A stretch of DNA of 64,000 nt from Planctomycetota bacterium (GTDB lineage: Bacteria > Planctomycetota > Phycisphaerae > Sedimentisphaerales > Anaerohalosphaeraceae): NCBI GenBank assembly GCA_029552545.1, contig JAKPDO010000028.1, positions 1 through 64,000 on the forward strand, written 5' to 3'. The position numbers and the translations under genes were made by a program. Shown here in pieces: positions 1 to 64,000 of the stretch (position 1 is its first letter; each line of letters starts with the position of its first letter). The notes beneath the pieces were generated by a model, which saw only the letters and a program-made list of their open reading frames with translations, did no database searches and was not told the origin of the DNA.

Positions 1-708
1 AAAATTGCAAGAATGGTCAGAAATAGGCATTTGTCCCCGCTGCGGTACGTACTGGTTTCAATCCCTTATTCATCAGGGAAAAATTGCAAGTTCATAACGG
101 CGGGCCGGACGGCTGGAAAAAGATATCGACGGCTGGTTTCAATCCCTTATTCATCAGGGAAAAATTGCAAGCGGAAGCAATCCCGGAAGAATTGTTGGAT
201 TCTTTCTATTGTTTCAATCCCTTATTCATCAGGGAAAAATTGCAAGTAAGCTAAACTGTTTACGATGATGTGGATGCCCCCGGCGTTGTTTCAATCCCTT
301 ATTCATCAGGGAAAAATTGCAAGTTCAGATAGAAAATCATCGCCGTCACGTTCGGCGGCAGTTTCAATCCCTTATTCATCAGGGAAAAATTGCAAGGCTG
401 CGACAGTTTGACCCACTCCCAGCAGAGGTCGTAGACACGGTTTCAATCCCTTATTCATCAGGGAAAAATTGCAAGCCATTACACGCTCTTTTTTGGCTTG
501 TTTTTCCGGAAGGGTTCCGTTTCAATCCCTTATTCATCAGGGAAAAATTGCAAGTGGTTTTGATTTCGCGAATCTTTTCATCGATGTCATCGAAGGGTTT
601 CAATCCCTTATTCATCAGGGAAAAATTGCAAGTTCCAGTTCAACATTTTTGTCTCCTTTCTTTCTTTTGATTGTTTCAATCCCTTATTCATCAGGGAAAA
701 ATTGCAAG
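1..708 (-). CRISPR. CRISPR array (type III-A locus), 9 complete repeats plus one partial
   Basis: Nine 36-bp copies that I read as identical lie at 55-90, 136-171, 211-246, 288-323, 361-396, 440-475, 519-554, 597-632 and 673-708. A repeat tail at 1-11 shows the array continues beyond the left edge. On the plus strand each repeat starts GTTTCAATCCC and ends AAATTGCAAG; an internal CCCT...AGGG can form a short hairpin. Read on the minus strand the repeat ends in ATTGAAAC, the 8-nt 5' handle usual for type I-B and III crRNAs, so the crRNA strand is the minus strand, the same as the cas genes. The nine visible spacers are 37-45 bp long (12-54, 91-135, 172-210, 247-287, 324-360, 397-439, 476-518, 555-596, 633-672). 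The leader is on the right, so 633-672 should be the newest spacer. Confidence 0.98.
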
Positions 709-1249
709 ACTGGCCTTTGCAAGTTCTTTATTTTCAAGGGGTTGCAAAGGCAAAAACTGTAACCCCCTCTTCGAAGGCCTTTTTCGACACTTTTTTGCCG
801 GCCTCCGAAAGACCAAAATCTCTATAAACTTTTGAAAGACCGTAACTTACAAATTTTCTGTAATCGGCACATTTTCTATTATAGGCCGACCGTCGGTTCT
901 GTCAAGCGTTTTAAGCCCTGATTCTGCAAATTTTTACGCGTAAATCTTTCCGGGAAACCGCCCATAAAACAAATTTTCCGGGTCTTTTTTGGGTGCAATT
1001 TTTCCCGCCCCTGTCCTGCCGTCGGATTCGTCCCGGCCGAGCGCCGGCTATTCACAGAGGGTATGCTTTCTGCACCCATAACCGCATTCATCCGGTTCAT
1101 ACTGGATAAAATTCCCATCGCACACTTTGCACCATCAGCAATCCCTGCACCCGAACTCTTCTTCCTTTATCTGGTCCAATCAACTCTGTTCCATTTTTCC
1201 TGCCGCCCGTTCTCGAATCTTCGACTCCGTCCCTTCGGCAAACGCCCAT
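709..1249 (-). other. CRISPR leader and csm5-array intergenic region
   Basis: This 541-bp stretch separates the leader-end repeat from the stop codon of csm5. The part next to the array (about 709-906) is A/T-rich and carries a strong minus-strand promoter, so it is the CRISPR leader. The rest, about 907-1249, is C/T-rich on the plus strand. I see no convincing gene in it: short open frames lack ribosome-binding sites and family features. No clear terminator hairpin for the csm operon was found here, so read-through from csm5 into the leader is possible. Confidence 0.7.
878..905 (-). promoter_or_regulatory. CRISPR leader promoter (sigma70-type)
   Basis: On the minus strand a perfect TTGACA (905-900) and a perfect TATAAT (883-878) are separated by 16 bp. 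Transcription would start near 871 and enter the first repeat at 708 after a leader RNA of about 160 nt. The direction agrees with the crRNA strand deduced from the ATTGAAAC repeat end. Confidence 0.85.
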
Positions 1250-2308
1250 TCAGGAAATAGGCTCTAACCGGACCTTGACCCAGCCCATCGGCATCGTCCC
1301 GCCCGAAAGGGTCCGGGAGTTGCCGAAGCCGCGGGAGTTGTACGGTTCGCGAAATTCGTCCACCGTCGTGCACTCGACATGGCTGAACCGACCTATCCGA
1401 AGCGGAAATTCGCTATCGTTACATTTGTTTAGGAGTTCCAGCAACTTTTGGCTGTTCTGTTCCAGTTCGGGGCTGGAACGGTAAAACTTGTCATGCTCCT
1501 GCTGCATTTTCGGCTGATAAAAGGCACGGCAGGCCTTGAGAATCGTGTAAGCATCCAGCTTCATCGACACAGCGGGTATTTCTTTCTTTTCCCGGTTGTC
1601 ATAGATGCTTTTTTTAGGCAATTGGTCGTCAATATCGAGAGTGCCCTCTGCCCGAATGTCTTCGCCGTCGAGCATCGAGAAACACTGCTCGTAAAACATC
1701 TGAATTTTCGAGGGGTCAGCGCCGGACGTCTTTTTGAGTTTGAAAATTTCTGTTTTATCAATAAAGGTCGGCGAATCGGGCAGCATCGCATCCGATATTT
1801 TCACACACCGGAAAGGATCTTGTCTGGCATCCCCGTACCCCAGCACATCTTTTTCAAAATACTTCGGGTCTATTTTCGACGGCTTTTTGGATTTTGCCAA
1901 CTCGGATATGACAGCGGTTCGGATAGCGCCCTTGATGGAGGAGCCGGGGATATAGGCCCGCCAGGTGACGGGGGTTCGGGTAAAGAGACTGACTTCCAGC
2001 TGCCGGTTCGGATTCGAAAGACTATTTTTGTACTCCGACTCAAAGGCCGGTGCGTCTGCTTTGAAGCAGGCATACTTTTCCGGGTCAACGTGGTTGCGAA
2101 TAAAATCGCGGATGACAAAGGGATTGGGGTCCGACACTCTGCGGTCAAATTCGGCCCGGAGGGAGGGCGGCATCTCTGAAAGAAACCGTGCCAGGTCAAT
2201 CCGGTAAAAGACGCCGTTTTTGACGACATATTCCGTCGGGTCAATATCCTGTCCGGAGCCGATATGAACGGGGGAAAGGATGGTGAGGGTCATTTTGTAT
2301 CGCTTCAT
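1250..2308 (-). CDS. csm5: Type III-A CRISPR RAMP protein Csm5
   Basis: This is a 352-residue RAMP protein and the last gene of the csm operon. Csm5 caps the 3' end of the crRNA in the Csm effector complex and takes part in crRNA maturation. The N-terminus (MKRYKMTLTILSPVHIGSGQ) is the usual RAMP opening with the SPVHIGSG motif, and PGSSIKGAIRTA is the conserved glycine/serine segment found in Csm3 and Csm5 relatives. I chose the ATG at 2308: it overlaps the csm4 stop in an ATGA arrangement and follows a GGAGG site. A longer frame starting at 2365 would run inside csm4. The position after csm4 fits Csm5 best. Confidence 0.93.
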   Translation of the reverse strand: MKRYKMTLTILSPVHIGSGQDIDPTEYVVKNGVFYRIDLARFLSEMPPSLRAEFDRRVSDPNPFVIRDFIRNHVDPEKYACFKADAPAFESEYKNSLSNPNRQLEVSLFTRTPVTWRAYIPGSSIKGAIRTAVISELAKSKKPSKIDPKYFEKDVLGYGDARQDPFRCVKISDAMLPDSPTFIDKTEIFKLKKTSGADPSKIQMFYEQCFSMLDGEDIRAEGTLDIDDQLPKKSIYDNREKKEIPAVSMKLDAYTILKACRAFYQPKMQQEHDKFYRSSPELEQNSQKLLELLNKCNDSEFPLRIGRFSHVECTTVDEFREPYNSRGFGNSRTLSGGTMPMGWVKVRLEPIS

Positions 2309-3375
2309 AAAACCTCCGTAAACGCACAGCAGACCGGCACAGCCGGCGCGAGAGCATAATGGCACACTTCCGGGAAAGAGCGGTGAATGTTTTGGACAAG
2401 CCGGCCGTAAAAAGGACGCGGACTGTCGGTTTTCAGCACCGACCCGGCCGTCAGCAGAATCAGCGGCTTTTTATACACATCGTGAATGCCGCTCGGATGG
2501 GGCCCAACGGCCCAGTCGCCGCCGAGTTTGCCGATTTTGGTCTGGAGTTTCCAGAAGCCCTCGGCGGGGTCCCGGTCGGCGGGTGCACAGGCGGCCAAAA
2601 GAAGGACGGCATTGGGCTTGGAAGCGGCCGGCAGGACGGCCGGAGAAACCGATTCGACGGAAACTTTGCCCTTGCCGCGGGATTTGTATTTGCCGTAGCC
2701 GCCTTCAAGAGCCCGCTCCAACAGTCTTTTCAATTGTTCAGCGTCGTCATATTGGGCCGAGGCGGCCAGAAGGCGAAAAACAGGCGGCTTAAACGGGTTA
2801 ATATGCCACTCTTTGGTGAAAAAGAGCGACCCTTCCTGGCCGGTGGTGCCGGTCAAACGGCTGATGGTGTTGTGGGCAACCACGGTTTCTTTGGGCAGTG
2901 TCGGGCTTCCGCACTCGTTGTCGAGAAACCAATGAAAGACGGCCTCGGTGCTCAGACCGTTGCAAAGGGCATGGAGACCTTTGTCCGGCAGAAAGCACAG
3001 TTTGTACATCCATTTGAGGATATCGAAGGCCTCAATTTCGTTTGGGTGTGTATTCCTGTCCGGAACCTTTTCTCCGTCTTTTTCGACATGCAGGCGTTTT
3101 ACCAGTTCACTCTTTGGGATGCCCCGGATTTTCTCAAGCAGTTTTTTTTCCTGCTCGGGGGTCGGCCGGGGCAGGTGCGGAAGCGGCCAGTATCCATCCG
3201 GGAAGGCGTCCGACAAGAGCAGCGGAGGCACTCCGTCGGCAAAGGCACGGAGGAACTCGGTGAGGGCCGCTTCGCCTTCGTGATAGCGGAGGGCCCAGCA
3301 CAAATGGCCGAACAGGGTATCCGCCGACAGCCGCGTGCCCAGAGCCGTGTGGACCTTCAGTTTGATTTCGTACAT
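2305..3375 (-). CDS. csm4: Type III-A CRISPR RAMP protein Csm4
   Basis: This 356-residue protein has the Csm4 N-terminal signature SADTLFGHLCWAL at about residues 18-30. Csm4 binds the 5' handle of the crRNA and anchors Cas10 at the foot of the Csm complex. The C-terminal half holds a glycine-rich stretch (GGYGKYKSRGKGKV) typical of the RAMP fold. The gene starts at ATG 3375, 18 bp after csm3 ends, with a GGAAAGG site upstream, and ends in a 4-bp ATGA overlap with csm5, which suggests translational coupling. Confidence 0.93.
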   Translation of the reverse strand: MYEIKLKVHTALGTRLSADTLFGHLCWALRYHEGEAALTEFLRAFADGVPPLLLSDAFPDGYWPLPHLPRPTPEQEKKLLEKIRGIPKSELVKRLHVEKDGEKVPDRNTHPNEIEAFDILKWMYKLCFLPDKGLHALCNGLSTEAVFHWFLDNECGSPTLPKETVVAHNTISRLTGTTGQEGSLFFTKEWHINPFKPPVFRLLAASAQYDDAEQLKRLLERALEGGYGKYKSRGKGKVSVESVSPAVLPAASKPNAVLLLAACAPADRDPAEGFWKLQTKIGKLGGDWAVGPHPSGIHDVYKKPLILLTAGSVLKTDSPRPFYGRLVQNIHRSFPEVCHYALAPAVPVCCAFTEVL

Positions 3376-3393
3376 AGGTCAGGGCCTTTCCGT

Positions 3394-4095
3394 TCAGACT
3401 GTAGGCAGGGTGAGGAGATTTCCGGCTTCGTCTTTGAGGTCAATGAATTTGACCTTGCCGCATCCGCGGGAGCCGCAGCCGCCCAGGTAATCCTTTTCGA
3501 CCAGGGCCAGGGCCTTCAGGACGACTTCCCTGAAGTACTTTTCATCGGTCGCTCCGCCGTCGCCGGTATCGATAACGCGGTAGGCAATATCGAGGTCAAA
3601 GGTCACCCCCGGCACCACCCGTTCCATTGACCGAGGAGTCGCTTTTGCTGTAATTCGGTTAATATTGTTTTCCACTTTGACTTCCGTGATCTCTTTACCG
3701 CTCCTTACTGCCTCATACCATTCTGCAGACAGATAACTGTCTCTAACCAACAGGCGCGTAGGCCCCACCTCAAGCTGCTGGTCTGCTGAAATGCCGAAAA
3801 CCCTGCAAACATCACATTTCAAAAAAGACTCTTTGTCTTTGCATTGATGCACGGGTTTTCGTTCGTCAAGAGAAAGATTCCCAGTAGCCCATTCTATTAA
3901 GGAACGCATTCTTCCTTTGAGAGAAGAACCCGGTATATAAGGAAGATTCTTTTCTGTTTCTTTATCCTTCACGGAAATTCTTACCAAGGGCATGTCAATA
4001 CCCCCGATTTCCATAGTCTCCATGGAACCTCCAATACGAAGGCCCGTAATTACTTTTATCTTTCCCTCAATCCTTTTGATTTTATGAAGTTTCAT
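3394..4095 (-). CDS. csm3: Type III-A CRISPR backbone RAMP nuclease Csm3
   Basis: This 233-residue protein forms the repeated backbone of the Csm complex and cuts target RNA at 6-nt intervals. The catalytic aspartate is visible as D34 in GGIDMPLVR, preceded by the GLRIGGS segment. PGSSLKGRMRSLIE (about residues 55-68) is the conserved alpha-1 region, and the C-terminal GGCGSRGCGKVKF is the glycine-rich loop. The ATG at 4095 lies 2 bp after the csm2 stop, behind an AGGAG site. The 5' half of the gene and csm2 are more A/T-rich than the rest of the operon. Confidence 0.96.
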   Translation of the reverse strand: MKLHKIKRIEGKIKVITGLRIGGSMETMEIGGIDMPLVRISVKDKETEKNLPYIPGSSLKGRMRSLIEWATGNLSLDERKPVHQCKDKESFLKCDVCRVFGISADQQLEVGPTRLLVRDSYLSAEWYEAVRSGKEITEVKVENNINRITAKATPRSMERVVPGVTFDLDIAYRVIDTGDGGATDEKYFREVVLKALALVEKDYLGGCGSRGCGKVKFIDLKDEAGNLLTLPTV

Positions 4096-4097
4096 TT

Positions 4098-4580
4098 CTA
4101 ATCTCCTATTTTGTTGTTCCCGTACGCGAAACCTAAAACTGCTTCAAAATAGAGCACGAACGCCCGAAAGTTATCCTCATCATTGCCGACAAGTTTTATG
4201 TTTTCTTCCAGAAAAGCAGCAAATTCTTCCGGGATTTTCTTTCCGCCGGAACGCTTGGCATAAGCGACCTTGCTTTGAAACATTTTGAAAAGCGGCAGGA
4301 CTTGTTCCCAGGGCCTTCCATTTTCCAGCTGGAAATGCAAATTCTTAATCGCGCCGAAAAATCTACGAATTTGACTTTTGGAAAGCTTGTCTTTTCTGTT
4401 TCTATCATTAACATCAGGAAACTTGTTAGCTTGCTCTTGGGCTTTCTGATCCAGAAGCTCCGGATCAAGTATTTTCCTGGCCTTATCTTTATAGTAAACT
4501 ACTTTAACGGCAGTGGGGGCCTCTTTCTGTGTTTGGCTTTGCGGCCTCGTACCCCCGCTTCTCTGGTTTGGATTATTCAT
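4098..4580 (-). CDS. csm2: Type III-A CRISPR small subunit Csm2
   Basis: This 160-residue, charged, mostly helical protein fits Csm2, the small subunit that stacks along the belly of the Csm complex and contacts crRNA and target. The segment LSKSQIRRFFGAIKNL (about residues 66-81) is the recognisable Csm2 core; the first 25 residues are polar and probably disordered. Position between cas10 and csm3 is the standard type III-A order and decides the subtype: III-B would carry Cmr5. The ATG at 4580 follows a strong GGAGGA site. Confidence 0.93.
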   Translation of the reverse strand: MNNPNQRSGGTRPQSQTQKEAPTAVKVVYYKDKARKILDPELLDQKAQEQANKFPDVNDRNRKDKLSKSQIRRFFGAIKNLHFQLENGRPWEQVLPLFKMFQSKVAYAKRSGGKKIPEEFAAFLEENIKLVGNDEDNFRAFVLYFEAVLGFAYGNNKIGD

Positions 4581-4602
4581 AGCAAATCCTCCAAAAATTA
4601 GG

Positions 4603-7182
4603 TTAACGGTTCAGATAGAGACAGTATGTTGCGGCGACTTTGAGACGCCGGATTTTGTCTTTTCCTGCATCATCGGCCGTGAGGGCGGTAAGTTCCTCGA
4701 TACGGCTACGACCGATAGGCTGCTTTTTGTTATTATCGACGGGTCTAACGCTCCGGTCGATGTCGTACTTCAGGTGAGAACGCCAGAGGAGCTTGCGGAG
4801 ATTGACCGGCGTTTTGCCTGCGTCGACGCACTCTTCGGCGGTTTTCGCATAACGGAGAAGGCGGTAGATAAAGCCCTTGGAGATTACCTTAATTTCATGT
4901 TTTTTAGCTTCTTCGGTGAGAACTTCATCAAAAAAGCTGGCATCACGTCCGATCGCCTGCTCAAAGGCCTCCCAGGTCAGAACGGTGTTAAAGACACAGA
5001 TGCGGTCTCTGGTTTTCTTGGCCTTGTCGAGAGCATCGTCGGCCTGCTTGGCAGCCTGAGAAAGCGGGAAGCGGCTGTGACAGAGGGCAATCCCCGCCGA
5101 GATGGAGACTTCCGGATGTCCGCAGACATATTCTTTGAACTTCCGGCGGAGGAAGGCGGCGAACTGAAGCATCGTGGTCCACGGGCCGACCAGAAGGAGG
5201 TCATCGCCGCCCGCATAGACGGTGTAGATATTCCGAAAATCAGGATTTTCCTTCGGCGGATTGAGGAACCAGCCGGGCAGAATGCCGCAAAAGAACAGGT
5301 TCAGCTGCCGGGACAGGGAGATATACCAGCTCAGCGGGGCACGGGCATTTTCGAGGGTTTTGGAAAAGAGCATGCCCAGTCGGTCCACATCAGCCTTCAG
5401 GACCGCCAGCAAGGGTTCGCCTTTGATCTCGATTTTCTCCCCTGTTTTGCAGATTCTGAACGAATCGGCACAGAGTTGAGCGAAGGATTTGGGTTTGCCA
5501 GCAGTAAAGACGGCTTCCTGTTTGTCTTCCAGCTGCTGACGGAGCCAGTCGGCAATCTGCGGAAATTCATAAACCGGCCGGTCCTGTTCTGTCTGTCGGG
5601 GAATGTAGTTGGCCAGCAGGAGGCCGCAGCGCGTTTGGCCGAGGGATTTGGATTCATTGCCCGGAACCAGCTCAAAACAGCCGGTGATGTCGGGGGAAGC
5701 GGCCGGGGCCCCTTTGACGGCGAAATAGTAGGCATCAAACGGATGGGCCAGCGGCAAACGAGCCAGGTCTTCGCTGAATCCGCCCGGAACAGCAGCCGTG
5801 GAAACAATCAGGAAGTTTCCTCTGGTTAGTTTTTCCCCCAAATCTTTGAAAAATTGGTTTTCAGGAAGTTTTTCCGAATTTTCCCCTTCTTCTGATGGGG
5901 TTTTGGGAATCAAAGACGGGTCGATTGGGGGCAGGAATGCGCTCGGATTCCAGCAGGCCCCATCGGCCAAGACGGCTCTTTGAGCCAGTCTTTTGGCATG
6001 ATCCATCTGCCAGGCCAATTTCTGCTGGATTTCGTAAAAACGCTCTTTTCGGAAGTCTTCACCGCTTAATTTCGTTTCATAGCACAGATTCAGATGGAGT
6101 TTGCCGGCAAAGGTGCGCCGGAACCAGTCGTCAATCTGTTTTTGGGTTTCTTTGAGGGCATTGAGGCAATCGGGTGTATTGTGGACAAGCAGGGTAAAGT
6201 TTCCGCCTGCATCGATGATGCGGTTGACCTCCGGCAGGCCGACCCTCTGCAAGAGCAGCGAGCCGGCCAGACGCGTAATCAGACTCAAATAAAAAGATTT
6301 GGCACGAAGGCGTTTGCTCAGGCCGGACGGACTGTCCAAAGCCGCATCATACAAATAAGACTGGATGCCGCTCAGGTCGCCCTGGACAATACGGAATTTC
6401 TTGGGATTGTAGTTCTGAATGTCTTTTTCGGTCATTGTGTTGGTCTGGCTGTGATACTGATAAAGAGCGCAGGCAAAGGCCGCCGTCGTCAGAGAGTGGT
6501 CCAGCAGGGAGATTTCCGCAACCTGGCTTCGATGGCTCCGCACTGACCAGGAGTAAAGCCCAAAAACCCAGATCAGCTGGTTAATAAACAAAGCAGGACT
6601 CGTCGGTTCCAGCTGCTCATCAAAGTGCTTTAAGATACTGTTCCATAACTGATTATGTTCCTCAACAGGATTCGCAGCAGCGGAACAGGGGAAGACTTTT
6701 TCATTCAATTCCAGAGGAATCAGCGGCAGATGGACAGACTCAGACTTTTTCCAATCCTTTTTGACAATCGGGGTAATCCCGGCAAAGATGCTGTTGGCAA
6801 AATCGCGTATTCCTGCATCGCGCAGAACGGATGAGTCGTCTTTTTGGCCTTCATTCCGGTCTTGTCCGGCAGAGAGCCAATCTGCTGTTTGAACAAGATA
6901 ATGAAGAGGATTGTTTTGATCGGGCTTGTGGTGATAACAGGCGATATTGGCAATTTTCGAGGCGTCCAGTTCACGGGGCAGCTTATTTTTTATCTTTTCC
7001 ATAAACTCGTTGGTGCAGGCAGCGTGAAGATAGCCGTAATTGCCGTCTTTTTCCGTCGGACAGATGTAGGGTTTCATCCCTTCAGACTGCCCGGAAAGTT
7101 TGATGCGAGCCCGCTCGCCGATTTTGCCAATATCGTGGAGGATGGCCCCGATACACAGTTCAATCAGTTCTTTCTGCATCAT
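4603..7182 (-). CDS. cas10: Type III-A CRISPR large subunit Cas10/Csm1 (HD nuclease and cyclic oligoadenylate synthase)
   Basis: This is an 859-residue Cas10. An N-terminal HD domain keeps H16-D17 in ILHDIGKIGE, consistent with target-activated single-strand DNase activity. The second palm domain keeps the GGDD motif at residues 658-661 (YAGGDDLLLVG), preceded by LKADVDRLG, so cyclic oligoadenylate synthesis should be possible. A first palm-like part covers about residues 260-400. ATG 7182 follows AGAGGATAAAC; the gene overlaps the 3' end of cas6 by 23 bp. No CARF-domain effector is seen in the window to answer a cyclic oligoadenylate signal. Confidence 0.97.
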   Translation of the reverse strand: MMQKELIELCIGAILHDIGKIGERARIKLSGQSEGMKPYICPTEKDGNYGYLHAACTNEFMEKIKNKLPRELDASKIANIACYHHKPDQNNPLHYLVQTADWLSAGQDRNEGQKDDSSVLRDAGIRDFANSIFAGITPIVKKDWKKSESVHLPLIPLELNEKVFPCSAAANPVEEHNQLWNSILKHFDEQLEPTSPALFINQLIWVFGLYSWSVRSHRSQVAEISLLDHSLTTAAFACALYQYHSQTNTMTEKDIQNYNPKKFRIVQGDLSGIQSYLYDAALDSPSGLSKRLRAKSFYLSLITRLAGSLLLQRVGLPEVNRIIDAGGNFTLLVHNTPDCLNALKETQKQIDDWFRRTFAGKLHLNLCYETKLSGEDFRKERFYEIQQKLAWQMDHAKRLAQRAVLADGACWNPSAFLPPIDPSLIPKTPSEEGENSEKLPENQFFKDLGEKLTRGNFLIVSTAAVPGGFSEDLARLPLAHPFDAYYFAVKGAPAASPDITGCFELVPGNESKSLGQTRCGLLLANYIPRQTEQDRPVYEFPQIADWLRQQLEDKQEAVFTAGKPKSFAQLCADSFRICKTGEKIEIKGEPLLAVLKADVDRLGMLFSKTLENARAPLSWYISLSRQLNLFFCGILPGWFLNPPKENPDFRNIYTVYAGGDDLLLVGPWTTMLQFAAFLRRKFKEYVCGHPEVSISAGIALCHSRFPLSQAAKQADDALDKAKKTRDRICVFNTVLTWEAFEQAIGRDASFFDEVLTEEAKKHEIKVISKGFIYRLLRYAKTAEECVDAGKTPVNLRKLLWRSHLKYDIDRSVRPVDNNKKQPIGRSRIEELTALTADDAGKDKIRRLKVAATYCLYLNR

Positions 7183-8200
7183 GTTTATCCTCTTGCAAAG
7201 GGGTTATCTGGATGCGGCCGAAGCCGAAGCTGGCCGCCTTTCCAACACCGATAATCCGGGCAATTGAGAGCCAAGGTAAAAACGGCTCCAGATTGCCTTC
7301 ATAAATCGCACTTCCGATAAGTCCGCTCATCTCGACAGGACGCTTCTGTCTGCCGGAAAATCGTCGGAACTCGATTGGTTTGGTTTGACTGCAAACGGAT
7401 GTCACGGCCGCAGCCGCCGAATAATCTACCGAAAGATTTTCGGTCGGAGTTCCATAGAAATAGGTCAAAATAGAGAATCTCCGGACAATTGCACGAATCA
7501 AATCCTCGAACCGCAGCGTGGACGGTTCCCGGCCGTTTATCCGAAGACGCACTGGGGTAACAAAATCCACCCGGATGCGTTTGCAGGCTGGAAGCAGATT
7601 TTGCGGATACTCCGTCTGGACCTTATGGAGGCAGGCCTCCTTTTCATGATAAATCTCCGCCCCAAAAGACGGCTGGACAATCCGGGTAATTTGGAAAGGA
7701 ATCCGGTCTTTGCCGAGCCCCTCTTTGCCCATTTCGATGAAACTGTAGGCAATATAAGGAAACAGCTCGATAGCCCTGCCGAAAAGACGCATGCCGAAAG
7801 AAAACAAGTTGCCCGGCTCAATTTGAGCAGGGTCCTGCGACTTGACCAGCAGCGTAAAGGGCTGCGGGACATAGGGATAAAGCCGCATCATCTGCCGGTC
7901 CTGCGGGGGAATCCCTTCAAAAATGCAGCTGTAAGCGCAGCTCGTTCGAACGATGCAGTCCTGGCAGGTGCTTTGTTTTCGATGACAAACCGTCTGCTTG
8001 AGATGATACCCGAACCCGCCTCGCAGCGTAGCCCCCCGAAACGGCGGCAGAACTCCTTTGCCCTCAAACCGTCCTTCAATTTGGACTTCTGCAAATGGAA
8101 GAACAGCACCGAGCGGCTTCTCCGCCTTCTGGCGTTTCCCTTCCTCCTGCGAACAGGACTTCCTGTCAGCAGATTCCTTCTTTGGGTTCTCCATCCTCAA
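7160..8200 (-). CDS. cas6: CRISPR pre-crRNA processing endoribonuclease Cas6
   Basis: First gene of the cas operon, 346 residues, resembling the Cas6 branch with the CRISPR_Cas6 (PF10040) domain. Features are LPPFRGATLRGGFGYHLKQ near the N-terminus, a cysteine cluster (CHRKQSTCQDC then SCAYSC) at about residues 70-90 that may bind a metal, and a C-terminal glycine-rich loop GVGKAASFGFGRI. Cas6 cuts the repeat RNA to leave the ATTGAAAC handle. The start is uncertain. A TTG at 8200 sits 6 nt after GGAGGG, while ATG 8194 is 12 nt after it; both give a charged extension of roughly 35 residues before the domain. Confidence 0.9.
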   Translation of the reverse strand: MRMENPKKESADRKSCSQEEGKRQKAEKPLGAVLPFAEVQIEGRFEGKGVLPPFRGATLRGGFGYHLKQTVCHRKQSTCQDCIVRTSCAYSCIFEGIPPQDRQMMRLYPYVPQPFTLLVKSQDPAQIEPGNLFSFGMRLFGRAIELFPYIAYSFIEMGKEGLGKDRIPFQITRIVQPSFGAEIYHEKEACLHKVQTEYPQNLLPACKRIRVDFVTPVRLRINGREPSTLRFEDLIRAIVRRFSILTYFYGTPTENLSVDYSAAAAVTSVCSQTKPIEFRRFSGRQKRPVEMSGLIGSAIYEGNLEPFLPWLSIARIIGVGKAASFGFGRIQITPLQEDKHDAERTD

Positions 8201-8233
8201 ATAAAACCCTCCGTCTGCCTACCTTTCAGAAGG

Positions 8234-8262
8234 ATATTAATCGTTTGTCATTTTTGTTTCAA
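8234..8262 (-). promoter_or_regulatory. Promoter of the cas6-csm operon
   Basis: On the minus strand TTGAAA (8262-8257) and TAATAT (8239-8234) are spaced by 17 bp, giving a start near 8227 and a 5' leader of about 27 nt before the cas6 TTG. The -35 box lies inside GTTTCAAT (plus strand, 8256-8263), identical to the first 8 bases of the CRISPR repeat. Confidence 0.7.
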
Positions 8263-8293
8263 TTTCTTTTTCAATATTTTTGAGTACGGCGGG

Positions 8294-8330
8294 GCGGAGG
8301 ACGTCTCGGTTGGAATCGGACGTCCTCCGC
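8294..8330. other. 12-bp perfect inverted repeat between the ARPP-1-like gene and cas6
   Basis: The arms GCGGAGGACGTC (8294-8305) and its exact complement (8319-8330) enclose a 13-nt loop. Neither side is followed by a run of T on the transcribed strand, so this is not a textbook intrinsic terminator. It lies 107 bp beyond the stop of the upstream minus-strand gene and about 32 bp upstream of the cas promoter. It could insulate the cas operon or be a protein-binding site. Confidence 0.6.
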
Positions 8331-8436
8331 TGTGCAGAGAGCCGGGGCTTTCCTACCAAGCCCTTCTGCCGCTTACTCTCCCCTCGCCTTGGGCATTCTC
8401 TGCACACCGCCTATCTCCAAGGAGAACGCTGCCGAT

Positions 8437-9435
8437 TTAGTGCATGTGCCGGGACCGCCGGAAGGCGGGCGGCATCATTCTGCCTTGGCCGTGCTCTCGT
8501 CCGTCATTGGGGAACAAGGCCAGATGAATAACGGACTGTTCAAACCATAATGCCTGCCCGAAAAGCTCATCGGATTGGAAGCGAAGTTCCTCTCCGAGTC
8601 CGACGGCTTTAAAGAGCTGGGTTTGACATCGTTTCAGGCCGTCGAGAAAGAATCGGGCGTTTTTTTCGTCGAACGATTTTTCGGGTTCGTTCCTCTGTTG
8701 GAGCGCCTCGAGGGCATAAGCGGCGGTCAGGCGCGGCCAGATTTTTTTCAGGGTGTCGGGTTTGTCAAAGACATCCAGGATGAGCATTCGCCCGCCGATG
8801 GAAGCGGCGACGCCGCAGACACCTTCCGGATAAGCGAGGGCTTTTGTAAAATTCTCCCAGTTGTCTTTTTGACGGTCGTAAACATCTTTCATCGCTTTGG
8901 TTGGAGAATGGAGCTCAAATGCCTGGAGCGCTTGCTCCACTTCGTCCCAGATTTCACCCTGATCGGCCAGGGGTTGTCCGATGGAGCAGAGCGACTCGGT
9001 TACCCGGCGGGTTTTTGAGGCCCGTAATTTGGGAAACGAGAGGCCGCCGGAGATGAAATCGGGCCGGCAGTGATGCCAGCGGCCCTGCTCCACGCAGGAG
9101 ACGGGGATATCCTGAACGGATTGTGCCTCCAGCAGGATTGTGGTGTTCAGGATGCGGTTTTGCTTGGCGCCGACGAGCTCTTCACCGTCGAGCAGGAGGA
9201 TGCGGTGCGGGCTTTTGTTTTCGACGCGCAGGGTGTTGACTTGTCCGGCGGTGCTGACTTCCTGAACCGTCAGCAGCCCCTGTTCGAGGGCTTCGGAGGC
9301 CACCAGATAAGAGACTGAGCCGTTCAGTCCGACCAGCGGAACCAGCGTCAAATTCCGGTACGTCAGCGGCGGTTTGGTTTGAATTGTTTCGGATAACTCT
9401 GCAAGAATTTGAACTCCCCTGACTTCTTCACTCAT
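8437..9435 (-). CDS. ARPP-1-like (DUF6569 family) protein
   Basis: This 332-residue soluble protein resembles the ARPP-1 family (ARG and rhodanese-phosphatase-superfamily associated), recognised from the central motif LLLDGEELVGAKQNRILNTT and the following PVSCVEQGRW segment. Biochemical function is not established. I start it at ATG 9435 (MSEEVRGVQ), which has AGGAG 8 nt upstream; an 18-residue longer frame has no such site. It lies between the cas operon and a WYL regulator, all on one strand. It has no signal peptide or membrane segment. A link to the CRISPR system is only suggested by position. Confidence 0.65.
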   Translation of the reverse strand: MSEEVRGVQILAELSETIQTKPPLTYRNLTLVPLVGLNGSVSYLVASEALEQGLLTVQEVSTAGQVNTLRVENKSPHRILLLDGEELVGAKQNRILNTTILLEAQSVQDIPVSCVEQGRWHHCRPDFISGGLSFPKLRASKTRRVTESLCSIGQPLADQGEIWDEVEQALQAFELHSPTKAMKDVYDRQKDNWENFTKALAYPEGVCGVAASIGGRMLILDVFDKPDTLKKIWPRLTAAYALEALQQRNEPEKSFDEKNARFFLDGLKRCQTQLFKAVGLGEELRFQSDELFGQALWFEQSVIHLALFPNDGREHGQGRMMPPAFRRSRHMH

Positions 9436-9503
9436 TTTTGTTTCTCCTGTTTCATTTGATTCGGCCTTCTGAATTCCGAGAGAAAGCATGGCCTTCCTTT
9501 AAG

Positions 9504-9585
9504 ATAATACGGGGATGGTCTGACAGGTCTGGTCAGGGGATTTGTTTTGGGGGAGGCGGATGGGAATGACAGGACTGGTCAGACC
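9504..9585 (-). promoter_or_regulatory. Candidate operator pair and promoter of the ARPP-1-like gene
   Basis: Two near-identical 15-bp boxes, GACAGGTCTGGTCAG (9522-9536) and GACAGGACTGGTCAG (9568-9582), are 46 bp apart. The first box is part of an imperfect palindrome, CTGAC-N7-GTCAG. On the minus strand a TATTAT (9509-9504) is a possible -10 box, and the first palindrome occupies the place of the -35 box, which otherwise matches poorly. This looks like an activator-dependent or repressor-controlled promoter. The neighbouring WYL protein is the obvious candidate binder. Confidence 0.45.
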
Positions 9586-9653
9586 TACGATTTTTTGGGT
9601 CTGCGAATGGAAAAAGAAACTATGAATAGGGGCTTGATGGGAAGAAAAAATTT

Positions 9654-10655
9654 TTAATTTTTTGGGGTCGCCGCGTATTGCTCAAGCATCCGCTGCAGTT
9701 CATTTTCGAGCTGCCGAATGAGGGAACGCGGCGTCAGGACGTGTGCGTGGGAGCCGAAGCTTAAAATCCAGCGAATCAGCTCGGCACTGGGGGCGATTTC
9801 GAATTGGGCAAGCAGAGAATCCCCGTTATCCTGAAGGATGGTTTGGGAGGGATGCCTGCGTGTTTCACGAACGTTGGCGGCGGCCCAGCCGTCAAAACGG
9901 ATGCGGATTTTGCATGGTGCAACAGGTTCAGAGAAGATGCCGAAGCTGTCCTGTACATGCCGGACGAGGGAGAAGTCGGCAGGTCGGCGGAAGGATTGAC
10001 CGGTGGCTTCGGCGCTCTGAATGCGGCTGACCTTGAGGGTGCGAATTTCTTCGTATCGCTGCATCCAGCCGATGCAGTACAGGTCCCCGTCGAAAAAGAC
10101 CAATCCGTAGGGCTGATAGAGGGTTTCGTAAGGCTCCGGGTGCCGGGTGGATTGATACCGGAGGCGGACGGTCTGGGAGTCCTGGACGGCGCGGGTGAGG
10201 ATTCGGATGATTTTGTCGTGGGCGGCGTAGGTGTTCAGGGCGGAGGTTTTGACCAGAAAATGCTCTTCAAGTCTGGAGAAATACTCGAGGGTGCGGGGGG
10301 AGAGCATGGCCTTGATTTTCTCCAGGAGCGAGGCCAGACCTTCGCCGAATTGGGTGCCGGACAGAGGGGAAAGGAGTTTTTGGCTCAGGTAGATGCTGAT
10401 GAGTTCCGTAGGGGTAAAGACAAGCCGGTCGCTTTCGATGAAATGGCGGCTCATTTTCCAGAAACGCTTTCCGAAATCCCGCTCTTCATAGGTGATGGGG
10501 AAGCCGAGTTCGCGGAGGATATTTAAGTCCCGCAGGACCTGCCGCTGGCTGCATTCGAGACGCTGGGCCAGTTCCTGACTGTCAATCCCGAAATAGACGG
10601 ATTGGAGGGCTTTCAGGAGGTTCCACTGGCGCATCAGCGACTGGCCGCGTGACAT
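9654..10655 (-). CDS. HTH-WYL domain transcriptional regulator
   Basis: This 333-residue protein has a DeoR/HTH_11-type helix-turn-helix at the N-terminus (about residues 12-60; IDSQELAQRLECSQRQVLRDLNIL split as helices) and a WYL-type ligand-binding domain in the middle (YQPYGLVFFDGDLYCIGW, then RTLKVSRI), followed by a C-terminal extension. WYL proteins are DNA-binding sensors of nucleic-acid-like ligands and often control CRISPR and other defence loci. ATG 10655 follows AGGAGCC. It is transcribed from its own promoter just upstream and is 218 bp from the ARPP-1-like gene. A role in controlling that gene or the cas operon is inference. Confidence 0.88.
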   Translation of the reverse strand: MSRGQSLMRQWNLLKALQSVYFGIDSQELAQRLECSQRQVLRDLNILRELGFPITYEERDFGKRFWKMSRHFIESDRLVFTPTELISIYLSQKLLSPLSGTQFGEGLASLLEKIKAMLSPRTLEYFSRLEEHFLVKTSALNTYAAHDKIIRILTRAVQDSQTVRLRYQSTRHPEPYETLYQPYGLVFFDGDLYCIGWMQRYEEIRTLKVSRIQSAEATGQSFRRPADFSLVRHVQDSFGIFSEPVAPCKIRIRFDGWAAANVRETRRHPSQTILQDNGDSLLAQFEIAPSAELIRWILSFGSHAHVLTPRSLIRQLENELQRMLEQYAATPKN

Positions 10656-10703
10656 GAGGGCTCCTTTCCATCTGCATCCTTCTTCTTTCCTTCAAAACAA
10701 ACA

Positions 10704-10732
10704 CTATAAAGAGAAATTGGGTTTTCAGCAAG
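10704..10732 (-). promoter_or_regulatory. Promoter of the WYL regulator gene
   Basis: On the minus strand TTGCTG (10732-10727) and TATAGT (10709-10704) are separated by 17 bp, about 45 bp upstream of the ATG at 10655. Confidence 0.65.
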
Positions 10733-10803
10733 GTTTTTTACCTTTTCCTGATAAGATGTTTCCATTCACCTGAATGTGCGGGCAGAAGCGAGGGTCAAAA
10801 AGG

Positions 10804-11020
10804 GTGGATTCCCGCCTTCCTCCTTCGCTGAAAGCTTCGGAGGGCGGGTCGTGGGAAGACTGGATTCCCGCCTGCGCGGGAATGACGGAGGATATGCGGG
10901 AATGACGGAGGATATGCGGGAATGACGGAGGATGCGCGAGAATGATGGGTGAGGCGAGGGAAGGAGGGGGGAGGCGCGGGAAGGACAAGAAAGACGCCAG
11001 TCATCAGTTATCAGTCGTCA
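10804..11020. repeat. REP-like palindrome with 20-bp tandem repeats
   Basis: A 434-bp gene-free gap (10656-11089) holds a repeat cluster. ATTCCCGC (10864-10871) pairs with GCGGGAAT (10876-10883) to form a small palindrome of a type dispersed in many bacterial genomes. A second partial copy of GGATTCCCGCC begins near 10806. From 10876 the 20-bp unit GCGGGAATGACGGAGGATAT is repeated exactly twice, then a third time with two changes (10916-10935), then decays over one to three further units to about 10985. Short CAGTnnTCAG-type repeats follow at about 10998-11028. The short open frames here are repeat translations, not genes. Confidence 0.85.
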
Positions 11021-11089
11021 GTTGTCAGAGAGCAGGGATTGGCCGGATCAGGTCTGTGAGCCCGGATGGATAGAACAGTGTCGCCGTTT

Positions 11090-11947
11090 TTAAGGACGCT
11101 GGGCGCAGGCGGCGACGTATTCCTGGAATTGTTTGAGCAGGGCGGCGGTACAGGGACCGGGCCGGCCAGTTCCGACGGGGTTTCCGTCAAATTGAGTAAT
11201 CGGCAGGATGTCTTTGGTTGTTACGGCCAGGAACAGCTCGTCCATTTGGGCGGCCTGCTGCGGCGTGACGGCCTGCTCGACGGGTGTGAGCCCGACATCA
11301 CGGGCGATTCGAAGGACTACCGCCCGTGTAATCGAAGGCAGAATCTCAGGGCCGAGGGGATGGGTATAGAGGGTTTTTTCCTTTCCGTTTACGGCAAAGA
11401 ATGCCGAGCCCGCTCCTTCGGTAATCAGCCCTTTGTCATTAACCAAAAGGGCTTCGGTGCATCCTTTTCGGTCGGCCTCGATGCGGGCCAGGACGTTCGG
11501 CAGCAGATTGAGGGATTTGATGTCGCAGCGTTTCCATCGCAGGTCCGGGTGCGTACAGACGCGGATGCCGTGCTGCTTTTTTTTCGGGTCGTCGTGGAGC
11601 TCCTGAACGGTCAGAAAGAAAGAGGGTTTCAGGTTCGGGCCGGGCAGGTGTTCGCGGAGTTCGCAGCCGCGGGTGAGGTGAAAATAGATTTTGGCGGTCC
11701 GGAAGCCGGCTTTTTCGAAGGCCTCGAGGATTCGCGAGCGGATTTGGGCGATGTCGAAACCGCCCAGTTGGATTTCGGCAGCACTTCGTTCGAAGCGGGA
11801 TAAGTGCTCCTCGAGGGCAAAAATGCGTCCGTGATAGCTGCGAAGCACCTCATAAACGCCGTCTCCGAAGAAGAGCCCGCGGTCCATTTTGTCCAGCGGG
11901 ACTTCGGTCAGCGGCAGCAGGTTTTCATTCAGAACAGCCAATTCCAT
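11090..11947 (-). CDS. Class IV aminotransferase, D-amino acid aminotransferase type
   Basis: This 285-residue PLP enzyme of fold type IV is close in length to D-alanine aminotransferases. DRGLFFGDGVYEVLRSYHGRIF near the N-terminus (split DRGLFFGDGVYE / VLRSYHGRIF) is the family opening. The likely PLP lysine is in CDIKSLNLL, and LITEGAGSAFF matches the cofactor-phosphate region. It probably interconverts D-amino acids and 2-oxo acids, but branched-chain aminotransferases and aminodeoxychorismate lyase share the fold. I start at ATG 11947, behind GGAGA; an upstream in-frame extension to 12010 would cover the promoter. Confidence 0.85.
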   Translation of the reverse strand: MELAVLNENLLPLTEVPLDKMDRGLFFGDGVYEVLRSYHGRIFALEEHLSRFERSAAEIQLGGFDIAQIRSRILEAFEKAGFRTAKIYFHLTRGCELREHLPGPNLKPSFFLTVQELHDDPKKKQHGIRVCTHPDLRWKRCDIKSLNLLPNVLARIEADRKGCTEALLVNDKGLITEGAGSAFFAVNGKEKTLYTHPLGPEILPSITRAVVLRIARDVGLTPVEQAVTPQQAAQMDELFLAVTTKDILPITQFDGNPVGTGRPGPCTAALLKQFQEYVAACAQRP

Positions 11948-11981
11948 ATCCGATTCTCCGGTCGAATTTTGTAAAATGGGT

Positions 11982-12010
11982 ATCATAGAATATCGTCTGT
12001 TCTTTGGCAA
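11982..12010 (-). promoter_or_regulatory. Promoter of the aminotransferase gene
   Basis: On the minus strand TTGCCA (12010-12005) and TATGAT (11987-11982) are 17 bp apart, placing transcription start close to 11975 and supporting the ATG at 11947 as the start. Confidence 0.7.
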
Positions 12011-12116
12011 TGGATAAGATTTCCAAACGGCCGGCGGGTGCAGCAGAAATCTTTCTATTCGATAACTTATTTTAAGACAAGGGGTTATGGTTTTTTAAAT
12101 TGCCGATAAAAAAGAC

Positions 12117-12145
12117 TTTACAAGAAGATTAAAAAAATCTACAAT
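12117..12145 (+). promoter_or_regulatory. Promoter of rplU
   Basis: TTTACA (12117-12122) and TACAAT (12140-12145) are separated by 17 bp. The predicted leader before the rplU ATG at 12202 is about 50 nt. Confidence 0.7.
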
Positions 12146-12201
12146 ACCTGACTCTTATGGGTTTGTGATTGAACAAGGTTATTTGACAGATGAGGACAAA
12201 T

Positions 12202-12531
12202 ATGTACGCGATTATTGAACAAGGCGGCAAGCAATATAAGGTCGTACAGGGGGATATGCTTCGGATTGAGCTGACGGATGCGCCGGCGGACGCCCAGACG
12301 ATTCAGCTGGACAAGGTGCTGCTGGTGCGGGACGGGGATTCGATTCGAATCGGCGAGCCGTATGTGAAGGGTGCCAAAGTTACGGCCCGGTTTCAGGGGA
12401 CGGCCGAAGAGTCGGTGGTTAAAGGCCCCAAACTGTACCCGATGTATTTCCGGCGGCGCAAGAACTCCCGGAAGAAAATCGGACATCGTCAGAAATATCA
12501 GCAGGTCGTGATTGAACGGATTGAAGCATAA
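12202..12531 (+). CDS. rplU: Large ribosomal subunit protein L21
   Basis: This 109-residue protein is bacterial L21, which binds 23S rRNA in the 50S subunit. MYAIIEQGGKQYKV is the family N-terminus, and the basic FRRRKNSRKKIGHRQKY segment near the C-terminus is the L21 signature. I start at ATG 12202, preceded by GAGGACAAAT; an in-frame ATG at 12190 would leave no good ribosome-binding site. An intrinsic terminator follows. L27 (rpmA), which normally comes next to rplU, is not here: the gene is a single-gene unit. Confidence 0.97.
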   Translation: MYAIIEQGGKQYKVVQGDMLRIELTDAPADAQTIQLDKVLLVRDGDSIRIGEPYVKGAKVTARFQGTAEESVVKGPKLYPMYFRRRKNSRKKIGHRQKYQQVVIERIEA

Positions 12532-12563
12532 ACGGGCCTGGTGAGACGGGGTTGAGGAATTCC

Positions 12564-12595
12564 AACCTGCCTGCGGACAGCGGGCAGGTTTTTTT
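12564..12595 (+). terminator. Intrinsic terminator after rplU
   Basis: An 11-bp stem (12564-12574 with 12580-12590, one G-U pair) with a 5-nt loop is followed by a T run to 12595. Confidence 0.92.
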
Positions 12596-12680
12596 ATACT
12601 CAAACGGACTGGGACAGCAAAAGAAAGGCCAAAAACGCCTTGAGGAAACTCGAGGAGCAGGGAATCGCGAAAGGGAGAGT

Positions 12681-13271
12681 ATGCGGGATTTCTGGATGGT
12701 TTTTGTTCCGCTGTTTGTGGCCGTGGATGCAATGGGAATTCTTCCGATTTATTTGGGGCTTGTTGAGGGAGTGCCTCAAGCAGAGCGAAAACGTGTAGTC
12801 AAGCAGTCTTTTGTGACTGCTTTGACTGTGGCGGTCGGATTTGTTTTTCTGGGCAAGGGGGTCTTTCGATTTTTGGGGATCAGTGTTTCTGATTTTATGG
12901 TGGCCGGCGGGGCGCTGCTGTTTATCATCGCGACACTGGATTTGACTTCGGGAACCAAGTTTGCCCGCCGGGTGGATACGCTGGGGGCGGTTCCGCTGGG
13001 GGTGCCGCTGATTGTGGGGCCGGCGGTGCTGACGACCAGTCTGATGCTGGTGGATGTGCACGGGCTGACGGCAACGCTGGCGGCGGTATTGCTGAATCTG
13101 GTGCTGGCGGTCGGAATTCTGCTGACGGCGGATTTCTGGAATCGTCTGCTGGGATCAACGGGGTCACAGGCGCTTTCCAAGGTGGCCAGTCTGATTCTGG
13201 CGGCGATTGCCGTGATGATGATTCGCCGGGGCCTGCTGGGGATTTTCCCGGGCTGGGGCGGAGGTGTTTAG
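12681..13271 (+). CDS. MarC-family integral membrane protein
   Basis: This 196-residue, very hydrophobic protein has about six membrane segments. It opens with FVPLFVAVDAMGILPIYLGL and contains GKGVFRFLGISVSDFMVAGGALLF and VPLGVPLIVGPAVLTTSL, typical of the MarC family (six-helix inner-membrane proteins of unproven function, possibly transporters). I start at ATG 12681 behind GGGAGAG; the longer open frame to 12552 overlaps the rplU terminator and encodes a polar stretch unlike the family. It converges on the E2 gene, with stops overlapping by 4 bp. Confidence 0.88.
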   Translation: MRDFWMVFVPLFVAVDAMGILPIYLGLVEGVPQAERKRVVKQSFVTALTVAVGFVFLGKGVFRFLGISVSDFMVAGGALLFIIATLDLTSGTKFARRVDTLGAVPLGVPLIVGPAVLTTSLMLVDVHGLTATLAAVLLNLVLAVGILLTADFWNRLLGSTGSQALSKVASLILAAIAVMMIRRGLLGIFPGWGGGV

Positions 13272-14395
13272 GGATTGTCGAGCAGTTCCTGGGGGTGTTC
13301 AAGCATCTTTTTGATGTGGTCAAGGAACTGGGCGGCTTCTGCGCCGTTGACAATGCGGTGATCCACCGAGAGGGTGAGGGTCATTCGTTTTCGGATTTGG
13401 ATTTGGCTGCCGTCGGGTACGCATTGTTCCCGGATTCGACCGACGCCCAAGATAGACGTCTGACCGGGGATGACGATCGGGATAAACGAGTCGATGCCGT
13501 AGCCGCCCAGATTGCTGATAGTCATTGAGCCGCCGTCGAGGTCTTCGGGACGCAGGGCGTTTCGGCGGGCTCGGGTGACCAGGTCTTCAACGGCGGCGGA
13601 AATCTGGGACAAAGACAGGGTATCCACCGCCCGCAGGACCGGTGCGACGACTCCCTGTTCGGAGGCAACGGCCAATCCGATGTCGATTTGGGGGGCCAGT
13701 TCAATGGTATCTGTCCCCAGACGCCCTGTTAAAATCGGGTAGCGCCGCAAGGAGACCGCGGCGGCTTTGAGAAGGAAATCATTGTAGGAAAGATTGTTTC
13801 CCTGTTTTTTGAAGGTATCCCGCAGTTGCGTCAGTTCTGTTACATCCGCCTGCAGATTCAGGTAAAAGCAGGGGATTTGGCGCTTGGAGAGGAGCATTCT
13901 TTGGGCTACAACGGCCTGCCAGCGTGTAAAAGGGACTTTTTTGCCGGGTTTGAACTGTGCAGGCGCAACGGCACCGGAGGTTTGGAAGGCCTCGACGGCT
14001 TCCTGGGGTCTGATGAGGGAGGGGGTTTCCGGAATCCGCAGAAGGTCTGCAGGAGAAACGGAATGGGCAAGGGGAGCGGCGGGTTCGAGAATCCTTTCCC
14101 GGGCGGTTTGGACCTGCTGTTTGAGTTTTTCGAGCCGTTCGGGGTTGATAGGACGGCCGTCTTCGGTAAGGACAAAGAGAGGAGTATCCACCGGAAGGGT
14201 GACCGGCGGCTCGACGAGGACAGCGCCTATCGTTCCATCGGCGGGGGATTCAATCTGCATGGCTGCCTTGTCCGTTTCGATATCGGCCAGGACCTGGCCT
14301 TTGCAGACTTTTTGTCCGACCTGGACATGGACGGCCACAATCACGGCCTGTTCCATCGTACGCCCCAATCGAGGCAGAAGAATTTCAATTGCCAT
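13268..14395 (-). CDS. Dihydrolipoyl acyltransferase (E2-type) with one lipoyl domain
   Basis: This 375-residue protein has an N-terminal lipoyl domain (residues 1-75) with the lipoylated lysine K43 in IETDKAAMQIESP, and a C-terminal acyltransferase domain (about 145-375) ending in VDHRIVNGAEAAQFL. It would transfer acyl groups to CoA in a 2-oxo acid dehydrogenase complex. Two oddities are visible. The linker (about 76-145) shows no clear E1/E3-binding domain. In the DHRxxDG active-site motif the aspartate is asparagine (H346, N350). No E1 or E3 gene is nearby, so the partner complex is unknown. ATG 14395 lies beside a weak site. Confidence 0.88.
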   Translation of the reverse strand: MAIEILLPRLGRTMEQAVIVAVHVQVGQKVCKGQVLADIETDKAAMQIESPADGTIGAVLVEPPVTLPVDTPLFVLTEDGRPINPERLEKLKQQVQTARERILEPAAPLAHSVSPADLLRIPETPSLIRPQEAVEAFQTSGAVAPAQFKPGKKVPFTRWQAVVAQRMLLSKRQIPCFYLNLQADVTELTQLRDTFKKQGNNLSYNDFLLKAAAVSLRRYPILTGRLGTDTIELAPQIDIGLAVASEQGVVAPVLRAVDTLSLSQISAAVEDLVTRARRNALRPEDLDGGSMTISNLGGYGIDSFIPIVIPGQTSILGVGRIREQCVPDGSQIQIRKRMTLTLSVDHRIVNGAEAAQFLDHIKKMLEHPQELLDNP

Positions 14396-14485
14396 CCGCA
14401 GATTCCTGTTTTTCGATTTGTTTTGTCTCGAATACAGGAATTGTATATACCGGCCGAGGAGATGGCCTGCAAGTTTTTTTGTGTC

Positions 14486-15535
14486 TTAATTTCTCGCGTA
14501 CTGGATGAGAGCGGAGGCGATTTTGTCGAGCGGCAAAACAACCTCGGCGGCATCCAGTTTGATGGCCTCTTTGGGCATCCCAAAGACGATGCAGGTGGCT
14601 TCATCCTGGGCGATGGTGTGGGCGCCGGCCTGTCTCATGGCCAGCAGTCCCTTGGCGCCGTCGTTGCCCATGCCGGTAAGAATAGCGCCGACGGCGTTGG
14701 GTCCGGCGTATTTTGCGACGGAGTTGAAAAGGACTTCAACGCTGGGTTTCTGATGACAGACGGCCGGACCGTCTTTGATGGAGACATAGTAATTGGCGCC
14801 GGAACGCTGCAAGACCATATGGTAGCCGCCGGGAGCAATAAGCACTCTGCCGGGGATGACGGAGTCTCCGTCGACGGCCTCTTTGACCTGGACTTTGCAT
14901 TCGTTGTTAAGCCGTTCCGCAAACGAATGGGTAAATTGGGCTGGCATGTGCTGAACGACGACGGTTCCCGGACAGTCCGGCGGCAGGGCGGACAGGACAC
15001 AGGTGAGGGCCTGAACGCCGCCGGTGGATGCACCGATGGCCAGGATTTTGTTTGTGGTCTCGAGCATCGAGGCGGATTCGAGGGGCTTGATCGGCTCGCT
15101 CTGTGTCGCGACGGGTTTGGGATAACGGCCTTTGGGAATGGCCAGAATGGTTTCGCAAAGCTGTTTGCAGGCATCTCCTACGGAGTAGGAAGGACCGGGC
15201 TTGGCCAGCACTTCGACAGCCCCGGAGGCGAGGGCTTCGATGGCGGTTTTGCTGCCCTGGGGGGTCAGCGAGCTGAAGATAATAACCGGCATTGGATGAT
15301 ACTTCATCAGTTTTTTGAGGAATGTAACGCCGTCCATTCGGGGCATTTCGACGTCCAGAATCAGCACATCAGGGTTGAGCTGGACGATTTTGTCCCGGGC
15401 GATGTAGGGGTCCGGGGCGGTGGCAATAACCTCAATGGACGGGTGGGCTCCGAGCTGGGTACTGAGGATTTTTCGGACGATGGCGGAATCGTCAACAATC
15501 AGGACTTTGGTTGTTTCGAGTGCCGCAGAAGACAT
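14486..15535 (-). CDS. cheB: Chemotaxis protein-glutamate methylesterase/glutamine deamidase CheB
   Basis: This 349-residue protein has a receiver domain (phospho-acceptor D61 in ILDVEMPRMDG) and a C-terminal methylesterase domain with the catalytic triad S170 (GASTGG), H196 (QHMP) and D292 (GMGNDGA). It removes methyl groups from chemoreceptor glutamates, and CheA-dependent phosphorylation activates it. It is the last gene of the che operon, 11 bp after cheD, with AAGGAAT before ATG 15535. Confidence 0.97.
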   Translation of the reverse strand: MSSAALETTKVLIVDDSAIVRKILSTQLGAHPSIEVIATAPDPYIARDKIVQLNPDVLILDVEMPRMDGVTFLKKLMKYHPMPVIIFSSLTPQGSKTAIEALASGAVEVLAKPGPSYSVGDACKQLCETILAIPKGRYPKPVATQSEPIKPLESASMLETTNKILAIGASTGGVQALTCVLSALPPDCPGTVVVQHMPAQFTHSFAERLNNECKVQVKEAVDGDSVIPGRVLIAPGGYHMVLQRSGANYYVSIKDGPAVCHQKPSVEVLFNSVAKYAGPNAVGAILTGMGNDGAKGLLAMRQAGAHTIAQDEATCIVFGMPKEAIKLDAAEVVLPLDKIASALIQYARN

Positions 15536-15546
15536 GGGCGATTCCT

Positions 15547-16041
15547 TTAAAGATTTTTTTCAATTCCGCCGCTTTTGACTACGACGGTACCGTCATTCAT
15601 ATACAAATAGAGATTGCGGGGCTGATCGCCGCCGACATCGTGTCCTTTGAGCAGAAGGCCGTATTTCCAGAGGACCTTTCGGAGGGCCAGGAAGTTTCGT
15701 TTGCCGATGTCAAACCCCTGAGGACCGGTTTTCATAGCGGCGCCGCCGGCGGCTTTGACGATGATTCGATATTTGTCCGCACCGAGCTGCTGGAGATTGG
15801 CCATGAGGACATCCATTCCGGTGTCGCAAAACAAGAAGGGCTCCGCTTCGGCGCGTTGCGGGTCCATGGCGGATTCCGGCAGCTGGTAATGAATCATTCC
15901 GCCGATGGTTAGGGCGGGGTCGTAAAGAGCAACGGCTATACAGGAACCGAGCGAATAAGTAACCAGAACCGAATCCGGGTCCGTTGAAATCCGGGCGTCG
16001 GAAACCTGTACCACGATGTTTTTTTTCACGGCGGTGAGCAT
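15547..16041 (-). CDS. cheD: Chemoreceptor glutamine deamidase CheD
   Basis: This 164-residue protein matches CheD, which deamidates receptor glutamines and in some bacteria is sequestered by CheC to tune adaptation. The catalytic residues show with the family spacing: T28, C34 (SLGSCIAV) and H51 (MIHYQLP). It lies between cheR and cheB, so adaptation enzymes are grouped R-D-B. Presence of CheD goes with the CheX and CheC-like genes in the same operon. ATG 16041 follows AGGAAAT and lies 2 bp after cheR ends. Confidence 0.96.
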   Translation of the reverse strand: MLTAVKKNIVVQVSDARISTDPDSVLVTYSLGSCIAVALYDPALTIGGMIHYQLPESAMDPQRAEAEPFLFCDTGMDVLMANLQQLGADKYRIIVKAAGGAAMKTGPQGFDIGKRNFLALRKVLWKYGLLLKGHDVGGDQPRNLYLYMNDGTVVVKSGGIEKNL

Positions 16042-16043
16042 AT

Positions 16044-16898
16044 TTATTTCCTATAGATGGTTGGCTGCACGTATTGGAACGAATGGTGAATGCCGGTCAG
16101 GGACTCGGAATGGCCGGTGAAGAAATGCCCGCCGACATCGAGGATATCCCAGAAACGGTTGACGAGTTTTTCCTGGGTAGGTTTGTCAAAGTAAATCATC
16201 ACATTTCGGCAGAAGATAAAGTCAAAGGGGCCTCGGAAGGGCCAGGGGTCCATCAGGTTCAGATATTTGAACGTAAGAATGTTTCGGACCGCAGGGGCGA
16301 CTTCGTAGTACATCTCTCCGTTTTTTTCTTTTCGCGGGATTAGGTGGCGTTTTTTGAGGTCGACGGAGACGGCAGCGACTCGCTGCGATTCGTAGAGTCC
16401 CTGCTGTGCTATCTGAAGGACGCGTGTGGAGATATCGGTGGCCAGAATCCGAACATCCCAGGTCTGGTTTTTGGGGATTGCTTCCAGCAGGGTGATAGCC
16501 ATAGAATAAGGTTCTTCGCCGGAGGAACATCCTGCGCTCCAGGCGCGAATTCGAAGGCGGCCGATTTTCTGTTTTTTTGCAATCAGTTCCGGCAGGAACT
16601 TCTGTGTGAGGTATTCAAAGTGTTTGGGTTCGCGGAAAAAACTGGTCAGGTTTGTGCTGATTTGGTCAATCATTTCGTAAAAGGTTTTCCCGCCGGCATC
16701 CTGAAGGACAAAATCGATGTATTCGTCGTAGGATTTCAGGTTGTATTTTCGAAGCATTTTGGCCAGACGGGCGCGGACGAGTTCCTTTTTGCCCTCGTGG
16801 AGATTGATGCCGCAGTGCTCATAGACCAGCCGGCAAATGCGGGCAAACTGCTCGTCCGTCAGAATCAGTTCGTCCAAGATAGGCTGGATTAAGGTCAT
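16044..16898 (-). CDS. cheR: Chemotaxis protein methyltransferase CheR
   Basis: This 284-residue protein has the CheR N-terminal helical domain (about residues 10-75) and a SAM-binding methyltransferase domain (about 85-284) with RAWSAGCSSGEEPYS as motif I and FDFIFCRNVMIYFD later on. It methylates receptor glutamates in adaptation. No TPR tail is present, so it is a plain CheR. ATG 16898 follows GAGGTAAGCCT, 9 bp downstream of the cheA stop. Confidence 0.97.
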   Translation of the reverse strand: MTLIQPILDELILTDEQFARICRLVYEHCGINLHEGKKELVRARLAKMLRKYNLKSYDEYIDFVLQDAGGKTFYEMIDQISTNLTSFFREPKHFEYLTQKFLPELIAKKQKIGRLRIRAWSAGCSSGEEPYSMAITLLEAIPKNQTWDVRILATDISTRVLQIAQQGLYESQRVAAVSVDLKKRHLIPRKEKNGEMYYEVAPAVRNILTFKYLNLMDPWPFRGPFDFIFCRNVMIYFDKPTQEKLVNRFWDILDVGGHFFTGHSESLTGIHHSFQYVQPTIYRK

Positions 16899-16907
16899 AG
16901 GCTTACC

Positions 16908-18986
16908 TCACAGATTTGCATCGGGGCCCTGGGCCAGTTCGAGGAGCCCCGGTACATCGAGAATCAAGCTGATTTGGCCGTCGCCCATAATGGCGCCGCC
17001 GGAAACCCCTTTAATTTTGCCTAATCCGCGAAGGGATTTAATAACGACCTGCTGCTGGCCGAGCAGGTCATCCACCTGCAGACAGCATCGCCGGCTTCCT
17101 TCTCCGACAACCACCAGAAGGGCCTGTTCGGGCTCTTCCACCGCACCGGAAATGCGGAAGAGCTTGTAGAGCGGAATGAGCGGGTGAAGCTGTCCGCGAA
17201 TCATCACGACTTTCGAGCGGTTTCGAATCGTGGAAATCTGGTCCGGCGTCGGACGCAGACTCTGAATGACCGAATTGATGGGGATGATATACCGCTGGGA
17301 ACCGATGGTGACAATTTGTCCGTCGATAATGGCCAGCGTCAAAGGCAGCCGGAGCATAAAGAGAGTTCCTTTGTCCGGCGCTGTTTTCATTTCGATTTTT
17401 CCGTTGAGGGCGTCGATATTTTTCTTGACGACATCCATTCCAACGCCTCGACCGGAGATTTCGGTGACCTTGTCGGCGGTGGAAAAACCGGGCTTGAAAA
17501 TCAGATTCAGCAGCTCTTCTTCCGTCAGCTCCTGATGTTCGGAAATCAGTCCTTTTTCGAGAGCTTTTTTGCGGATTTTTTCGGCGTTAAGACCGCGACC
17601 ATCATCCTCGATTTCGATAACAATGCTGCCGGCCTGATGGTAGGCCGACAGACGCAGCAGCCCCTGAGGGGATTTGCCTTTTTTGACGCGCTCCTCCGGC
17701 GGTTCGATGCCGTGGTCGATGGAGTTTCGAACCATATGAATCAGCGGGTCGGTAATCTTGTCCACGATGGTGCGGTCCAGTTCGGTTTCTTCCCCGGAGG
17801 TCTGGAAATTGATGGGTTTTCCGGCCTTTTGCGAAAGGTCACGAACAAGCCGAGCCATCTTCTGAAAGGCCCCCTGCATCGGAATCATCCGCATGGACAT
17901 CGACAACTCCTGCAAGTCGCGGACGATTTTGGACTGGCTGGCGACCTTTCGGTAGAGGTCGCTGTCGGTGTGGCAGGTTTTGCTGACCTCTTCGGAAATC
18001 ATCAGCTGAGCGACGGCCAGTTCCCCGGTCATATTGATCAGGTCATCCAGACGCTTGGTGCTGACTTTAATAGTTTCCCGTGCGGCGGAAGGGGCTGCAA
18101 CAGAGGAAACGGCGGTTTTGGCCTGGGATTCAGGCTGGAGAATAGGTTCGAGCTGGAGATCCTGCTGAACATCGGATGTGACAGGTGCAGGTTCCGGCTG
18201 AAGTCTGCCCTCAGCGCAGTCCTGAATTTTCTGAATCAGAGACGGTAGGTCTTTGGGTGCCGGGATGGGGGTATTTTGAGCCAGGCCGGCTTCGAGGTCC
18301 TTGAGCATGGTCTTGAGCATGTCGATGGAGCCGAAGGCCAGGTTGCTGGCGGCGCCGGACATTGTCAGAGTGCCTTTGCGGGCGCGGTCAAGCAGATTTT
18401 CGGATACATGAGCCAGCCGATTGATGGCGGTCAGATTCAGGAAGCCGGCCATACCTTTGATGGTATGGAAGCCGCGAAAAATCTGGTTCAGTGTTTCAGT
18501 ATTGGTCGGGTCATTTTCGAGACTCAAAAGGGCTGTTTCCGCCGATTCGAGATGTTCGCGGGATTCGTTGAGGAAATCCTGAACAAGCGGGGCATCATCA
18601 GGGGCGATGACGGTCGGCGGGAAATCCGATGTTTCCGCCGGAGCAGCCGGGGGTGTCGGGGCGGGTGCAGCACCGGATGCAGAGGAGAGGGACTGGGTAA
18701 GCGTCTGCAGCTGACTGACGGCCTTTGTGAGCTCCTGAAGCACTTGTTCGGAGGACTGGAGTTCCTGTCGAAGGAGTTTTTCAATCTGTTCGGCTCCCAA
18801 ATGAGCCAGGGATTGGGCCTGGAGACGGGAGGATTCCTCACAGCCGCTGAGGGTTTTGACGGCCTCTTCAATTTGTTTGAAAACGCCGGCGATTTCCTCG
18901 ATGTCGCGGGTATCCTGCGGGTCCAGCAGGGGAATTTTTCCGGCGGCCTGTTCAATCAGTTCCGTGATTTTTCCTGTCTTTTCCAT
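16908..18986 (-). CDS. cheA: Chemotaxis sensor histidine kinase CheA
   Basis: This 692-residue kinase has its phosphorylated histidine at H174 in FHTIKGMAGFL (HPt domain about 135-245). The dimerisation domain begins near KVSTKRLDDLINMTGELAV (about 307), the ATPase has the N box VRNSIDHGIE and G boxes EDDGRGLN and GRGVGMDVV, and a CheW-like domain ends the protein. A polar helical extension of about 105 residues plus an Ala/Pro linker precedes the HPt domain. The gap between HPt and dimerisation domain is only about 55 residues, so a classical P2 (CheY/CheB docking) domain seems absent. It phosphorylates CheY and CheB. Confidence 0.97.
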   Translation of the reverse strand: MEKTGKITELIEQAAGKIPLLDPQDTRDIEEIAGVFKQIEEAVKTLSGCEESSRLQAQSLAHLGAEQIEKLLRQELQSSEQVLQELTKAVSQLQTLTQSLSSASGAAPAPTPPAAPAETSDFPPTVIAPDDAPLVQDFLNESREHLESAETALLSLENDPTNTETLNQIFRGFHTIKGMAGFLNLTAINRLAHVSENLLDRARKGTLTMSGAASNLAFGSIDMLKTMLKDLEAGLAQNTPIPAPKDLPSLIQKIQDCAEGRLQPEPAPVTSDVQQDLQLEPILQPESQAKTAVSSVAAPSAARETIKVSTKRLDDLINMTGELAVAQLMISEEVSKTCHTDSDLYRKVASQSKIVRDLQELSMSMRMIPMQGAFQKMARLVRDLSQKAGKPINFQTSGEETELDRTIVDKITDPLIHMVRNSIDHGIEPPEERVKKGKSPQGLLRLSAYHQAGSIVIEIEDDGRGLNAEKIRKKALEKGLISEHQELTEEELLNLIFKPGFSTADKVTEISGRGVGMDVVKKNIDALNGKIEMKTAPDKGTLFMLRLPLTLAIIDGQIVTIGSQRYIIPINSVIQSLRPTPDQISTIRNRSKVVMIRGQLHPLIPLYKLFRISGAVEEPEQALLVVVGEGSRRCCLQVDDLLGQQQVVIKSLRGLGKIKGVSGGAIMGDGQISLILDVPGLLELAQGPDANL

Positions 18987-18992
18987 AAGGGT

Positions 18993-20324
18993 TTACTCGT
19001 TTTTTGTGCATTCCTTTTTTATTTCCGGCTGACCGGCAGGCGAACCGCCGGACAGCGTTTTGAGCAGTGTTTGAAAGATTTCCGTGACGGTAACCAGCCC
19101 TGTCACCGTGCCGTTGGTGTCCTGAATAGGGACGGCGCGGATTTGATGACGGCACATGATTTCCATGACTTTCCACATCGGCGTATCCGGCGAAGCCGTA
19201 TGGACGGGCTTGCTCATAAACCATCGGATGCGAATCTGCAAAGAGGCCTCATCCAGCGGGCGTCGGTATTCTTCGAACGGAGAACGCAGATAGGGGCTGA
19301 GGGCCGCATTGACATCTCCCCGAGAGAGAATGCCCGCCAACTGGTCTTTTTCCTCCACCAAAGCATAGCGTGCATTATTCTGCTGCATCCGCTGAAGAGC
19401 GGTTTCCACCGAGTCATTGGGAGAAAGCCAGAGAGGTTTTGGGTTCATAAAAATGCGAGCCGGACAGTTCAGAACGGCTGCATCCAGCGGGGCGGAGGAA
19501 AAATCACCGTTCGGATTGGATTGAACCAGTTGCTGAATAGCATTCCAGACCGGATGCGATGCGGAGGATTGGGAACTTTCCGGGGAGGCCGACACGGCTG
19601 CGGCGGGTTCGGATGTCTGCGGTGATTGGCTTGCAGCCGGCTCGGGCTGGACCGGGGCTGTTTCGGAAACAGCCCCAGATTCCGACGGAGTTTGTGCGGG
19701 GGCTTCCGTCGGAGCCGGTTCCTCTTTGGGCGGCTCGAAGAGAGCGGCCGGAAAGACCGCAGCTCCATGGAAGGGCGGATAATCTCCGACGGTCATTTCC
19801 CAGACAATCAGCAGACAGGCTGTATCTTCCTTGAATCCGAATACCTCGGCGGGTTTGTCCCACGGATTGAGAATTTGGGTATTGGTCTGCAGGAGGTGTT
19901 GATGGCCGGGCAGCTGTTCCCGGAACATCCGGTCCCAGGCGCCGACGATGAGATTGCCGATTTCCTTGATGGTGTCGGAGAGTTTGAGAGCCTGCTCGAG
20001 GGTGCCCTGTTTGCATTGCTCCTTAATCTTGTCTGCCGGAAGCATCACAATCGTTCCGGACAGCAGAAAAAGGGCGTTTTTATCGAGGAGCAGGTCAAAT
20101 CGTCCGCTTAGGGAACCTTCGGCACGGACGGAGTACACAGCGGCGAATTTTGGAAAGAACGTTTTAAGCTTGTCAACGGTGCCTGGTACGGCCTGGCAGA
20201 GTGCGCAGCCGATGGAGATGCCGAGCATCCCGTCCATGTCTTCGCAAAAAGTCTGCATGGAAACGGTGCTGACCTGCGGCACGAGCGTTTCGAGAGGAAT
20301 GGTTTGGGCGGTTTGTTGCTCCAT
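18993..20324 (-). CDS. CheC/CheX-like phosphatase domain fused to tandem CBS domains
   Basis: This 443-residue protein has an N-terminal CheC/CheX-like domain (about 1-190). SDTIKEIGNLIVGAW carries the family's E-x2-N catalytic pair, so CheY-P phosphatase activity is possible. An Ala/Pro/Ser-rich linker of about 70 residues follows. The C-terminal part (about 285-430) has two CBS-like repeats: FMNPKPLWLSPNDSVETAL with the ILSRGDVNAAL end, and FMSKPVHTASPDTPMWKVM with the GLVTVTEIFQ end. CBS pairs usually bind adenine nucleotides. The fusion suggests energy-state input into CheY dephosphorylation. It sits between cheX and cheA, with an AAAGGA site before ATG 20324. Confidence 0.8.
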   Translation of the reverse strand: MEQQTAQTIPLETLVPQVSTVSMQTFCEDMDGMLGISIGCALCQAVPGTVDKLKTFFPKFAAVYSVRAEGSLSGRFDLLLDKNALFLLSGTIVMLPADKIKEQCKQGTLEQALKLSDTIKEIGNLIVGAWDRMFREQLPGHQHLLQTNTQILNPWDKPAEVFGFKEDTACLLIVWEMTVGDYPPFHGAAVFPAALFEPPKEEPAPTEAPAQTPSESGAVSETAPVQPEPAASQSPQTSEPAAAVSASPESSQSSASHPVWNAIQQLVQSNPNGDFSSAPLDAAVLNCPARIFMNPKPLWLSPNDSVETALQRMQQNNARYALVEEKDQLAGILSRGDVNAALSPYLRSPFEEYRRPLDEASLQIRIRWFMSKPVHTASPDTPMWKVMEIMCRHQIRAVPIQDTNGTVTGLVTVTEIFQTLLKTLSGGSPAGQPEIKKECTKNE

Positions 20325-20350
20325 GGCTGCCGGTTCCTTTTTTGGGTTTC

Positions 20351-20821
20351 TTATTCCGTTTTGCGGTAAGAAAACGTAAAATCTGCGTAGTATTCCTCAT
20401 TCAGGCAGACGGATACGGAAACTTTTTCCGTTCCGTCCGGCAGGGAACTGTTCAACTCCTTTCCTGTTACGACTGTGGGAATAGACACAGCGATGTCAGG
20501 GTATATGTCCTGAATGCGGCTTTTGATGCTTCCCATAACCATGTTGGCGACTTCTCCAACAGCATCGCAGACTTCTCGTTCGGAGATTTCTGCATCGGGA
20601 TCAAGGGCCAGCATGTTCCGTGCGATGGCCTGAGCGCAGGGCCAGGACAGTGAAATCCCCAGACATCCTTCGAGATTTCCTCGAAAGGTGATAGAGCCCA
20701 GCAGAGAATGGTCGGTCTGTTCGGCGGAGGCGGCGGGCTCAATTTCCATAAAAATCATCGTTTCAAAGACTTCTTTGGCGGCATCCAGAACGGTTTCGTG
20801 ATACGTTTTCTGTTCGATCAT
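20351..20821 (-). CDS. cheX: CheX-type chemotaxis phosphatase
   Basis: This 156-residue protein resembles CheX, a phosphatase that removes phosphate from CheY. The catalytic motif is in VCDAVGEVANMVMGS (E and N three residues apart), and GSITFRGNLEGCLGISLS is the first part of the fold. It lies directly after cheY and before the CheC-like/CBS fusion, so the operon carries two CheC-superfamily proteins and no CheZ. ATG 20821 has AAAGGA 8 nt upstream. Confidence 0.88.
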   Translation of the reverse strand: MIEQKTYHETVLDAAKEVFETMIFMEIEPAASAEQTDHSLLGSITFRGNLEGCLGISLSWPCAQAIARNMLALDPDAEISEREVCDAVGEVANMVMGSIKSRIQDIYPDIAVSIPTVVTGKELNSSLPDGTEKVSVSVCLNEEYYADFTFSYRKTE

Positions 20822-20856
20822 GGAAGGGTCCTTTCTGCTTGCTTTATGCCCTGCGT

Positions 20857-21231
20857 TTAACTCATAAACGGAGCCAGTTGTTCCTGAAATTTTTCAGGTG
20901 TAAAAGGTTTGGTAATGTAGCCGTTGGCGCCGCTGGCCAGGACACTGTTGATCAATTCCTGAGAGCTTTCGGTGGAGACCATAATAATCTTGGTGTTCTG
21001 GCAGTTCGGCAGCTGTCGGGCTTGTTTGACCATTTCCGTACCGGGCATTTCCGGCATGTTGATGTCGCACAGGACGATGTCCACCGGCGAGGCCTTCAGT
21101 TTTTCGATGGCCTCGGCGCCGTTGCCGGCTTCCTCCGTCCGGTCAAATTCGAGACCGGACATTCGGACGGTTCGCATAATGATTTTCCGCATCGTGGCTG
21201 AATCATCCACAATCATTAACGATTTTGGCAT
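20857..21231 (-). CDS. cheY: Chemotaxis response regulator CheY
   Basis: This is a stand-alone 124-residue receiver domain: acidic pair D9-D10 (IVDDS), phospho-acceptor D56 (LCDINMPEM), and the switch lysine in YITKPF. It carries the signal from CheA to the flagellar motor. The gene follows the chemoreceptor by 15 bp and has a strong AAGGAG before ATG 21231. Confidence 0.96.
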   Translation of the reverse strand: MPKSLMIVDDSATMRKIIMRTVRMSGLEFDRTEEAGNGAEAIEKLKASPVDIVLCDINMPEMPGTEMVKQARQLPNCQNTKIIMVSTESSQELINSVLASGANGYITKPFTPEKFQEQLAPFMS

Positions 21232-21246
21232 GGATAGACTCCTTAT

Positions 21247-23397
21247 TTATTGTTCATTGAACGCCTGGAACTCCTGATCATCGAGGGGGATTGCTTTGGC
21301 CCCGGTTTTTCGCTGCGGCTGCTTTTGCGAGGGGCTGGGAGAGCCCTCGGCAATCTGGTGAAAAATCTGATTGGACAAGGTCGGCTGTTCAGCCGCTGCG
21401 TTTTTGTTTGATTTTCTGGTTTTGGATGAAGAAGAATGTCCTCCGCGGATGAGGGTCTGGAGCTGGGCTACTGTGTGCTTCATCGATTCGGCCTGAGAAG
21501 CCAGTTCCTCGGCGGCACTGGCAGACTCTTCGGCTCCGGCGGCATTCTGCTGGGTGACTTTGTCCATCTGGGAAACCGCCGAGTTAATCTGTTCGATGCC
21601 CTGGGCCTGTTCTTTGCAGGCGGCGGCAATTTCATTGACCAGAGCGGATGTCTTCCCGATGCCGCTGACGATTTGGTCAAGTGCGGTTTTGACTTCGTTG
21701 GAGATTTGAACGCCGTTTTTGGCATTTTTAACGGACTGTTCAATCAGTTCGGTGGTTTTTTCCGCCGCTTCGGATGAACGAATTGCCAGATTCCGCACCT
21801 CTTCGGCAACAACGGCAAAGCCCTTTCCGGCTTCACCGGCCCGTGCAGCTTCCACGGCCGCATTCAGCGCCAGCAGATTGGTCTGGAAGGCGATTTCATC
21901 GATGACCTTAATAATCTTAGCTGTTTCATCAGAACTCTTCTGGATTTCCTCAATGGCATGCAGCATTTTCTGCATGGCCTGAGTGCCGGTGTCGGCGGCC
22001 TGCTGGGCACCGGAGGCCAGAGTGGCGGCCTGAGCGGCATTGTCGGCATTCTGCTTGGTCATCGAGGCCATTTCTTCGAGCGACGAAGATGTTTCCTCCA
22101 GACCGGCGGCCTGTTCGGTTGTGCCTTGGGCGAGGGTCTGCGAAGCCGAAGCTACCTGGCCGGAGGCGTCGGAAACCTGCTCAGCTCCGGTGAGAATCTG
22201 CTCTGCAACGGCCGTGAGCCGATTGGTGAGTTTATGCGAAACAAAGAACCAGATAACCAGAGACACCAGCGAAGCAGCGGCTGCCAGAATGCTGATTTGA
22301 ATCATGGAAGCACGGCCGATCGAACGGAGACGGGCGCTGGATTCATAAAACTCATCCAGATAAGAACTGACGCCGATGACCCAGTCCCAGGGCTGGAAAT
22401 ACACGACCCGGGCGATTTTTTCCCTCGGGACGGATTCGCCCTGATTCTGCCAGGGGTATTTCTGTTCAGTGATTTCACCAGGTTTGGAGGCGAGGGCTTT
22501 TTTGCAGATTTCCTGGATGAAGGAAACGCCGTTGGCATCCTTGGCTTCCCAGATGCACTCTCCGTCTCTCTTGCCGTCTTTGGAGATTACGTAGTTGCCC
22601 TTGGAGTCGAGCACGAAGACATAGCCGGTCTTTCCGACGACGGTTTTCAGGATGGCCTGACGGATATTGGTGCAGCGTTCCTGCGGAATCCCGACATACA
22701 GGGCCCCAATCACCTTTTTCTGAGCGTCGAAAATCGGCTCATAGGCGGTGATATACCAGCGGTCCACTACAAAGGCCCTGCCTTCGTACCGCTGGCCCTG
22801 AAGAATTGCGGAGACGACCGGATTGGGGGTTCCGTCCGGCTGAGTTTTGGGGATGAAGGTGCCGATGGCGCGGGTGCCGTCTTTCTTCTCGACATTGGTG
22901 CAGACCCGCAGCATGTCTCCCTGCTCATTCATCCGCTGGAAGATGGTGCAGGTAACACCCATAAGGTCTTTGACCTTATCCACGATTGGAGAGGGGACCT
23001 GCCGGCTGGTATTCTGACCCAGCCAGGTGTCACCGACCATCATTTTGGGCAGGGTCACGGTCTGGCTGCTCTGGCTGAACTGGTTAACGGCCTGCCAGGT
23101 GACGGAGGATTCATCCAGCCGTACAGCACCTGTCTGATTGAAAATGTCCCGGGCAACCCGCAGGGACTGGTTGATATTTTCCTGAATGGACAGCTGCTCG
23201 ACCTGAAGCATGTTGTAAATGTGCTGGGCGATATGGTCGAGGTCGGTATAGGCCATTTTTGTGCTTTCCTCTTCGGCTGCACTTGCCATTTGTCGATTTT
23301 GGATGGTAACCATTGCCAGAATCACCAGCAGAGGCACGAGCGTCAAAATCAGGCCGTACATAAGTAATTTTGTTTTTAAAGCCATTTTGTTCAGCAT
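21247..23397 (-). CDS. Methyl-accepting chemotaxis protein with periplasmic Cache-type sensor
   Basis: This 716-residue receptor has a first membrane segment (about residues 8-30), a large periplasmic region (about 35-340) with Cache-like features ([18 protein letters not shown]; then [20 protein letters not shown]), a second membrane segment (about 350-370) and a cytoplasmic MCP domain with the highly conserved hairpin tip [21 protein letters not shown] complete HAMP domain is not obvious between TM2 and the signalling domain. I start at ATG 23397 rather than 23403, because the AAGGAG site ends right at 23403 and needs the later ATG for normal spacing. Its ligand is unknown. Confidence 0.95.
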
Positions 23398-23482
23398 ACT
23401 CATCTCCTTTTGAAATTTCCGGAGCTGGACTGCAATGCTGTCTGAACTCCTCTTTCCTTTTTCTTACTTAATGTTGAATCTG

Positions 23483-23998
23483 TTAATCCGCCGCGGTTGC
23501 CGCTGCTGCTTCATTCAGATGGACTCCGCCGAGGACCTGATCGATGTCCAGCAGAATCTTGATGGACGAGCCGACCTTGCCGATGCCGAGAATGAAATCC
23601 GTCTGGACGGCTGAGCCCAGATGCGAGGACTCTTCAATATCTTCGGCGGCGATGTCGAGCACTTCCTGGACGCGGTCCACAATCAGACCGGCGTTGAAGG
23701 TTTTGCCGTTCTGGTTGATTTCCGCCACGATAATGCAGGTTTGGTCGGTGACTTCAGCGGCTTCCATCCCGAACCGCAGACGCAGGTCAATCACCGGAAT
23801 GACCTGTCCTCGCAGGTTGATAACGCCTTTGACGAATTCCGGTGTGCGCGGGACGGCGGCGATGTTCATATAGCCGATGATTTCCCGCACTTTCAGGATT
23901 TCCAGCCCATACTCTTCTTTCCCCAGAGCAAAGGTCAGGTACTTGCCCTCCTGGGCACTGTTTTTTCTTGCAGTTGTTTCCTGTACGGCCGTTGCCAT
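23483..23998 (-). CDS. cheW: Chemotaxis coupling protein CheW
   Basis: This 171-residue CheW links the receptor to CheA. KYLTFALGKEEYGLEILKVREI starts the domain (split KYLTFALGKEE / YGLEILKVREI), and VPRTPEFVKGVINLRGQVIPVIDLR (split VPRTPEFVKG / VINLRGQVIPVIDLR) is the conserved core. It is the first gene of the nine-gene che operon and starts at ATG 23998 behind AGGAG. The gap to the receptor gene is 85 bp. Confidence 0.96.
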   Translation of the reverse strand: MATAVQETTARKNSAQEGKYLTFALGKEEYGLEILKVREIIGYMNIAAVPRTPEFVKGVINLRGQVIPVIDLRLRFGMEAAEVTDQTCIIVAEINQNGKTFNAGLIVDRVQEVLDIAAEDIEESSHLGSAVQTDFILGIGKVGSSIKILLDIDQVLGGVHLNEAAAATAAD

Positions 23999-24261
23999 AG
24001 TTTGACTCCTAACTGGCTGTAGTTATCGGTCTATGGTTTTACACAAAGTTTTTAGACCTTTGGCATTCAATTCGGATAAAGAAAGCCGGAGCTTAAGCAG
24101 CGGTTGTGCAAAAAGAACAAATACATGGGCGAATGATTTCTGAGAGTGATTTGGGCGGCTTGGGAATACTGAAAAGCGAGTTTTTTTCAGCCGGGAAAAA
24201 GGCAGACTGGTTCAAGTGGGTCTGATAACAATGAAAAGAGCGGGGATTGTGTGAAAAAAAG
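23999..24261. other. Upstream region of the che operon
   Basis: No gene is seen between cheW (starts 23998) and the terminator at 24262. The region must hold the che promoter. I find no good sigma70 pair. A GACCGATAA on the minus strand (24031-24023) resembles a sigma28 -10 box, but the TAAA box is not at the right distance. A TTGTGCAA octamer (24104-24111) also occurs upstream of the glycyl radical and acs genes. Confidence 0.5.
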
Positions 24262-24296
24262 AAAGCCGGCTCATAACAAGATGAGCCGGCTTTTTT
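24262..24296 (-). terminator. Bidirectional intrinsic terminator after the lipoprotein gene
   Basis: A perfect 13-bp stem (24262-24274 with 24281-24293), loop AACAAG, is followed by T runs in both directions. It most likely ends the minus-strand lipoprotein gene and isolates it from the che operon. Confidence 0.93.
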
Positions 24297-24324
24297 CCTT
24301 CCTAATTATTGAGAGATTTGAATC

Positions 24325-24717
24325 TTAGGGTTTGGCCGGAGCCGCGGGTGCAGGTGCCGGTGTCGCCGGTACCGGTGTTGGTGCTGCGGCCGGGGTTTCT
24401 GACAGTTTTTTCTGGAGTTCGGCGAGCTGTTTCTGAAGTTCCTGAATTTGTTTGTCTTTTTGGGTGGATTCATTTTTGAACTGGGTGGATTTTTCCATCA
24501 AGGTCCGAGTAATTTCGAGGGCCTTTTGGTTGACTTCTTCGTATTTTTTCTGGAGCGAAGCGATTTTTTCGTTTTGCTGCTCAATGGTTTTTTGGGCGTC
24601 GGTCAGCTCCTGCTGGAGGGCCTGTTTTTCGTTCTGGCAGGTTACAAGTTTCGGGTTCGGTTTGCATCCGAGCAGCGCAAAGGCCGCCAATCCGATAAAC
24701 GCGAGTGTTTTTTTCAT
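24325..24717 (-). CDS. Small coiled-coil lipoprotein
   Basis: This 130-residue protein has a lipoprotein signal (MKKTLAFIGLAAFALLGC, lipidated C18), a coiled-coil middle rich in Q, E and K (about residues 25-105), and an Ala/Pro tail that may sit in the envelope. Its function is not recognisable; it resembles small Lpp-like or spacer lipoproteins. I start at ATG 24717 behind AAGGGA; a TTG two codons earlier is also in frame. It has its own promoter and terminator, so it is a single-gene unit. Confidence 0.85.
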   Translation of the reverse strand: MKKTLAFIGLAAFALLGCKPNPKLVTCQNEKQALQQELTDAQKTIEQQNEKIASLQKKYEEVNQKALEITRTLMEKSTQFKNESTQKDKQIQELQKQLAELQKKLSETPAAAPTPVPATPAPAPAAPAKP

Positions 24718-24767
24718 AGGCAATCCCTTTCCTTTGACGGTTGAATTTTTCTATTGAATTAACCGAC

Positions 24768-24796
24768 ATCTTACAGTGCCTTCTTGCCGGAAGCAA
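24768..24796 (-). promoter_or_regulatory. Promoter of the lipoprotein gene
   Basis: On the minus strand TTGCTT (24796-24791) and TAAGAT (24773-24768) are 17 bp apart, about 50 bp upstream of ATG 24717. Confidence 0.65.
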
Positions 24797-24826
24797 GAAA
24801 TTCTGTGGGGATTTCTTGCGAGGAGA

Positions 24827-26035
24827 TCAGACAGGGGAAAGTGCATTTTGAAAGAGGGCGGCGGCAGCACCCTGAATGAGGGCTTCTTTGCCGGCTCGGG
24901 CGGGGATGATTTCGATGGTTCTGGAGGCAAAGTCATAGACATGTTCGACGAAGTAGTCCTGAAGGCGTTTTGTAAAATAGGGGAGGAAGGGCTGGCTGAC
25001 ATAGCCGGCGAGAATCAGCACATCCGGGTCGAATAGATTGACGGCGGCGGCGGCGGCATAGCAGAGATAGTCGGCGATAAAATCCCGAACCGACAGGGCA
25101 TAAGGGTCTTGCTGGTCGGCGGCCCAGGCCAGCTCTTCGACGGCCTGTTCCGGAGAGCGGAGAGCGGGAAGCCGCTGCTGCAGAAGAGAGGAGCATTCTC
25201 TGGTGAGTTCCTGTCGCATTTTTCGCAGGACGGCAGGCCCGGAAACCAGGGCCTCCAGACAGCCCTTGTGTCCGCACCCGCACAGAGGGCCGTCGGGCAT
25301 TACTGTGATGTGTCCGATTTCTCCGCTTCGGCGGGTGGCTCCGTAAACGAGTTTGCCGTCTATTAAGAGGGTGGACCCGACGCCGTCAGCGATGTTAAAA
25401 TAGATAATGTTTTTGGATTGGAGAGAGGGCTGAAGGCGAATTTCCGCCAAAAGACGCACTTTGGTGGAGTAGATTTCCACCGGCCAGTCAAAGCGGTTTT
25501 GGAGGAGCCGGCGGAGAGGGACCGTTTTCCAGCCGAGGGGACTGGACAGTTCGACAACTCCGGCGGGGGTGATGGAGCCGCTGAGGGTGACGGCAACACC
25601 GAGGATTCTGTCGGGGCGGATGCCGGCCTTGCTGACCAGCCCGCGAATGTTGATTTCGAGCAGGCGAAGGACGTTTTCAACAGAATGGTCTGTGCCCAGA
25701 GCGATGGCGATTTGTTCGGTCAGCTGACAATGAAAATCAAACAGACCGAGCCGAATGGTGTGCGGATTGATTTCGGCGGCAATTAAATGGCCTCCCTGGG
25801 GATTGATGCGGATAAGGACGGGTTTGGCGCCGCGTTTTCCGCTGGGAAGGGGGGTTTCGTGAATCCACTCTTTTTCCCGAAGACGGCTGACGATGGTGCT
25901 GACGGTAGAACTTCCTAAATGAGTCATTTGACAGATTTGACTCTGGGAGAGCGGGCCGTGCCCGGCCAGAAGAGAGAGCACAACTTTTTCGTTTCGGCGT
26001 CCGGCCGCCTTGGAATTGATAGCGGTTTTTTCCAT
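24827..26035 (-). CDS. ROK-family transcriptional repressor
   Basis: This 402-residue protein has a winged helix-turn-helix (about residues 15-70; GPLSQSQICQMTHLGSSTVS) and a ROK sugar-kinase-like domain with the zinc motif CGCGHKGCLEALVSG. Regulators of this NagC/XylR type bind a sugar or sugar acid and repress nearby catabolic genes. It is divergent from the uronate operon across a 202-bp gap full of palindromes, so a uronate or derivative is the likely inducer. ATG 26035 has no good ribosome-binding site; the promoter lies so close that the mRNA may be nearly leaderless. Confidence 0.92.
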   Translation of the reverse strand: MEKTAINSKAAGRRNEKVVLSLLAGHGPLSQSQICQMTHLGSSTVSTIVSRLREKEWIHETPLPSGKRGAKPVLIRINPQGGHLIAAEINPHTIRLGLFDFHCQLTEQIAIALGTDHSVENVLRLLEINIRGLVSKAGIRPDRILGVAVTLSGSITPAGVVELSSPLGWKTVPLRRLLQNRFDWPVEIYSTKVRLLAEIRLQPSLQSKNIIYFNIADGVGSTLLIDGKLVYGATRRSGEIGHITVMPDGPLCGCGHKGCLEALVSGPAVLRKMRQELTRECSSLLQQRLPALRSPEQAVEELAWAADQQDPYALSVRDFIADYLCYAAAAAVNLFDPDVLILAGYVSQPFLPYFTKRLQDYFVEHVYDFASRTIEIIPARAGKEALIQGAAAALFQNALSPV

Positions 26036-26044
26036 AGTTTTTCT

Positions 26045-26073
26045 ATAATATCTCAATTCGTGAGCTTTTTCAA
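26045..26073 (-). promoter_or_regulatory. Promoter of the ROK repressor gene
   Basis: On the minus strand TTGAAA (26073-26068) and TATTAT (26050-26045) are 17 bp apart. The start point falls near 26038, only a few bases before ATG 26035. An inverted repeat GTGAGC/GCTCAC (26060-26065, 26079-26084) brackets the -35 box, fitting autoregulation. Confidence 0.65.
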
Positions 26074-26142
26074 GTTTTGCTCACCTCTTTTTGGAAGGTC
26101 TATAAATATCTGCCAATTAACAAGATATAAGAATAATAATAA

Positions 26143-26194
26143 AAAACTTGCAAGTTTTGTCTGGTGCACTGTAAAATAATCTCAAGTTTTGAGA
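26143..26194 (+). promoter_or_regulatory. Promoter and operators of the uronate operon
   Basis: TTGCAA (26148-26153) and TAAAAT (26172-26177) with an 18-bp spacer form the promoter. A 16-bp perfect palindrome AAAACTTGCAAGTTTT (26143-26158) covers the -35 box, and TCTCAA-GTT-TTGAGA (26180-26194) covers the start site. CAAGTTTTG occurs in the same orientation at 26071, 26151 and 26183. This is the layout expected for repression by the divergent ROK protein. Confidence 0.6.
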
Positions 26195-26237
26195 ATAAAA
26201 ATTTCTTTGTCTGTGTCCTTTTTAAGGAGTCCAGCCG

Positions 26238-27056
26238 ATGGCGGATTGGTTTGATGTGAAGGGCAAATGTGTGGTAATTACCGGCGGGGCGGGGATTTTG
26301 TGCGGGGCGATTGCAGAGGATTTGGCGGCGGCCGGGGCAAAGGTCTGTATTGCAGACTATGATGAAATACGAGCGAAGGAACTGGCCCAAACGATTGAAT
26401 CGAAAGGGCATTTCGCGATGCCGCTTCGCATCAATGTTCTGGACAAAAAGGAGATTCAGGAGGCGTTTTCCTGTGCCAGAGAGACGATGGGGCGGGTGGA
26501 TGTGCTGATTAACGGGGCCGGCGGCAACAAAAAGGAGGCCACTACATCGGAACAGATGCCGTTTTTTGACCTGCCGGAGGAGGCGCTTCGTTCCGTATTC
26601 GAATTGAATTTTATGGGGACATTTCTGCCGTCTCAGGTTTTTGGGCGGTATTTTGCACAGGAAAAGAGGGGAGTCATTCTGAATATTTCGAGTATGAGCG
26701 CATTCAGCCCGCTGACAAAAGTGGTGGGCTATTCGGCGGCCAAGGCGGCGGTGAGCAATTTCACCGAGTGGCTGGCGGTGCATATGTGTCAGAATTACTC
26801 GCCGGAAATTCGCGTGAATGCGATTGCACCGGGCTTTTTCCTGACGCAACAGAACCGGTTTTTGCTGACGGATGAGAAGACCGGGGCTCTGACGCCGCGG
26901 GGACAGACGATTATTGCACATACCCCGATGGGGCGGTTCGGCAGCCCGGAGGAGCTGTGCGGGACGGTCCGCTGGCTGATCAGCGATGCCTCCCGTTTTG
27001 TGACCGGTGTGGTGGTGCCGATTGACGGCGGCTTTAACGCCTTCAGCGGTGTTTAA
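26238..27056 (+). CDS. SDR oxidoreductase, probable D-mannonate/fructuronate oxidoreductase
   Basis: This 272-residue short-chain dehydrogenase has the cofactor motif TGGAGILCG, the NAG-type motif NGAGG and the catalytic pair in YSAAK. It resembles the SDR-type mannonate oxidoreductases that replace UxuB and reduce D-fructuronate to D-mannonate with NADH. The assignment leans on context: uxaC and a TRAP transporter follow in the same operon. It is the first gene, with AAGGAG before ATG 26238, and is separated by 14 bp from the LarA-like gene. Other sugar-acid substrates are possible. Confidence 0.8.
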   Translation: MADWFDVKGKCVVITGGAGILCGAIAEDLAAAGAKVCIADYDEIRAKELAQTIESKGHFAMPLRINVLDKKEIQEAFSCARETMGRVDVLINGAGGNKKEATTSEQMPFFDLPEEALRSVFELNFMGTFLPSQVFGRYFAQEKRGVILNISSMSAFSPLTKVVGYSAAKAAVSNFTEWLAVHMCQNYSPEIRVNAIAPGFFLTQQNRFLLTDEKTGALTPRGQTIIAHTPMGRFGSPEELCGTVRWLISDASRFVTGVVVPIDGGFNAFSGV

Positions 27057-27070
27057 TTCATAGGTGAAAC

Positions 27071-28336
27071 ATGCTCTATTATGCTTGCGGCAATCCGCAG
27101 GAAGAGTTGACGCCGGAACAGATGCGAGAGGGGCTTTTGGCGGCTTTGGAGCAGCTGGGCCCCCGTCGGAAAGTGCTGGCGGTGCCGCCGGATATTACCC
27201 GACTGCATTCGCAGGCGGGTCTGCTGACCCGGATGGCCTGGGACTATTACGGGACGGCTTTGACGGATGTGCTGCCGGCTATCGGAACGCATCGGCCGAT
27301 GACGCCGGAGGAAATCCGCAGAATGTATCCGGGGATGCCGCTGTCGATGTTCCGGGTTCACGACTGGCGAAACGGGATTGTGACGATGGGCAAGGTGCCG
27401 GGGGCTTTTGTTCGTCAAGTGAGCGAAGGAAAGGTTGATTACGACTGGCCGGCCCAGGTGGACCGTCTGCTGGTGGAAGGCGGATATGACCTGATTCTTT
27501 CGATCGGCCAGGTAGTGCCTCACGAAGTGACGGGGATGGCCAATTACAATAAGAATATCCTGGTGGGCACCGGCGGGTCGGAGGGCATTAACAAAAGTCA
27601 TTTCCTCGGCGCGGTTTACGGGATGGAGCGGATGATGGGCCGGGCGGATACACCGGTTCGGCGGGTTCTGAATTATGCTTCGGAGCATTTTCTTAAGGAC
27701 CTGCCGATTGTGTATGTGCTGACGGTGGTGGACGGCGGAGGCGGAAAGCCGAAGGTGCGGGGGCTGTTTATCGGCGATGATACAGAATGCTTTCTGCAGG
27801 CAGCCCGGCTGGCCCTGCAGGTGAATTTTACGATGCTCGAGCGGCCGCTGAAAAAAGCGGTTGTCTATCTGGACCCGGAGGAATACAAGAGCACCTGGCT
27901 GGGAAACAAGAGCATTTACCGCACACGGATGGCGATGGCGGACGGCGGGGAGCTGATTGTCCTGGCGCCGGGGCTGGTGGAATTCGGGGAAGATGAACAG
28001 ATTGACCGGCTGATTCGAAAGTACGGGTATGTGGGTTCGGAGCGGGTGCTGGCCCTGACGGCGGAGAATGAGGATTTGCAGGCCAATCTGAGCGCAGCGG
28101 CCCATCTGATACACGGCTCGTCGGAAGGGCGGTTTCTGGTGCGGTATTGTCCGGGCAAACTGAGCCGCCGGGAAATCGAATCCGTGGGATTTGCGTGGGG
28201 GGATTTGAATGAGATGATGAAGAAATACAAGCCCGCTGAGCGGACGGACGGATTTCACAGCATTGACGGCGAAGAGGTATTTTTCATTTCCAATCCGGGG
28301 CTGGGGCTTTGGGCATATCGGGAACGATTTCAGTAA
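27071..28336 (+). CDS. LarA-family nickel-dependent 2-hydroxyacid racemase/epimerase
   Basis: This 421-residue protein belongs to the LarA superfamily (lactate racemase-type). Compared with lactate racemase (D72/R75, H108, H174, K184, H200), the key residues are D41/R44 (PPDITRLHS), H74 (GTHRPMT), H151 (PHEVTG), K161 (YNKN) and H177 (NKSHFLG). The H151-K161-H177 spacing is the same 10 and 16 residues. So it should bind the nickel pincer cofactor. Its substrate is not known; the operon points to a six-carbon aldonate such as D-mannonate/D-gluconate, and a gluconate 2-epimerase is a known LarA-family activity. The cofactor-making larB, larC and larE genes are not in the window. Confidence 0.85.
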   Translation: MLYYACGNPQEELTPEQMREGLLAALEQLGPRRKVLAVPPDITRLHSQAGLLTRMAWDYYGTALTDVLPAIGTHRPMTPEEIRRMYPGMPLSMFRVHDWRNGIVTMGKVPGAFVRQVSEGKVDYDWPAQVDRLLVEGGYDLILSIGQVVPHEVTGMANYNKNILVGTGGSEGINKSHFLGAVYGMERMMGRADTPVRRVLNYASEHFLKDLPIVYVLTVVDGGGGKPKVRGLFIGDDTECFLQAARLALQVNFTMLERPLKKAVVYLDPEEYKSTWLGNKSIYRTRMAMADGGELIVLAPGLVEFGEDEQIDRLIRKYGYVGSERVLALTAENEDLQANLSAAAHLIHGSSEGRFLVRYCPGKLSRREIESVGFAWGDLNEMMKKYKPAERTDGFHSIDGEEVFFISNPGLGLWAYRERFQ

Positions 28337-28368
28337 AAGAGAAACCTTCAAAAACGGGAGATGGACCT

Positions 28369-29820
28369 ATGGCACAGGCGGATATCGGATTAATCGGACT
28401 GGCGGTGATGGGGGAAAATCTGATTCTGAATATGGAAAGCAAGGGGTTCACGGTGGCCTGCTATAACCGGACGGTAGAAAAGGTGGATGCCTTTCTGGCC
28501 GGCCGGGCGAAGGGCAAGAATATCATCGGCTGCCATTCAATCGAGGAGCTGGTGAAGGTCTTAAAGAAGCCCCGCAAGATTATGATTATGGTCAAGGCGG
28601 GCAAGCCGGTGGATGAGTTCATCGAGCAGCTTCTGCCGCATCTGGAGGACGGAGATATCCTGATTGACGGCGGCAACAGCCACTTCCCGGATACGATTCG
28701 GCGGACGCAGTATGTTGAAAGCAAGGGCAAGCTGTACATCGGCACGGGGGTATCCGGCGGCGAGGAAGGGGCACTGCGGGGCCCGTCGATTATGCCGGGC
28801 GGTTCGCCGGCGGCCTGGCCGCATGTCAAGCCGATATTCCAGAAGATTGCCGCCAAGACGGATAAGGGCGAGCCGTGCTGTGACTGGGTGGGCGAAAACG
28901 GGGCCGGCCATTTTGTCAAGATGGTGCACAACGGCATCGAGTACGGCGATATGCAGATGATTTGCGAGACCTATCATCTGATGAAGGACGGCCTTGGAAT
29001 GACCAACGAGGAAATGCACAAGGTCTTCGCCGAATGGTACGAGGGGGAGCTGAATTCCTATCTGATTGAGATTACCCGGGACATCCTGGCATACAAGGAC
29101 GAAGAGGGCAAGTATGTGCTGGATTTGATTCTGGATGCGGCGGGCCAGAAGGGCACGGGCAAATGGACGGTGATTGCGGCGCTGGATACCGGCCAGCCGC
29201 TGACGCTGATCGGCGAGGCGGTCTTTGCCCGGTGCCTGTCAGCCCTGAAGGAGGAACGTGTAGCGGCTTCAAAGGTGCTCAAAGGCCCCAAAGGTGCTTT
29301 TGCGGGGGATAAGAAGCAGATGGTGAATGATTTGCGGCAGGCCCTGTATGCCTCCAAGATTATCAGTTATGCGCAGGGATACCAACTGATGCGTGCCGCG
29401 GCGGCGGAATACAAGTGGAATCTGAACTACGGCGGGATTGCTTTGATGTGGCGGGGCGGCTGCATCATTCGGTCGGTCTTTTTGGGCAAGATTAAGGAGG
29501 CGTTTGACCGCAACCCGAATCTGTCGAATCTGCTGCTGGACCCGTTCTTTGCCGATGCGGTTCAGAAGGCGCAGCCGAGTTGGCGTCGGGTGATTACAAT
29601 GGCGGTGCAGATGGGAATTCCGGTACCGGCCCTCTGTACCGCGCTGGCGTTCTTTGACGGATACCGCTGTGAGCGTCTGCCGGCTAATCTGCTGCAGGCC
29701 CAGCGGGATTACTTCGGTGCACACACGTACGAGCGGGTGGACCGGCCGCGCGGGCAGTATTTCCATACGAACTGGACGGGACGGGGCGGCGAAACCTCCG
29801 CTTCGACCTATGTGGTATAG
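28369..29820 (+). CDS. gnd: 6-phosphogluconate dehydrogenase, decarboxylating
   Basis: This 483-residue enzyme oxidises 6-phosphogluconate to ribulose 5-phosphate and CO2. GLAVMGENLILNME is the NADP-binding start, GVSGGEEGALRGPSIMPGG the substrate region, and GAGHFVKMVHNGIEYGDMQ holds the catalytic lysine (K in FVKMVHNGIE). The C-terminal GGETSASTYVV is typical. ATG 28369 follows GGGAGATGGACCT; an in-frame extension to 28309 would overlap the LarA-like gene. Its place inside a uronate operon is unusual and suggests that the pathway passes through 6-phosphogluconate. Confidence 0.96.
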   Translation: MAQADIGLIGLAVMGENLILNMESKGFTVACYNRTVEKVDAFLAGRAKGKNIIGCHSIEELVKVLKKPRKIMIMVKAGKPVDEFIEQLLPHLEDGDILIDGGNSHFPDTIRRTQYVESKGKLYIGTGVSGGEEGALRGPSIMPGGSPAAWPHVKPIFQKIAAKTDKGEPCCDWVGENGAGHFVKMVHNGIEYGDMQMICETYHLMKDGLGMTNEEMHKVFAEWYEGELNSYLIEITRDILAYKDEEGKYVLDLILDAAGQKGTGKWTVIAALDTGQPLTLIGEAVFARCLSALKEERVAASKVLKGPKGAFAGDKKQMVNDLRQALYASKIISYAQGYQLMRAAAAEYKWNLNYGGIALMWRGGCIIRSVFLGKIKEAFDRNPNLSNLLLDPFFADAVQKAQPSWRRVITMAVQMGIPVPALCTALAFFDGYRCERLPANLLQAQRDYFGAHTYERVDRPRGQYFHTNWTGRGGETSASTYVV

Positions 29821-29917
29821 AACGTCTGACGGCACTGGAAACAATCGGATTTCCGCTCCGGCGGAAAAGCAAAATCGCCCCGATTAAAGACGCTTGTGGA
29901 TGGGAAAGGAAGCGGCG

Positions 29918-31339
29918 ATGCGACCGTTTATTCACGAGGATTTTCTGCTGGAAACAAAGGCGGCGTCGCGGCTGTATCACGAATACGCCGAAAAGATGCC
30001 GATTTATGATTACCATTGCCATCTGCCGGTGCGGCTGATTGCCGAGGATACCTGCTTTGAGAATCTCACGCAGGCCTGGCTCAAAGGAGACCATTACAAA
30101 TGGCGGGCGATGCGGACCAACGGCATTCCGGAAGAGCGGATTACCGGTTCGGCATCGGATTGGGAGAAGTTTTCCGCCTGGGCGGCCACCGTGCCTTATA
30201 CCCTCCGCAATCCCCTGTATCACTGGACGCATCTGGAGCTGAAGCGGTATTTCGGGATTGACCGGCTGCTGGGGCCGGAGACGGCCGAACGGATTTATGA
30301 GGCGTGCAGCGACCTGCTCAAGACGCCGGAATTCAGCATCCGCAACCTGCTGCGGAAGATGAACGTTCAGGTGCTCTGCACGACGGAGGACCCGCTGGAT
30401 TCTCTCGAATGGCATCAGCGTATCCAGCGGGACGGCTTTGAGATTTTTGTGCATACGGCCTGGCGGCCGGACAAGGCGCTGGCGGCGGAGAATCCCGCTT
30501 TTTCGAATCAATGGCTGGACGGTCTGCAGAAGGTTTCCGGCGTGGAGATTCGGACGTATTCCAATCTGCTGGAGGCGCTGCAGAAGCGTCATGATGAATT
30601 CCACGCCAACGGGTGCCGGCTGTCGGATTACGGGCTGGAGACGGTGTATGCAGCGCCGTACACGCTGCGGGAGGTCGAATCGGCCTTTTTGAAACTGCGG
30701 GCCGGACAGACGCTGAACGACAAAGAGCTGCTTCAGTACAAATCGGCCCTTCTGTATGATATGGCGGTGATGGATGCCAGGGCCGGCTGGGTGCTTCAGC
30801 TGCATCTGGGGGCTTTGCGCAACACCAACAGCAAGATTATGAAGCGGCTGGGAGCCGATACCGGCTGTGATTCCATCGGGGATTTTGAAATCGCCCGTCC
30901 GCTGGCGGCCTTTCTGGACCGTCTGAACCGCGAAGACCTGCTGCCCAGGACCATTCTGTACAATCTGAATCCGCGGGACAACGAACTGATGGCCACGATG
31001 ATCGGCAATTTCCAGGACGGCTCTTGTCCAGGAAAACTCCAATACGGTTCGGCGTGGTGGTTCCTGGACCAGAAAGACGGGATTGAAAAGCAGATAGAGG
31101 CCCTCTCGAATATGGGGCTTTTAAGCCGGTTTGTGGGGATGCTGACCGATTCGAGGAGTTTTTTATCCTTTCCCCGACACGAATATTTTCGTAGAATTCT
31201 GTGCAATATTCTCGGCTCGGATGTGGAAAAGGGACTGCTGCCGCCGGATTTTGACTGGCTGGGCCGGATTGTGGAGGATATTTGTTTTCGAAATGCGTGC
31301 CGTTATTTTGATATGGAATGTCAGCGTCGTGATTCGTGA
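29918..31339 (+). CDS. uxaC: Glucuronate/galacturonate isomerase
   Basis: This 473-residue protein is uronate isomerase, converting D-glucuronate to D-fructuronate and D-galacturonate to D-tagaturonate. The metal motif is YDYHCHLPV (H33, H35), and LHLGALRNTNSKIMKRLGAD and RDNELMATMIGNFQDG are typical of UxaC. Its length matches the E. coli enzyme. I start at ATG 29918 behind AAGGAA; a TTG at 29894 and an ATG at 29900 are in frame but lack sites. The substrate probably enters through the TRAP system encoded just downstream. Confidence 0.96.
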   Translation: MRPFIHEDFLLETKAASRLYHEYAEKMPIYDYHCHLPVRLIAEDTCFENLTQAWLKGDHYKWRAMRTNGIPEERITGSASDWEKFSAWAATVPYTLRNPLYHWTHLELKRYFGIDRLLGPETAERIYEACSDLLKTPEFSIRNLLRKMNVQVLCTTEDPLDSLEWHQRIQRDGFEIFVHTAWRPDKALAAENPAFSNQWLDGLQKVSGVEIRTYSNLLEALQKRHDEFHANGCRLSDYGLETVYAAPYTLREVESAFLKLRAGQTLNDKELLQYKSALLYDMAVMDARAGWVLQLHLGALRNTNSKIMKRLGADTGCDSIGDFEIARPLAAFLDRLNREDLLPRTILYNLNPRDNELMATMIGNFQDGSCPGKLQYGSAWWFLDQKDGIEKQIEALSNMGLLSRFVGMLTDSRSFLSFPRHEYFRRILCNILGSDVEKGLLPPDFDWLGRIVEDICFRNACRYFDMECQRRDS

Positions 31340-31345
31340 GGGCCT

Positions 31346-32335
31346 ATGCGCAAAGGGCTTTTGAATTTTATCTGTGTGCTGCTGGTTTTGCTGGGGATTG
31401 GGTATGCCGTATCTGTGCTGCGCGGGGAGCAGGAGGTTCGAGTTCTTCGGTTGGCTCACAGTCTCAGCCCCCGCCATCCGGTTCATATCACGATGGAGTA
31501 TATGGCCAAACTGGTGGAGGAAAAATCCGGCGGCCGGCTGATTGTGCAGATTTTTCCCAATGAGCAGCTGGGCTCGGAAAAGGAGCAGATTGAGGCCCTG
31601 CAGATTGGCTATATGTCGATGACCAAGACTTCAACGGCGCCGATGGAAAGTTTTGTGCCGCAGATACGAATCTTCGGGATTCCTTATCTGTTCCGCGATT
31701 CGGAGCATTTTTGGAAAGTGGCGCAGGGGCCGATCGGGAAAAAGCTTCTGGAAGCAGGAGCAGACAGAGGGCTTAAGGGGCTTTGCTATTATGATGCCGG
31801 GGCCCGAAGTTTTTATGCCAAGAAGCCCATTTACAGTCCGGAGGACCTCAAGGGGCTGAAGGTGCGGGTGATGCAGAGTATTATGTCGATGCAGATGATT
31901 GAGACGATGGGCGGCTCCCCGACGCCGATTGCCTGGGGGGAACTGTATACCTCGCTGGACCAGGGGGTGGTGGATGCGGCGGAAAACAACCCGCCTTCGT
32001 TTGAGACCTCGCGGCATTTTGAAGTCTGCCGGTATTACATTCTGGATGAACATGTCCGTGTGCCGGATATGCTGGTTATCAGCACCCGGGTTTGGGAAAG
32101 TCTGACGCCTGAGCAGCAGCGGATTTTGCAGGAGGCGGTGGACGAATCGGTTGTGTTTAATCGAAAACTATGGGCAGAGGCGGAACGGGCTTCACTGGAG
32201 GCCGTCAAGGCGGCCGGCGTGACTATTATTGAGCCGGACAAGGCCCTCTTTCAGCAGGCCGTTAAGCCGATGTGGGAACGGTATAAAGGGACGGAACTGG
32301 GCGAACTGATCGAACAGATTCAGGAGATTCGCTGA
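31346..32335 (+). CDS. dctP: TRAP transporter substrate-binding protein DctP
   Basis: This 329-residue protein has an N-terminal signal anchor (about residues 6-25) and the DctP fold: LRLAHSLSPRHPVH, FPNEQLGSEKEQIEALQIG, and DLKGLKVRVMQS with the conserved carboxylate-binding arginine. It should capture an anionic sugar acid in the periplasm. Gene order with uxaC makes a uronate the likely ligand. The stop overlaps the next start (TGATG), so the three TRAP genes are translationally coupled. Confidence 0.94.
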   Translation: MRKGLLNFICVLLVLLGIGYAVSVLRGEQEVRVLRLAHSLSPRHPVHITMEYMAKLVEEKSGGRLIVQIFPNEQLGSEKEQIEALQIGYMSMTKTSTAPMESFVPQIRIFGIPYLFRDSEHFWKVAQGPIGKKLLEAGADRGLKGLCYYDAGARSFYAKKPIYSPEDLKGLKVRVMQSIMSMQMIETMGGSPTPIAWGELYTSLDQGVVDAAENNPPSFETSRHFEVCRYYILDEHVRVPDMLVISTRVWESLTPEQQRILQEAVDESVVFNRKLWAEAERASLEAVKAAGVTIIEPDKALFQQAVKPMWERYKGTELGELIEQIQEIR

Positions 32336-32859
32336 TGGCCGAATGGATAAAAAAAATCCTCGACGGGTGTCTGGAAATTCTGGTGATGGCGGTTGTCGGG
32401 GTGCTGGTGATCGATGTGCTCTGGCAGGTGTTCAGTCGGTATGTGCTTCGGGACCCGAGCAAATGGACGGAGGAGCTGGCGATTTTTCTGCTGATTTGGG
32501 CGGCGCTGCTGGGGGCGGCGGTGGCAACCGGGCGGGGGGCGCATCTGGGGATTGATTATTTTGTCCAGAAGCTGCCGCCGCGGGACCGGCTGAGGGCGGA
32601 GATTTTTGGGTTTCTGTGCATTGTGCTGTTCGCCTTTTTTGTGATGATTGTCGGCGGGACGGAACTGGTTCAAATCACGCTGCGGCTGCAGCAGAAATCG
32701 CCGGCGCTGGGGGTTCAGATGGGGTATGTGTATCTGGCGGTTCCCATCAGCGGTTTCTTTATGCTTTTGTACGGCGGAATCGGCCTCTGTGAGCGAGTGA
32801 TCCAATTTTTCAAAACGTCTGTTCAGCAAACGGATGATTTTCAGGGCGAGGAGCAGTAA
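32335..32859 (+). CDS. dctQ: TRAP transporter small membrane subunit DctQ
   Basis: This 174-residue protein has four membrane segments and the DctQ motif SRYVLRDPSKWTEELAIFLLIW at about residues 36-57 (RDPSKWTEE is the core). It partners with DctM. Start and stop overlap both neighbours (TGATG and TAATG). Confidence 0.93.
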   Translation: MAEWIKKILDGCLEILVMAVVGVLVIDVLWQVFSRYVLRDPSKWTEELAIFLLIWAALLGAAVATGRGAHLGIDYFVQKLPPRDRLRAEIFGFLCIVLFAFFVMIVGGTELVQITLRLQQKSPALGVQMGYVYLAVPISGFFMLLYGGIGLCERVIQFFKTSVQQTDDFQGEEQ

Positions 32860-34160
32860 TGGATTTTCCGATTCAGATTCTGATTGTCAGTTTTGTGATT
32901 CTGCTGGTTTTGGGGGTTCCGGTGGCCTTTTCGATGGGGATTGCGTCGCTGCTGGGCATACTGGCGATGGGAGATTTGCCGGCCTTTGCGGCGGTGGCTC
33001 ACAAGATGGCCACGGGCATTGATGAGTTTTCTCTGCTGGCCATTCCCTTCTTTATTCTGTCCGGCTTGTTTATGGGCCATGGAGGGATTGCCCGTCGGCT
33101 GATTGACTTTGCCAATGTTCTGGTCGGTCGTTTTCGCGGCGGGCTGGCCCTGGTCAATATCCTGACGTGTATGCTGTTCGGGGCAATTTCCGGTTCAGCA
33201 ACGGCGGCGGTTTCGAGCATCGGAGGCTTTATGGTTCCGCTGATGAACAAGCGGGGATATGATCGGGATTTTAACGCTTCCGTGACGATTACGGCGGCTA
33301 CGACAGGACTGCTGATTCCGCCGAGCAACGTAATGATTGTCTATTCGCTGGCGACCGGCGGAGCGGTTTCCATCGCGGCGATTTTTATGGCGGGGGTCAT
33401 TCCGGGGATTCTGGTCGGGCTGGGACTGATGGTTGTCAGCAGTCTGATTTCCTGGAAGCGAAATTACGGCAAGGGTGAAACGCTCGAAGCGGGAGAATCT
33501 GTAAAGCGGTTCATTCAGGCGATTCCGGCTTTGCTGCTGATTGTGATTGTAATGGGCGGGATACTGAAAGGGATTTTTACGGCGACGGAGGCCTCCGCCG
33601 TGGCGGTGCTGTATTCGTTCCTGCTGGCGGTGGTGTTTTATAAGGAGGTTAAGTGGTCGGAAATTCCGGGGATTCTGCTGCAGACGGGTGTGATGACGTC
33701 GGTGGTTTTTCTGCTGATTGCGACGAGTATGGCGATGAGCTGGGTGCTGGCGGCCGAGCGCATCCCGCAGGATATCAGCGCCTTTTTGCTGGGGCTGACG
33801 CACAACCGAATCGTGGTGCTGCTGATGATTAATCTGATTCTGCTGGCTGTAGGGACCTTTATGGATATGACGCCGGCGGTTCTGATTTTTACGCCGATTT
33901 TTCTGCCGGTGGTGGCCACGTATGGGGTCCATCCGCTTCATTTCGGCATTATTATGATTACGAATTTGTGCATCGGGCTGTGCACACCGCCGGTAGGCAC
34001 GTGCCTGTTCCTGGGCTGCGGAATTGCCGAAACGACGGTGACAAGGGTAATGAGGCAGATCGGCTATTTCTATGCCGCGATGATTGTCGTGCTGTTTATC
34101 TGCTCTTATGTTCCTGCTTTGTCGCTGTGGCTGCCGCAGCAGCTGGGTCTGCTGAGATAG
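32859..34160 (+). CDS. dctM: TRAP transporter large membrane subunit DctM
   Basis: This 433-residue, strongly hydrophobic protein has 11-12 membrane segments. IPFFILSGLFMGHGGIARRL, SGSATAAVSSIGG and the GLLIPPSN motif mark the DctM family, which uses a sodium gradient to import the substrate delivered by DctP. It is the last gene of the uronate operon. The next gene is convergent, with 31 bp between the stops and no clear terminator. Confidence 0.95.
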   Translation: MDFPIQILIVSFVILLVLGVPVAFSMGIASLLGILAMGDLPAFAAVAHKMATGIDEFSLLAIPFFILSGLFMGHGGIARRLIDFANVLVGRFRGGLALVNILTCMLFGAISGSATAAVSSIGGFMVPLMNKRGYDRDFNASVTITAATTGLLIPPSNVMIVYSLATGGAVSIAAIFMAGVIPGILVGLGLMVVSSLISWKRNYGKGETLEAGESVKRFIQAIPALLLIVIVMGGILKGIFTATEASAVAVLYSFLLAVVFYKEVKWSEIPGILLQTGVMTSVVFLLIATSMAMSWVLAAERIPQDISAFLLGLTHNRIVVLLMINLILLAVGTFMDMTPAVLIFTPIFLPVVATYGVHPLHFGIIMITNLCIGLCTPPVGTCLFLGCGIAETTVTRVMRQIGYFYAAMIVVLFICSYVPALSLWLPQQLGLLR

Positions 34161-34191
34161 CCGTTCGGCTGCCGATGCAGAATCGCTGCCG

Positions 34192-36552
34192 TCAAATGGA
34201 TGTCTGTTCCGTGCGGGCGATGATTTCGTTCTGCAGACCTTCTCCGAGCTCCACAAAATAGTCGCTGTATCCGGCAACGCGGACAATCAGGTGCCGATAC
34301 TGCTGGGGATTTTTCTGTGCTTCCAGCAGGGTCTGCCGGTTGACGACATTAAACTGGATATGGTGGCCGTCCAGCCGGAAATAGCTGCGAATCAGATGAA
34401 CCAGTTTGTCCAGTCCTTCCCCTTCGAGTACCTGCGGGGTGAATTTCATATTGAGCAGGGTGCCGCCGGTCCGTGCGTGGTCCAGCTTGGCGGCGGATTT
34501 AAGAACCGCGGTCGGGCCGTGTGTGTCTGCACCCTGACTGGGAGAGATGCCGTCAGACAGAGGCTGCCCGGCCTTGCGTCCGTTGGGCAGGGCGCCGGTG
34601 ACCTGCCCAAAATAGATGTGGACCGTGGTCGGCAGGAGGTTGATGCGGTATTTGCCGCCCTTGGTGTTGGGTCTGCCGTTGATGGCGTCGTAGTAGAGAT
34701 TGAATAAATCGACGGCAACGGAGTCGGCGTAATCGTCGTCGTTGCCGTAGCAGGGGGCCTGCCGGAGCAGATTCTGAATGTCTTCCATTCCTTCGAAGTT
34801 TGCCTCGAGGGCTTTTAAGAGGGTCCGCATCGGAAGCGTCTTGCGGTCGAAGACGTGGAATTTGACGGCCGTGAGGGCATCGGTGAGTGTGCCGATGCCG
34901 ACGCCCTGAATGTAGGTTGTGTTGTAGCGCGGGCCGCCGTTGTGGTAGTCTTTGCCCTGCTTGATGCAGTCATCCACCAGCACGGACATAAAGACGGCGG
35001 GCATCCATTCCGCATAAAGCCGTTCAATGATTTGGTTGCCGCGGATTTTGATGTTGATAAAGTGATTCAGCTGCTTTTTGTAGGCGTCGCGAAGCTGTTC
35101 AAAGGTTGTAAAGGTTTCCGGGTCGCCGGTCTTCGGACCGACCTGGACGCCGGTTCGCGGGTCGCGTCCGTTGTGAAGGGTGACTTCAAAGATTTTGGGC
35201 CAGTTGCAGTAGCCGGTGAGGATGCAGCTTTCCTTCCCGAAGGCGCTGACCTCGACGCAGCCGCTGGGGCCGCCGCTTCGGGCATCGAAGAGGGATTTGC
35301 CGTCGTGGAGCATTTCGCGAATGATGACATCCGTGTTGAAGACAGACGGCTGGCCCAAGCCGGTGCGGATGACCTGACAGGCACGCTTGACGAATCGGTC
35401 GGGGTTTTTGGCGCTGATTTGGATGCAGCAGCTGGGCTGAACGAGCTGCATTTCCTCGACAACTTCGAGAATCAGATAGGAAACATCGTTAACGGCGTCT
35501 TGTCCGGTCTGGGGGTCCACACCGCCGACATTAATGAGCGAAAAATCGGTATAGGTGCCGCTCTGTTCTTCGGTGATGCCCACCTTGGGCGGGGCGGGCT
35601 GATTGTTGAATTTTATCCAGAAGCACTCCAGCAGTTCTTTGGCCTGCTCACGGGTGAGCGTTCCGGCCTCCAGCTCTCGTTTGTAGAAGGGATACAGATG
35701 CTGGTCCAGGCGGCCCGGATTGAAGGAGTCCCAGACGTTCAGGTCTGTGATGACGCCCAGATGAACGAACCAATAGGCCTGCAGGGCCTCGCGGAATGTT
35801 CGGGGCGCATAGGCGGGCACATGCCGGCAGACGGCGGCGATTTCCTCCAGCTCTTTTTTGCGGACGGGGTCGGATTCGCTTTGGGCCAGCTGCTGGGCTT
35901 TTTCGGCATACCGGCGGGCCAGGGTCAGCACGGCATCGATCGCCAGTTTCATTCCTTTGAGTTCCTGGAGTTTTGTGTGGGCCTCCGCGTCGCCGTAAAA
36001 GTCCAGACTGCGGATGGACTGGCTGATTTCATCCTGCAGGTCGAGCAGACCTTTTCGGTAAATCTTGTCGTCGAGGATGGCATGTCCGGGTGCCCGCTGC
36101 TCCATAAACTCCGTAAAAATGCCTGCTTCAAAGGCCCGATGCCAGTCTTCGCTCATCGCAGCGAAGACCTTCTCCCGCATCGTTTTGCCTTTCCAGAAAG
36201 GAATGATTTTTTCTTTGTAAACCTTTTTGACATCCTCGCTCACATCGAAAGAGGTGCGAGTGCGTCTTGCCATAATGTCGAAGTCTTCGAGGGTATGGCA
36301 GCACAGTTCCGGATAGGTATAGGTGGCTTTGGGGGCCGGTCCCCGCTCGCCGACGATTAATTCTCCGTCATTGATGCAGATGTGTTTGCGGCTCATGATG
36401 TAGTTGAGGGCCAGCCCGCGAACGACAGGAGGAGAGAACTCCATCGTGATGCCGCTCTGGTAGAAATCGGTAATCAGTTCAGCCCGTTCGGCGCTGATGT
36501 ACGGTTTGGTGTTTACGCTTTGAGCACGCAGTTTGGCAACTCGTTCGTTCAT
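34192..36552 (-). CDS. Glycyl radical enzyme, HypD-like (trans-4-hydroxyproline dehydratase type)
   Basis: This 786-residue glycyl radical enzyme has its active-site cysteine and glutamate at C432 and E434 in GGPSGCVEVSAFGKE, and the radical glycine at G761 in IVRVAGYSDYF. The stretches around GRDPRTG, PLSDGISPSQGADT and DGHHIQFNV look most like the hydroxyproline dehydratase (HypD) branch. A pyrroline-5-carboxylate reductase, the usual HypD partner, is not nearby, so the substrate stays open (a diol dehydratase is an alternative). ATG 36552 lies 5 bp after the activase stop. The enzyme is oxygen-sensitive, so anaerobic growth is implied. Confidence 0.8.
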   Translation of the reverse strand: MNERVAKLRAQSVNTKPYISAERAELITDFYQSGITMEFSPPVVRGLALNYIMSRKHICINDGELIVGERGPAPKATYTYPELCCHTLEDFDIMARRTRTSFDVSEDVKKVYKEKIIPFWKGKTMREKVFAAMSEDWHRAFEAGIFTEFMEQRAPGHAILDDKIYRKGLLDLQDEISQSIRSLDFYGDAEAHTKLQELKGMKLAIDAVLTLARRYAEKAQQLAQSESDPVRKKELEEIAAVCRHVPAYAPRTFREALQAYWFVHLGVITDLNVWDSFNPGRLDQHLYPFYKRELEAGTLTREQAKELLECFWIKFNNQPAPPKVGITEEQSGTYTDFSLINVGGVDPQTGQDAVNDVSYLILEVVEEMQLVQPSCCIQISAKNPDRFVKRACQVIRTGLGQPSVFNTDVIIREMLHDGKSLFDARSGGPSGCVEVSAFGKESCILTGYCNWPKIFEVTLHNGRDPRTGVQVGPKTGDPETFTTFEQLRDAYKKQLNHFINIKIRGNQIIERLYAEWMPAVFMSVLVDDCIKQGKDYHNGGPRYNTTYIQGVGIGTLTDALTAVKFHVFDRKTLPMRTLLKALEANFEGMEDIQNLLRQAPCYGNDDDYADSVAVDLFNLYYDAINGRPNTKGGKYRINLLPTTVHIYFGQVTGALPNGRKAGQPLSDGISPSQGADTHGPTAVLKSAAKLDHARTGGTLLNMKFTPQVLEGEGLDKLVHLIRSYFRLDGHHIQFNVVNRQTLLEAQKNPQQYRHLIVRVAGYSDYFVELGEGLQNEIIARTEQTSI

Positions 36553-36557
36553 AGGTT

Positions 36558-37475
36558 CTATCCGCCGATTTTTACGCAAAAACCCATTTCCTGCAGCGTC
36601 TGTGCAAGTATTTTCATTTGTTCCTCTGAAAGACGCCGGCTTCTGAACATTCGCTCGCCTTTTCCGAGCCGCTCGGCTTTGGCGAGTCCTCCACTATTAT
36701 ACGGCAAAAGGTCAATTTGTTTTATGGTTTTCAGTTTTTGTACAAACTGTCCGATGGCCTGAATAGTATCGAGGCTGTCATTGAAGCCTCCAACGACAGG
36801 AACCCGAATGATGATTCGGCGTGCGTTAGCGCTTAACCAGCTGATGTTGTCCAAAATCAGGGAATTGTCCACACCGGTAAAGTCCCGATGCTTTTTCGGC
36901 TCAAGATGTTTAATGTCGCACAAAAAAAGGTCAGTGAAGTCCAGAATTGACTGTAATGTTTCCTGCTTTCCGTAGCAGGATGTGTCCACGGCCGTATGGA
37001 AGCCCCTTTCTTTGCAGGCGGTTAGTAAAGCGCGGAGAAAATCGGGCTGAGCAAGGGGTTCCCCGCCTGAAAAAGTGACACCGCCGCCGGATTGGTCATA
37101 AAAAACAGAATCTTTTTCCACTTCTTTTAAGACTTGCTCTACCGTGACTTGTCGGCCGACTTTTTCCATTGCCTGCGCTGGGCAGGAGGAAATGCAGGCG
37201 CCGCAAACAGTACAGCGTCTTATATCTCGATGTATTTTGCCGTTAATTTTGGTTAGGGCATGGCTGGGACAAATTTGAATGCATCGTCCGCATTGGATGC
37301 AGCGGACGGGCCGATGGAGCATTTCAAGATTGGTTTCCCAACTTTCCGGATTGTGACACCAGGAACACCGCAGCGGACAGCCTTTGAAAAAGACGGTCGT
37401 GCGAATGCCGGGCCCGTCGTGAATCGCGTATTTTTTTATATCAAAAATTGTACCGGTTATGTGTCTGTAATCCAT
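36558..37475 (-). CDS. Glycyl radical enzyme activase (radical SAM)
   Basis: This 305-residue protein makes the glycyl radical on its partner. The radical SAM cluster cysteines are C33, C37 and C40 in CPLRCSWC. An inserted ferredoxin-like segment (about residues 58-100) has two CxxCxxCxxxCP-type motifs for accessory 4Fe-4S clusters, and GGVTFSGGEPL is the SAM-binding region. It is the first gene of a two-gene unit with the glycyl radical enzyme, with GGAAAAGA before ATG 37475. Confidence 0.94.
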   Translation of the reverse strand: MDYRHITGTIFDIKKYAIHDGPGIRTTVFFKGCPLRCSWCHNPESWETNLEMLHRPVRCIQCGRCIQICPSHALTKINGKIHRDIRRCTVCGACISSCPAQAMEKVGRQVTVEQVLKEVEKDSVFYDQSGGGVTFSGGEPLAQPDFLRALLTACKERGFHTAVDTSCYGKQETLQSILDFTDLFLCDIKHLEPKKHRDFTGVDNSLILDNISWLSANARRIIIRVPVVGGFNDSLDTIQAIGQFVQKLKTIKQIDLLPYNSGGLAKAERLGKGERMFRSRRLSEEQMKILAQTLQEMGFCVKIGG

Positions 37476-37498
37476 CTTTTGGTCTTTTCCAAAACCTC

Positions 37499-37527
37499 AT
37501 CGTAGTCGGAAAACGGTTCTTTTTCAA
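37499..37527 (-). promoter_or_regulatory. Promoter of the glycyl radical enzyme unit
   Basis: On the minus strand TTGAAA (37527-37522) and TACGAT (37504-37499) are 17 bp apart, about 25 bp upstream of ATG 37475. The remaining intergenic part (37528-37715) carries a TTGTGCAA octamer at 37616-37623. Confidence 0.55.
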
Positions 37528-37715
37528 CAGAAATCAAGATGCACAAGCTCTGTAATTGAGAATTTGGGCTTTTTCGGTTGATTATGCAAATATTTTCTGA
37601 TAATATCACACTCGATTGTGCAAGCGATTTTATGGATTCAATGGTCGATTGAGGGATGCTTTTGTAAGTTTCCCCTTTTGATTAGCAGTTTATCTGCAGG
37701 CAGTTTGGAGAAACT

Positions 37716-39548
37716 ATGAGTTTGAATAAGAAGCAGGGTAAGAGAGAAGAACCGGAGCAATCTAACCGCTTTGAGCATTTTATTACGGTTTGCGGGGATA
37801 AACTGATGGAAGGGGATAAGGAATATCGCTTTATTTCCTTCAATATTCCGGATTTGCATAACAAAGAAGATGTGATGTTTTTCGAAGAAACGTGCGCCTG
37901 GCGATGGCCGGATGAATATGAAATTGCTGATGCGCTTGAATCCATCCGCCAAATAGGAGGGCGGGCGACGCGGCTGTATACCCTTTCTGTTCGGCGCCCC
38001 GGTGAGACACATCCGGTTCATGTGGAGGGCCCCGGGCAATTTAACGAGGAAGGATTTCGGGTGATTGATAAAGTTTTGCAGATTGCCGAGCAGAAGGGGA
38101 TTCGCATCATCTTTCCTCTGCTGGACAGTACGAAATGGTGGGGCGGAGTGGAAGATTATGCGGCATTTCGCGGGAAAGAAAGTGTGACGATTCACCAAAG
38201 GCCGGACAGTGCCCGCTCGCGTTTTTGGACGGACAGGCAGCTGATTGAGGATTTCAAAAAAACCATTGAATATACGCTGAACCGAAGGAACGTTTATACC
38301 GGAGAATGCTACAAAGACTGCAAAGCAATTCTGCTTTGGGAGACCGGAAACGAACTCTGCTGTCCACCGGAGTGGACTCATGAGATTGCCGGTTATATCA
38401 AAAGCATGGACCCTAATCATCTGGTTATGGACGGCTTTTTTGCAACAAAGGTCCGCCCGGAGTCGGTCGAAGAGCCGTTTGTCGATGTTGTGACGACACA
38501 TCATTACCCGAGTCTGAATCCGGATTTTATCGGGGATGTTCGGGTTTCGCGGGAAATGGTCAGAGGACGGAAACCCTATATTGTGGGGGAGCTCGGATTT
38601 GAAACGAACGGAAAGGTCCGCGAGCTGCTGGATTATGTGATTCAGGAAGGCATCAGCGGGGCCATGGTTTGGTCTCTTCGTTCGCACAAACGGGAAGGGG
38701 GTTTTTACTGGCATTCGGAGCCGGATTCTTTCGGGCGGTTTCGTTCTTATCATTGGCCGGGTTTTCCAAGCGGAGAGGATTATTATGAAGCGTCTCTGCT
38801 GAAATTGGTGCGTCAGAAGGCATTCGAGATTGCAGGCGTTCCGGAGCCGCCGCTGGAGAAGCCCCTTCCGCCGACTCTATTGCCCATTGAGGATATCACG
38901 GCGATTTCCTGGCGGGGTTCTGCGGGTGCGGCTGCTTATGATATCGAAAGAGCAGACTCGGAAACCGGTCCCTGGCAGGTGATCGGTTGGAATGTTTCGG
39001 ACGCCCAAGTCGAGTATGGCCCCCTTTTTTACGATACGACGGCGAAAATCGGGAAACGCTATTTTTACCGGGTGATTGCCAAGAATGCAGCCGGCCAATC
39101 GGAACCATCCAATCTTGCCGCTTCCCCGATTGTGGATTGTCAGGCGATAGTGGATGAGTTGAAAGATTGGTCGCAGGTTTATAGTTTTCGAGGGCCGGTG
39201 GTGCTTGAAACCGCCCAGGCCCGCCGGATGAAGGAAGATGGAAGCCGTGTAAAAGGAGCTGCCGGCGGAGAGCTGCTCTACCGGACCGAAGGGGCAATCT
39301 GCCGATGTGTTCTGGAAACATATTTTGAAAAAAATATTTCCGATTTTGCTTTTTTCTTCAGCAAAGACGGTGTTTCTTTTGCGAAAGCCAAAAGCCGACG
39401 AACTGTGTATGACCCCGGCGATCCTGTCTATGGGTATTTTATCCCGGTTAAATATGAACTGACACTGGTTCCGCAAGGTTCGAGATGGTTTCGGATAGTC
39501 TTTCGTACAGATGCACAAATCGGACGCATCCGGATTTATTACCGATAA
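37716..39548 (+). CDS. GH5-like glycoside hydrolase, cytoplasmic, with Fn3-like C-terminal part
   Basis: This 610-residue protein begins with a TIM-barrel glycosidase domain (about 20-370). LLWETGNEL holds the acid/base glutamate (E213) and YIVGELGFE the nucleophile (E292), the layout of clan GH-A enzymes such as GH5 mannanases and glucanases. A fibronectin-III-like domain (about 395-480) and a beta-rich C-terminal module follow. No signal peptide is visible, so it is expected inside the cell and may act on imported oligosaccharides. ATG 37716 follows TTTGGAG. Exact GH family and substrate are uncertain. It is divergent from the glycyl radical unit. Confidence 0.75.
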   Translation: MSLNKKQGKREEPEQSNRFEHFITVCGDKLMEGDKEYRFISFNIPDLHNKEDVMFFEETCAWRWPDEYEIADALESIRQIGGRATRLYTLSVRRPGETHPVHVEGPGQFNEEGFRVIDKVLQIAEQKGIRIIFPLLDSTKWWGGVEDYAAFRGKESVTIHQRPDSARSRFWTDRQLIEDFKKTIEYTLNRRNVYTGECYKDCKAILLWETGNELCCPPEWTHEIAGYIKSMDPNHLVMDGFFATKVRPESVEEPFVDVVTTHHYPSLNPDFIGDVRVSREMVRGRKPYIVGELGFETNGKVRELLDYVIQEGISGAMVWSLRSHKREGGFYWHSEPDSFGRFRSYHWPGFPSGEDYYEASLLKLVRQKAFEIAGVPEPPLEKPLPPTLLPIEDITAISWRGSAGAAAYDIERADSETGPWQVIGWNVSDAQVEYGPLFYDTTAKIGKRYFYRVIAKNAAGQSEPSNLAASPIVDCQAIVDELKDWSQVYSFRGPVVLETAQARRMKEDGSRVKGAAGGELLYRTEGAICRCVLETYFEKNISDFAFFFSKDGVSFAKAKSRRTVYDPGDPVYGYFIPVKYELTLVPQGSRWFRIVFRTDAQIGRIRIYYR

Positions 39549-39685
39549 GAGGACCGGGAGTCTTTAGGAGGGGGACGCGCAGACCGCCTTTTGTACGCTG
39601 TTTTTTTATTTGCCTACTGGAAACCCGAGCTGTTTGAGGTATATTAGAATCAGCAAAGGAACGGTCTGTTCTGAAAGGCGTTTCT

Positions 39686-40822
39686 GTGAAAAAGGCCTTG
39701 ATTCATAGCCCGCAGCTGGAACAGTATTCTTATCCGGACTCCTGTCCCTTCAAGACGTTTCGTGCCGCGTTGCTTTATCGGAAACTGCTGTCGATGGGAT
39801 TGCTGAGCGGGCCCGATGTTTTCGAAGCCGCTCCGGAGAAAACTGAACGCTCTGTTCTGGAACAGTTTCATTCTTCGGCCTATCTGGATGCGCTGGAGCG
39901 GGCAAACAGAGGGGAGTTTGATTCTTCGATGCTTTGGATGGGGTTGGGGACGGGGGATTGTCCGGTTTTTGCCGGAGTTTATGATTATGCGGCACTGGCG
40001 GCGGGGGCGACGATAACAGGGGCTCGTCTGATTTTGGAGGGGAAAGCCGGGATTGCCTTTAATCCTTCCGGGGGGTATCACCATGCTCACGCCGGGAGAG
40101 CGGGCGGGTTTTGTTATTTGAATGATGTTGTTTTGGGGTGTCTGGAATTTGTAAAGGCGGGCAAGCGGGTGCTGTTTCTCGATGTGGATGTGCATCACTG
40201 CGACGGGGTCCAGGCGGCCTTTTATGACCGGGCCGATGTGATGACGATATCGACGCATCAGGACGGCCGGACACTGTTTCCCGGTACGGGGTTTGTGGAT
40301 GAAATTGGAGAAGGCGAGGGACGCGGGTACAGTGTGAATTTTCCGCTGCCGCCGGGGGTCTATGATGAGGTTTATCTGAAGGTGTTTCGGGAGGGGGTTC
40401 TTCCGCTGATTGGAGCGTACGGACCGGATGTGATTGTGCTGGAAATCGGTGCTGATACCCTGGCGGGAGACCCGCTGGCCGGTTTTTCGTTAACCAATAA
40501 TGTGTATGTCGAGATAGTCCAGTCTCTGCTGGTCTTTGGCAAGCCGATTTTAGCGGTCGGCGGGGGCGGGTACCATGTGGAGAATACAGTACGGGCCTGG
40601 GCGCTGGTTTGGGCGACTCTATGCGGGCGCCAGCAGACGGATGAGTTATGGGCGGGGCTGGGCGGTGTGATGCTGCAAAGTACGGACTGGAATGATGACA
40701 GGGGGCTGCGGGACCGGGTTTTGGTTCCCTCAAATTGGCAGAGAGAATCGGTGCTGCCGGCGGCGGAACAGGTGCTTGAGGCGGTTCATCGACTGGTTTT
40801 TCCGCTTCATGGATTGTCATAA
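39686..40822 (+). CDS. AcuC-like class I histone deacetylase-family protein
   Basis: This 378-residue protein belongs to the HDAC/AcuC family of zinc deacetylases. The active site shows H132-H133 (GYHHAH) and zinc ligands D168 and H170 (DVDVHHCDG) and D257 (GADTLAGDP). In Bacillus, AcuC deacetylates and reactivates acetyl-CoA synthetase; an acs gene lies 1.4 kb further on, which makes this the likely target. The start is GTG 39686 with AAAGG 7 nt upstream. A 137-bp gap separates it from the GH5-like gene, so they may be separately transcribed. Confidence 0.88.
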   Translation: MKKALIHSPQLEQYSYPDSCPFKTFRAALLYRKLLSMGLLSGPDVFEAAPEKTERSVLEQFHSSAYLDALERANRGEFDSSMLWMGLGTGDCPVFAGVYDYAALAAGATITGARLILEGKAGIAFNPSGGYHHAHAGRAGGFCYLNDVVLGCLEFVKAGKRVLFLDVDVHHCDGVQAAFYDRADVMTISTHQDGRTLFPGTGFVDEIGEGEGRGYSVNFPLPPGVYDEVYLKVFREGVLPLIGAYGPDVIVLEIGADTLAGDPLAGFSLTNNVYVEIVQSLLVFGKPILAVGGGGYHVENTVRAWALVWATLCGRQQTDELWAGLGGVMLQSTDWNDDRGLRDRVLVPSNWQRESVLPAAEQVLEAVHRLVFPLHGLS

Positions 40823-40823
40823 A

Positions 40824-40849
40824 AAACCCCGCCGATGCAGGCGGGGTTT
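40824..40849 (-). terminator. Intrinsic terminator between convergent deacetylase and MFS genes
   Basis: A 10-bp perfect stem AAACCCCGCC (40824-40833) and its complement (40840-40849) is followed by six T on the minus strand and three on the plus strand. It chiefly ends the MFS gene but can serve both. Confidence 0.9.
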
Positions 40850-40888
40850 GGGGGTTGGTTGTTTTGAATCATTTTTGGAAGAGTCTGT

Positions 40889-42145
40889 TCAGACTGTTTT
40901 GGGCTGCGGAGGACGCAGGAGGGATACGCAAACAGCCGCTAAAATCAGCAAAAGGATGGCTCCATAATAGGCATAGGCAAAGGTTTTGTAAAGGTCATAC
41001 ATTTTGCCTGCCAGATAGGCCAGCATAAATCCTCCGACTCCCCACGAGGTAAAAACCAGTCCGTAATTGACACCAAAGTTTTTCAGTCCGTAATAGTCTT
41101 TGGTGATGGATGGGAAAAGAGCCAGATTGGCACCATAATTGGCCCCAATCAGAGCTGAAAGGAGCGACAAAACCGGAACCGAGGCAAGCAGCGTATCTTC
41201 TTTGGCCATAGACAGCAGAAAGATGCAGACGGCCTGGACCACAAAGCAAAGGAACAGGGCGGCTTTGCGTCCAATTTTGTCGCTGAGCATTCCTGCCCCG
41301 ATTCGCCCTGCGCCGTTTCCGACGGCTAACACAGCCACGAGAACAAAGCCCATTTCCAACCCTGCCTGGACTTTTACAATGGCTGCCAGTTTGGCGATAA
41401 TCATCAACCCGGCCCCGGCCCCGCAGGCGTATAGAAACCAAAGCAGATAAAACTGGATGGTTTGGAGCATTTCAGTTGGGGCAAAATCCCGCTTTGCAGC
41501 GGCCGGAGCAGCGGCGGGACTGTTTGCGGAGGAAGATTTGAGGGTTGCCGTGTAGCCCGGCGGCGGGGCCTTCAGCAGCTGAGCCAGAAGGACAACCGCA
41601 GCGAGAAATCCGATCCCGAGAAACAGCACGGTTTTTTGAACGCCGTAGGTGCCAATCAAATATTTTGTAAGCGGTGAAGCATAGACGGAGGCCAGACCGA
41701 AGCCGGATACAACGATGCCCGCTATCAGTCCGGTTTTAGCTGCGGGAAACCACTTGACCGCCGGAGGGGTTGCGGATGCATACCCGAAACCGATTCCGGC
41801 CCCGGCCAGGATGCCGAAACCAAGCAGATATCCGATTGGAGAAGTAAAGAAACTGGCGAAAATGAAGCCCATTCCAACCAAAAGACCGCCGATAGTGGCT
41901 GCCAGACGAGGACCCATTTTGTCCTGCATTCGTCCGGCGGGGACCATAACTAAAGAAAAGATGAGGCAGGCAAACATATAGGGAAGGGATTTCTGCGTTT
42001 CCGTCCATCCCCACTCCGCAGGAATTCCTTTACTGATTACACTCCAGGTGTACAGGATTCCCAGGGCCAGGTTGATGCCCATTCCGGCAAATGTAACAGA
42101 CCAACCGTGATTTTTGATAGGTCCGGATGATTGGTTTTCTGACAT
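40889..42145 (-). CDS. MFS transporter, oxalate/formate antiporter-like (OFA family)
   Basis: This 418-residue carrier has 12 membrane segments. The opening (GMGINLALGILYTWSVISKGIP) and GAGIGFGYASATPPAVKWFP (about residues 115-134) are typical of the OFA branch, which moves small carboxylates such as oxalate, formate, lactate or pyruvate. Lying just downstream of acs on the same strand, it may import acetate or another monocarboxylate. ATG 42145 follows a strong AAGGAGG. A hairpin separates it from acs. Confidence 0.88.
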   Translation of the reverse strand: MSENQSSGPIKNHGWSVTFAGMGINLALGILYTWSVISKGIPAEWGWTETQKSLPYMFACLIFSLVMVPAGRMQDKMGPRLAATIGGLLVGMGFIFASFFTSPIGYLLGFGILAGAGIGFGYASATPPAVKWFPAAKTGLIAGIVVSGFGLASVYASPLTKYLIGTYGVQKTVLFLGIGFLAAVVLLAQLLKAPPPGYTATLKSSSANSPAAAPAAAKRDFAPTEMLQTIQFYLLWFLYACGAGAGLMIIAKLAAIVKVQAGLEMGFVLVAVLAVGNGAGRIGAGMLSDKIGRKAALFLCFVVQAVCIFLLSMAKEDTLLASVPVLSLLSALIGANYGANLALFPSITKDYYGLKNFGVNYGLVFTSWGVGGFMLAYLAGKMYDLYKTFAYAYYGAILLLILAAVCVSLLRPPQPKTV

Positions 42146-42172
42146 ACGGCCTCCTTTTCAGATGTGTAAGAA

Positions 42173-42204
42173 AGGCCGAACGTGCGGGGATGCACGTCCG
42201 GCCT
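42173..42204 (-). terminator. Hairpin between acs and the MFS gene
   Basis: Arms 42173-42185 and 42192-42204 pair in 12 of 13 positions around the loop GGGGAT. On the minus strand it is followed by TTTCTT. It may be a partial terminator that lowers MFS expression relative to acs. Confidence 0.65.
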
Positions 42205-42223
42205 GAAGCAGTTTTGATTGTTT

Positions 42224-44206
42224 TTATCCCCGTCCTGCAATGAGTTTTTCGACAACGCTCGGATCAGCCAGTGTGGAGATGTCGCCGAGGTTGCTGATAT
42301 CTTTTTCAGCGATTTTCCGCAGGATTCGCCGCATAATTTTTCCCGAACGGGTTTTGGGAAGGGCGGGTGCGAACTGAATGGCCTCCGGAGCAGCAATCGC
42401 TCCGATTTCCTTTCGAACGTGCTGAATCAGTTCTTTTTTCAGTTCCTCGCTTTCCTGAACGCCTTCTTTGAGCGTGACGTACGCATAGAGCCCCTGTCCT
42501 TTGATTTCGTGCGGAATGGGAGTCACGGCGGCTTCGGCGACTTTCGGATGGCTGACCAGGGCGCTTTCGACTTCGGCGGTGCCGATGCGGTGTCCGGAGA
42601 CGTTAACAACATCATCGATGCGTCCCATCAGCCAGTAGTCGCCGTCTTCGTCCACTCGGCAGCCGTCGCCCGTGAAGTACATGTTGTCAAACATCGTAAA
42701 ATAGGTATCGATGAATCGCTCATGGTCGCCCCAGGTTGTCCGCATCATTCCCGGCCAGGGCTTCCGAATACACAATTTTCCGCCTTCGTTGGGTGCGCAT
42801 TGTGTGCCGTCGTCTCGCAGGACGATGGGGTCCACGCCGAAGAACGGCTTGCAGGCACTGCCGGGTTTGAGGGTCATAGCCCCAGGCAGCGGGGTAATCA
42901 TAAAGCCGCCGGTTTCAGTCTGCCACCAGGTATCGACGATGGGGCAGCGTTTTCGTCCGACTTTTTCATAGTACCAAATCCAGGCCTCCGGGTTGATAGG
43001 TTCACCAACGCTGCCGAGTACCCGCAGGGTATCCAGTTTGTATTTCATCACCCATTCTTCACCCAGCCGCATCAGGGCCCGAATAGCGGTCGGTGCGGTG
43101 TAGAATACCGTAACGCCGAATTTGTCGCAGATGTGCCAGAACCGGCCGGCATCCGGATAGGTAGGTACGCCTTCGAACATCAAGCTGGTAGTGCCGTTGG
43201 CCAGCGGTCCATAGACGATGTAGCTGTGTCCGGTGACCCAGCCGATGTCAGCGGTGCACCAGTAAATATCGTCATCGTGAATATTGAAGACGATTTTGTG
43301 GGTGAGAGCCACGTGAAGCAAATACCCGCCGGTGGTGTGAACGACTCCTTTGGGTTTGCCTGTGGAACCGGAGGTGTAGAGGATAAACAGAGGTGTTTCG
43401 GCGTCCATCGGTTCGGCAGGGCAGTTCGGGTCGGCTTTGGCCATCAGGTCATGGTACCAGAAATCCCGCCCGTTTTTCATATTGCAGGGATCATTGTTGA
43501 CCTTTACAACGACCACATTTTCGATAGAGGGGCATTTTTCGAGGGCTTCATCGGCGATGGATTTGAGCGGGATATGCTTACCGGCGCGAAGAGAGACATT
43601 GGCCGTAATCAGCATTTTGCAGCTGGAGTCATTGACACGGTCTTTGATGGCATCGGCGCTGAATCCGCCGAAAATCACAGAGTGAATGGCGCCGATTCGG
43701 GTGCAGGCGAGCATGACAACAGCCAATTCGGGCACCATCGGCATATAAACGGCTACTCGGTCGCCTTTGCGAATGCCTTTGGATTTCAGGACATTGGCGA
43801 ACTTGCAGACTTCGGCGTGGAGCTGTTTATAGGTGATTTTTTTAACGGCATTTTCTTCTTCACCCTGCCAGAGGATAGCCACCTTGTTTTCGACAGGGGT
43901 GCCCAGATGCCGATCGAGACAGTTGTACGAAACATTTAACTTGCCGTCAGCAAACCAGGTATGCTCGATTTTCCGTGCCTTGGTGTTCCAGGTGTACACC
44001 AGACTTTTTGTCGGTTTTTTGAACCAGGTAAGCATCTCGGCCTGCTGGAGCCAGAACTTGTCGGGCTCATTGATGGATTGCTCCCACATTTTCTGATACT
44101 GTTCCATGCTGTTGACCCAGGCGTTGGCTCGGATGGAAGCAGGCGGGGGAAATGTTCTGTTTTCCGTCAGAAGTGATTTCAGTCCTTTTGATGTTTGCTC
44201 TGCCAT
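42224..44206 (-). CDS. acsA: Acetyl-CoA synthetase
   Basis: This 660-residue AMP-forming enzyme activates acetate. Motifs are [12 protein letters not shown] (P-loop), TWWQTETG, and the C-terminal [15 protein letters not shown] with the catalytic lysine K623, the site of regulatory acetylation in this family. An AcuC-like deacetylase gene nearby fits such control. I start at ATG 44206 behind GGGAGAGGAG; six more in-frame codons upstream overlap the site. The promoter region shows TTGCAT (44311-44306) and TATTTT (44289-44284). Confidence 0.97.
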
Positions 44207-44283
44207 TACTCCTCTCCCTTTCAAAAATAAGGTTGGTCTTGACTATCGGTAATTCCGATGGAGAACCTGTATTTTTGACTGAT

Positions 44284-44378
44284 AAAATATGATTTTAAGA
44301 CAAAAATGCAACAAAAAAATGCGTTTTTTGTGAAAGATTATTGGTTTGTGCAATGCAAAAGTGCGCACAGTTGCACAA
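44284..44378 (-). promoter_or_regulatory. acs promoter and upstream inverted repeat
   Basis: On the minus strand TTGCAT (44311-44306) and TATTTT (44289-44284) are 16 bp apart. Further upstream TTGTGCAA (44346-44353) and TTGCACAA (44371-44378) form an inverted repeat with the palindrome GTGCGCAC (44361-44368) between them, a candidate operator of a carbon-control regulator. Confidence 0.5.
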
Positions 44379-44407
44379 TTATGGAGATTTAACGGTTTTT
44401 TTGTTAG

Positions 44408-45178
44408 TTATCTTTCCTGGAGGAGGGATAGGACGGCTTGGGCGGAAAGATGATTTTGGATTCCAATTGATTCGATATGAGCAGCGATTTGGGAAGAAGA
44501 TAAGTCAAGGATTTCCTGTGCATAGTCCGTATCGGATATCCGGGATTCCGAATGGGTTGCTTCTTCCAGAAGCTTGTTTAGATAGTCAGACAGTCCTTCT
44601 ACAGAGTTCAGTGTTGCGGCCAATCTGGACCTGTAGTTTCGAATAAACTCGATGAAAGACCTCAACGCTTCGATACAGGCAGGACTTTCAACATCTCCCT
44701 GAAATAAATTAATGGCCTCCAGCTGGATAGGAATTTCTCTACCGGCCGCAGACAGGAAAAAAGTTTGTTTTTGCTGGTGAAGGGGTATGCCGTTGTATTC
44801 CGCTGTTTGGCTGATTTGTGCTATTTCCTGAGATAGATTATCGAATTCTCCCTGAAGGATTTGTATTTGGGCAGGAGATAGTGTTCCGCTTTGTGCCTGC
44901 GTTGTCAACTCGAGCATCCGCTGAAGCTTTTCGGAAATCTTCCCTAAGCTGCCTTCGGCTGTTTGGAGAAGGGAGACGGCTTCATTTAGATTCAGAAATC
45001 CCTGCTTTACAGAGGCGATTTCACCCCGCAGAAAAGAAGAGATAGCCAGCTGGGCGGCTCCGTCAGAAGGGCGGTTGAGGCGGCTTCCGCTGTCCAATTT
45101 CTCGAACTGGCCGAAGTAGGCTTTCAGTGCCTCCGATAGTCCTTGGAGAGATATGGATATGGTAGAAATTGAAACCAT
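44408..45178 (-). CDS. Flagellin-like protein (short, divergent)
   Basis: This 256-residue protein has the flagellin N-terminal pattern (LDSGSRLNRPSDGAAQLAIS, then LNEAVSLLQTAEGSLGKIS and TAEYNGIPL) and a helical C-terminus (LNSVEGLSDYLNKLLE) of the flagellin D0/D1 type. The central domain is short. It may be a minor or structural filament subunit. No other flagellar gene is in the window; the che operon 20 kb away suggests the cell swims. ATG 45178 follows GGGGAG. The gene lies alone, upstream of acs, and its promoter region has a TATAAT (minus strand, 45215-45210). Confidence 0.82.
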   Translation of the reverse strand: MVSISTISISLQGLSEALKAYFGQFEKLDSGSRLNRPSDGAAQLAISSFLRGEIASVKQGFLNLNEAVSLLQTAEGSLGKISEKLQRMLELTTQAQSGTLSPAQIQILQGEFDNLSQEIAQISQTAEYNGIPLHQQKQTFFLSAAGREIPIQLEAINLFQGDVESPACIEALRSFIEFIRNYRSRLAATLNSVEGLSDYLNKLLEEATHSESRISDTDYAQEILDLSSSQIAAHIESIGIQNHLSAQAVLSLLQER

Positions 45179-45250
45179 ATATGCTCCCCTCAGAGATTGT
45201 ACATAGTAAATTATAAAATAATATTAAGCAAACAGAAAGAAAATATAAAG

Positions 45251-45266
45251 AAAATCTTAAGATTTT
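45251..45266. promoter_or_regulatory. 16-bp perfect palindrome upstream of the flagellin gene
   Basis: AAAATCTTAAGATTTT lies in the A/T-rich 243-bp gap between the divergent flagellin and trpS genes, 73 bp upstream of the flagellin ATG. It could be a repressor or activator site; no T run follows. Confidence 0.45.
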
Positions 45267-45355
45267 TGTTTATTTTTTATTATTTGTAAACAAGAAGGGG
45301 TTTTATGGGACGACAACCAAATTTTTTTGAGGGGGTAAACTCAAAGGGTCAAATC

Positions 45356-45384
45356 TTGACGGAAGGGGTTTCACTTGATACTGT
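45356..45384 (+). promoter_or_regulatory. Promoter of trpS
   Basis: TTGACG (45356-45361) and TACTGT (45379-45384) are 17 bp apart. The start point near 45391 excludes the longer trpS reading frame that begins at 45305. Confidence 0.7.
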
Positions 45385-45421
45385 ACAGTGCTTTAGAACT
45401 TTTTTGAGGAGATTTTGCGTC

Positions 45422-46393
45422 GTGAGGATTCTTTCCGGGATTCAGCCGTCTGGAAAACTTCATATCGGCAATTATTTTGGGGCGATGAGACAAAACTTAG
45501 CCCTTCAGGAAGAACATGAAGGGTTTTATTTCATTGCGGATTACCATGCCCTGACATCCAATCCGCAGCCGGAAGCCCTGCGTCAGCGGACACTGGAAGT
45601 GGCGATGGATTACCTGGCGCTGGGGCTGAATCCGGAAAAGACGGTCTTTTGGCGGCAGTCGGATGTGCCGGCAGTGACGGAGCTGCAATGGATTCTTTCG
45701 TGTATCACGCCGATGGGGCTGCTGCAGCGGTGCACCAGTTATAAAGATAAGGTCTCTCAAGGCATCAGCCCCAACCATGGGCTGTTTGCGTATCCGGTGC
45801 TTCAGGCAGCGGATATCCTGATTTTTGACAGCCAGCTGGTTCCCGTAGGGGCTGACCAGAAGCAGCATATCGAGGTGACCCGGGATATTGCTGTCAAGTT
45901 TAACAACACCTATGGAGAAACATTCGTGATTCCGGAGGATTACATTATTGAATCGGTGGCGGTTGTGCCGGGTCTGGACGGACGGAAGATGTCCAAAAGC
46001 TATAACAATACCATCGAGATTTTTGAGTCGGAGTCAAGCATTCAGAAGAAGGTGATGCGGATTGTGACAGATTCGACGCCGGTGGAGGCCCCGAAAAATC
46101 CGGAGACATGCAATCTGTTTGCCCTTCTGCGGCTGGCTGCTTCGCCGGAAGAATTGAAAGAGTGGGAAGAACGCTACAGAAAAGGAGGCCTGGGCTACGG
46201 GACGGTCAAGAAAAGAATTGCGGAGCTGCTGATTGAATATTTCCGGCCTTATCGGGCCAAGCGTACGGAGCTGGAAAAGAATCCGGATTATGTGGAGAAG
46301 GTCCTGATGGATGGGGCAGCGCGGGCGGATGCGGTGGCACGCAGAACGCTGGACCGGGTTCGGCGGGCGGTCGGTTTGAAAGGGATTCTGTGA
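45422..46393 (+). CDS. trpS: Tryptophanyl-tRNA synthetase
   Basis: This 323-residue class I synthetase charges tRNA-Trp. ILSGIQPSGKLHIGNYFGA has the HIGH-type motif (HIGN) and GLDGRKMSKSYNN the KMSKS motif; LLQRCTSYKD and PVLQAADIL are typical of TrpS. The start is GTG 45422, with GAGGAGA 9 nt upstream, downstream of a good promoter. A longer frame from 45305 adds 39 residues not found in the family. The stop overlaps the next gene's GTG. Confidence 0.97.
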   Translation: MRILSGIQPSGKLHIGNYFGAMRQNLALQEEHEGFYFIADYHALTSNPQPEALRQRTLEVAMDYLALGLNPEKTVFWRQSDVPAVTELQWILSCITPMGLLQRCTSYKDKVSQGISPNHGLFAYPVLQAADILIFDSQLVPVGADQKQHIEVTRDIAVKFNNTYGETFVIPEDYIIESVAVVPGLDGRKMSKSYNNTIEIFESESSIQKKVMRIVTDSTPVEAPKNPETCNLFALLRLAASPEELKEWEERYRKGGLGYGTVKKRIAELLIEYFRPYRAKRTELEKNPDYVEKVLMDGAARADAVARRTLDRVRRAVGLKGIL

Positions 46394-46659
46394 GCCAAGC
46401 GCAGAAGCTGATTACGGTGGCCCAATATGCGGACCCGATAGAGGCCCAGCTGGCCAGGATTGCACTGGAGGAGGCAGGGATTCGCTGTGTGGTTCTCGGA
46501 GAACCGGTTGTCAGCGGTCTGTATCCGACGGGTGTTTTTCCTGTTTCGCTTCAGGTTTTGGAAACGGATGCGGAACGGGCGGCGTCTGTACTGAATGAAA
46601 AGATGCTTTTGGACGAATGGGGTGAGGAGGGTGAGGTGAGTAAGGGGGATGATTTGTGA
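46390..46659 (+). CDS. DUF2007-type small protein
   Basis: This 89-residue protein resembles the DUF2007 (putative signal-transducing) family: ITVAQYADPIEAQLARIALEEAGI followed by a short beta-rich part with LQVLETDAERAASVL (first stretch split ITVAQYADPIEAQ / LARIALEEAGI). Its molecular role is not known. It starts at GTG 46390 in a 4-bp GTGA overlap with trpS and overlaps scpA in the same way, so all three are probably co-translated. Confidence 0.75.
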   Translation: MSQAQKLITVAQYADPIEAQLARIALEEAGIRCVVLGEPVVSGLYPTGVFPVSLQVLETDAERAASVLNEKMLLDEWGEEGEVSKGDDL

Positions 46660-47702
46660 GTGAATATCGTGTACAGCTGGATGTATTTGCCGGCCCGCTG
46701 GACCTGCTGCTGTATCTGGTTCGCAAGGAAGAACTGGACATTTATGATATTCCGATTGCCCGCATCACAGAGCAGTATCTTCATTATATTGAGATGCTCA
46801 AGGAGCTGGATATGGATGTGGCGGCGGAGTTTCTGGTGATGGCCGCCACCCTGCTGGAAATCAAATCCGCAATGCTTCTGCCGAAGAGCGAGGCCGAGGA
46901 AGGAACAGAAGAAAGTGCAGGAGACCCTCGTTCAACCCTGATTCGACAGCTGCTCGAATATAAGCGTTATAAAGATGCGGCGAATCTGCTGTCTCTGGCG
47001 GGTGAGCAGCGGTCGCTTCGCTTTACACGTCCGGATTCTATCGTGTCTTCTTTGGAAAAGTCCCAGGAACCGCAGATTGACCTGGAACAGGTGAGTGTCT
47101 GGACGCTTCTGGAGGCCTTTGACCGGATTTTGAAGGCCACCGGCCAGATCGGCGATTTCAAACGGATTCAGGATGATACGCCGATTGACCTGTATCAGAT
47201 TGAAATTCTTCATCGGCTTCAGACGGAAGGACCGAAAACGCTGGAAGCCATTTTTGAAGGACGCGGAAATCGGCTGGTGCTGATCGGGTTGTTCCTGGCG
47301 ATGCTGGAGCTGATTCGCAACCGCTTGGTCTGGGCGGAGCAGGCCGACAGCGGAAGTCCTATTGTCCTTCGTTCGTTGACAGATGTTCCGGCTGAGGAGG
47401 CGGTCCGGGAAGCGATTCTGTCAGTCCGGAATGCCCAGCAGTCCGCCGGAGAGAGTGAATTGCCGGAGGAGCGGAGTTCTCTCGAAAAACCGGAAGAGCT
47501 TTCCTCCGTTTCCGGCGAGATGGAGGAGGAAGAAGAGGAGGACCTGGATATCGAACTGCCGGAAATCGAGTTGTCCGGGGAACGGCCTCGGATTCCTATT
47601 CAGGAAATTCAGCCGCCGTCTGCCGGACCGAATCCGTCGTCGGCAACACCGTCCAGCCGCAGGGATTCTGAACAAATACCGGATTTTCCGGGGGCCCCAT
47701 AG
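46656..47702 (+). CDS. scpA: Segregation and condensation protein A
   Basis: This 348-residue protein is ScpA, the kleisin of the SMC-ScpAB condensin. FAGPLDLLLYLVRKEELDIYDIPIARI (split FAGPLDLLLYLVRK / EELDIYDIPIARI) is the family N-terminus, and the winged-helix end lies near residues 185-240 (FEGRGNRLVLIGLFLAMLEL). About 105 additional residues at the C-terminus are acidic and disordered (an EEEEEE run, then Pro/Ser). The partner scpB is not next to it. The start is GTG 46656, overlapping the DUF2007 stop. Confidence 0.94.
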   Translation: MSEYRVQLDVFAGPLDLLLYLVRKEELDIYDIPIARITEQYLHYIEMLKELDMDVAAEFLVMAATLLEIKSAMLLPKSEAEEGTEESAGDPRSTLIRQLLEYKRYKDAANLLSLAGEQRSLRFTRPDSIVSSLEKSQEPQIDLEQVSVWTLLEAFDRILKATGQIGDFKRIQDDTPIDLYQIEILHRLQTEGPKTLEAIFEGRGNRLVLIGLFLAMLELIRNRLVWAEQADSGSPIVLRSLTDVPAEEAVREAILSVRNAQQSAGESELPEERSSLEKPEELSSVSGEMEEEEEEDLDIELPEIELSGERPRIPIQEIQPPSAGPNPSSATPSSRRDSEQIPDFPGAP

Positions 47703-47709
47703 TTCCTGT

Positions 47710-47738
47710 TTGACAGGGTTTGAGGGCAGGGGTAGAAT
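47710..47738 (+). promoter_or_regulatory. Promoter of trxA
   Basis: A perfect TTGACA (47710-47715) and TAGAAT (47733-47738) are 17 bp apart, about 55 bp upstream of the trxA ATG. Confidence 0.8.
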
Positions 47739-47793
47739 CCTCCTCAGGTTTATGAAACCGGATTATTGATTTGTGAAGCGAAAGGAACCGTCT

Positions 47794-48120
47794 ATGGCGG
47801 GCAATGTGATTGAATTGACGGATGCGGAATTTGAATCCACGATTCAGGGGACGGACAAGCCGGTTCTGGTGGATTTCTGGGCTCCTTGGTGCGGCCCGTG
47901 TCGGATGCTGGCTCCTGTGATTGAAGAAATTGCCAATGAATATGCCGGTCGTGCCCTGATTTGCAAGGTAGATACCAATGAACAGAGGCAAGCCGCGATT
48001 GAGTACGGGATTACGGCGATTCCGACGCTGCTTTTGTTCAAGAACGGCAGTCTGGAGAAAAAGTGGGTCGGCTTGACGAGCAAAAAGGCCATTACCGATG
48101 CTCTGGATGAACTGCTGTAG
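47794..48120 (+). CDS. trxA: Thioredoxin
   Basis: This 108-residue thioredoxin has the active site WCGPC (C33, C36) and the cis-proline loop AIPTLLLF. It reduces disulfides in the cytoplasm. I start at ATG 47794 behind AAAGGA; a GTG seven codons earlier is in frame. It is a single-gene unit with its own promoter and terminator. Confidence 0.97.
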   Translation: MAGNVIELTDAEFESTIQGTDKPVLVDFWAPWCGPCRMLAPVIEEIANEYAGRALICKVDTNEQRQAAIEYGITAIPTLLLFKNGSLEKKWVGLTSKKAITDALDELL

Positions 48121-48145
48121 GTTTGTCGGATTGACCTGTTGTTGG

Positions 48146-48173
48146 CGGGATACGATTGTACCCCGTTTTTTTT
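48146..48173 (+). terminator. Intrinsic terminator after trxA
   Basis: An 8-bp stem with one mismatch (48146-48153 with 48158-48165), loop GATT, is followed by eight T (48166-48173). Confidence 0.85.
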
Positions 48174-48244
48174 GGATGGAAAGCAGGAAATCTCAACCGA
48201 GGGCATTCTTTTTCTGAAAAGTCTTTTTGGGACGGGAAGGGATT

Positions 48245-49123
48245 ATGAATCGCAAGGGCATCATTTTGGCCGGCGGAAGCGGGACGCGTCTGTATCCGAT
48301 TACGCAGGCCATCAGCAAGCAAATCCTGCCGGTGTATGACAAGCCGATGATTTATTATCCGCTGTCCACGCTGATGCTGGCGGGGATTCGGGAGATTCTG
48401 GTGATTTCCACGCCCGCCGATTTGCCTCTTTTTGAGCGTCTTTTGGGAGACGGCCGGCAATGGGGGCTGCAGATTGAGTATGCCTGTCAGCCGCGACCGG
48501 AGGGACTGGCCCAGGCATTTTTAATCGGTCGGGATTTTCTGGGGGACTGTCCTGCTTGTTTGATTCTGGGGGACAATATTTTTTACGGACATGGGCTTTC
48601 CCAGATGTTGCAGGAGGCGGCCCGGCAGGAAGAGGGCGCTTTGATTTTCGGATATTGGGTCAAAGACCCGGAGCGGTACGGGGTTATCGAGTTTGACCGG
48701 AACGGCCGGGTGCTCGGGATTGAGGAAAAACCGCAGAAACCCAAATCGCACTATGCGGCAGTAGGGCTGTATTTTTACGATTCGCAGGTGACGGAGCTGG
48801 CGGCGCAGATTCGGCCTTCAGCGCGGGGGGAGCTGGAGATTACGGATTTGAACAATCTGTATCTGAAGCAAAACCGGCTTCAGGTGCGGCTGCTGGGACG
48901 CGGGGTGGCTTGGCTGGATACCGGAACAATGGAGGCGATGATTCAGGCATCGGTGTTTGTGCAGACGGTTCAGCAGCGGCAGGGACTGATGATTTGCTGT
49001 CCGGAGGAAATTGCTTATCGGCAGGGGTGGATTGATGCCGAACAGGTGCTCCGTCTGGCGGAGCCGCTTAAGAAGAATCATTACGGTGATTATCTGAAGC
49101 AGATGATAGAGGAAATCGGGTAA
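48245..49123 (+). CDS. rfbA: Glucose-1-phosphate thymidylyltransferase
   Basis: This 292-residue enzyme makes dTDP-glucose, the first step to dTDP-L-rhamnose. [17 protein letters not shown] is the nucleotide-binding start; [11 protein letters not shown] and the [10 protein letters not shown] region match RmlA. ATG 48245 follows AAGGGATT. It opens a tight rfbA-rfbC-rfbD-rfbB cluster; the rfbC start overlaps its stop (TAATG). Confidence 0.97.
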
Positions 49124-49680
49124 TGGAGATTCTGCCGACATCAATTTCAGAGGTGCTGCTGATTCGGCCGACCGTGTTCGGGGATGCCCGCGGCTGGTTT
49201 CTGGAGTCTTGGCAGCAGAAACGGTATGCGGAACTCGGCCTGCCGGCGTTTGTGCAGGACAACGTTTCGTTTTCGCAGCAGGGGGTGCTTCGGGGGCTGC
49301 ATTATCAGCATCCGCACGGACAGGGCAAGCTGGTTCAGGTGCTGCAGGGCCGGGTGTTTGATGCGGCCGTGGATATTCGGGTCGGTTCTCCGACCTTCGG
49401 GCGGTATGTCTGTGCAGAGCTGTCGTCGGACAATCACCTGCAGATGTATATCCCGCCGGGGTTTGCCCACGGTTTTTGCGTAGTAAGCGAGACGGCTTTG
49501 TTTTCGTATAAATGCACGGATTTTTATATGCCGGATTGTGAAGGCGGAGTCTGCTGGAATGACCCGGAGATTGGGATTGCCTGGCCGATTGCGAAGCCGA
49601 TTCTGTCCGCCAAGGACAGCCGATACGGGCCGCTGCGTCAGATTCCTTCTTCCCGTCTGCCCAGGTATGAGGGAGTTTAA
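49123..49680 (+). CDS. rfbC: dTDP-4-dehydrorhamnose 3,5-epimerase
   Basis: This 185-residue cupin is RmlC. DNVSFSQQGVLRGLHYQHP includes the catalytic histidine (GLHYQ), KLVQVLQGRVFDAAVDIR and YIPPGFAHGFCV are family motifs. It carries out the third-to-last modification of dTDP-rhamnose synthesis, epimerising C3 and C5. Confidence 0.97.
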   Translation: MEILPTSISEVLLIRPTVFGDARGWFLESWQQKRYAELGLPAFVQDNVSFSQQGVLRGLHYQHPHGQGKLVQVLQGRVFDAAVDIRVGSPTFGRYVCAELSSDNHLQMYIPPGFAHGFCVVSETALFSYKCTDFYMPDCEGGVCWNDPEIGIAWPIAKPILSAKDSRYGPLRQIPSSRLPRYEGV

Positions 49681-49683
49681 TCT

Positions 49684-50535
49684 GTGAACGGGGCAGGGCC
49701 GATAGTCGTTTTGGGGGCTCGCGGGATGCTCGGGACGGACCTGACGGCCTGCTGTCTGAAGCAGGGGCTGGAGGTGCGAGGGTATGACCTGCCGGAGCTG
49801 GATATCCGGAACGAAGAGGATTTAAAGGAGGCGATGAACGGCTGTCGGGCTGTGGTGAACTGTGCCGCTTATACCAACGTGGAACGGGCCGAGCAGGAGC
49901 CGGAGCTGGCGATGCAGATCAATGCCGATGCGGTGGGGCTTCTGGGGTGTCTGGCGGCTTTGTACGGTGTGCCGGTGATGCATATCAGCACGGATTTTGT
50001 CTTTGACGGGACGCTGGAGCGGCCTTATGTCGAGACGGACCCGCCCAATCCGCTCAGCGCCTATGGACGAAGCAAGTGGGAAGGGGAGAAGCGGCTGGCG
50101 TCTTCCGGGTGCCGATTTTGCATCGTGCGGGTTCAGTGGACGTATGGGCGGGCGGGCACGAACTTTGTTGTCAAGCTTCTGGAGGCCGCCAGGAGCCGTC
50201 CGGTCTTGCGGGTGGTGGAGGACCAGGTCGGCTCGCCGACGGCGACTTCGGAACTGGCTGAGGTGCTTGTTCAGATGCTGAAGCTGCCGATTTTTCCGGA
50301 AGGGGTTTTTCATGCGGCGGCTTGCGGCTATACGTCCCGCTTTGAGATGGCCCGTTTTATTTGTCAGGTCAAAGGACTTCCGAATTCGATAGAACCGTGC
50401 AGAACATCGGAGTTTCCGTCGGCGGCCAAACGGCCTTTGAACAGCCGGTTTGACTGCCGGAAACTGCGGTCTGTGCTGGGCAGAGACATGAGGCCCTGGC
50501 AGGAGCCGCTCAAGGAATTTCTGGAGCAATTATGA
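49684..50535 (+). CDS. rfbD: dTDP-4-dehydrorhamnose reductase
   Basis: This 283-residue SDR is RmlD, the last enzyme of dTDP-L-rhamnose synthesis. GARGMLGTDL is the cofactor motif, HISTDFVFDG the conserved threonine region, and YGRSKWEGE holds the catalytic Tyr and Lys. It starts at GTG 49684 behind GAGGGAG, and its stop overlaps rfbB by 4 bp (ATGA). Confidence 0.96.
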   Translation: MNGAGPIVVLGARGMLGTDLTACCLKQGLEVRGYDLPELDIRNEEDLKEAMNGCRAVVNCAAYTNVERAEQEPELAMQINADAVGLLGCLAALYGVPVMHISTDFVFDGTLERPYVETDPPNPLSAYGRSKWEGEKRLASSGCRFCIVRVQWTYGRAGTNFVVKLLEAARSRPVLRVVEDQVGSPTATSELAEVLVQMLKLPIFPEGVFHAAACGYTSRFEMARFICQVKGLPNSIEPCRTSEFPSAAKRPLNSRFDCRKLRSVLGRDMRPWQEPLKEFLEQL

Positions 50536-51545
50536 GAACGATTTTGGTGACAGGCGGCGCCGGCTTTATCGGCAGCAATTTTGTACGGATGGTGCTGGAA
50601 GAGCATCCGGATACCCGGGTGGTGAATCTGGATAAACTGACATATGCGGGCAATCTGGAGAATCTGGAGAGCTATAGAGACCATCCAAATCATATCTTTG
50701 TCAAGGGGGACATTTGTGACGGGGCCCTGGTTGAGAGTCTGATATCGAACTATAAGGTTGATGCTCTGATTAACTTTGCGGCGGAAAGCCATGTGGACCG
50801 TTCGCTGGAAGAGCCGGGCATTTTCATTGAGACCAACGTCAAAGGGACGCTGACCCTTCTGAAGGTTGCTCTGGAGAAAAAACTGGAACGGTTTGTCCAG
50901 ATTTCGACGGATGAGGTGTATGGTTCCCTGGGGCCGGAGGGCAAGTTTACAGAGACAACGCCGCTGAGTCCGAACTCCCCGTATTCGGCCAGCAAGGCCT
51001 CTGCGGACATGCTGGTTCAGGCGTTTGGGCACAGCTGGGGGCTTCGGTACAATATTACGCGATGCTCCAACAATTACGGGCCGTATCAGTTCCCGGAAAA
51101 GATGATTCCGCTGATGATTCACAATGCTCTGAAGGATAAGCCGCTGCCGGTGTACGGGGACGGGATGCATATTCGGGATTGGCTGTATGTGTATGACCAC
51201 TGTACGGCCGTTTGGAAGGTCTTAACGGAGGCCCAGCCGGGACAGGTTTACAATATCGGCGGCAATAATGAAAAGCACAATCTTGATGTGGTACGTCTGA
51301 TTCTGAAGGCCCTCGGGAAGCCCGAATCGCTGATTACTTTTGTGAAGGACCGACCGGGCCACGACCGGCGGTATGCGATTGATTCGAGCCGGATTATGGC
51401 GGAGCTGAATTGGAGGCCTTCGGTGTCGTTTGAAGAGGGTTTGTCTCGAACAATACGCTGGTATCTGGACCATTCCGAGTGGCTCAATCATGTGGTTTCG
51501 GGTCAGTATCAGGAGTACTATAAACGGATGTATTCGAACCGTTAA
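50532..51545 (+). CDS. rfbB: dTDP-glucose 4,6-dehydratase
   Basis: This 337-residue extended SDR is RmlB. GGAGFIGSNFVRMVLE binds NAD, STDEVYGSLG has the catalytic Asp/Glu, and YSASKASAD holds the Tyr-x3-Lys pair. It makes dTDP-4-keto-6-deoxyglucose. With rfbA, C and D it gives a complete dTDP-L-rhamnose supply for the glycan genes that follow. Confidence 0.97.
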   Translation: MRTILVTGGAGFIGSNFVRMVLEEHPDTRVVNLDKLTYAGNLENLESYRDHPNHIFVKGDICDGALVESLISNYKVDALINFAAESHVDRSLEEPGIFIETNVKGTLTLLKVALEKKLERFVQISTDEVYGSLGPEGKFTETTPLSPNSPYSASKASADMLVQAFGHSWGLRYNITRCSNNYGPYQFPEKMIPLMIHNALKDKPLPVYGDGMHIRDWLYVYDHCTAVWKVLTEAQPGQVYNIGGNNEKHNLDVVRLILKALGKPESLITFVKDRPGHDRRYAIDSSRIMAELNWRPSVSFEEGLSRTIRWYLDHSEWLNHVVSGQYQEYYKRMYSNR

Positions 51546-51560
51546 GTCGAGTTTGAATGC

Positions 51561-51589
51561 TTGACCGGCCTTCACCCCTGTGGTAATCT
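51561..51589 (+). promoter_or_regulatory. Promoter of the ABC exporter and glycosyltransferase genes
   Basis: TTGACC (51561-51566) and TAATCT (51584-51589) are 17 bp apart, about 30 bp before ATG 51619. Confidence 0.55.
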
Positions 51590-51618
51590 GCCTTTTTTGT
51601 TCGTTTCTGGAGAAGTAA

Positions 51619-53793
51619 ATGTCGGATACAAAAGGTTTATCTGCTTTTTGGCGTGTGTGGGAAGATGTCTGGCCGCAGTGGCCTCGGCTGGTAAAGTTGG
51701 TCTTCTGGTCTGTGATGATTGCGCTGATGATTTCCGTCAGTTTTGCGACGGTCATTCCGCTTTTGAAGGTGATGATGAGCGAAGAGGGGCTTCACGGCTG
51801 GGTGGACCGAAAGATTTGCAACTGGCGGTATGGGCTGGATTTTTATGTGCCGGACCGTTCAGACTTTCTGGGTGAAGAGGGCAATTCGGTTCTTTATTAT
51901 TTGCTGATTACACGGGTCCACTCCAAGTCCTGGGCGAAAAAAAACGGTCTGCATCCGCAGGACCGGATTGTGGGTGTCAGTCCTTATCTTTCCTCGGACG
52001 GACAGCGGATCTTTTCCGGCAAGATGCTCGAGGCACTGGCGACCTGTCCAGCCGGTCAGCCGCTGACCCTGCAGGTGATTTCGATTGCGGATGCAGTTCC
52101 TGCCGTCAAAACGATGGAGGCCGTCGCACCGGAGAAGCCGGCTTTGGCGGATTGGGCGCAATGGCCGGTCAGTTTTCTTCCCCGCGAGGAGACCAAAGAA
52201 ACCAAGCTGCAGGCCATTGTTCTGATTATCATCGGGATGATTTTTATTACAATTCTTCGGTGCATGGCCCGCTTTTATCAGCATTTTCTGGCGGAAAAGA
52301 TCGTTTTGATTGCCAATACCCGACTGCGGGAGCGTGTGTTTGCGCATGCGATGTATATGCCGGTCGGCTTTTTCAGCAGCCGGGGCACGAGTGATACGAC
52401 CAGCCGGATTTTTAATGATGTTTCGCAGAGCTGTCGGGGCATTAAGGTGCTGCTGGGCAAGACCCTTCGAGAGCCGCTGACGGCGGCGGGCTGTATTGGA
52501 GCGGCCTTTTGGCTGAACTGGAAACTGACGGCTATCTTTCTGACGGCGGCGCCGCTGGTGCTGGGGCTTTTTGTGATTCTGGGACGCAAAATTAAAAAGG
52601 CCACAAAAAAATCGCTGGCCATTTCGGCCCAGCTGCTCGGGCGGATTCAGGAAGCGATGCGGGGGGTGCGGGTCGTCAAGGTGTACAACCGCCAGGACCA
52701 CGAGATAGGGCTCTATGAGAAAACCAATCAGGCCCTGCTCAAGCAGCTGATTCGGATTGCAAGGGTGGAAGCACTGACAAACCCGCTGATGGATGTACTG
52801 GGGATGTTTGCCGGTTCGGCGGCTCTGCTGTTGGGAGCGGCCTGGGTCATTCAGGGTTATGAGGGGATGCAGTCTTCGACTTTTTTTGCTTTGGTTATTT
52901 TTTTGGGCACGGCGGCGGAGTCGGTTCGCAAGGTAAGCGACGTCTGGAATGAGGTGCAGCGGGCGAACGCGGCGGCCGAACGGGTCTTTGCGGTGCTGGA
53001 CGAGCCGCTGGAAAAGGAAGAGCCCGATGCCTTTGATTTGGCACCGCTGCGGGAGAAAATGGTTTTTGAAGAGGTCCGGTTTACGTATCCGGGGGCCTCG
53101 CTGCCGGCCCTGAACGGGATTACGCTGGAGGTGCCGGCCGGGCAGACGGTGGCGATTGTGGGGCCCAACGGTTCGGGCAAATCGACGCTGGTGAATCTGA
53201 TTGCCCGATTTTATGACCCGGACAGCGGGCGGATTCTGATAGACGGCAGGGATATTCGCCGGGCGACACTGCGGAGTCTGCGGGGGCAGATTGGGCTGGT
53301 GACGCAGGATATTGTGACGTTTCGGGATACGATTGCCAACAATATCGCCTACGGCAAGCCGGGGGCAAGCCGGGAAGAGGTGATTGAGGCGGCCCGTCGG
53401 GCCTATGCGCATGAGTTTATTGAGCCGCTGCCGGAGGGCTATGATACTATTATCGGCGAGCACAGCAGCGGGTTCAGCGGCGGGCAGATGCAGCGGATTG
53501 TGATTGCCCGGGCGATTTTGAAGAATCCGGCGATTTTGATTTTTGATGAGGCGATGAGCCAGATTGACGCCGACAGCGAAGCGAAGATTCACGCAGCCCT
53601 GCAGACGCTGCTGAAGGGCCGGACGTGTTTTCTGATTGCGCATCGGTTCAGTACGGTGATTTCCGCCGACCGGATTGTGGTGCTGGACAAAGGGCGGATT
53701 GTGGGGCAGGGCCGGCATGAGGACTTGATTCGGACCTGCCAGGTCTATAAAAATCTATATGAAACGCAGCTGATTGTGCCGCAGGAATCATGA
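51619..53793 (+). CDS. MsbA-like ABC exporter with PDZ-like insertion between TM1 and TM2
   Basis: This 724-residue half-transporter has a first membrane segment (about 24-50), then about 150 residues that should lie in the periplasm, then five more membrane segments from about residue 198, and an ATPase domain with Walker A GPNGSGKST (about 514-522), signature FSGGQMQR and Walker B ILIFDEAMS. MsbA-type proteins have only a short loop after TM1. The insertion contains RVHSKSWAKKNGLHPQDRIVG (split RVHSKSWAKKNG / LHPQDRIVG) and GQPLTLQV (about 92-156), which reads like a PDZ domain. Substrate is probably a lipid-linked glycan or lipid. ATG 51619 follows TGGAGAAG. Confidence 0.9.
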   Translation: MSDTKGLSAFWRVWEDVWPQWPRLVKLVFWSVMIALMISVSFATVIPLLKVMMSEEGLHGWVDRKICNWRYGLDFYVPDRSDFLGEEGNSVLYYLLITRVHSKSWAKKNGLHPQDRIVGVSPYLSSDGQRIFSGKMLEALATCPAGQPLTLQVISIADAVPAVKTMEAVAPEKPALADWAQWPVSFLPREETKETKLQAIVLIIIGMIFITILRCMARFYQHFLAEKIVLIANTRLRERVFAHAMYMPVGFFSSRGTSDTTSRIFNDVSQSCRGIKVLLGKTLREPLTAAGCIGAAFWLNWKLTAIFLTAAPLVLGLFVILGRKIKKATKKSLAISAQLLGRIQEAMRGVRVVKVYNRQDHEIGLYEKTNQALLKQLIRIARVEALTNPLMDVLGMFAGSAALLLGAAWVIQGYEGMQSSTFFALVIFLGTAAESVRKVSDVWNEVQRANAAAERVFAVLDEPLEKEEPDAFDLAPLREKMVFEEVRFTYPGASLPALNGITLEVPAGQTVAIVGPNGSGKSTLVNLIARFYDPDSGRILIDGRDIRRATLRSLRGQIGLVTQDIVTFRDTIANNIAYGKPGASREEVIEAARRAYAHEFIEPLPEGYDTIIGEHSSGFSGGQMQRIVIARAILKNPAILIFDEAMSQIDADSEAKIHAALQTLLKGRTCFLIAHRFSTVISADRIVVLDKGRIVGQGRHEDLIRTCQVYKNLYETQLIVPQES

Positions 53794-54605
53794 GCCGGAC
53801 GAACGGAATCGCGACAATTTGTGTTGTCAATTACAAGACACTCGATTTGACGCGTCTGTGTCTGCGGAGCATCCGCAAATATACCCGCGGGCCCTATGAG
53901 ATGGTGGTGGTCGATAACAATTCGCAGGATGAGTCGCTGGAGTACTTAAAATCGCTTCCGTGGATTCGGCTGATGGAGCGGAAGGACCCGACGAATGATT
54001 CCAGCGGCGGATATGCCCATGCGGCGGCGCTGGATTGGGCCCTGCAGGAGTGCCGGACGGAGTTTTTTGTGTCGCTGCACTCGGATACGGTGGTGCATCG
54101 GGAGAGGTGGCTGGACCTGCTGCTGGAGCCGTTTCGGGATGAGCCGAAAATGGCCTGTGTCGGCGGGGGGAAGGTGGAGCTGGAGGAAACCTGGCGAGTC
54201 TGGCTGAAGAAGGCGACGGATTACAAGACCTTCTTTCGAAAACTGTTTCGGGTCCCGGACCCGTTGGGACGGTATCGGTATTACAATCGGACGGTCTGCT
54301 GTGCGTATCGGACGGAGATTTTGAAAAAGGAGAACCTATCGTTTCTGATGGACCGGGACAAGGGGCTGACGGTGGGGCAGAAACTGTATTTTGAGCTGGA
54401 GGACCGGGGGTATAAAACAGTCCGAATCCCGGATAGAGTGCTGAAGCAATACGTGTTCCATCTAGCCCATGCAACGCAGGTTGTGAATCAGAAACAGTAT
54501 AATCTCCAAAGGCGTACAATCAAAAAGATTCAAAAGCGTATCAAAGCAATTATGGAATCTGAACTGATTCGTTCTATTCTTTCAGAGGATTCTTTGGATT
54601 GTTGA
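53790..54605 (+). CDS. Family 2 glycosyltransferase
   Basis: This 271-residue GT-A glycosyltransferase opens with ATICVVNYKTLDLTRLCLRS, has VVVDNNSQDES for nucleotide-sugar binding and SLHSDTVV as the DxD-like position. It resembles rhamnosyl- or other O-antigen/capsule transferases. The start overlaps the ABC exporter stop by 4 bp, implying co-translation. Base composition falls from G+C-rich to A/T-rich near 54,440, inside its last quarter. Confidence 0.9.
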   Translation: MSRTNGIATICVVNYKTLDLTRLCLRSIRKYTRGPYEMVVVDNNSQDESLEYLKSLPWIRLMERKDPTNDSSGGYAHAAALDWALQECRTEFFVSLHSDTVVHRERWLDLLLEPFRDEPKMACVGGGKVELEETWRVWLKKATDYKTFFRKLFRVPDPLGRYRYYNRTVCCAYRTEILKKENLSFLMDRDKGLTVGQKLYFELEDRGYKTVRIPDRVLKQYVFHLAHATQVVNQKQYNLQRRTIKKIQKRIKAIMESELIRSILSEDSLDC

Positions 54606-54612
54606 GGAGTTT

Positions 54613-55431
54613 ATGGAAGAGAACTGGAAACGGAAACATCCGCTTTTTTATTTCAAAAAGAAGTGGAGAAAATGGAGGGCCCGGTATTTTTCGTATCCTG
54701 CTGAGACATTTCAGGGGACTATCGGGAAGATTCGTTTCGAGTTTCACAACACTCCTCGCTATCGAAAAATGTTTGACAGAACCTACGAATTACAAATTCA
54801 GGAGTCGATTCGAAAATTTCTTCCCAAGCAGGGAGTATTCATCGATGTCGGGGCGAATTTCGGTTTTATCTCTGCGGTGGCAGCAGATAGGGTCGGTCCA
54901 GGTGGGGCCGTTCATTGTTTTGAACCTGTTCCGAAATATTTTGGCTTATTGAAGAGATTGAAGGAGTTGAATCCTTCCTACACCTTTTTTTTAAACAATA
55001 CAGCTCTGGGGGACTCATTCGAAGTAGCCGTTCCGATGTATGTTCATCGTACTAACCCGGGAGGATCTTCGATGCTGGTAGATTTTATCGATTCAGATAA
55101 GATTGAAACCCAAATCGAGGTGAAGAGGGAGCGGCTGGATTCTTATTTAAATAAAAACAAGATTTTTCCTTCGATGATTAAAATTGATACGGAAGGGTAT
55201 GAATGGGCCGTTCTAAGAGGGTGTTCAGAATATTTTAAGCAGAACAAGCACTCCCTGCCTCCGGTTCTGGTAGAGGTGTCGAGAAATGGAATGACCCATT
55301 TTGGAATTACGCCGGCTGACTTTGAGGGGTTTATGGCATCCTTCGGCTATAAGCCCTACTGTGTCTTTGGAATTCATCGCTTGATTCTGAACGAAATTTC
55401 TTCAATGGAAGATGTCTTATTTCTTGCGTAA
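54613..55431 (+). CDS. FkbM-family methyltransferase
   Basis: This 272-residue protein has SAM motif I FIDVGANFGFIS (about 75-86), CFEPVPKYFGLLKRL after it and IKIDTEGYEWAVLRG, all typical of FkbM methyltransferases that often O-methylate sugars in surface glycans. ATG 54613 follows GAGGAG, 7 bp after the preceding gene. Like the next two genes it is noticeably A/T-rich, a hint of separate origin. Confidence 0.9.
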   Translation: MEENWKRKHPLFYFKKKWRKWRARYFSYPAETFQGTIGKIRFEFHNTPRYRKMFDRTYELQIQESIRKFLPKQGVFIDVGANFGFISAVAADRVGPGGAVHCFEPVPKYFGLLKRLKELNPSYTFFLNNTALGDSFEVAVPMYVHRTNPGGSSMLVDFIDSDKIETQIEVKRERLDSYLNKNKIFPSMIKIDTEGYEWAVLRGCSEYFKQNKHSLPPVLVEVSRNGMTHFGITPADFEGFMASFGYKPYCVFGIHRLILNEISSMEDVLFLA

Positions 55432-55446
55432 GGGGTAGGAAAATCA

Positions 55447-56481
55447 ATGGCATGGGCCAGACGGATTCTGATTATCGGCGATTTTAAGCTGCATTCGCCC
55501 GAATCCCTTCGGATAGAAAGGAGGCATTGGATCAAGGGATTTGTGCGGAACGGCTGTGATGTTCAGACCTTCAGCTACCGAAATATTCTTCATCATTTTA
55601 CCCCGTTTCATAAGAGAAGGTATGCATTTCTTTTTGGGAGAAGGAAAACAGAGAAATCTCTGATTCAGATTGCCGAATCGTATCGACCTGATATTGTGCT
55701 GATTTCCAATATGAGAGATGTCAGTCTGGATTGTTTGGGATTTTTGAGAGATGTTCTGAAACACACCATTTTTCTCGGACGAGATAACGACTGGAAACCG
55801 GCACAAAATAAGGAACGGATGCAAATTGCTCGTAAAATGGATATTGTCCTTGCGACGAATGCGGGTTCGTGGCTTCAGGACTATAAGAAGGCCGGTGTGC
55901 CTGTGTGTGCTTTTATGCCGTGTCCCTGTGATCCTGATATTCAGCATCCTTATGAATCCGAACCGCATTTGCAGGCCGATATTCTTTTCATCGGCCGTTC
56001 GGAACACCCGATGCATGCTACAGATCCGGATCGAATTGCCATTTTGAAACAGCTGTCCCGGATGCCCTCTGCACGGATCTATGGCAGTCTGGGGTACAGA
56101 CGCATAGAAGGTCTTGATGCATTTCGGGCTATTTCGAACACGAAAATTGCTTTAAGCATTAATGCCGATAACAGCCAGCGGCTTTGTCATTCTGATCGTT
56201 TTATTAACTGTCTTGCCTGCGGGGCCTTTACGCTGGCCAAATGGGTTCCTGATTCAAACCTGCTTTTTGAGGATCGACGGGAAGTGAAGTATTTTCGTAG
56301 TGTGAATGAGTTTTTCGATTTGGCGGATTGGTATCTTCAGCATGAAGAAGAACGACGTTCTATCGCGCAGGCGGGGATGGAGAAGGCCCATAGCCAGATG
56401 AATTGTACCTTGATGGCTCAGCGGGTGCTCGATTTGGTTGAGACAGGCAGCTATTCTGCTCCCTGGAAATATATTCTTTAA
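55447..56481 (+). CDS. Glycosyltransferase, CgeB/Glyco_trans_1_2-like, copy 1
   Basis: This 344-residue protein has a C-terminal glycosyltransferase group 1 type domain (CHSDRFINCLACGAFTLAKW; then HEEERRSIAQAGMEKAH), as in CgeB-like proteins. The N-terminal half contains MPCPCDPDIQHPY, an unusual cysteine-proline motif. It is a paralogue of the next gene and probably arose with it by tandem duplication. Sugar and acceptor are unknown. The start ATG 55447 has only a weak site (TAGGAAAATCA). Confidence 0.82.
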   Translation: MAWARRILIIGDFKLHSPESLRIERRHWIKGFVRNGCDVQTFSYRNILHHFTPFHKRRYAFLFGRRKTEKSLIQIAESYRPDIVLISNMRDVSLDCLGFLRDVLKHTIFLGRDNDWKPAQNKERMQIARKMDIVLATNAGSWLQDYKKAGVPVCAFMPCPCDPDIQHPYESEPHLQADILFIGRSEHPMHATDPDRIAILKQLSRMPSARIYGSLGYRRIEGLDAFRAISNTKIALSINADNSQRLCHSDRFINCLACGAFTLAKWVPDSNLLFEDRREVKYFRSVNEFFDLADWYLQHEEERRSIAQAGMEKAHSQMNCTLMAQRVLDLVETGSYSAPWKYIL

Positions 56482-56493
56482 AGGGGAACCGGG

Positions 56494-57540
56494 ATGTTGA
56501 ATGACAGCAAACGGATATTCTTAATTGCAGATTTTAAAAATGATTCGCCCAAGTCCATTCGGCTCGAAAGACGGAGGTGGGTCAAGGGACTGATTCGTCT
56601 GGGGCATGATGTCCAGCCGTTCAGCTTTTGGGATATTGCAGAACAAAAACGGAAATGGCTGCTCCCTATGAAGCATCGATGGGAAAAGGCAAAAGCTTTT
56701 GAGATTATGCTGGAGCAAATTCGCTGCTATTATCCGGATATCCTGATCCTGTGTGTGCTGAAATATTTTAATACAGAGATGATTCGGGAGATTCGAAAGG
56801 CAGCTCCCCGTGCTTTTTTGGTTGGACGGGATGCGGATCCTTATCCTCGGAATTATGTCCCAAGATGGTTTGAGATTCTGAAAATGCTGGACTTGGCAAT
56901 TGTAACAAATGCCGGTGTGTGGATGCAAAAATTTAAGGATCAAGGGGTTTCTCGATGTGCCTTTCTGCCGTGTCCCTGTGATCCGGATATCCAGAGACCC
57001 TATCCCAATGTAGAGGAGAAGTGGAAGTCTGATATTATTTTTACAGGGCCAGAAGGCCATAAACGGTTTTCCGCCGAAGCTGATAAGGAAAGACAGCTTT
57101 TGCTGGAACGTTTGAGAAATCGGCAAGGGGTTCGTTTGTATGGGTGTTTTGGGTTTCCCACTCTGGATGGCATTGAGGTCTTTCAAGCCATTAGTGCTGC
57201 CAAAATTGCTCTGAGCATCAATGTTGTTAATGATGTTCCTCTGTATCACTCCGACCGGCTGGTGAACTGCCTTGCCTGCGGGACGTTCACCTTGGCCAAA
57301 CGAGTGCCGGATTCCGACCTTCTTTTTCAAGATGGAAAACATCTTCGGTATTTTGATACGGCGGAGGAGTTTTTTGAACTGGCGGAGTGGTATTTGGCAC
57401 ACGAAGAGGAGCGGGAACGGATTGCCCGTGCCGGAATGGAACACGCCCATCGGGAATTCAACTGTACCAAGATGGCCCGGCATTTGATGGACTTGATCAG
57501 GACGGGTGATTACAATGCTCCCTGGAAAGTTATTCTCTGA
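56494..57540 (+). CDS. Glycosyltransferase, CgeB/Glyco_trans_1_2-like, copy 2
   Basis: This 348-residue paralogue shares the whole architecture with copy 1: RIFLIADFKNDSPKSIRLERRRW versus RILIIGDFKLHSPESLRIERRHW at the N-terminus (matching from R-I through the ER-R-W end), LPCPCDPDIQRPY, and YHSDRLVNCLACGTFTLAKR. Both end in APWK(Y/V)IL. Divergence is high enough that both copies are probably functional with different specificities. ATG 56494 follows AAAGGGGAACCGGG. Confidence 0.82.
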   Translation: MLNDSKRIFLIADFKNDSPKSIRLERRRWVKGLIRLGHDVQPFSFWDIAEQKRKWLLPMKHRWEKAKAFEIMLEQIRCYYPDILILCVLKYFNTEMIREIRKAAPRAFLVGRDADPYPRNYVPRWFEILKMLDLAIVTNAGVWMQKFKDQGVSRCAFLPCPCDPDIQRPYPNVEEKWKSDIIFTGPEGHKRFSAEADKERQLLLERLRNRQGVRLYGCFGFPTLDGIEVFQAISAAKIALSINVVNDVPLYHSDRLVNCLACGTFTLAKRVPDSDLLFQDGKHLRYFDTAEEFFELAEWYLAHEEERERIARAGMEHAHREFNCTKMARHLMDLIRTGDYNAPWKVIL

Positions 57541-57601
57541 GCGGATGAAAAAGTCGGAAAGTCCAAGTGGATATTGAGACAGGCGGCTGCCGAAAAATCG
57601 A

Positions 57602-57902
57602 ATGGCGATTCAAAGACAGATTGTTTATATCTTGTCCACTAACTACGCGGGCTCTCATTTTCTGGCTTTGCAGCTGGGGTCTCACAGCCGAAGCTGGTCA
57701 TCTGCAAGCGCATCAGGACAGGAAACTGTATTTTGCCCAGAGATGGAAGGGAGAGCTCGACGAGCAGACCCAATGGGAGATTTATAATCATCCCGCTGTA
57801 GCGGATTATTTGAGGAGAATAGGTGCCTTTTTTGATTATGAGCAAGGTTTGATGTTTCTTAAGAGCGGTTCGGTTTTCAGCGGTTTGAATTCAAAGGACT
57901 GA
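57602..57902 (+). pseudogene. Frameshifted, truncated sulfotransferase-like remnant
   Basis: The frame from ATG 57602 encodes IVYILSTNYAGSHFLALQLG followed by SHSR, which resembles the PAPS-binding start of sulfotransferases. After SHSR the frame loses sense, while the next frame continues as AGHLQAHQDRKLYFAQRWKG and on to a stop at 57902. A one- or two-base change near 57,690-57,700 would join them. Even joined, only about 100 residues remain, far short of a sulfotransferase, so internal deletion is likely too. The 368-bp gap between glycosyltransferase genes holds nothing else I can recognise. Family call is from the N-terminal motif only. Confidence 0.45.
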
Positions 57903-57908
57903 TTTGTT

Positions 57909-58907
57909 TTGGTTTTGACTGTGAATCTGCTTGTCTTATCAAACAATCCGGAGCGGGCCAGTTATCGGGAGCGGATTGGGGTGTACCTGAAGCGGCTGGC
58001 AGACTGTGGAGTGGTTTGTCAGATTGAGCGAATTCCTCCGTCTTATCGGCAGCGCTGGCGGCTGTTTCGGGAGGCCGCCCGGTTTGATGGAGTTCTGATT
58101 CACAAAAAGACGCTGAATATGCTCGATGCTCGGATTCTGCGAAAGAACGCGCGGCGCATTCTGTATGATTTTGACGATGCTGTGATGTATAATCCTCAAC
58201 AGCCCGACAAAAAATGGACCGGTCATTTTCGGCTGTTTCGGCGGACGGTGAAGATGGCCGACTGTGTAATTGCCGGCAATTCTTATTTGGCGGAGCAGGC
58301 AAGGCCTTTTTGCAAAAATGTTCATATTCTTCCCACCGGTCTGGATGGAAGGGCTTATGAATCACAAATCAAGAAACCGCAGGATGGAAAAATCCGTCTG
58401 GTTTGGATCGGCAGCCGCAGCACGCTGCGCTATTTGGAGGAGATAAAACCGGCTCTGGAGAAGATTGGGCAGGAAAATCCTTCTGTAATTTTGCGAATTA
58501 TTGCAGACCAGTTTTTGGATTGCAGGTACCTGCCGGTTGAGAAGAGCGTGTGGTCTTTGAATAATCAAGCCCAAATGCTTCAGGAGTGCGATATCGGTCT
58601 GGCCCCGCTGCCGGATAACAGTTTCACGAGGGGAAAATGCGGTTTTAAGATTCTTCAGTATTTTGCGGCGGGACTGCCCGTGATTGTTTCGCCTGTAGGG
58701 GTTAATCATGATTTCGTTGAGGAAAGCGGTGCTGGTTTTTCCGCCTCGACTCTCGAACAGTGGCATCAAGCTGTTCGACGACTTATTTCTAATGAGCCGC
58801 TTCGAAAGGATTGGGGGCAAAAAGCAAGGGCTTATGTACAGCGATTCGATCACCGGATTATTGGGGAACAATTTTGCCGCATTGTTTTGAATGCGCTGCG
58901 TGGATGA
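57909..58907 (+). CDS. Glycosyltransferase family 4-like protein
   Basis: This 332-residue GT-B protein has YDFDDAVMYNP, a pattern of some GT4 glycosyltransferases, then RLVWIGSRSTLRYL and CGFKILQYFAAGLPVIVSPVGVN (split CGFKILQYFAAG / LPVIVSPVGVN), the nucleotide-sugar site. The start is uncertain: TTG 57909 has AAAGGA 10 nt upstream; TTG 57915 and GTG 57921 are also in frame. Its last 50 bp overlap, on the opposite strand, the end of the kinase gene. Confidence 0.85.
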   Translation: MVLTVNLLVLSNNPERASYRERIGVYLKRLADCGVVCQIERIPPSYRQRWRLFREAARFDGVLIHKKTLNMLDARILRKNARRILYDFDDAVMYNPQQPDKKWTGHFRLFRRTVKMADCVIAGNSYLAEQARPFCKNVHILPTGLDGRAYESQIKKPQDGKIRLVWIGSRSTLRYLEEIKPALEKIGQENPSVILRIIADQFLDCRYLPVEKSVWSLNNQAQMLQECDIGLAPLPDNSFTRGKCGFKILQYFAAGLPVIVSPVGVNHDFVEESGAGFSASTLEQWHQAVRRLISNEPLRKDWGQKARAYVQRFDHRIIGEQFCRIVLNALRG

Positions 58908-60261
58908 ATGGTTCCAGCCGTTTGCAAAAAGCCGCCTCCATTTCTTTTTGGATACTGTCTTTCCGCCGCAAAAACAGCTGCGAGCGAAGAGCGTCCAAAT
59001 CAATCAGAACCGGCTGAGCGTTGGTGAGTCGAATATTACTTGGTTTCAGATCATGATGAACCATGCCGTTTGCTGCAAGAGAAGAAAGAATCGTTTTTAC
59101 CCGTCTTACAATTTTTTCTTTTTCTTCGCAAGCGGCCGAGGATTTGAGGAATTCATCCAGATTGCTGCCTGGAAGAAACTCTGACAGCAAATAAGACTGC
59201 CGGAGCAAACCAAACCGTCTTTGTATGATAAAAGCCAAAGGGCGCGGGGTGGGAATGCCGCAGTGCATCAGCCGGTGGGCGGCCAGCCAGCATTTTCGGG
59301 CGCGGGAGTCCTTAAGGGTGTGCCGCAGGGAGTGCCAGAAGCCCTTGTAGTTGTAGCGTTTGACGGCGATATCCAGCGAGCCGAACTGCACGCGGCTGAC
59401 AAAGCAGGTATTGCCGCGTTTGAGAATCTGCCCGGCCTCCATCAATAGGTCGATTTGGCGGATGAACTGCCGGGCGGTTTCCTCCGTCCAGTCCTGACGG
59501 GTAAACATGCCCCGGTATGGGCCTTCCTGAAGCGAGAAGTACCGTTTGCTGTTTCGCAGGGTTTTTGGGAGGGTTTGACGAAGGAGCCGCCGCTGCTGCC
59601 GGAAGATATACGTTTCAAGCCGGGCGAGCGTGTCCGCCGTCGGTTTCAATCCTCGGAGCCGGCCATAATGTTCCAGCAGCGGCTGGGGGTTCTCCCGCAG
59701 GGCAGGGGGCATTGTGCAAAGCATGCCGGCCAGCTGCTCAAGTCCCTGCTCAATGGAGACAGGGTTGCGGCGGAAATGAATGGTTCCCGGGTCCAGGGCG
59801 TAGAGGCGGCTGCCGTTGAAAAGAAAGTTGCCCGGATGGAGGTCTTTTTGAAGAACCCCCTTTTGATGCATCAAGGCGACAAAATCGAGCCATTTCAGAC
59901 AGAGCTCGGCTTTCTGCTGCGGGTCCTCTGTTTTCTCAAGCAGGTTGGCCAGGTCGTCCGCCGGCGTGATTTTCTCGAGAATCAGGGCCCATCGGCCGGA
60001 TGGGTCTTTTCCGGAATGCAGCAGAGCGGGGCTGGGGATGCCGCGTTCGGCCAGCCGGCGAAGGCCGCGCATCTCGCGTTTCAAATGGAGAAATCCGCGC
60101 AGGGGGCTGGTGAAGATTTTGACAATGACCGGCTGACCCTTCCAGAATCCATCATAGGTACACCGCATCCCGGTCAATCGGCGCAAAAGAGCGGTGCACC
60201 GGACGGCGGCTGTATGTCCGGTTTTCGGATCGGTTATCGGAAACTCCAGCGGTATTTCCAT
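58858..60261 (-). CDS. Double lipopolysaccharide-kinase-like protein (two WaaP/InaA-type kinase domains)
   Basis: This 467-residue protein has two kinase-like domains in tandem. Domain 1 (about 25-225) has K48 (VIVKIF), the catalytic-loop D140 (KDLHPGNFLF) and D157 (ALDPGT). Domain 2 (about 270-450) has K301 (DIAVKRYN), D404 (HHDLKPSNIRL) and D421 (LIDLDA). Both keep the residues needed for ATP and metal binding. Such proteins phosphorylate Kdo or heptose in LPS cores. A single chain with two active-looking copies is unusual. It is antiparallel to its glycosyltransferase neighbours, so it has its own promoter in the 74-bp gap at 60262-60335. Confidence 0.85.
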   Translation of the reverse strand: MEIPLEFPITDPKTGHTAAVRCTALLRRLTGMRCTYDGFWKGQPVIVKIFTSPLRGFLHLKREMRGLRRLAERGIPSPALLHSGKDPSGRWALILEKITPADDLANLLEKTEDPQQKAELCLKWLDFVALMHQKGVLQKDLHPGNFLFNGSRLYALDPGTIHFRRNPVSIEQGLEQLAGMLCTMPPALRENPQPLLEHYGRLRGLKPTADTLARLETYIFRQQRRLLRQTLPKTLRNSKRYFSLQEGPYRGMFTRQDWTEETARQFIRQIDLLMEAGQILKRGNTCFVSRVQFGSLDIAVKRYNYKGFWHSLRHTLKDSRARKCWLAAHRLMHCGIPTPRPLAFIIQRRFGLLRQSYLLSEFLPGSNLDEFLKSSAACEEKEKIVRRVKTILSSLAANGMVHHDLKPSNIRLTNAQPVLIDLDALRSQLFLRRKDSIQKEMEAAFCKRLEPFIHAAHSKQCGKIVPQ

Positions 60262-60335
60262 TATTATTGTGTACTTAACTGTTGTTTATTTCAAATCTTA
60301 ATATATCATAGTATTGGCTAGGAGGATACCGAAAA

Positions 60336-61232
60336 ATGCCGCGGGTCAGTGTAATCATTCCTACCTACAACCGCAAGGCACTGTTGCAGGAGGCCATCGG
60401 AAGTGTCTGCCGGCAAACCTTCCGGGATTTTGAAATTCTGGTAATCGACGATGGCTCGACGGATGGAACAGCACAGGCGGTTTCTTCCATAAAGGATGAA
60501 CGGTTACGGTATTTTTGGAAGGAAAACGGCGGTGTTTCTTCGGCTAGAAATCTGGGACTGCGAAAGGCAGGCGGGAGGTATATCACTTTTCTGGATTCAG
60601 ATGATTTGTATGTGCCGGATTATCTGCAAACAATGGTTTCGTCGCTGGAGAAAGTGCCGGAATACGGGGTTGCATATGCTTCTGTCACGATGGAGCATCC
60701 GGACGGCAGTCGGCAGGAACGAATGAATGACAAGTATGCCTGTACCGGCTGGATTGTGCGTTCTTTGTTTTGCCGTTTTTTTGTGTATTGCCAGGCCAGT
60801 TTGATTCGTCGGGAACTGCTGGACGGGTTCTTTTTTGATGAAACGCTGGAGCTGGCGGAGGATCAGGACTTTTTTCTGCGGTTATCCACTCGAACTCCGT
60901 TCTTATTTGTCCCGCAAACATTTGTAATTCGACGCTCGCAGGCAGAGAGTCTGAGCCGCCGCGGCGGGAAAGGCAGGGTTCATCTGGATAATCTGAAGGT
61001 TCCGGAGCGGTTTTACTTTGAATACGGCGGGGCTGACTGGATTCCCCGCAGGCAGGCGATGCGGGTTTTATCGAAGAAGTATCGAAAAACCGGCTTTAAG
61101 CTGTTGCAGGAGGGCAGAAAGACAGAAGGGCTCCAGTGTTTGCAAAAAGCGATTCAATACAATAAATGGTCTTTTTGGGCTGTTATGCTGGGACGTCTGC
61201 GATTTGGCCGTTTTCTGGTTGTTCTTTTTTAG
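60336..61232 (+). CDS. Family 2 glycosyltransferase
   Basis: This 298-residue GT-A enzyme has SVIIPTYNRKALLQEAIGSV, DDGSTDGTAQ and the metal motif FLDSDDLYVPDY, then ELAEDQDFFLRLS with the catalytic base region. It probably adds a sugar to a surface glycan. ATG 60336 follows AGGAGG. It is divergent from the double kinase gene, and its stop overlaps that of the next minus-strand gene by 3 bp. Confidence 0.93.
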   Translation: MPRVSVIIPTYNRKALLQEAIGSVCRQTFRDFEILVIDDGSTDGTAQAVSSIKDERLRYFWKENGGVSSARNLGLRKAGGRYITFLDSDDLYVPDYLQTMVSSLEKVPEYGVAYASVTMEHPDGSRQERMNDKYACTGWIVRSLFCRFFVYCQASLIRRELLDGFFFDETLELAEDQDFFLRLSTRTPFLFVPQTFVIRRSQAESLSRRGGKGRVHLDNLKVPERFYFEYGGADWIPRRQAMRVLSKKYRKTGFKLLQEGRKTEGLQCLQKAIQYNKWSFWAVMLGRLRFGRFLVVLF

Positions 61233-62023
61233 AGGGTTTCCGGCTGTATCAGCATATCTGCGGCGGTGATTGCTGATATCTGTTTTTCTTCTTTTTGCAG
61301 TCGGTTTTTTAAATAATCATATTCCCGCCGGACCTTTTTGCCTTTCTGCATGGCTTCAAGCAGATGCGGATAGATTTCTTTGCTGTGCCGCAGGCCTTTG
61401 AAATGAAAGATTTTGCCGGTTTTTAAGTGATAATCATTGTAGATTTTCACCGGAAGAAGCCGGACGGAGAAACCGTGCCAATCCTGAATCTGCCGAGGTT
61501 TTCTCCAGTTGATGGTTTCAGAAAGAATCTCTGCCAGAGCGCTCTGGTCCGTATGGCCGCCGGCTGCGCATTTCTGCATCCATCGGTCCAGGAGAAGCTT
61601 CGGATACCGGCGGAAGAAAAGAACGCCGGAGTTGAGAATTCCGTTAAAGAAGTTCTGTATATCCAGTTTTCGTTTGGGTTTTACAGTGATGCCGATGTCG
61701 AACCCATCCAGTTCAACACGTTGGCAAAAGAGGCAGTCTGCATCCACATAAAGGACGGGTTCGCTGAAATGTTCAAAATAGTGCCTCAGGCAGGAAGGTT
61801 TATGGGTTGCGTTAATAAACGGAGTCGATTGATATATGGTGTAGGATTTGTAATGCCTGCTGACCTGTAAGGGAATAAGGGTGCAGTCCAATTCGGCGGT
61901 TTCTTCAGACGTCAGACCAATGTTATAGACGAGCAGCGGCTGATGATAAAGACGGCGGACACCGTCCGCAAGCGGTTTGACGCAATGAAAAAAGCTGCTG
62001 TCACAAGCGGTCATAATCTGCAT
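61229..62023 (-). CDS. Putative nucleotide-diphospho-sugar transferase (GT-A type)
   Basis: This 264-residue protein looks like a GT-A glycosyltransferase: VLYVDADCLF has a DxD motif, and ILNSGVLFFRRYPKLLLDRW and DQSALAEIL resemble the PF03407-type or GT8-like families. The family is not certain. A C-terminal Lys/Arg-rich helix could associate with the membrane. It starts at ATG 62023 (an ATG at 62014 is also in frame); no strong ribosome-binding site is seen. It is the second minus-strand gene inside the otherwise plus-strand glycan cluster. Confidence 0.65.
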   Translation of the reverse strand: MQIMTACDSSFFHCVKPLADGVRRLYHQPLLVYNIGLTSEETAELDCTLIPLQVSRHYKSYTIYQSTPFINATHKPSCLRHYFEHFSEPVLYVDADCLFCQRVELDGFDIGITVKPKRKLDIQNFFNGILNSGVLFFRRYPKLLLDRWMQKCAAGGHTDQSALAEILSETINWRKPRQIQDWHGFSVRLLPVKIYNDYHLKTGKIFHFKGLRHSKEIYPHLLEAMQKGKKVRREYDYLKNRLQKEEKQISAITAADMLIQPETL

Positions 62024-62140
62024 AAATCACCATTAAATACATCTCCTTTTGAGGTTAACAATACCAAAAGTCATCGAGGAAACAAAGTCTTTTTATTGAT
62101 TTTGTGAAAAATGCTCTTAAGGCGACTGACGGCAATTCAA

Positions 62141-62168
62141 TTGCTTTTTGACCTTGTTATTCTATAAT
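62141..62168 (+). promoter_or_regulatory. Promoter of the nucleotidyltransferase gene
   Basis: TTGCTT (62141-62146) and a perfect TATAAT (62163-62168) are 16 bp apart, with a start near 62175 and a leader of about 30 nt. Confidence 0.7.
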
Positions 62169-62206
62169 TCGATGAAGAAAGACTTGTTTGCGAAAATCGG
62201 TATTTT

Positions 62207-63109
62207 ATGACGGTTCAAATAACAGCGATTATACCGGCGGCCGGACAGGGACAGCGGTGGAATCGTGCCTTTGGTACGCTGAAGCAGCTGGTTCCGGTCG
62301 ATAAAGGCCGGCAGCCCCTTTTGGTTCGGACGATTCAGATGCTCCGGGACAGGGGGGTAGGGTCTGTCTATGTCCTCACAAAAGACCCGGAGATTGAGAA
62401 GGCGGCGGCTGGGTCCGCGGAGATTTTTCCGCCGTCTGCGGACCGGTATTTGAGTGATACGATGTTTTCTTCCCGTTCGCTCTGGTCTGAAAAGACGATA
62501 GTTCTGCTCGGCGACGTCTATTTCAGTCCTTTCTGCATCGATTCGATTCTCCGAAACGGTCCGGAGTATTGCTTTTGGGGGGTTGGGCACGGCTCGGCGG
62601 TTTGCCGGAACAATCTCAGACGCCCGGAATTGTTTGCGTGTTCCTTTTCAGGTTCGATTGGTTCAGAAGTGGAAAAGAATCTGAAAATCAACTCGCTGCT
62701 GGCGGAGCTGCGGGACAAAGGCCGGATGTTTTGGCGGGTATTCAGACGCGGCTGGAAGGTATTTGGGCCGTTTTTCCGGCAGAATTATTCTCCCAAGCCC
62801 TCTCATTGGTTTCGAGAGAGGGGATTTGGGGGCAATGATTTCTGGAGGGTGTACCGCTGTTGGCAGCGGAAGCAGCCGGTCTATGCGTATCAATACGGCA
62901 AATTGTGGGGGCTGTATCGGCTGATGGGGAATGTCGATCCATTCGGCGGGCCGGATTATACATGGCCGCAGGACCAATCCGGACATTTTGTTCAGGTGGA
63001 GGATCAGACGCAGGATATTGACAGCCCGGAGGATTTTCAGCGGCTCTGTCAGCTGTGGAATGGGACAGCTCAGGGGACGAATCGAATTGAAGAAACATTA
63101 ACAGGGTGA
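62207..63109 (+). CDS. NTP-transferase-domain protein (sugar nucleotidyltransferase-like)
   Basis: This 300-residue protein begins ITAIIPAAGQGQRWNRAFGT and continues KQLVPV, the nucleotide-binding signature of MobA/RmlA-like nucleotidyltransferases. TIVLLGDVYFSPFCID supplies a D for metal binding. The middle and C-terminal parts are not typical of RfbA or GalU, so the sugar phosphate is unknown. It has its own promoter; ATG 62207 lacks a strong site. Confidence 0.8.
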   Translation: MTVQITAIIPAAGQGQRWNRAFGTLKQLVPVDKGRQPLLVRTIQMLRDRGVGSVYVLTKDPEIEKAAAGSAEIFPPSADRYLSDTMFSSRSLWSEKTIVLLGDVYFSPFCIDSILRNGPEYCFWGVGHGSAVCRNNLRRPELFACSFSGSIGSEVEKNLKINSLLAELRDKGRMFWRVFRRGWKVFGPFFRQNYSPKPSHWFRERGFGGNDFWRVYRCWQRKQPVYAYQYGKLWGLYRLMGNVDPFGGPDYTWPQDQSGHFVQVEDQTQDIDSPEDFQRLCQLWNGTAQGTNRIEETLTG

Positions 63110-63113
63110 TTGG

Positions 63114-64000
63114 ATGAGCGGGCTGGAGATTTTAGCAGCGGTTCTGATGGCGGCTCAGATTGTCTTCACCATCCAGGTGATCAACAATACCCGCTATGCG
63201 CTTCAAAAATACAGACGGGTTCGCGAGTTTCGCACCAAAGCGGCGGTGATTGTGCCCTGCCGGGGTCTGGATGATGCGTTTGAGGAAAATATCCGCTCGT
63301 TTTTTCTGCAGGATTATGAGCCGTATCTGCTGCTGTTTGTGGTGGAGGATGAGCAGGACCCGGCGTATCCGGTTCTGAAACAGTTGATGGAGCAATGCCG
63401 TCCCCAAAGCCGGGCGAACAATGTGCGGCTGCTGACGGCGGGGCGGGCGAGCGGATGCAGTCAGAAGCTGCATAATCTGCTCTTTGCAGTTCGGCAGGCC
63501 GATGCGGATACGCAGGTGCTGGCGTTTGCCGATTCGGATGCGTGCGTGGGACCGAACTGGCTCAGTCATCTGGTGTATCCGCTGCGGGACAGCCAGGCGG
63601 CCAAAAACGGGGCTGCGACGGGGTATCGGTGGTTTGTGCCGAAGACGCCGAATTGGGCGACGCTGACCCTGTCGGCGGTCAATGCCAAAATTGCCCAGCT
63701 GCTGGGCAATACGCGATTTAATCTGGCTTGGGGCGGGTCGATGGCGATTCGGGTGGATACCTTCCGCCGGCTGAATCTTGAACAGGTTTGGGCTTCGGCG
63801 CTGAGCGATGACCTTTCCCTCAGTGAAGCTGTGGCCAAGGCGGGTCTGAAGATTGCTTTTGTCCCCGCGTGTATGTCGGCTTCGTATGAGTCGGTTTCGT
63901 GGAAGGAACTGTGGGAATTTGGGCGAAGACAGTTTCTGATTACACGGGTGTATCGTCCGAGGATGTGGCTGTTCGGTTTTTTTTCTTCTGTATTCGCAGT
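63114..64000 (+). CDS. Ceramide-glucosyltransferase-like (GT21) glycosyltransferase, cut by the window end
   Basis: The frame starts at ATG 63114, 4 bp after the preceding stop, and is open to the right edge (at least 295 residues). An N-terminal membrane segment is followed by AAVIVPCRGLDDAFEENIRS, VVEDEQD, AFADSDACVGPNWLSHLVYP, RFNLAWGGSMAIRVDTFRRL, SDDLSLSEAVAKAG and GRRQFLITRVYRP. These are the D1, D2, D3 and Q/RxxRW-type positions of ceramide glucosyltransferase-like enzymes, also found in hopanoid-modifying HpnI. It probably glycosylates a lipid. A second hydrophobic segment starts at the edge. Confidence 0.85.
   Translation, partial: MSGLEILAAVLMAAQIVFTIQVINNTRYALQKYRRVREFRTKAAVIVPCRGLDDAFEENIRSFFLQDYEPYLLLFVVEDEQDPAYPVLKQLMEQCRPQSRANNVRLLTAGRASGCSQKLHNLLFAVRQADADTQVLAFADSDACVGPNWLSHLVYPLRDSQAAKNGAATGYRWFVPKTPNWATLTLSAVNAKIAQLLGNTRFNLAWGGSMAIRVDTFRRLNLEQVWASALSDDLSLSEAVAKAGLKIAFVPACMSASYESVSWKELWEFGRRQFLITRVYRPRMWLFGFFSSVFA

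Follow-up and report, generated by a model that had tools for sequence, protein, structure and literature searches.

A CheC-type domain joined to a CBS pair in a planctomycete chemotaxis operon and its possible role as a nucleotide-modulated CheY-P phosphatase

Sequence comparison and structural modelling of a gene from the chemotaxis operon of a planctomycete revealed a protein in which a domain of the CheC/FliY/FliM fold (N-domain), with a single E-x2-N phosphatase motif, is followed by a pair of CBS repeats. The fusion occurs throughout one order of Phycisphaerae, in most cases next to cheX. The joining of these two domains in a che operon suggests that steering may be tied to the energy state of the cell. 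With roughly even confidence, we propose for the protein the role of a CheC-type auxiliary phosphatase, acting on phosphorylated CheY (CheY-P) of its operon and modulated by an adenine nucleotide via the CBS pair.

Domain organization of the fusion protein

The features of the window, i.e., of the whole analysed stretch of 64,000 nucleotides, are listed in Table 1 together with those of related loci. The earlier note gave the span of the fusion gene correctly and omitted its strand, which is the minus one.

Table 1. Coordinates of the fusion gene, its parts, its operon neighbours, and features at related loci (positions without a locus name are those of the window)
Feature	Position	Strand	Basis
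cheW	23483-23998	-	Pfam
Chemoreceptor with Cache_3-Cache_2 domain	21247-23403	-	Pfam
cheY	20857-21231	-	PF00072, E 1.6e-26
cheX, ordinary, EVAN motif at residues 90-93	20351-20821	-	PF13690, E 1.6e-19
CheC-type/CBS fusion gene, 443 aa	18993-20324	-	ORF with ATG start; Pfam
N-domain, residues 8-198, CheC/FliY/FliM fold	19731-20303	-	AF2, Foldseek, VIA-align; Pfam CheX in relatives
E-x2-N motif, E121-I-G-N124	19953-19964	-	Alignment A1; hhalign to neighbouring CheX
GHxH histidines, H141 and H143	19896-19904	-	
Variable linker, residues 199-284, first ~60 rich in Pro/Ala/Ser/Glu	19473-19730	-	dN/dS, length spread
CBS repeat 1, residues 290-343, with G331-x-x-S334-x-x-D337	19296-19457	-	Pfam, alignment, predicted fold
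Inter-repeat segment, residues 344-365, unusually conserved	19230-19295	-	Bits per column
CBS repeat 2, residues 366-424, with T412-x-x-E415	19053-19229	-	Pfam, alignment, predicted fold
cheA	16908-18986	-	Hpt, H-kinase_dim, HATPase_c, CheW domains
cheD, possible partner of the CheC-type domain	15547-16041	-	PF03975, E 9.7e-25
Hpt-like/CBS gene	L043:5109-5996	-	
Coiled-coil/CBS protein	L108:8438-11377	-	
Coiled-coil/CBS protein	L109:4271-7060	+	
Coiled-coil/CBS protein	L110:454-4989	+	
Coiled-coil/CBS protein	L111:6062-7453	-	
Coiled-coil/CBS protein	L080:4005-5396	-	
CBS-only protein	L052:6813-7922	-	
CBS-only protein	L082:6867-7766	+	

In searches of Pfam and NCBIfam with the window protein alone, CBS repeats were the sole matches of note, and neither the CheC nor the CheX Pfam model matched. 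Among 45 relatives, 22 are matched by the CheX model (best E 9.8e-6) and 10 by the CheC model (best E 0.022), and the only match of the N-domain family profile in PDB, a weak one, is Thermotoga maritima FliY (4hyn, E 0.0086). The same structure is the best Foldseek match of the AF2 model of the N-domain (pLDDT 96.1), with E of 5.3e-12 and TM of 0.75. In the VIA-align ranking, the model scored Z of 20.1 with FliM, 18.2 with FliY, 16.4 with CheC, and 12.4 with CheX; FliY, FliM, CheC, and CheX were the only proteins above Z 8 (Z 20 to 11), the next score being 4.3. A long helix, three strands, and two helices follow one another in the model, and then this whole series is repeated. Results of this modelling indicate that the N-domain is of the full pseudo-symmetric CheC/FliM type and not of the shorter CheX type. 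The family profiles and the fold exclude an N-terminal part unrelated to CheC and CheX. The protein is also not FliY, as it has no FliN (SpoA) domain (no PF01052 match in the window protein).

The E-x2-N motif is found once in the window protein, other E..N matches being sporadic, and in the AF2 model its E121 and N124 are placed in the second half, on its long helix (residues 116-137). Alignment with hhalign pairs them with E90 and N93 of the neighbouring CheX (E 1.5e-4). CheC and FliY typically carry two E-x2-N motifs. Since a motif scan of the N-domain did not find the first-half E-x2-N of CheC, we class the protein as CheC-type and not as CheC. Beyond the E-x2-N helix lie two nearly invariant histidines (GHxH), preceded by a conserved W-D-R-x-F-R-E stretch. 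We know of no CheC or CheX feature that matches them, and they possibly form a partner surface or a metal site.

The N-domain and the CBS pair (residues 290-424) are separated by a linker of about 85 residues that is predicted to be disordered. The earlier note described it as a 70-residue Ala/Pro linker; a linker is indeed present, and its Pro/Ala/Ser/Glu-rich composition is limited to the first 60 or so residues. Among 45 relatives the length of the linker ranges from 42 to 200 aa, and by the same measure that of the window protein is 87.

CBS pairs regulate many proteins. Two stretches of the C-terminal part match PF00571 (E 1.1e-19, 70.9 bits at a cut-off of 24), and all matches of its AF2 model (pLDDT 95.5, built with 48 relatives) are CBS pairs, the closest being that of AcuB from Bacillus subtilis in complex with AMP and ADP (PDB 9s4v; Z 18.6, rmsd 1.6 A over 131 residues). 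The E value of 1e-19 and the fold match rule out a chance assignment, and the model indicates that this part is a true CBS pair (Bateman module). In AcuB, Asp52 and Asp122 hold the ribose of the nucleotide (PMC13121692); we equate D337 and E415 of the window protein with them by the [ST]-x-x-D motif, and not by superposition. The motif is S334/D337 in the first repeat, where Asp is present in 42 of 48 sequences. In the second repeat it is T412/E415, and here 35 of 48 sequences have Asp and nine have Glu; the genus of the window departs from this majority, its members having Glu or another residue. The repeats are joined by a 22-residue segment with the consensus PYLRPxFAKWRRPxDDATLQI, which is conserved at 3.36 bits per column compared with 2.6 in the repeats themselves. 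Thus, the Pfam CBS matches, family profiles, and AF2 folds bear out the earlier description of the protein as a CheC-superfamily domain with two CBS repeats, including the CBS nature of its C-terminal part as judged by structure.

Genomic context and conservation

In the order of transcription, the operon comprises genes of CheW, the Cache chemoreceptor, CheY, CheX, the fusion protein, CheA, CheR, CheD, and CheB, as assigned with Pfam, and runs to position 14486, where cheB ends. The position directly upstream of cheA and beside a normal cheX, already pointed out in the earlier note, was confirmed: cheX lies 27 bp upstream of the fusion gene and cheA 7 bp downstream. One CheA and one CheX were detected in the genome, and thus the fusion gene sits in the sole cheA operon detected. 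No FliY was detected in the genome. FliM and FliN are encoded by separate genes on another contig, to which both PF01052 matches of the genome belong, and CheY-P thus has a flagellar switch as a target.

Close relatives with a name are uncultured members of Phycisphaerae (Planctomycetota). In relatives fetched from the order, the N-domain is present at 46 loci, at 44 of which it shares an ORF with a CBS pair; at the two others the contig ends (L081) or the frame is interrupted (L068). This excludes an accident of assembly or annotation as the origin of the fusion. When the N-domain profile was run over 297 genomes of the class, no match was found outside the order. The gene order cheY-cheX-fusion-cheA is conserved among relatives: cheX is directly upstream at 41 loci, counting L055 and L059, where cheX is present and the called start of the ORF extends into it, and cheA is directly downstream at 26. 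A cheD gene was also found in relatives with enough flanking sequence.

Loss of the catalytic residues in homologues would speak against the phosphatase proposal of the earlier note. At all 41 cheX-linked loci both E121 and N124 are kept. Alignment A1 has Asn in 45 of 45 sequences and Glu in 43, the exceptions being L043 (Gln) and L048 (Asp), which are both among the five loci with no cheX upstream (one of these five, L047, is cut by the contig end); the association of Glu loss with the missing cheX link gives a Fisher p of 0.0097. At L043, the usual place of cheA is taken by a gene for an Hpt-like domain fused to an ordinary CBS pair, in which NTIKG replaces HTIKG, i.e., the phospho-accepting His is changed to Asn. 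It is apparently a decayed CheA, beside an N-domain in which the motif Glu has become Gln.

In a comparison with a congener in L054, dN/dS was 0.065 in the N-domain and 0.056 in the CBS part, as opposed to 0.32 in the linker; these values indicate that the N-domain and the CBS part are each under purifying selection. The N-domain was found in 40 of 55 genomes with CheA and in 7 of 43 without it (98 related genomes; odds ratio 13.7), the p value of 2e-8 not being literal, as it ignores phylogeny and some of the genomes are incomplete. Correlations of pairwise distances between the che genes and both domains were high throughout, with no single partner standing out.

Relatives of the N-domain in other planctomycetes

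When 391 planctomycete genomes were searched with a profile, remote relatives of the N-domain also came up beyond the order, with 12-19% identity to the window protein. The motif Glu is the sole invariant column in them, and the Asn is present in 22 of 23. Certain of these domains are fused to a receiver domain (L092, L090, and L104), to a receiver-like region (L089, L093, L094, and L098), or to FliN (L100), and others stand alone. Of these assignments, Pfam confirmed the receiver of L092 and the FliN domain of L100, and it gave no family for L089; the receiver and receiver-like labels of the other remote relatives are our reading of the sequences. The gene of the N-domain directly follows cheY-cheX in L164, L167, L168, L169, and L173, and in L168, where the N-domain-REC protein was assigned by its match to CheY, it is followed by cheA. 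Across L164-L169 and L173, remote N-domains occur alone or with a receiver, a receiver-like region, or FliN, and most of them immediately follow cheY-cheX or cheY. Judging by these loci, the older order was apparently cheY-cheX followed by a gene of the CheC type, whose C-terminal module varies by lineage. As judged from the sequences, a slot for a CheC-type protein is conserved in Planctomycetota, its C-terminal module being interchangeable, and the occupants of this slot would make up a phylum-wide CheC-type family with exchangeable control modules that is largely missed by Pfam.

Proposed function and alternatives

From the features described above we infer a phosphatase activity, the kind of ligand, and a coupling between the domains. 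The one active E-x2-N site would be that of the second half, with E121 and N124 inserted at the active site of CheY-P, and the N-domain would hasten the loss of phosphate from CheY-P in parallel to CheX. The tethered CBS pair would most likely bind AMP, ADP, ATP, or Ap4A, and a bound nucleotide may alter the activity, the oligomeric state, or the partner binding of the N-domain. CheY-P lifetime would then track how energized or stressed the cell is, with consequences for motor bias or CheD-dependent adaptation. The modelled match to the FliY, CheC, and CheX folds, the retention of E-x2-N in cheX-linked loci and in remote relatives, and the conserved gene order with the co-occurrence of CheA are all consistent with a nucleotide-gated phosphatase, as are, by analogy, the AcuB-like CBS fold and the retained ribose-motif Asp of the first repeat (42 of 48). 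The lone E-x2-N, the CheX already encoded in the operon, and the absence of a CheC or CheX Pfam match for the window protein count against phosphatase activity. Points against nucleotide gating are the replacement of the second-repeat Asp in the genus and the presence of the same CBS subtype at the ends of non-catalytic coiled-coil proteins. A linker of this length and low conservation does not readily suggest tight allostery, and it favours dimerisation, avidity, or partner binding over rigid allostery.

We tentatively consider, a little short of even confidence, a more specific mechanism, in which adenylate charge or Ap4A directly sets the rate of the CheY-P phosphatase via the tethered Bateman domain. 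The output of the pathway, and not its receptors, would then read the energy state, and the fusion would be one version of the planctomycete CheC-type slot, in which the module (REC, receiver-like, FliN, or CBS) is exchanged by lineage. Where swimming is known to be linked to energy state, the link mostly lies at the receptors. If our reading is true, a ligand-gated CheY-P phosphatase would place metabolic control at the pathway output, so that every stimulus is affected at once. As the protein is conserved and standard assays exist for its two domains, the idea is directly testable.

The presence of cheD in the operon and in relatives allows a different reading, in which the main role of the N-domain is in receptor adaptation, where it would partner CheD in a CheY-P-dependent manner, the CBS pair tunes the binding, and phosphatase activity is minor because CheX handles the bulk of CheY-P. 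CheC of B. subtilis acts chiefly via CheD, and its binding of CheD outweighs its phosphatase activity, which is 6% of that of FliY (PMC3513319); the full CheC/FliM type of the predicted fold points in the same direction. A pure adaptor would not need the strictly retained E-x2-N of the linked loci, and on balance we find this reading less likely than the phosphatase one, albeit the main alternative to it; given cheD and the B. subtilis precedent, the energy-dependent removal of CheY-P proposed earlier is one of two live readings. A doubt of another kind concerns the CBS pair, which might be a constitutive dimerisation or docking module that senses no ligand and positions the phosphatase domain at the array or at a partner. 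Such a role would suit an inter-repeat segment that is more conserved than the repeats, the occurrence of the same subtype at the ends of very long coiled-coil proteins of the order, and the replaced second ribose-binding Asp in the genus of the window. The S/T-x-x-D of the first repeat is kept in most members, though, and the nearest fold is that of nucleotide-bound AcuB, so that we judge a purely structural CBS pair rather improbable.

We give very little credence to the view that the N-domain removes no phosphate and serves as a catalytically inert binder of CheY or of the motor switch, like FliM or CheC in kind. FliM middle domains do top the VIA-align ranking (Z 20.1), and the first-half E-x2-N of CheC is absent; against this, no feature is more conserved across the phylum than E-x2-N, and FliM and FliN have genes of their own in the genome. 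To our knowledge, FliM lacks E-x2-N, which also counts against a FliM-like binder.

Comparison with known systems

The N-domain resembles the middle domain of T. maritima FliY (4hyn) in its full pseudo-symmetric fold and E-x2-N chemistry, but the window protein has only one E-x2-N and a CBS pair instead of FliN, and lacking FliN it has no reason to sit in the motor. With CheC of T. maritima (1xkr) and B. subtilis it shares the fold and the location in a che operon with cheD, and it differs in the number of E-x2-N motifs (one, not two) and in the CBS fusion, at about 11% identity. CheX (the neighbouring gene product and T. maritima 1xko) is related through the motif region aligned by hhalign and the Pfam matches of relatives; unlike CheX, the N-domain is longer and has a FliM-like first half, and CheX is encoded by a separate adjoining gene. 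While AcuB of B. subtilis is the closest CBS fold, AcuB has an ACT domain and controls a deacetylase, and Glu takes the place of its second Asp in the window protein. The CBS pair of AcuB binds AMP, ADP, ATP, and Ap4A (PMC13121692, PMC13039410), and AcuB senses energy charge (PMC13121692) as well as Ap4A (PMC13039410). An incomplete literature search found no published description of a CheC/CheX-CBS fusion, our genome survey being one of Planctomycetota; the survey yielded 44 loci with both domains, all from one order of Phycisphaerae. In Leptospirae, CheC/CheX domains are fused to CheA (PMC10542144). There, too, a CheC/CheX domain is joined to another signalling module, but the partner is a kinase and not a ligand-sensing domain (PMC10542144).

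Other CBS proteins

In a phylum-wide sample, strong matches to the CBS subtype of the fusion protein (E <1e-55) are confined to the same family; the other genomes gave much weaker matches, as any CBS pair would. In the same order, this subtype also occurs on long proteins rich in Lys, Ala, and Glu (464-1512 aa) that are probably coiled-coil and have no catalytic domain. Three of them (L108, L110, and L111) bear an N-terminal CxxCGxxHWP motif, metal-binding in appearance. At L052 and L082, CBS-only proteins with a disordered N-terminus are encoded, and that of L052, which starts with MATSQTE like many of the fusion proteins, may be a copy that has lost its N-domain.
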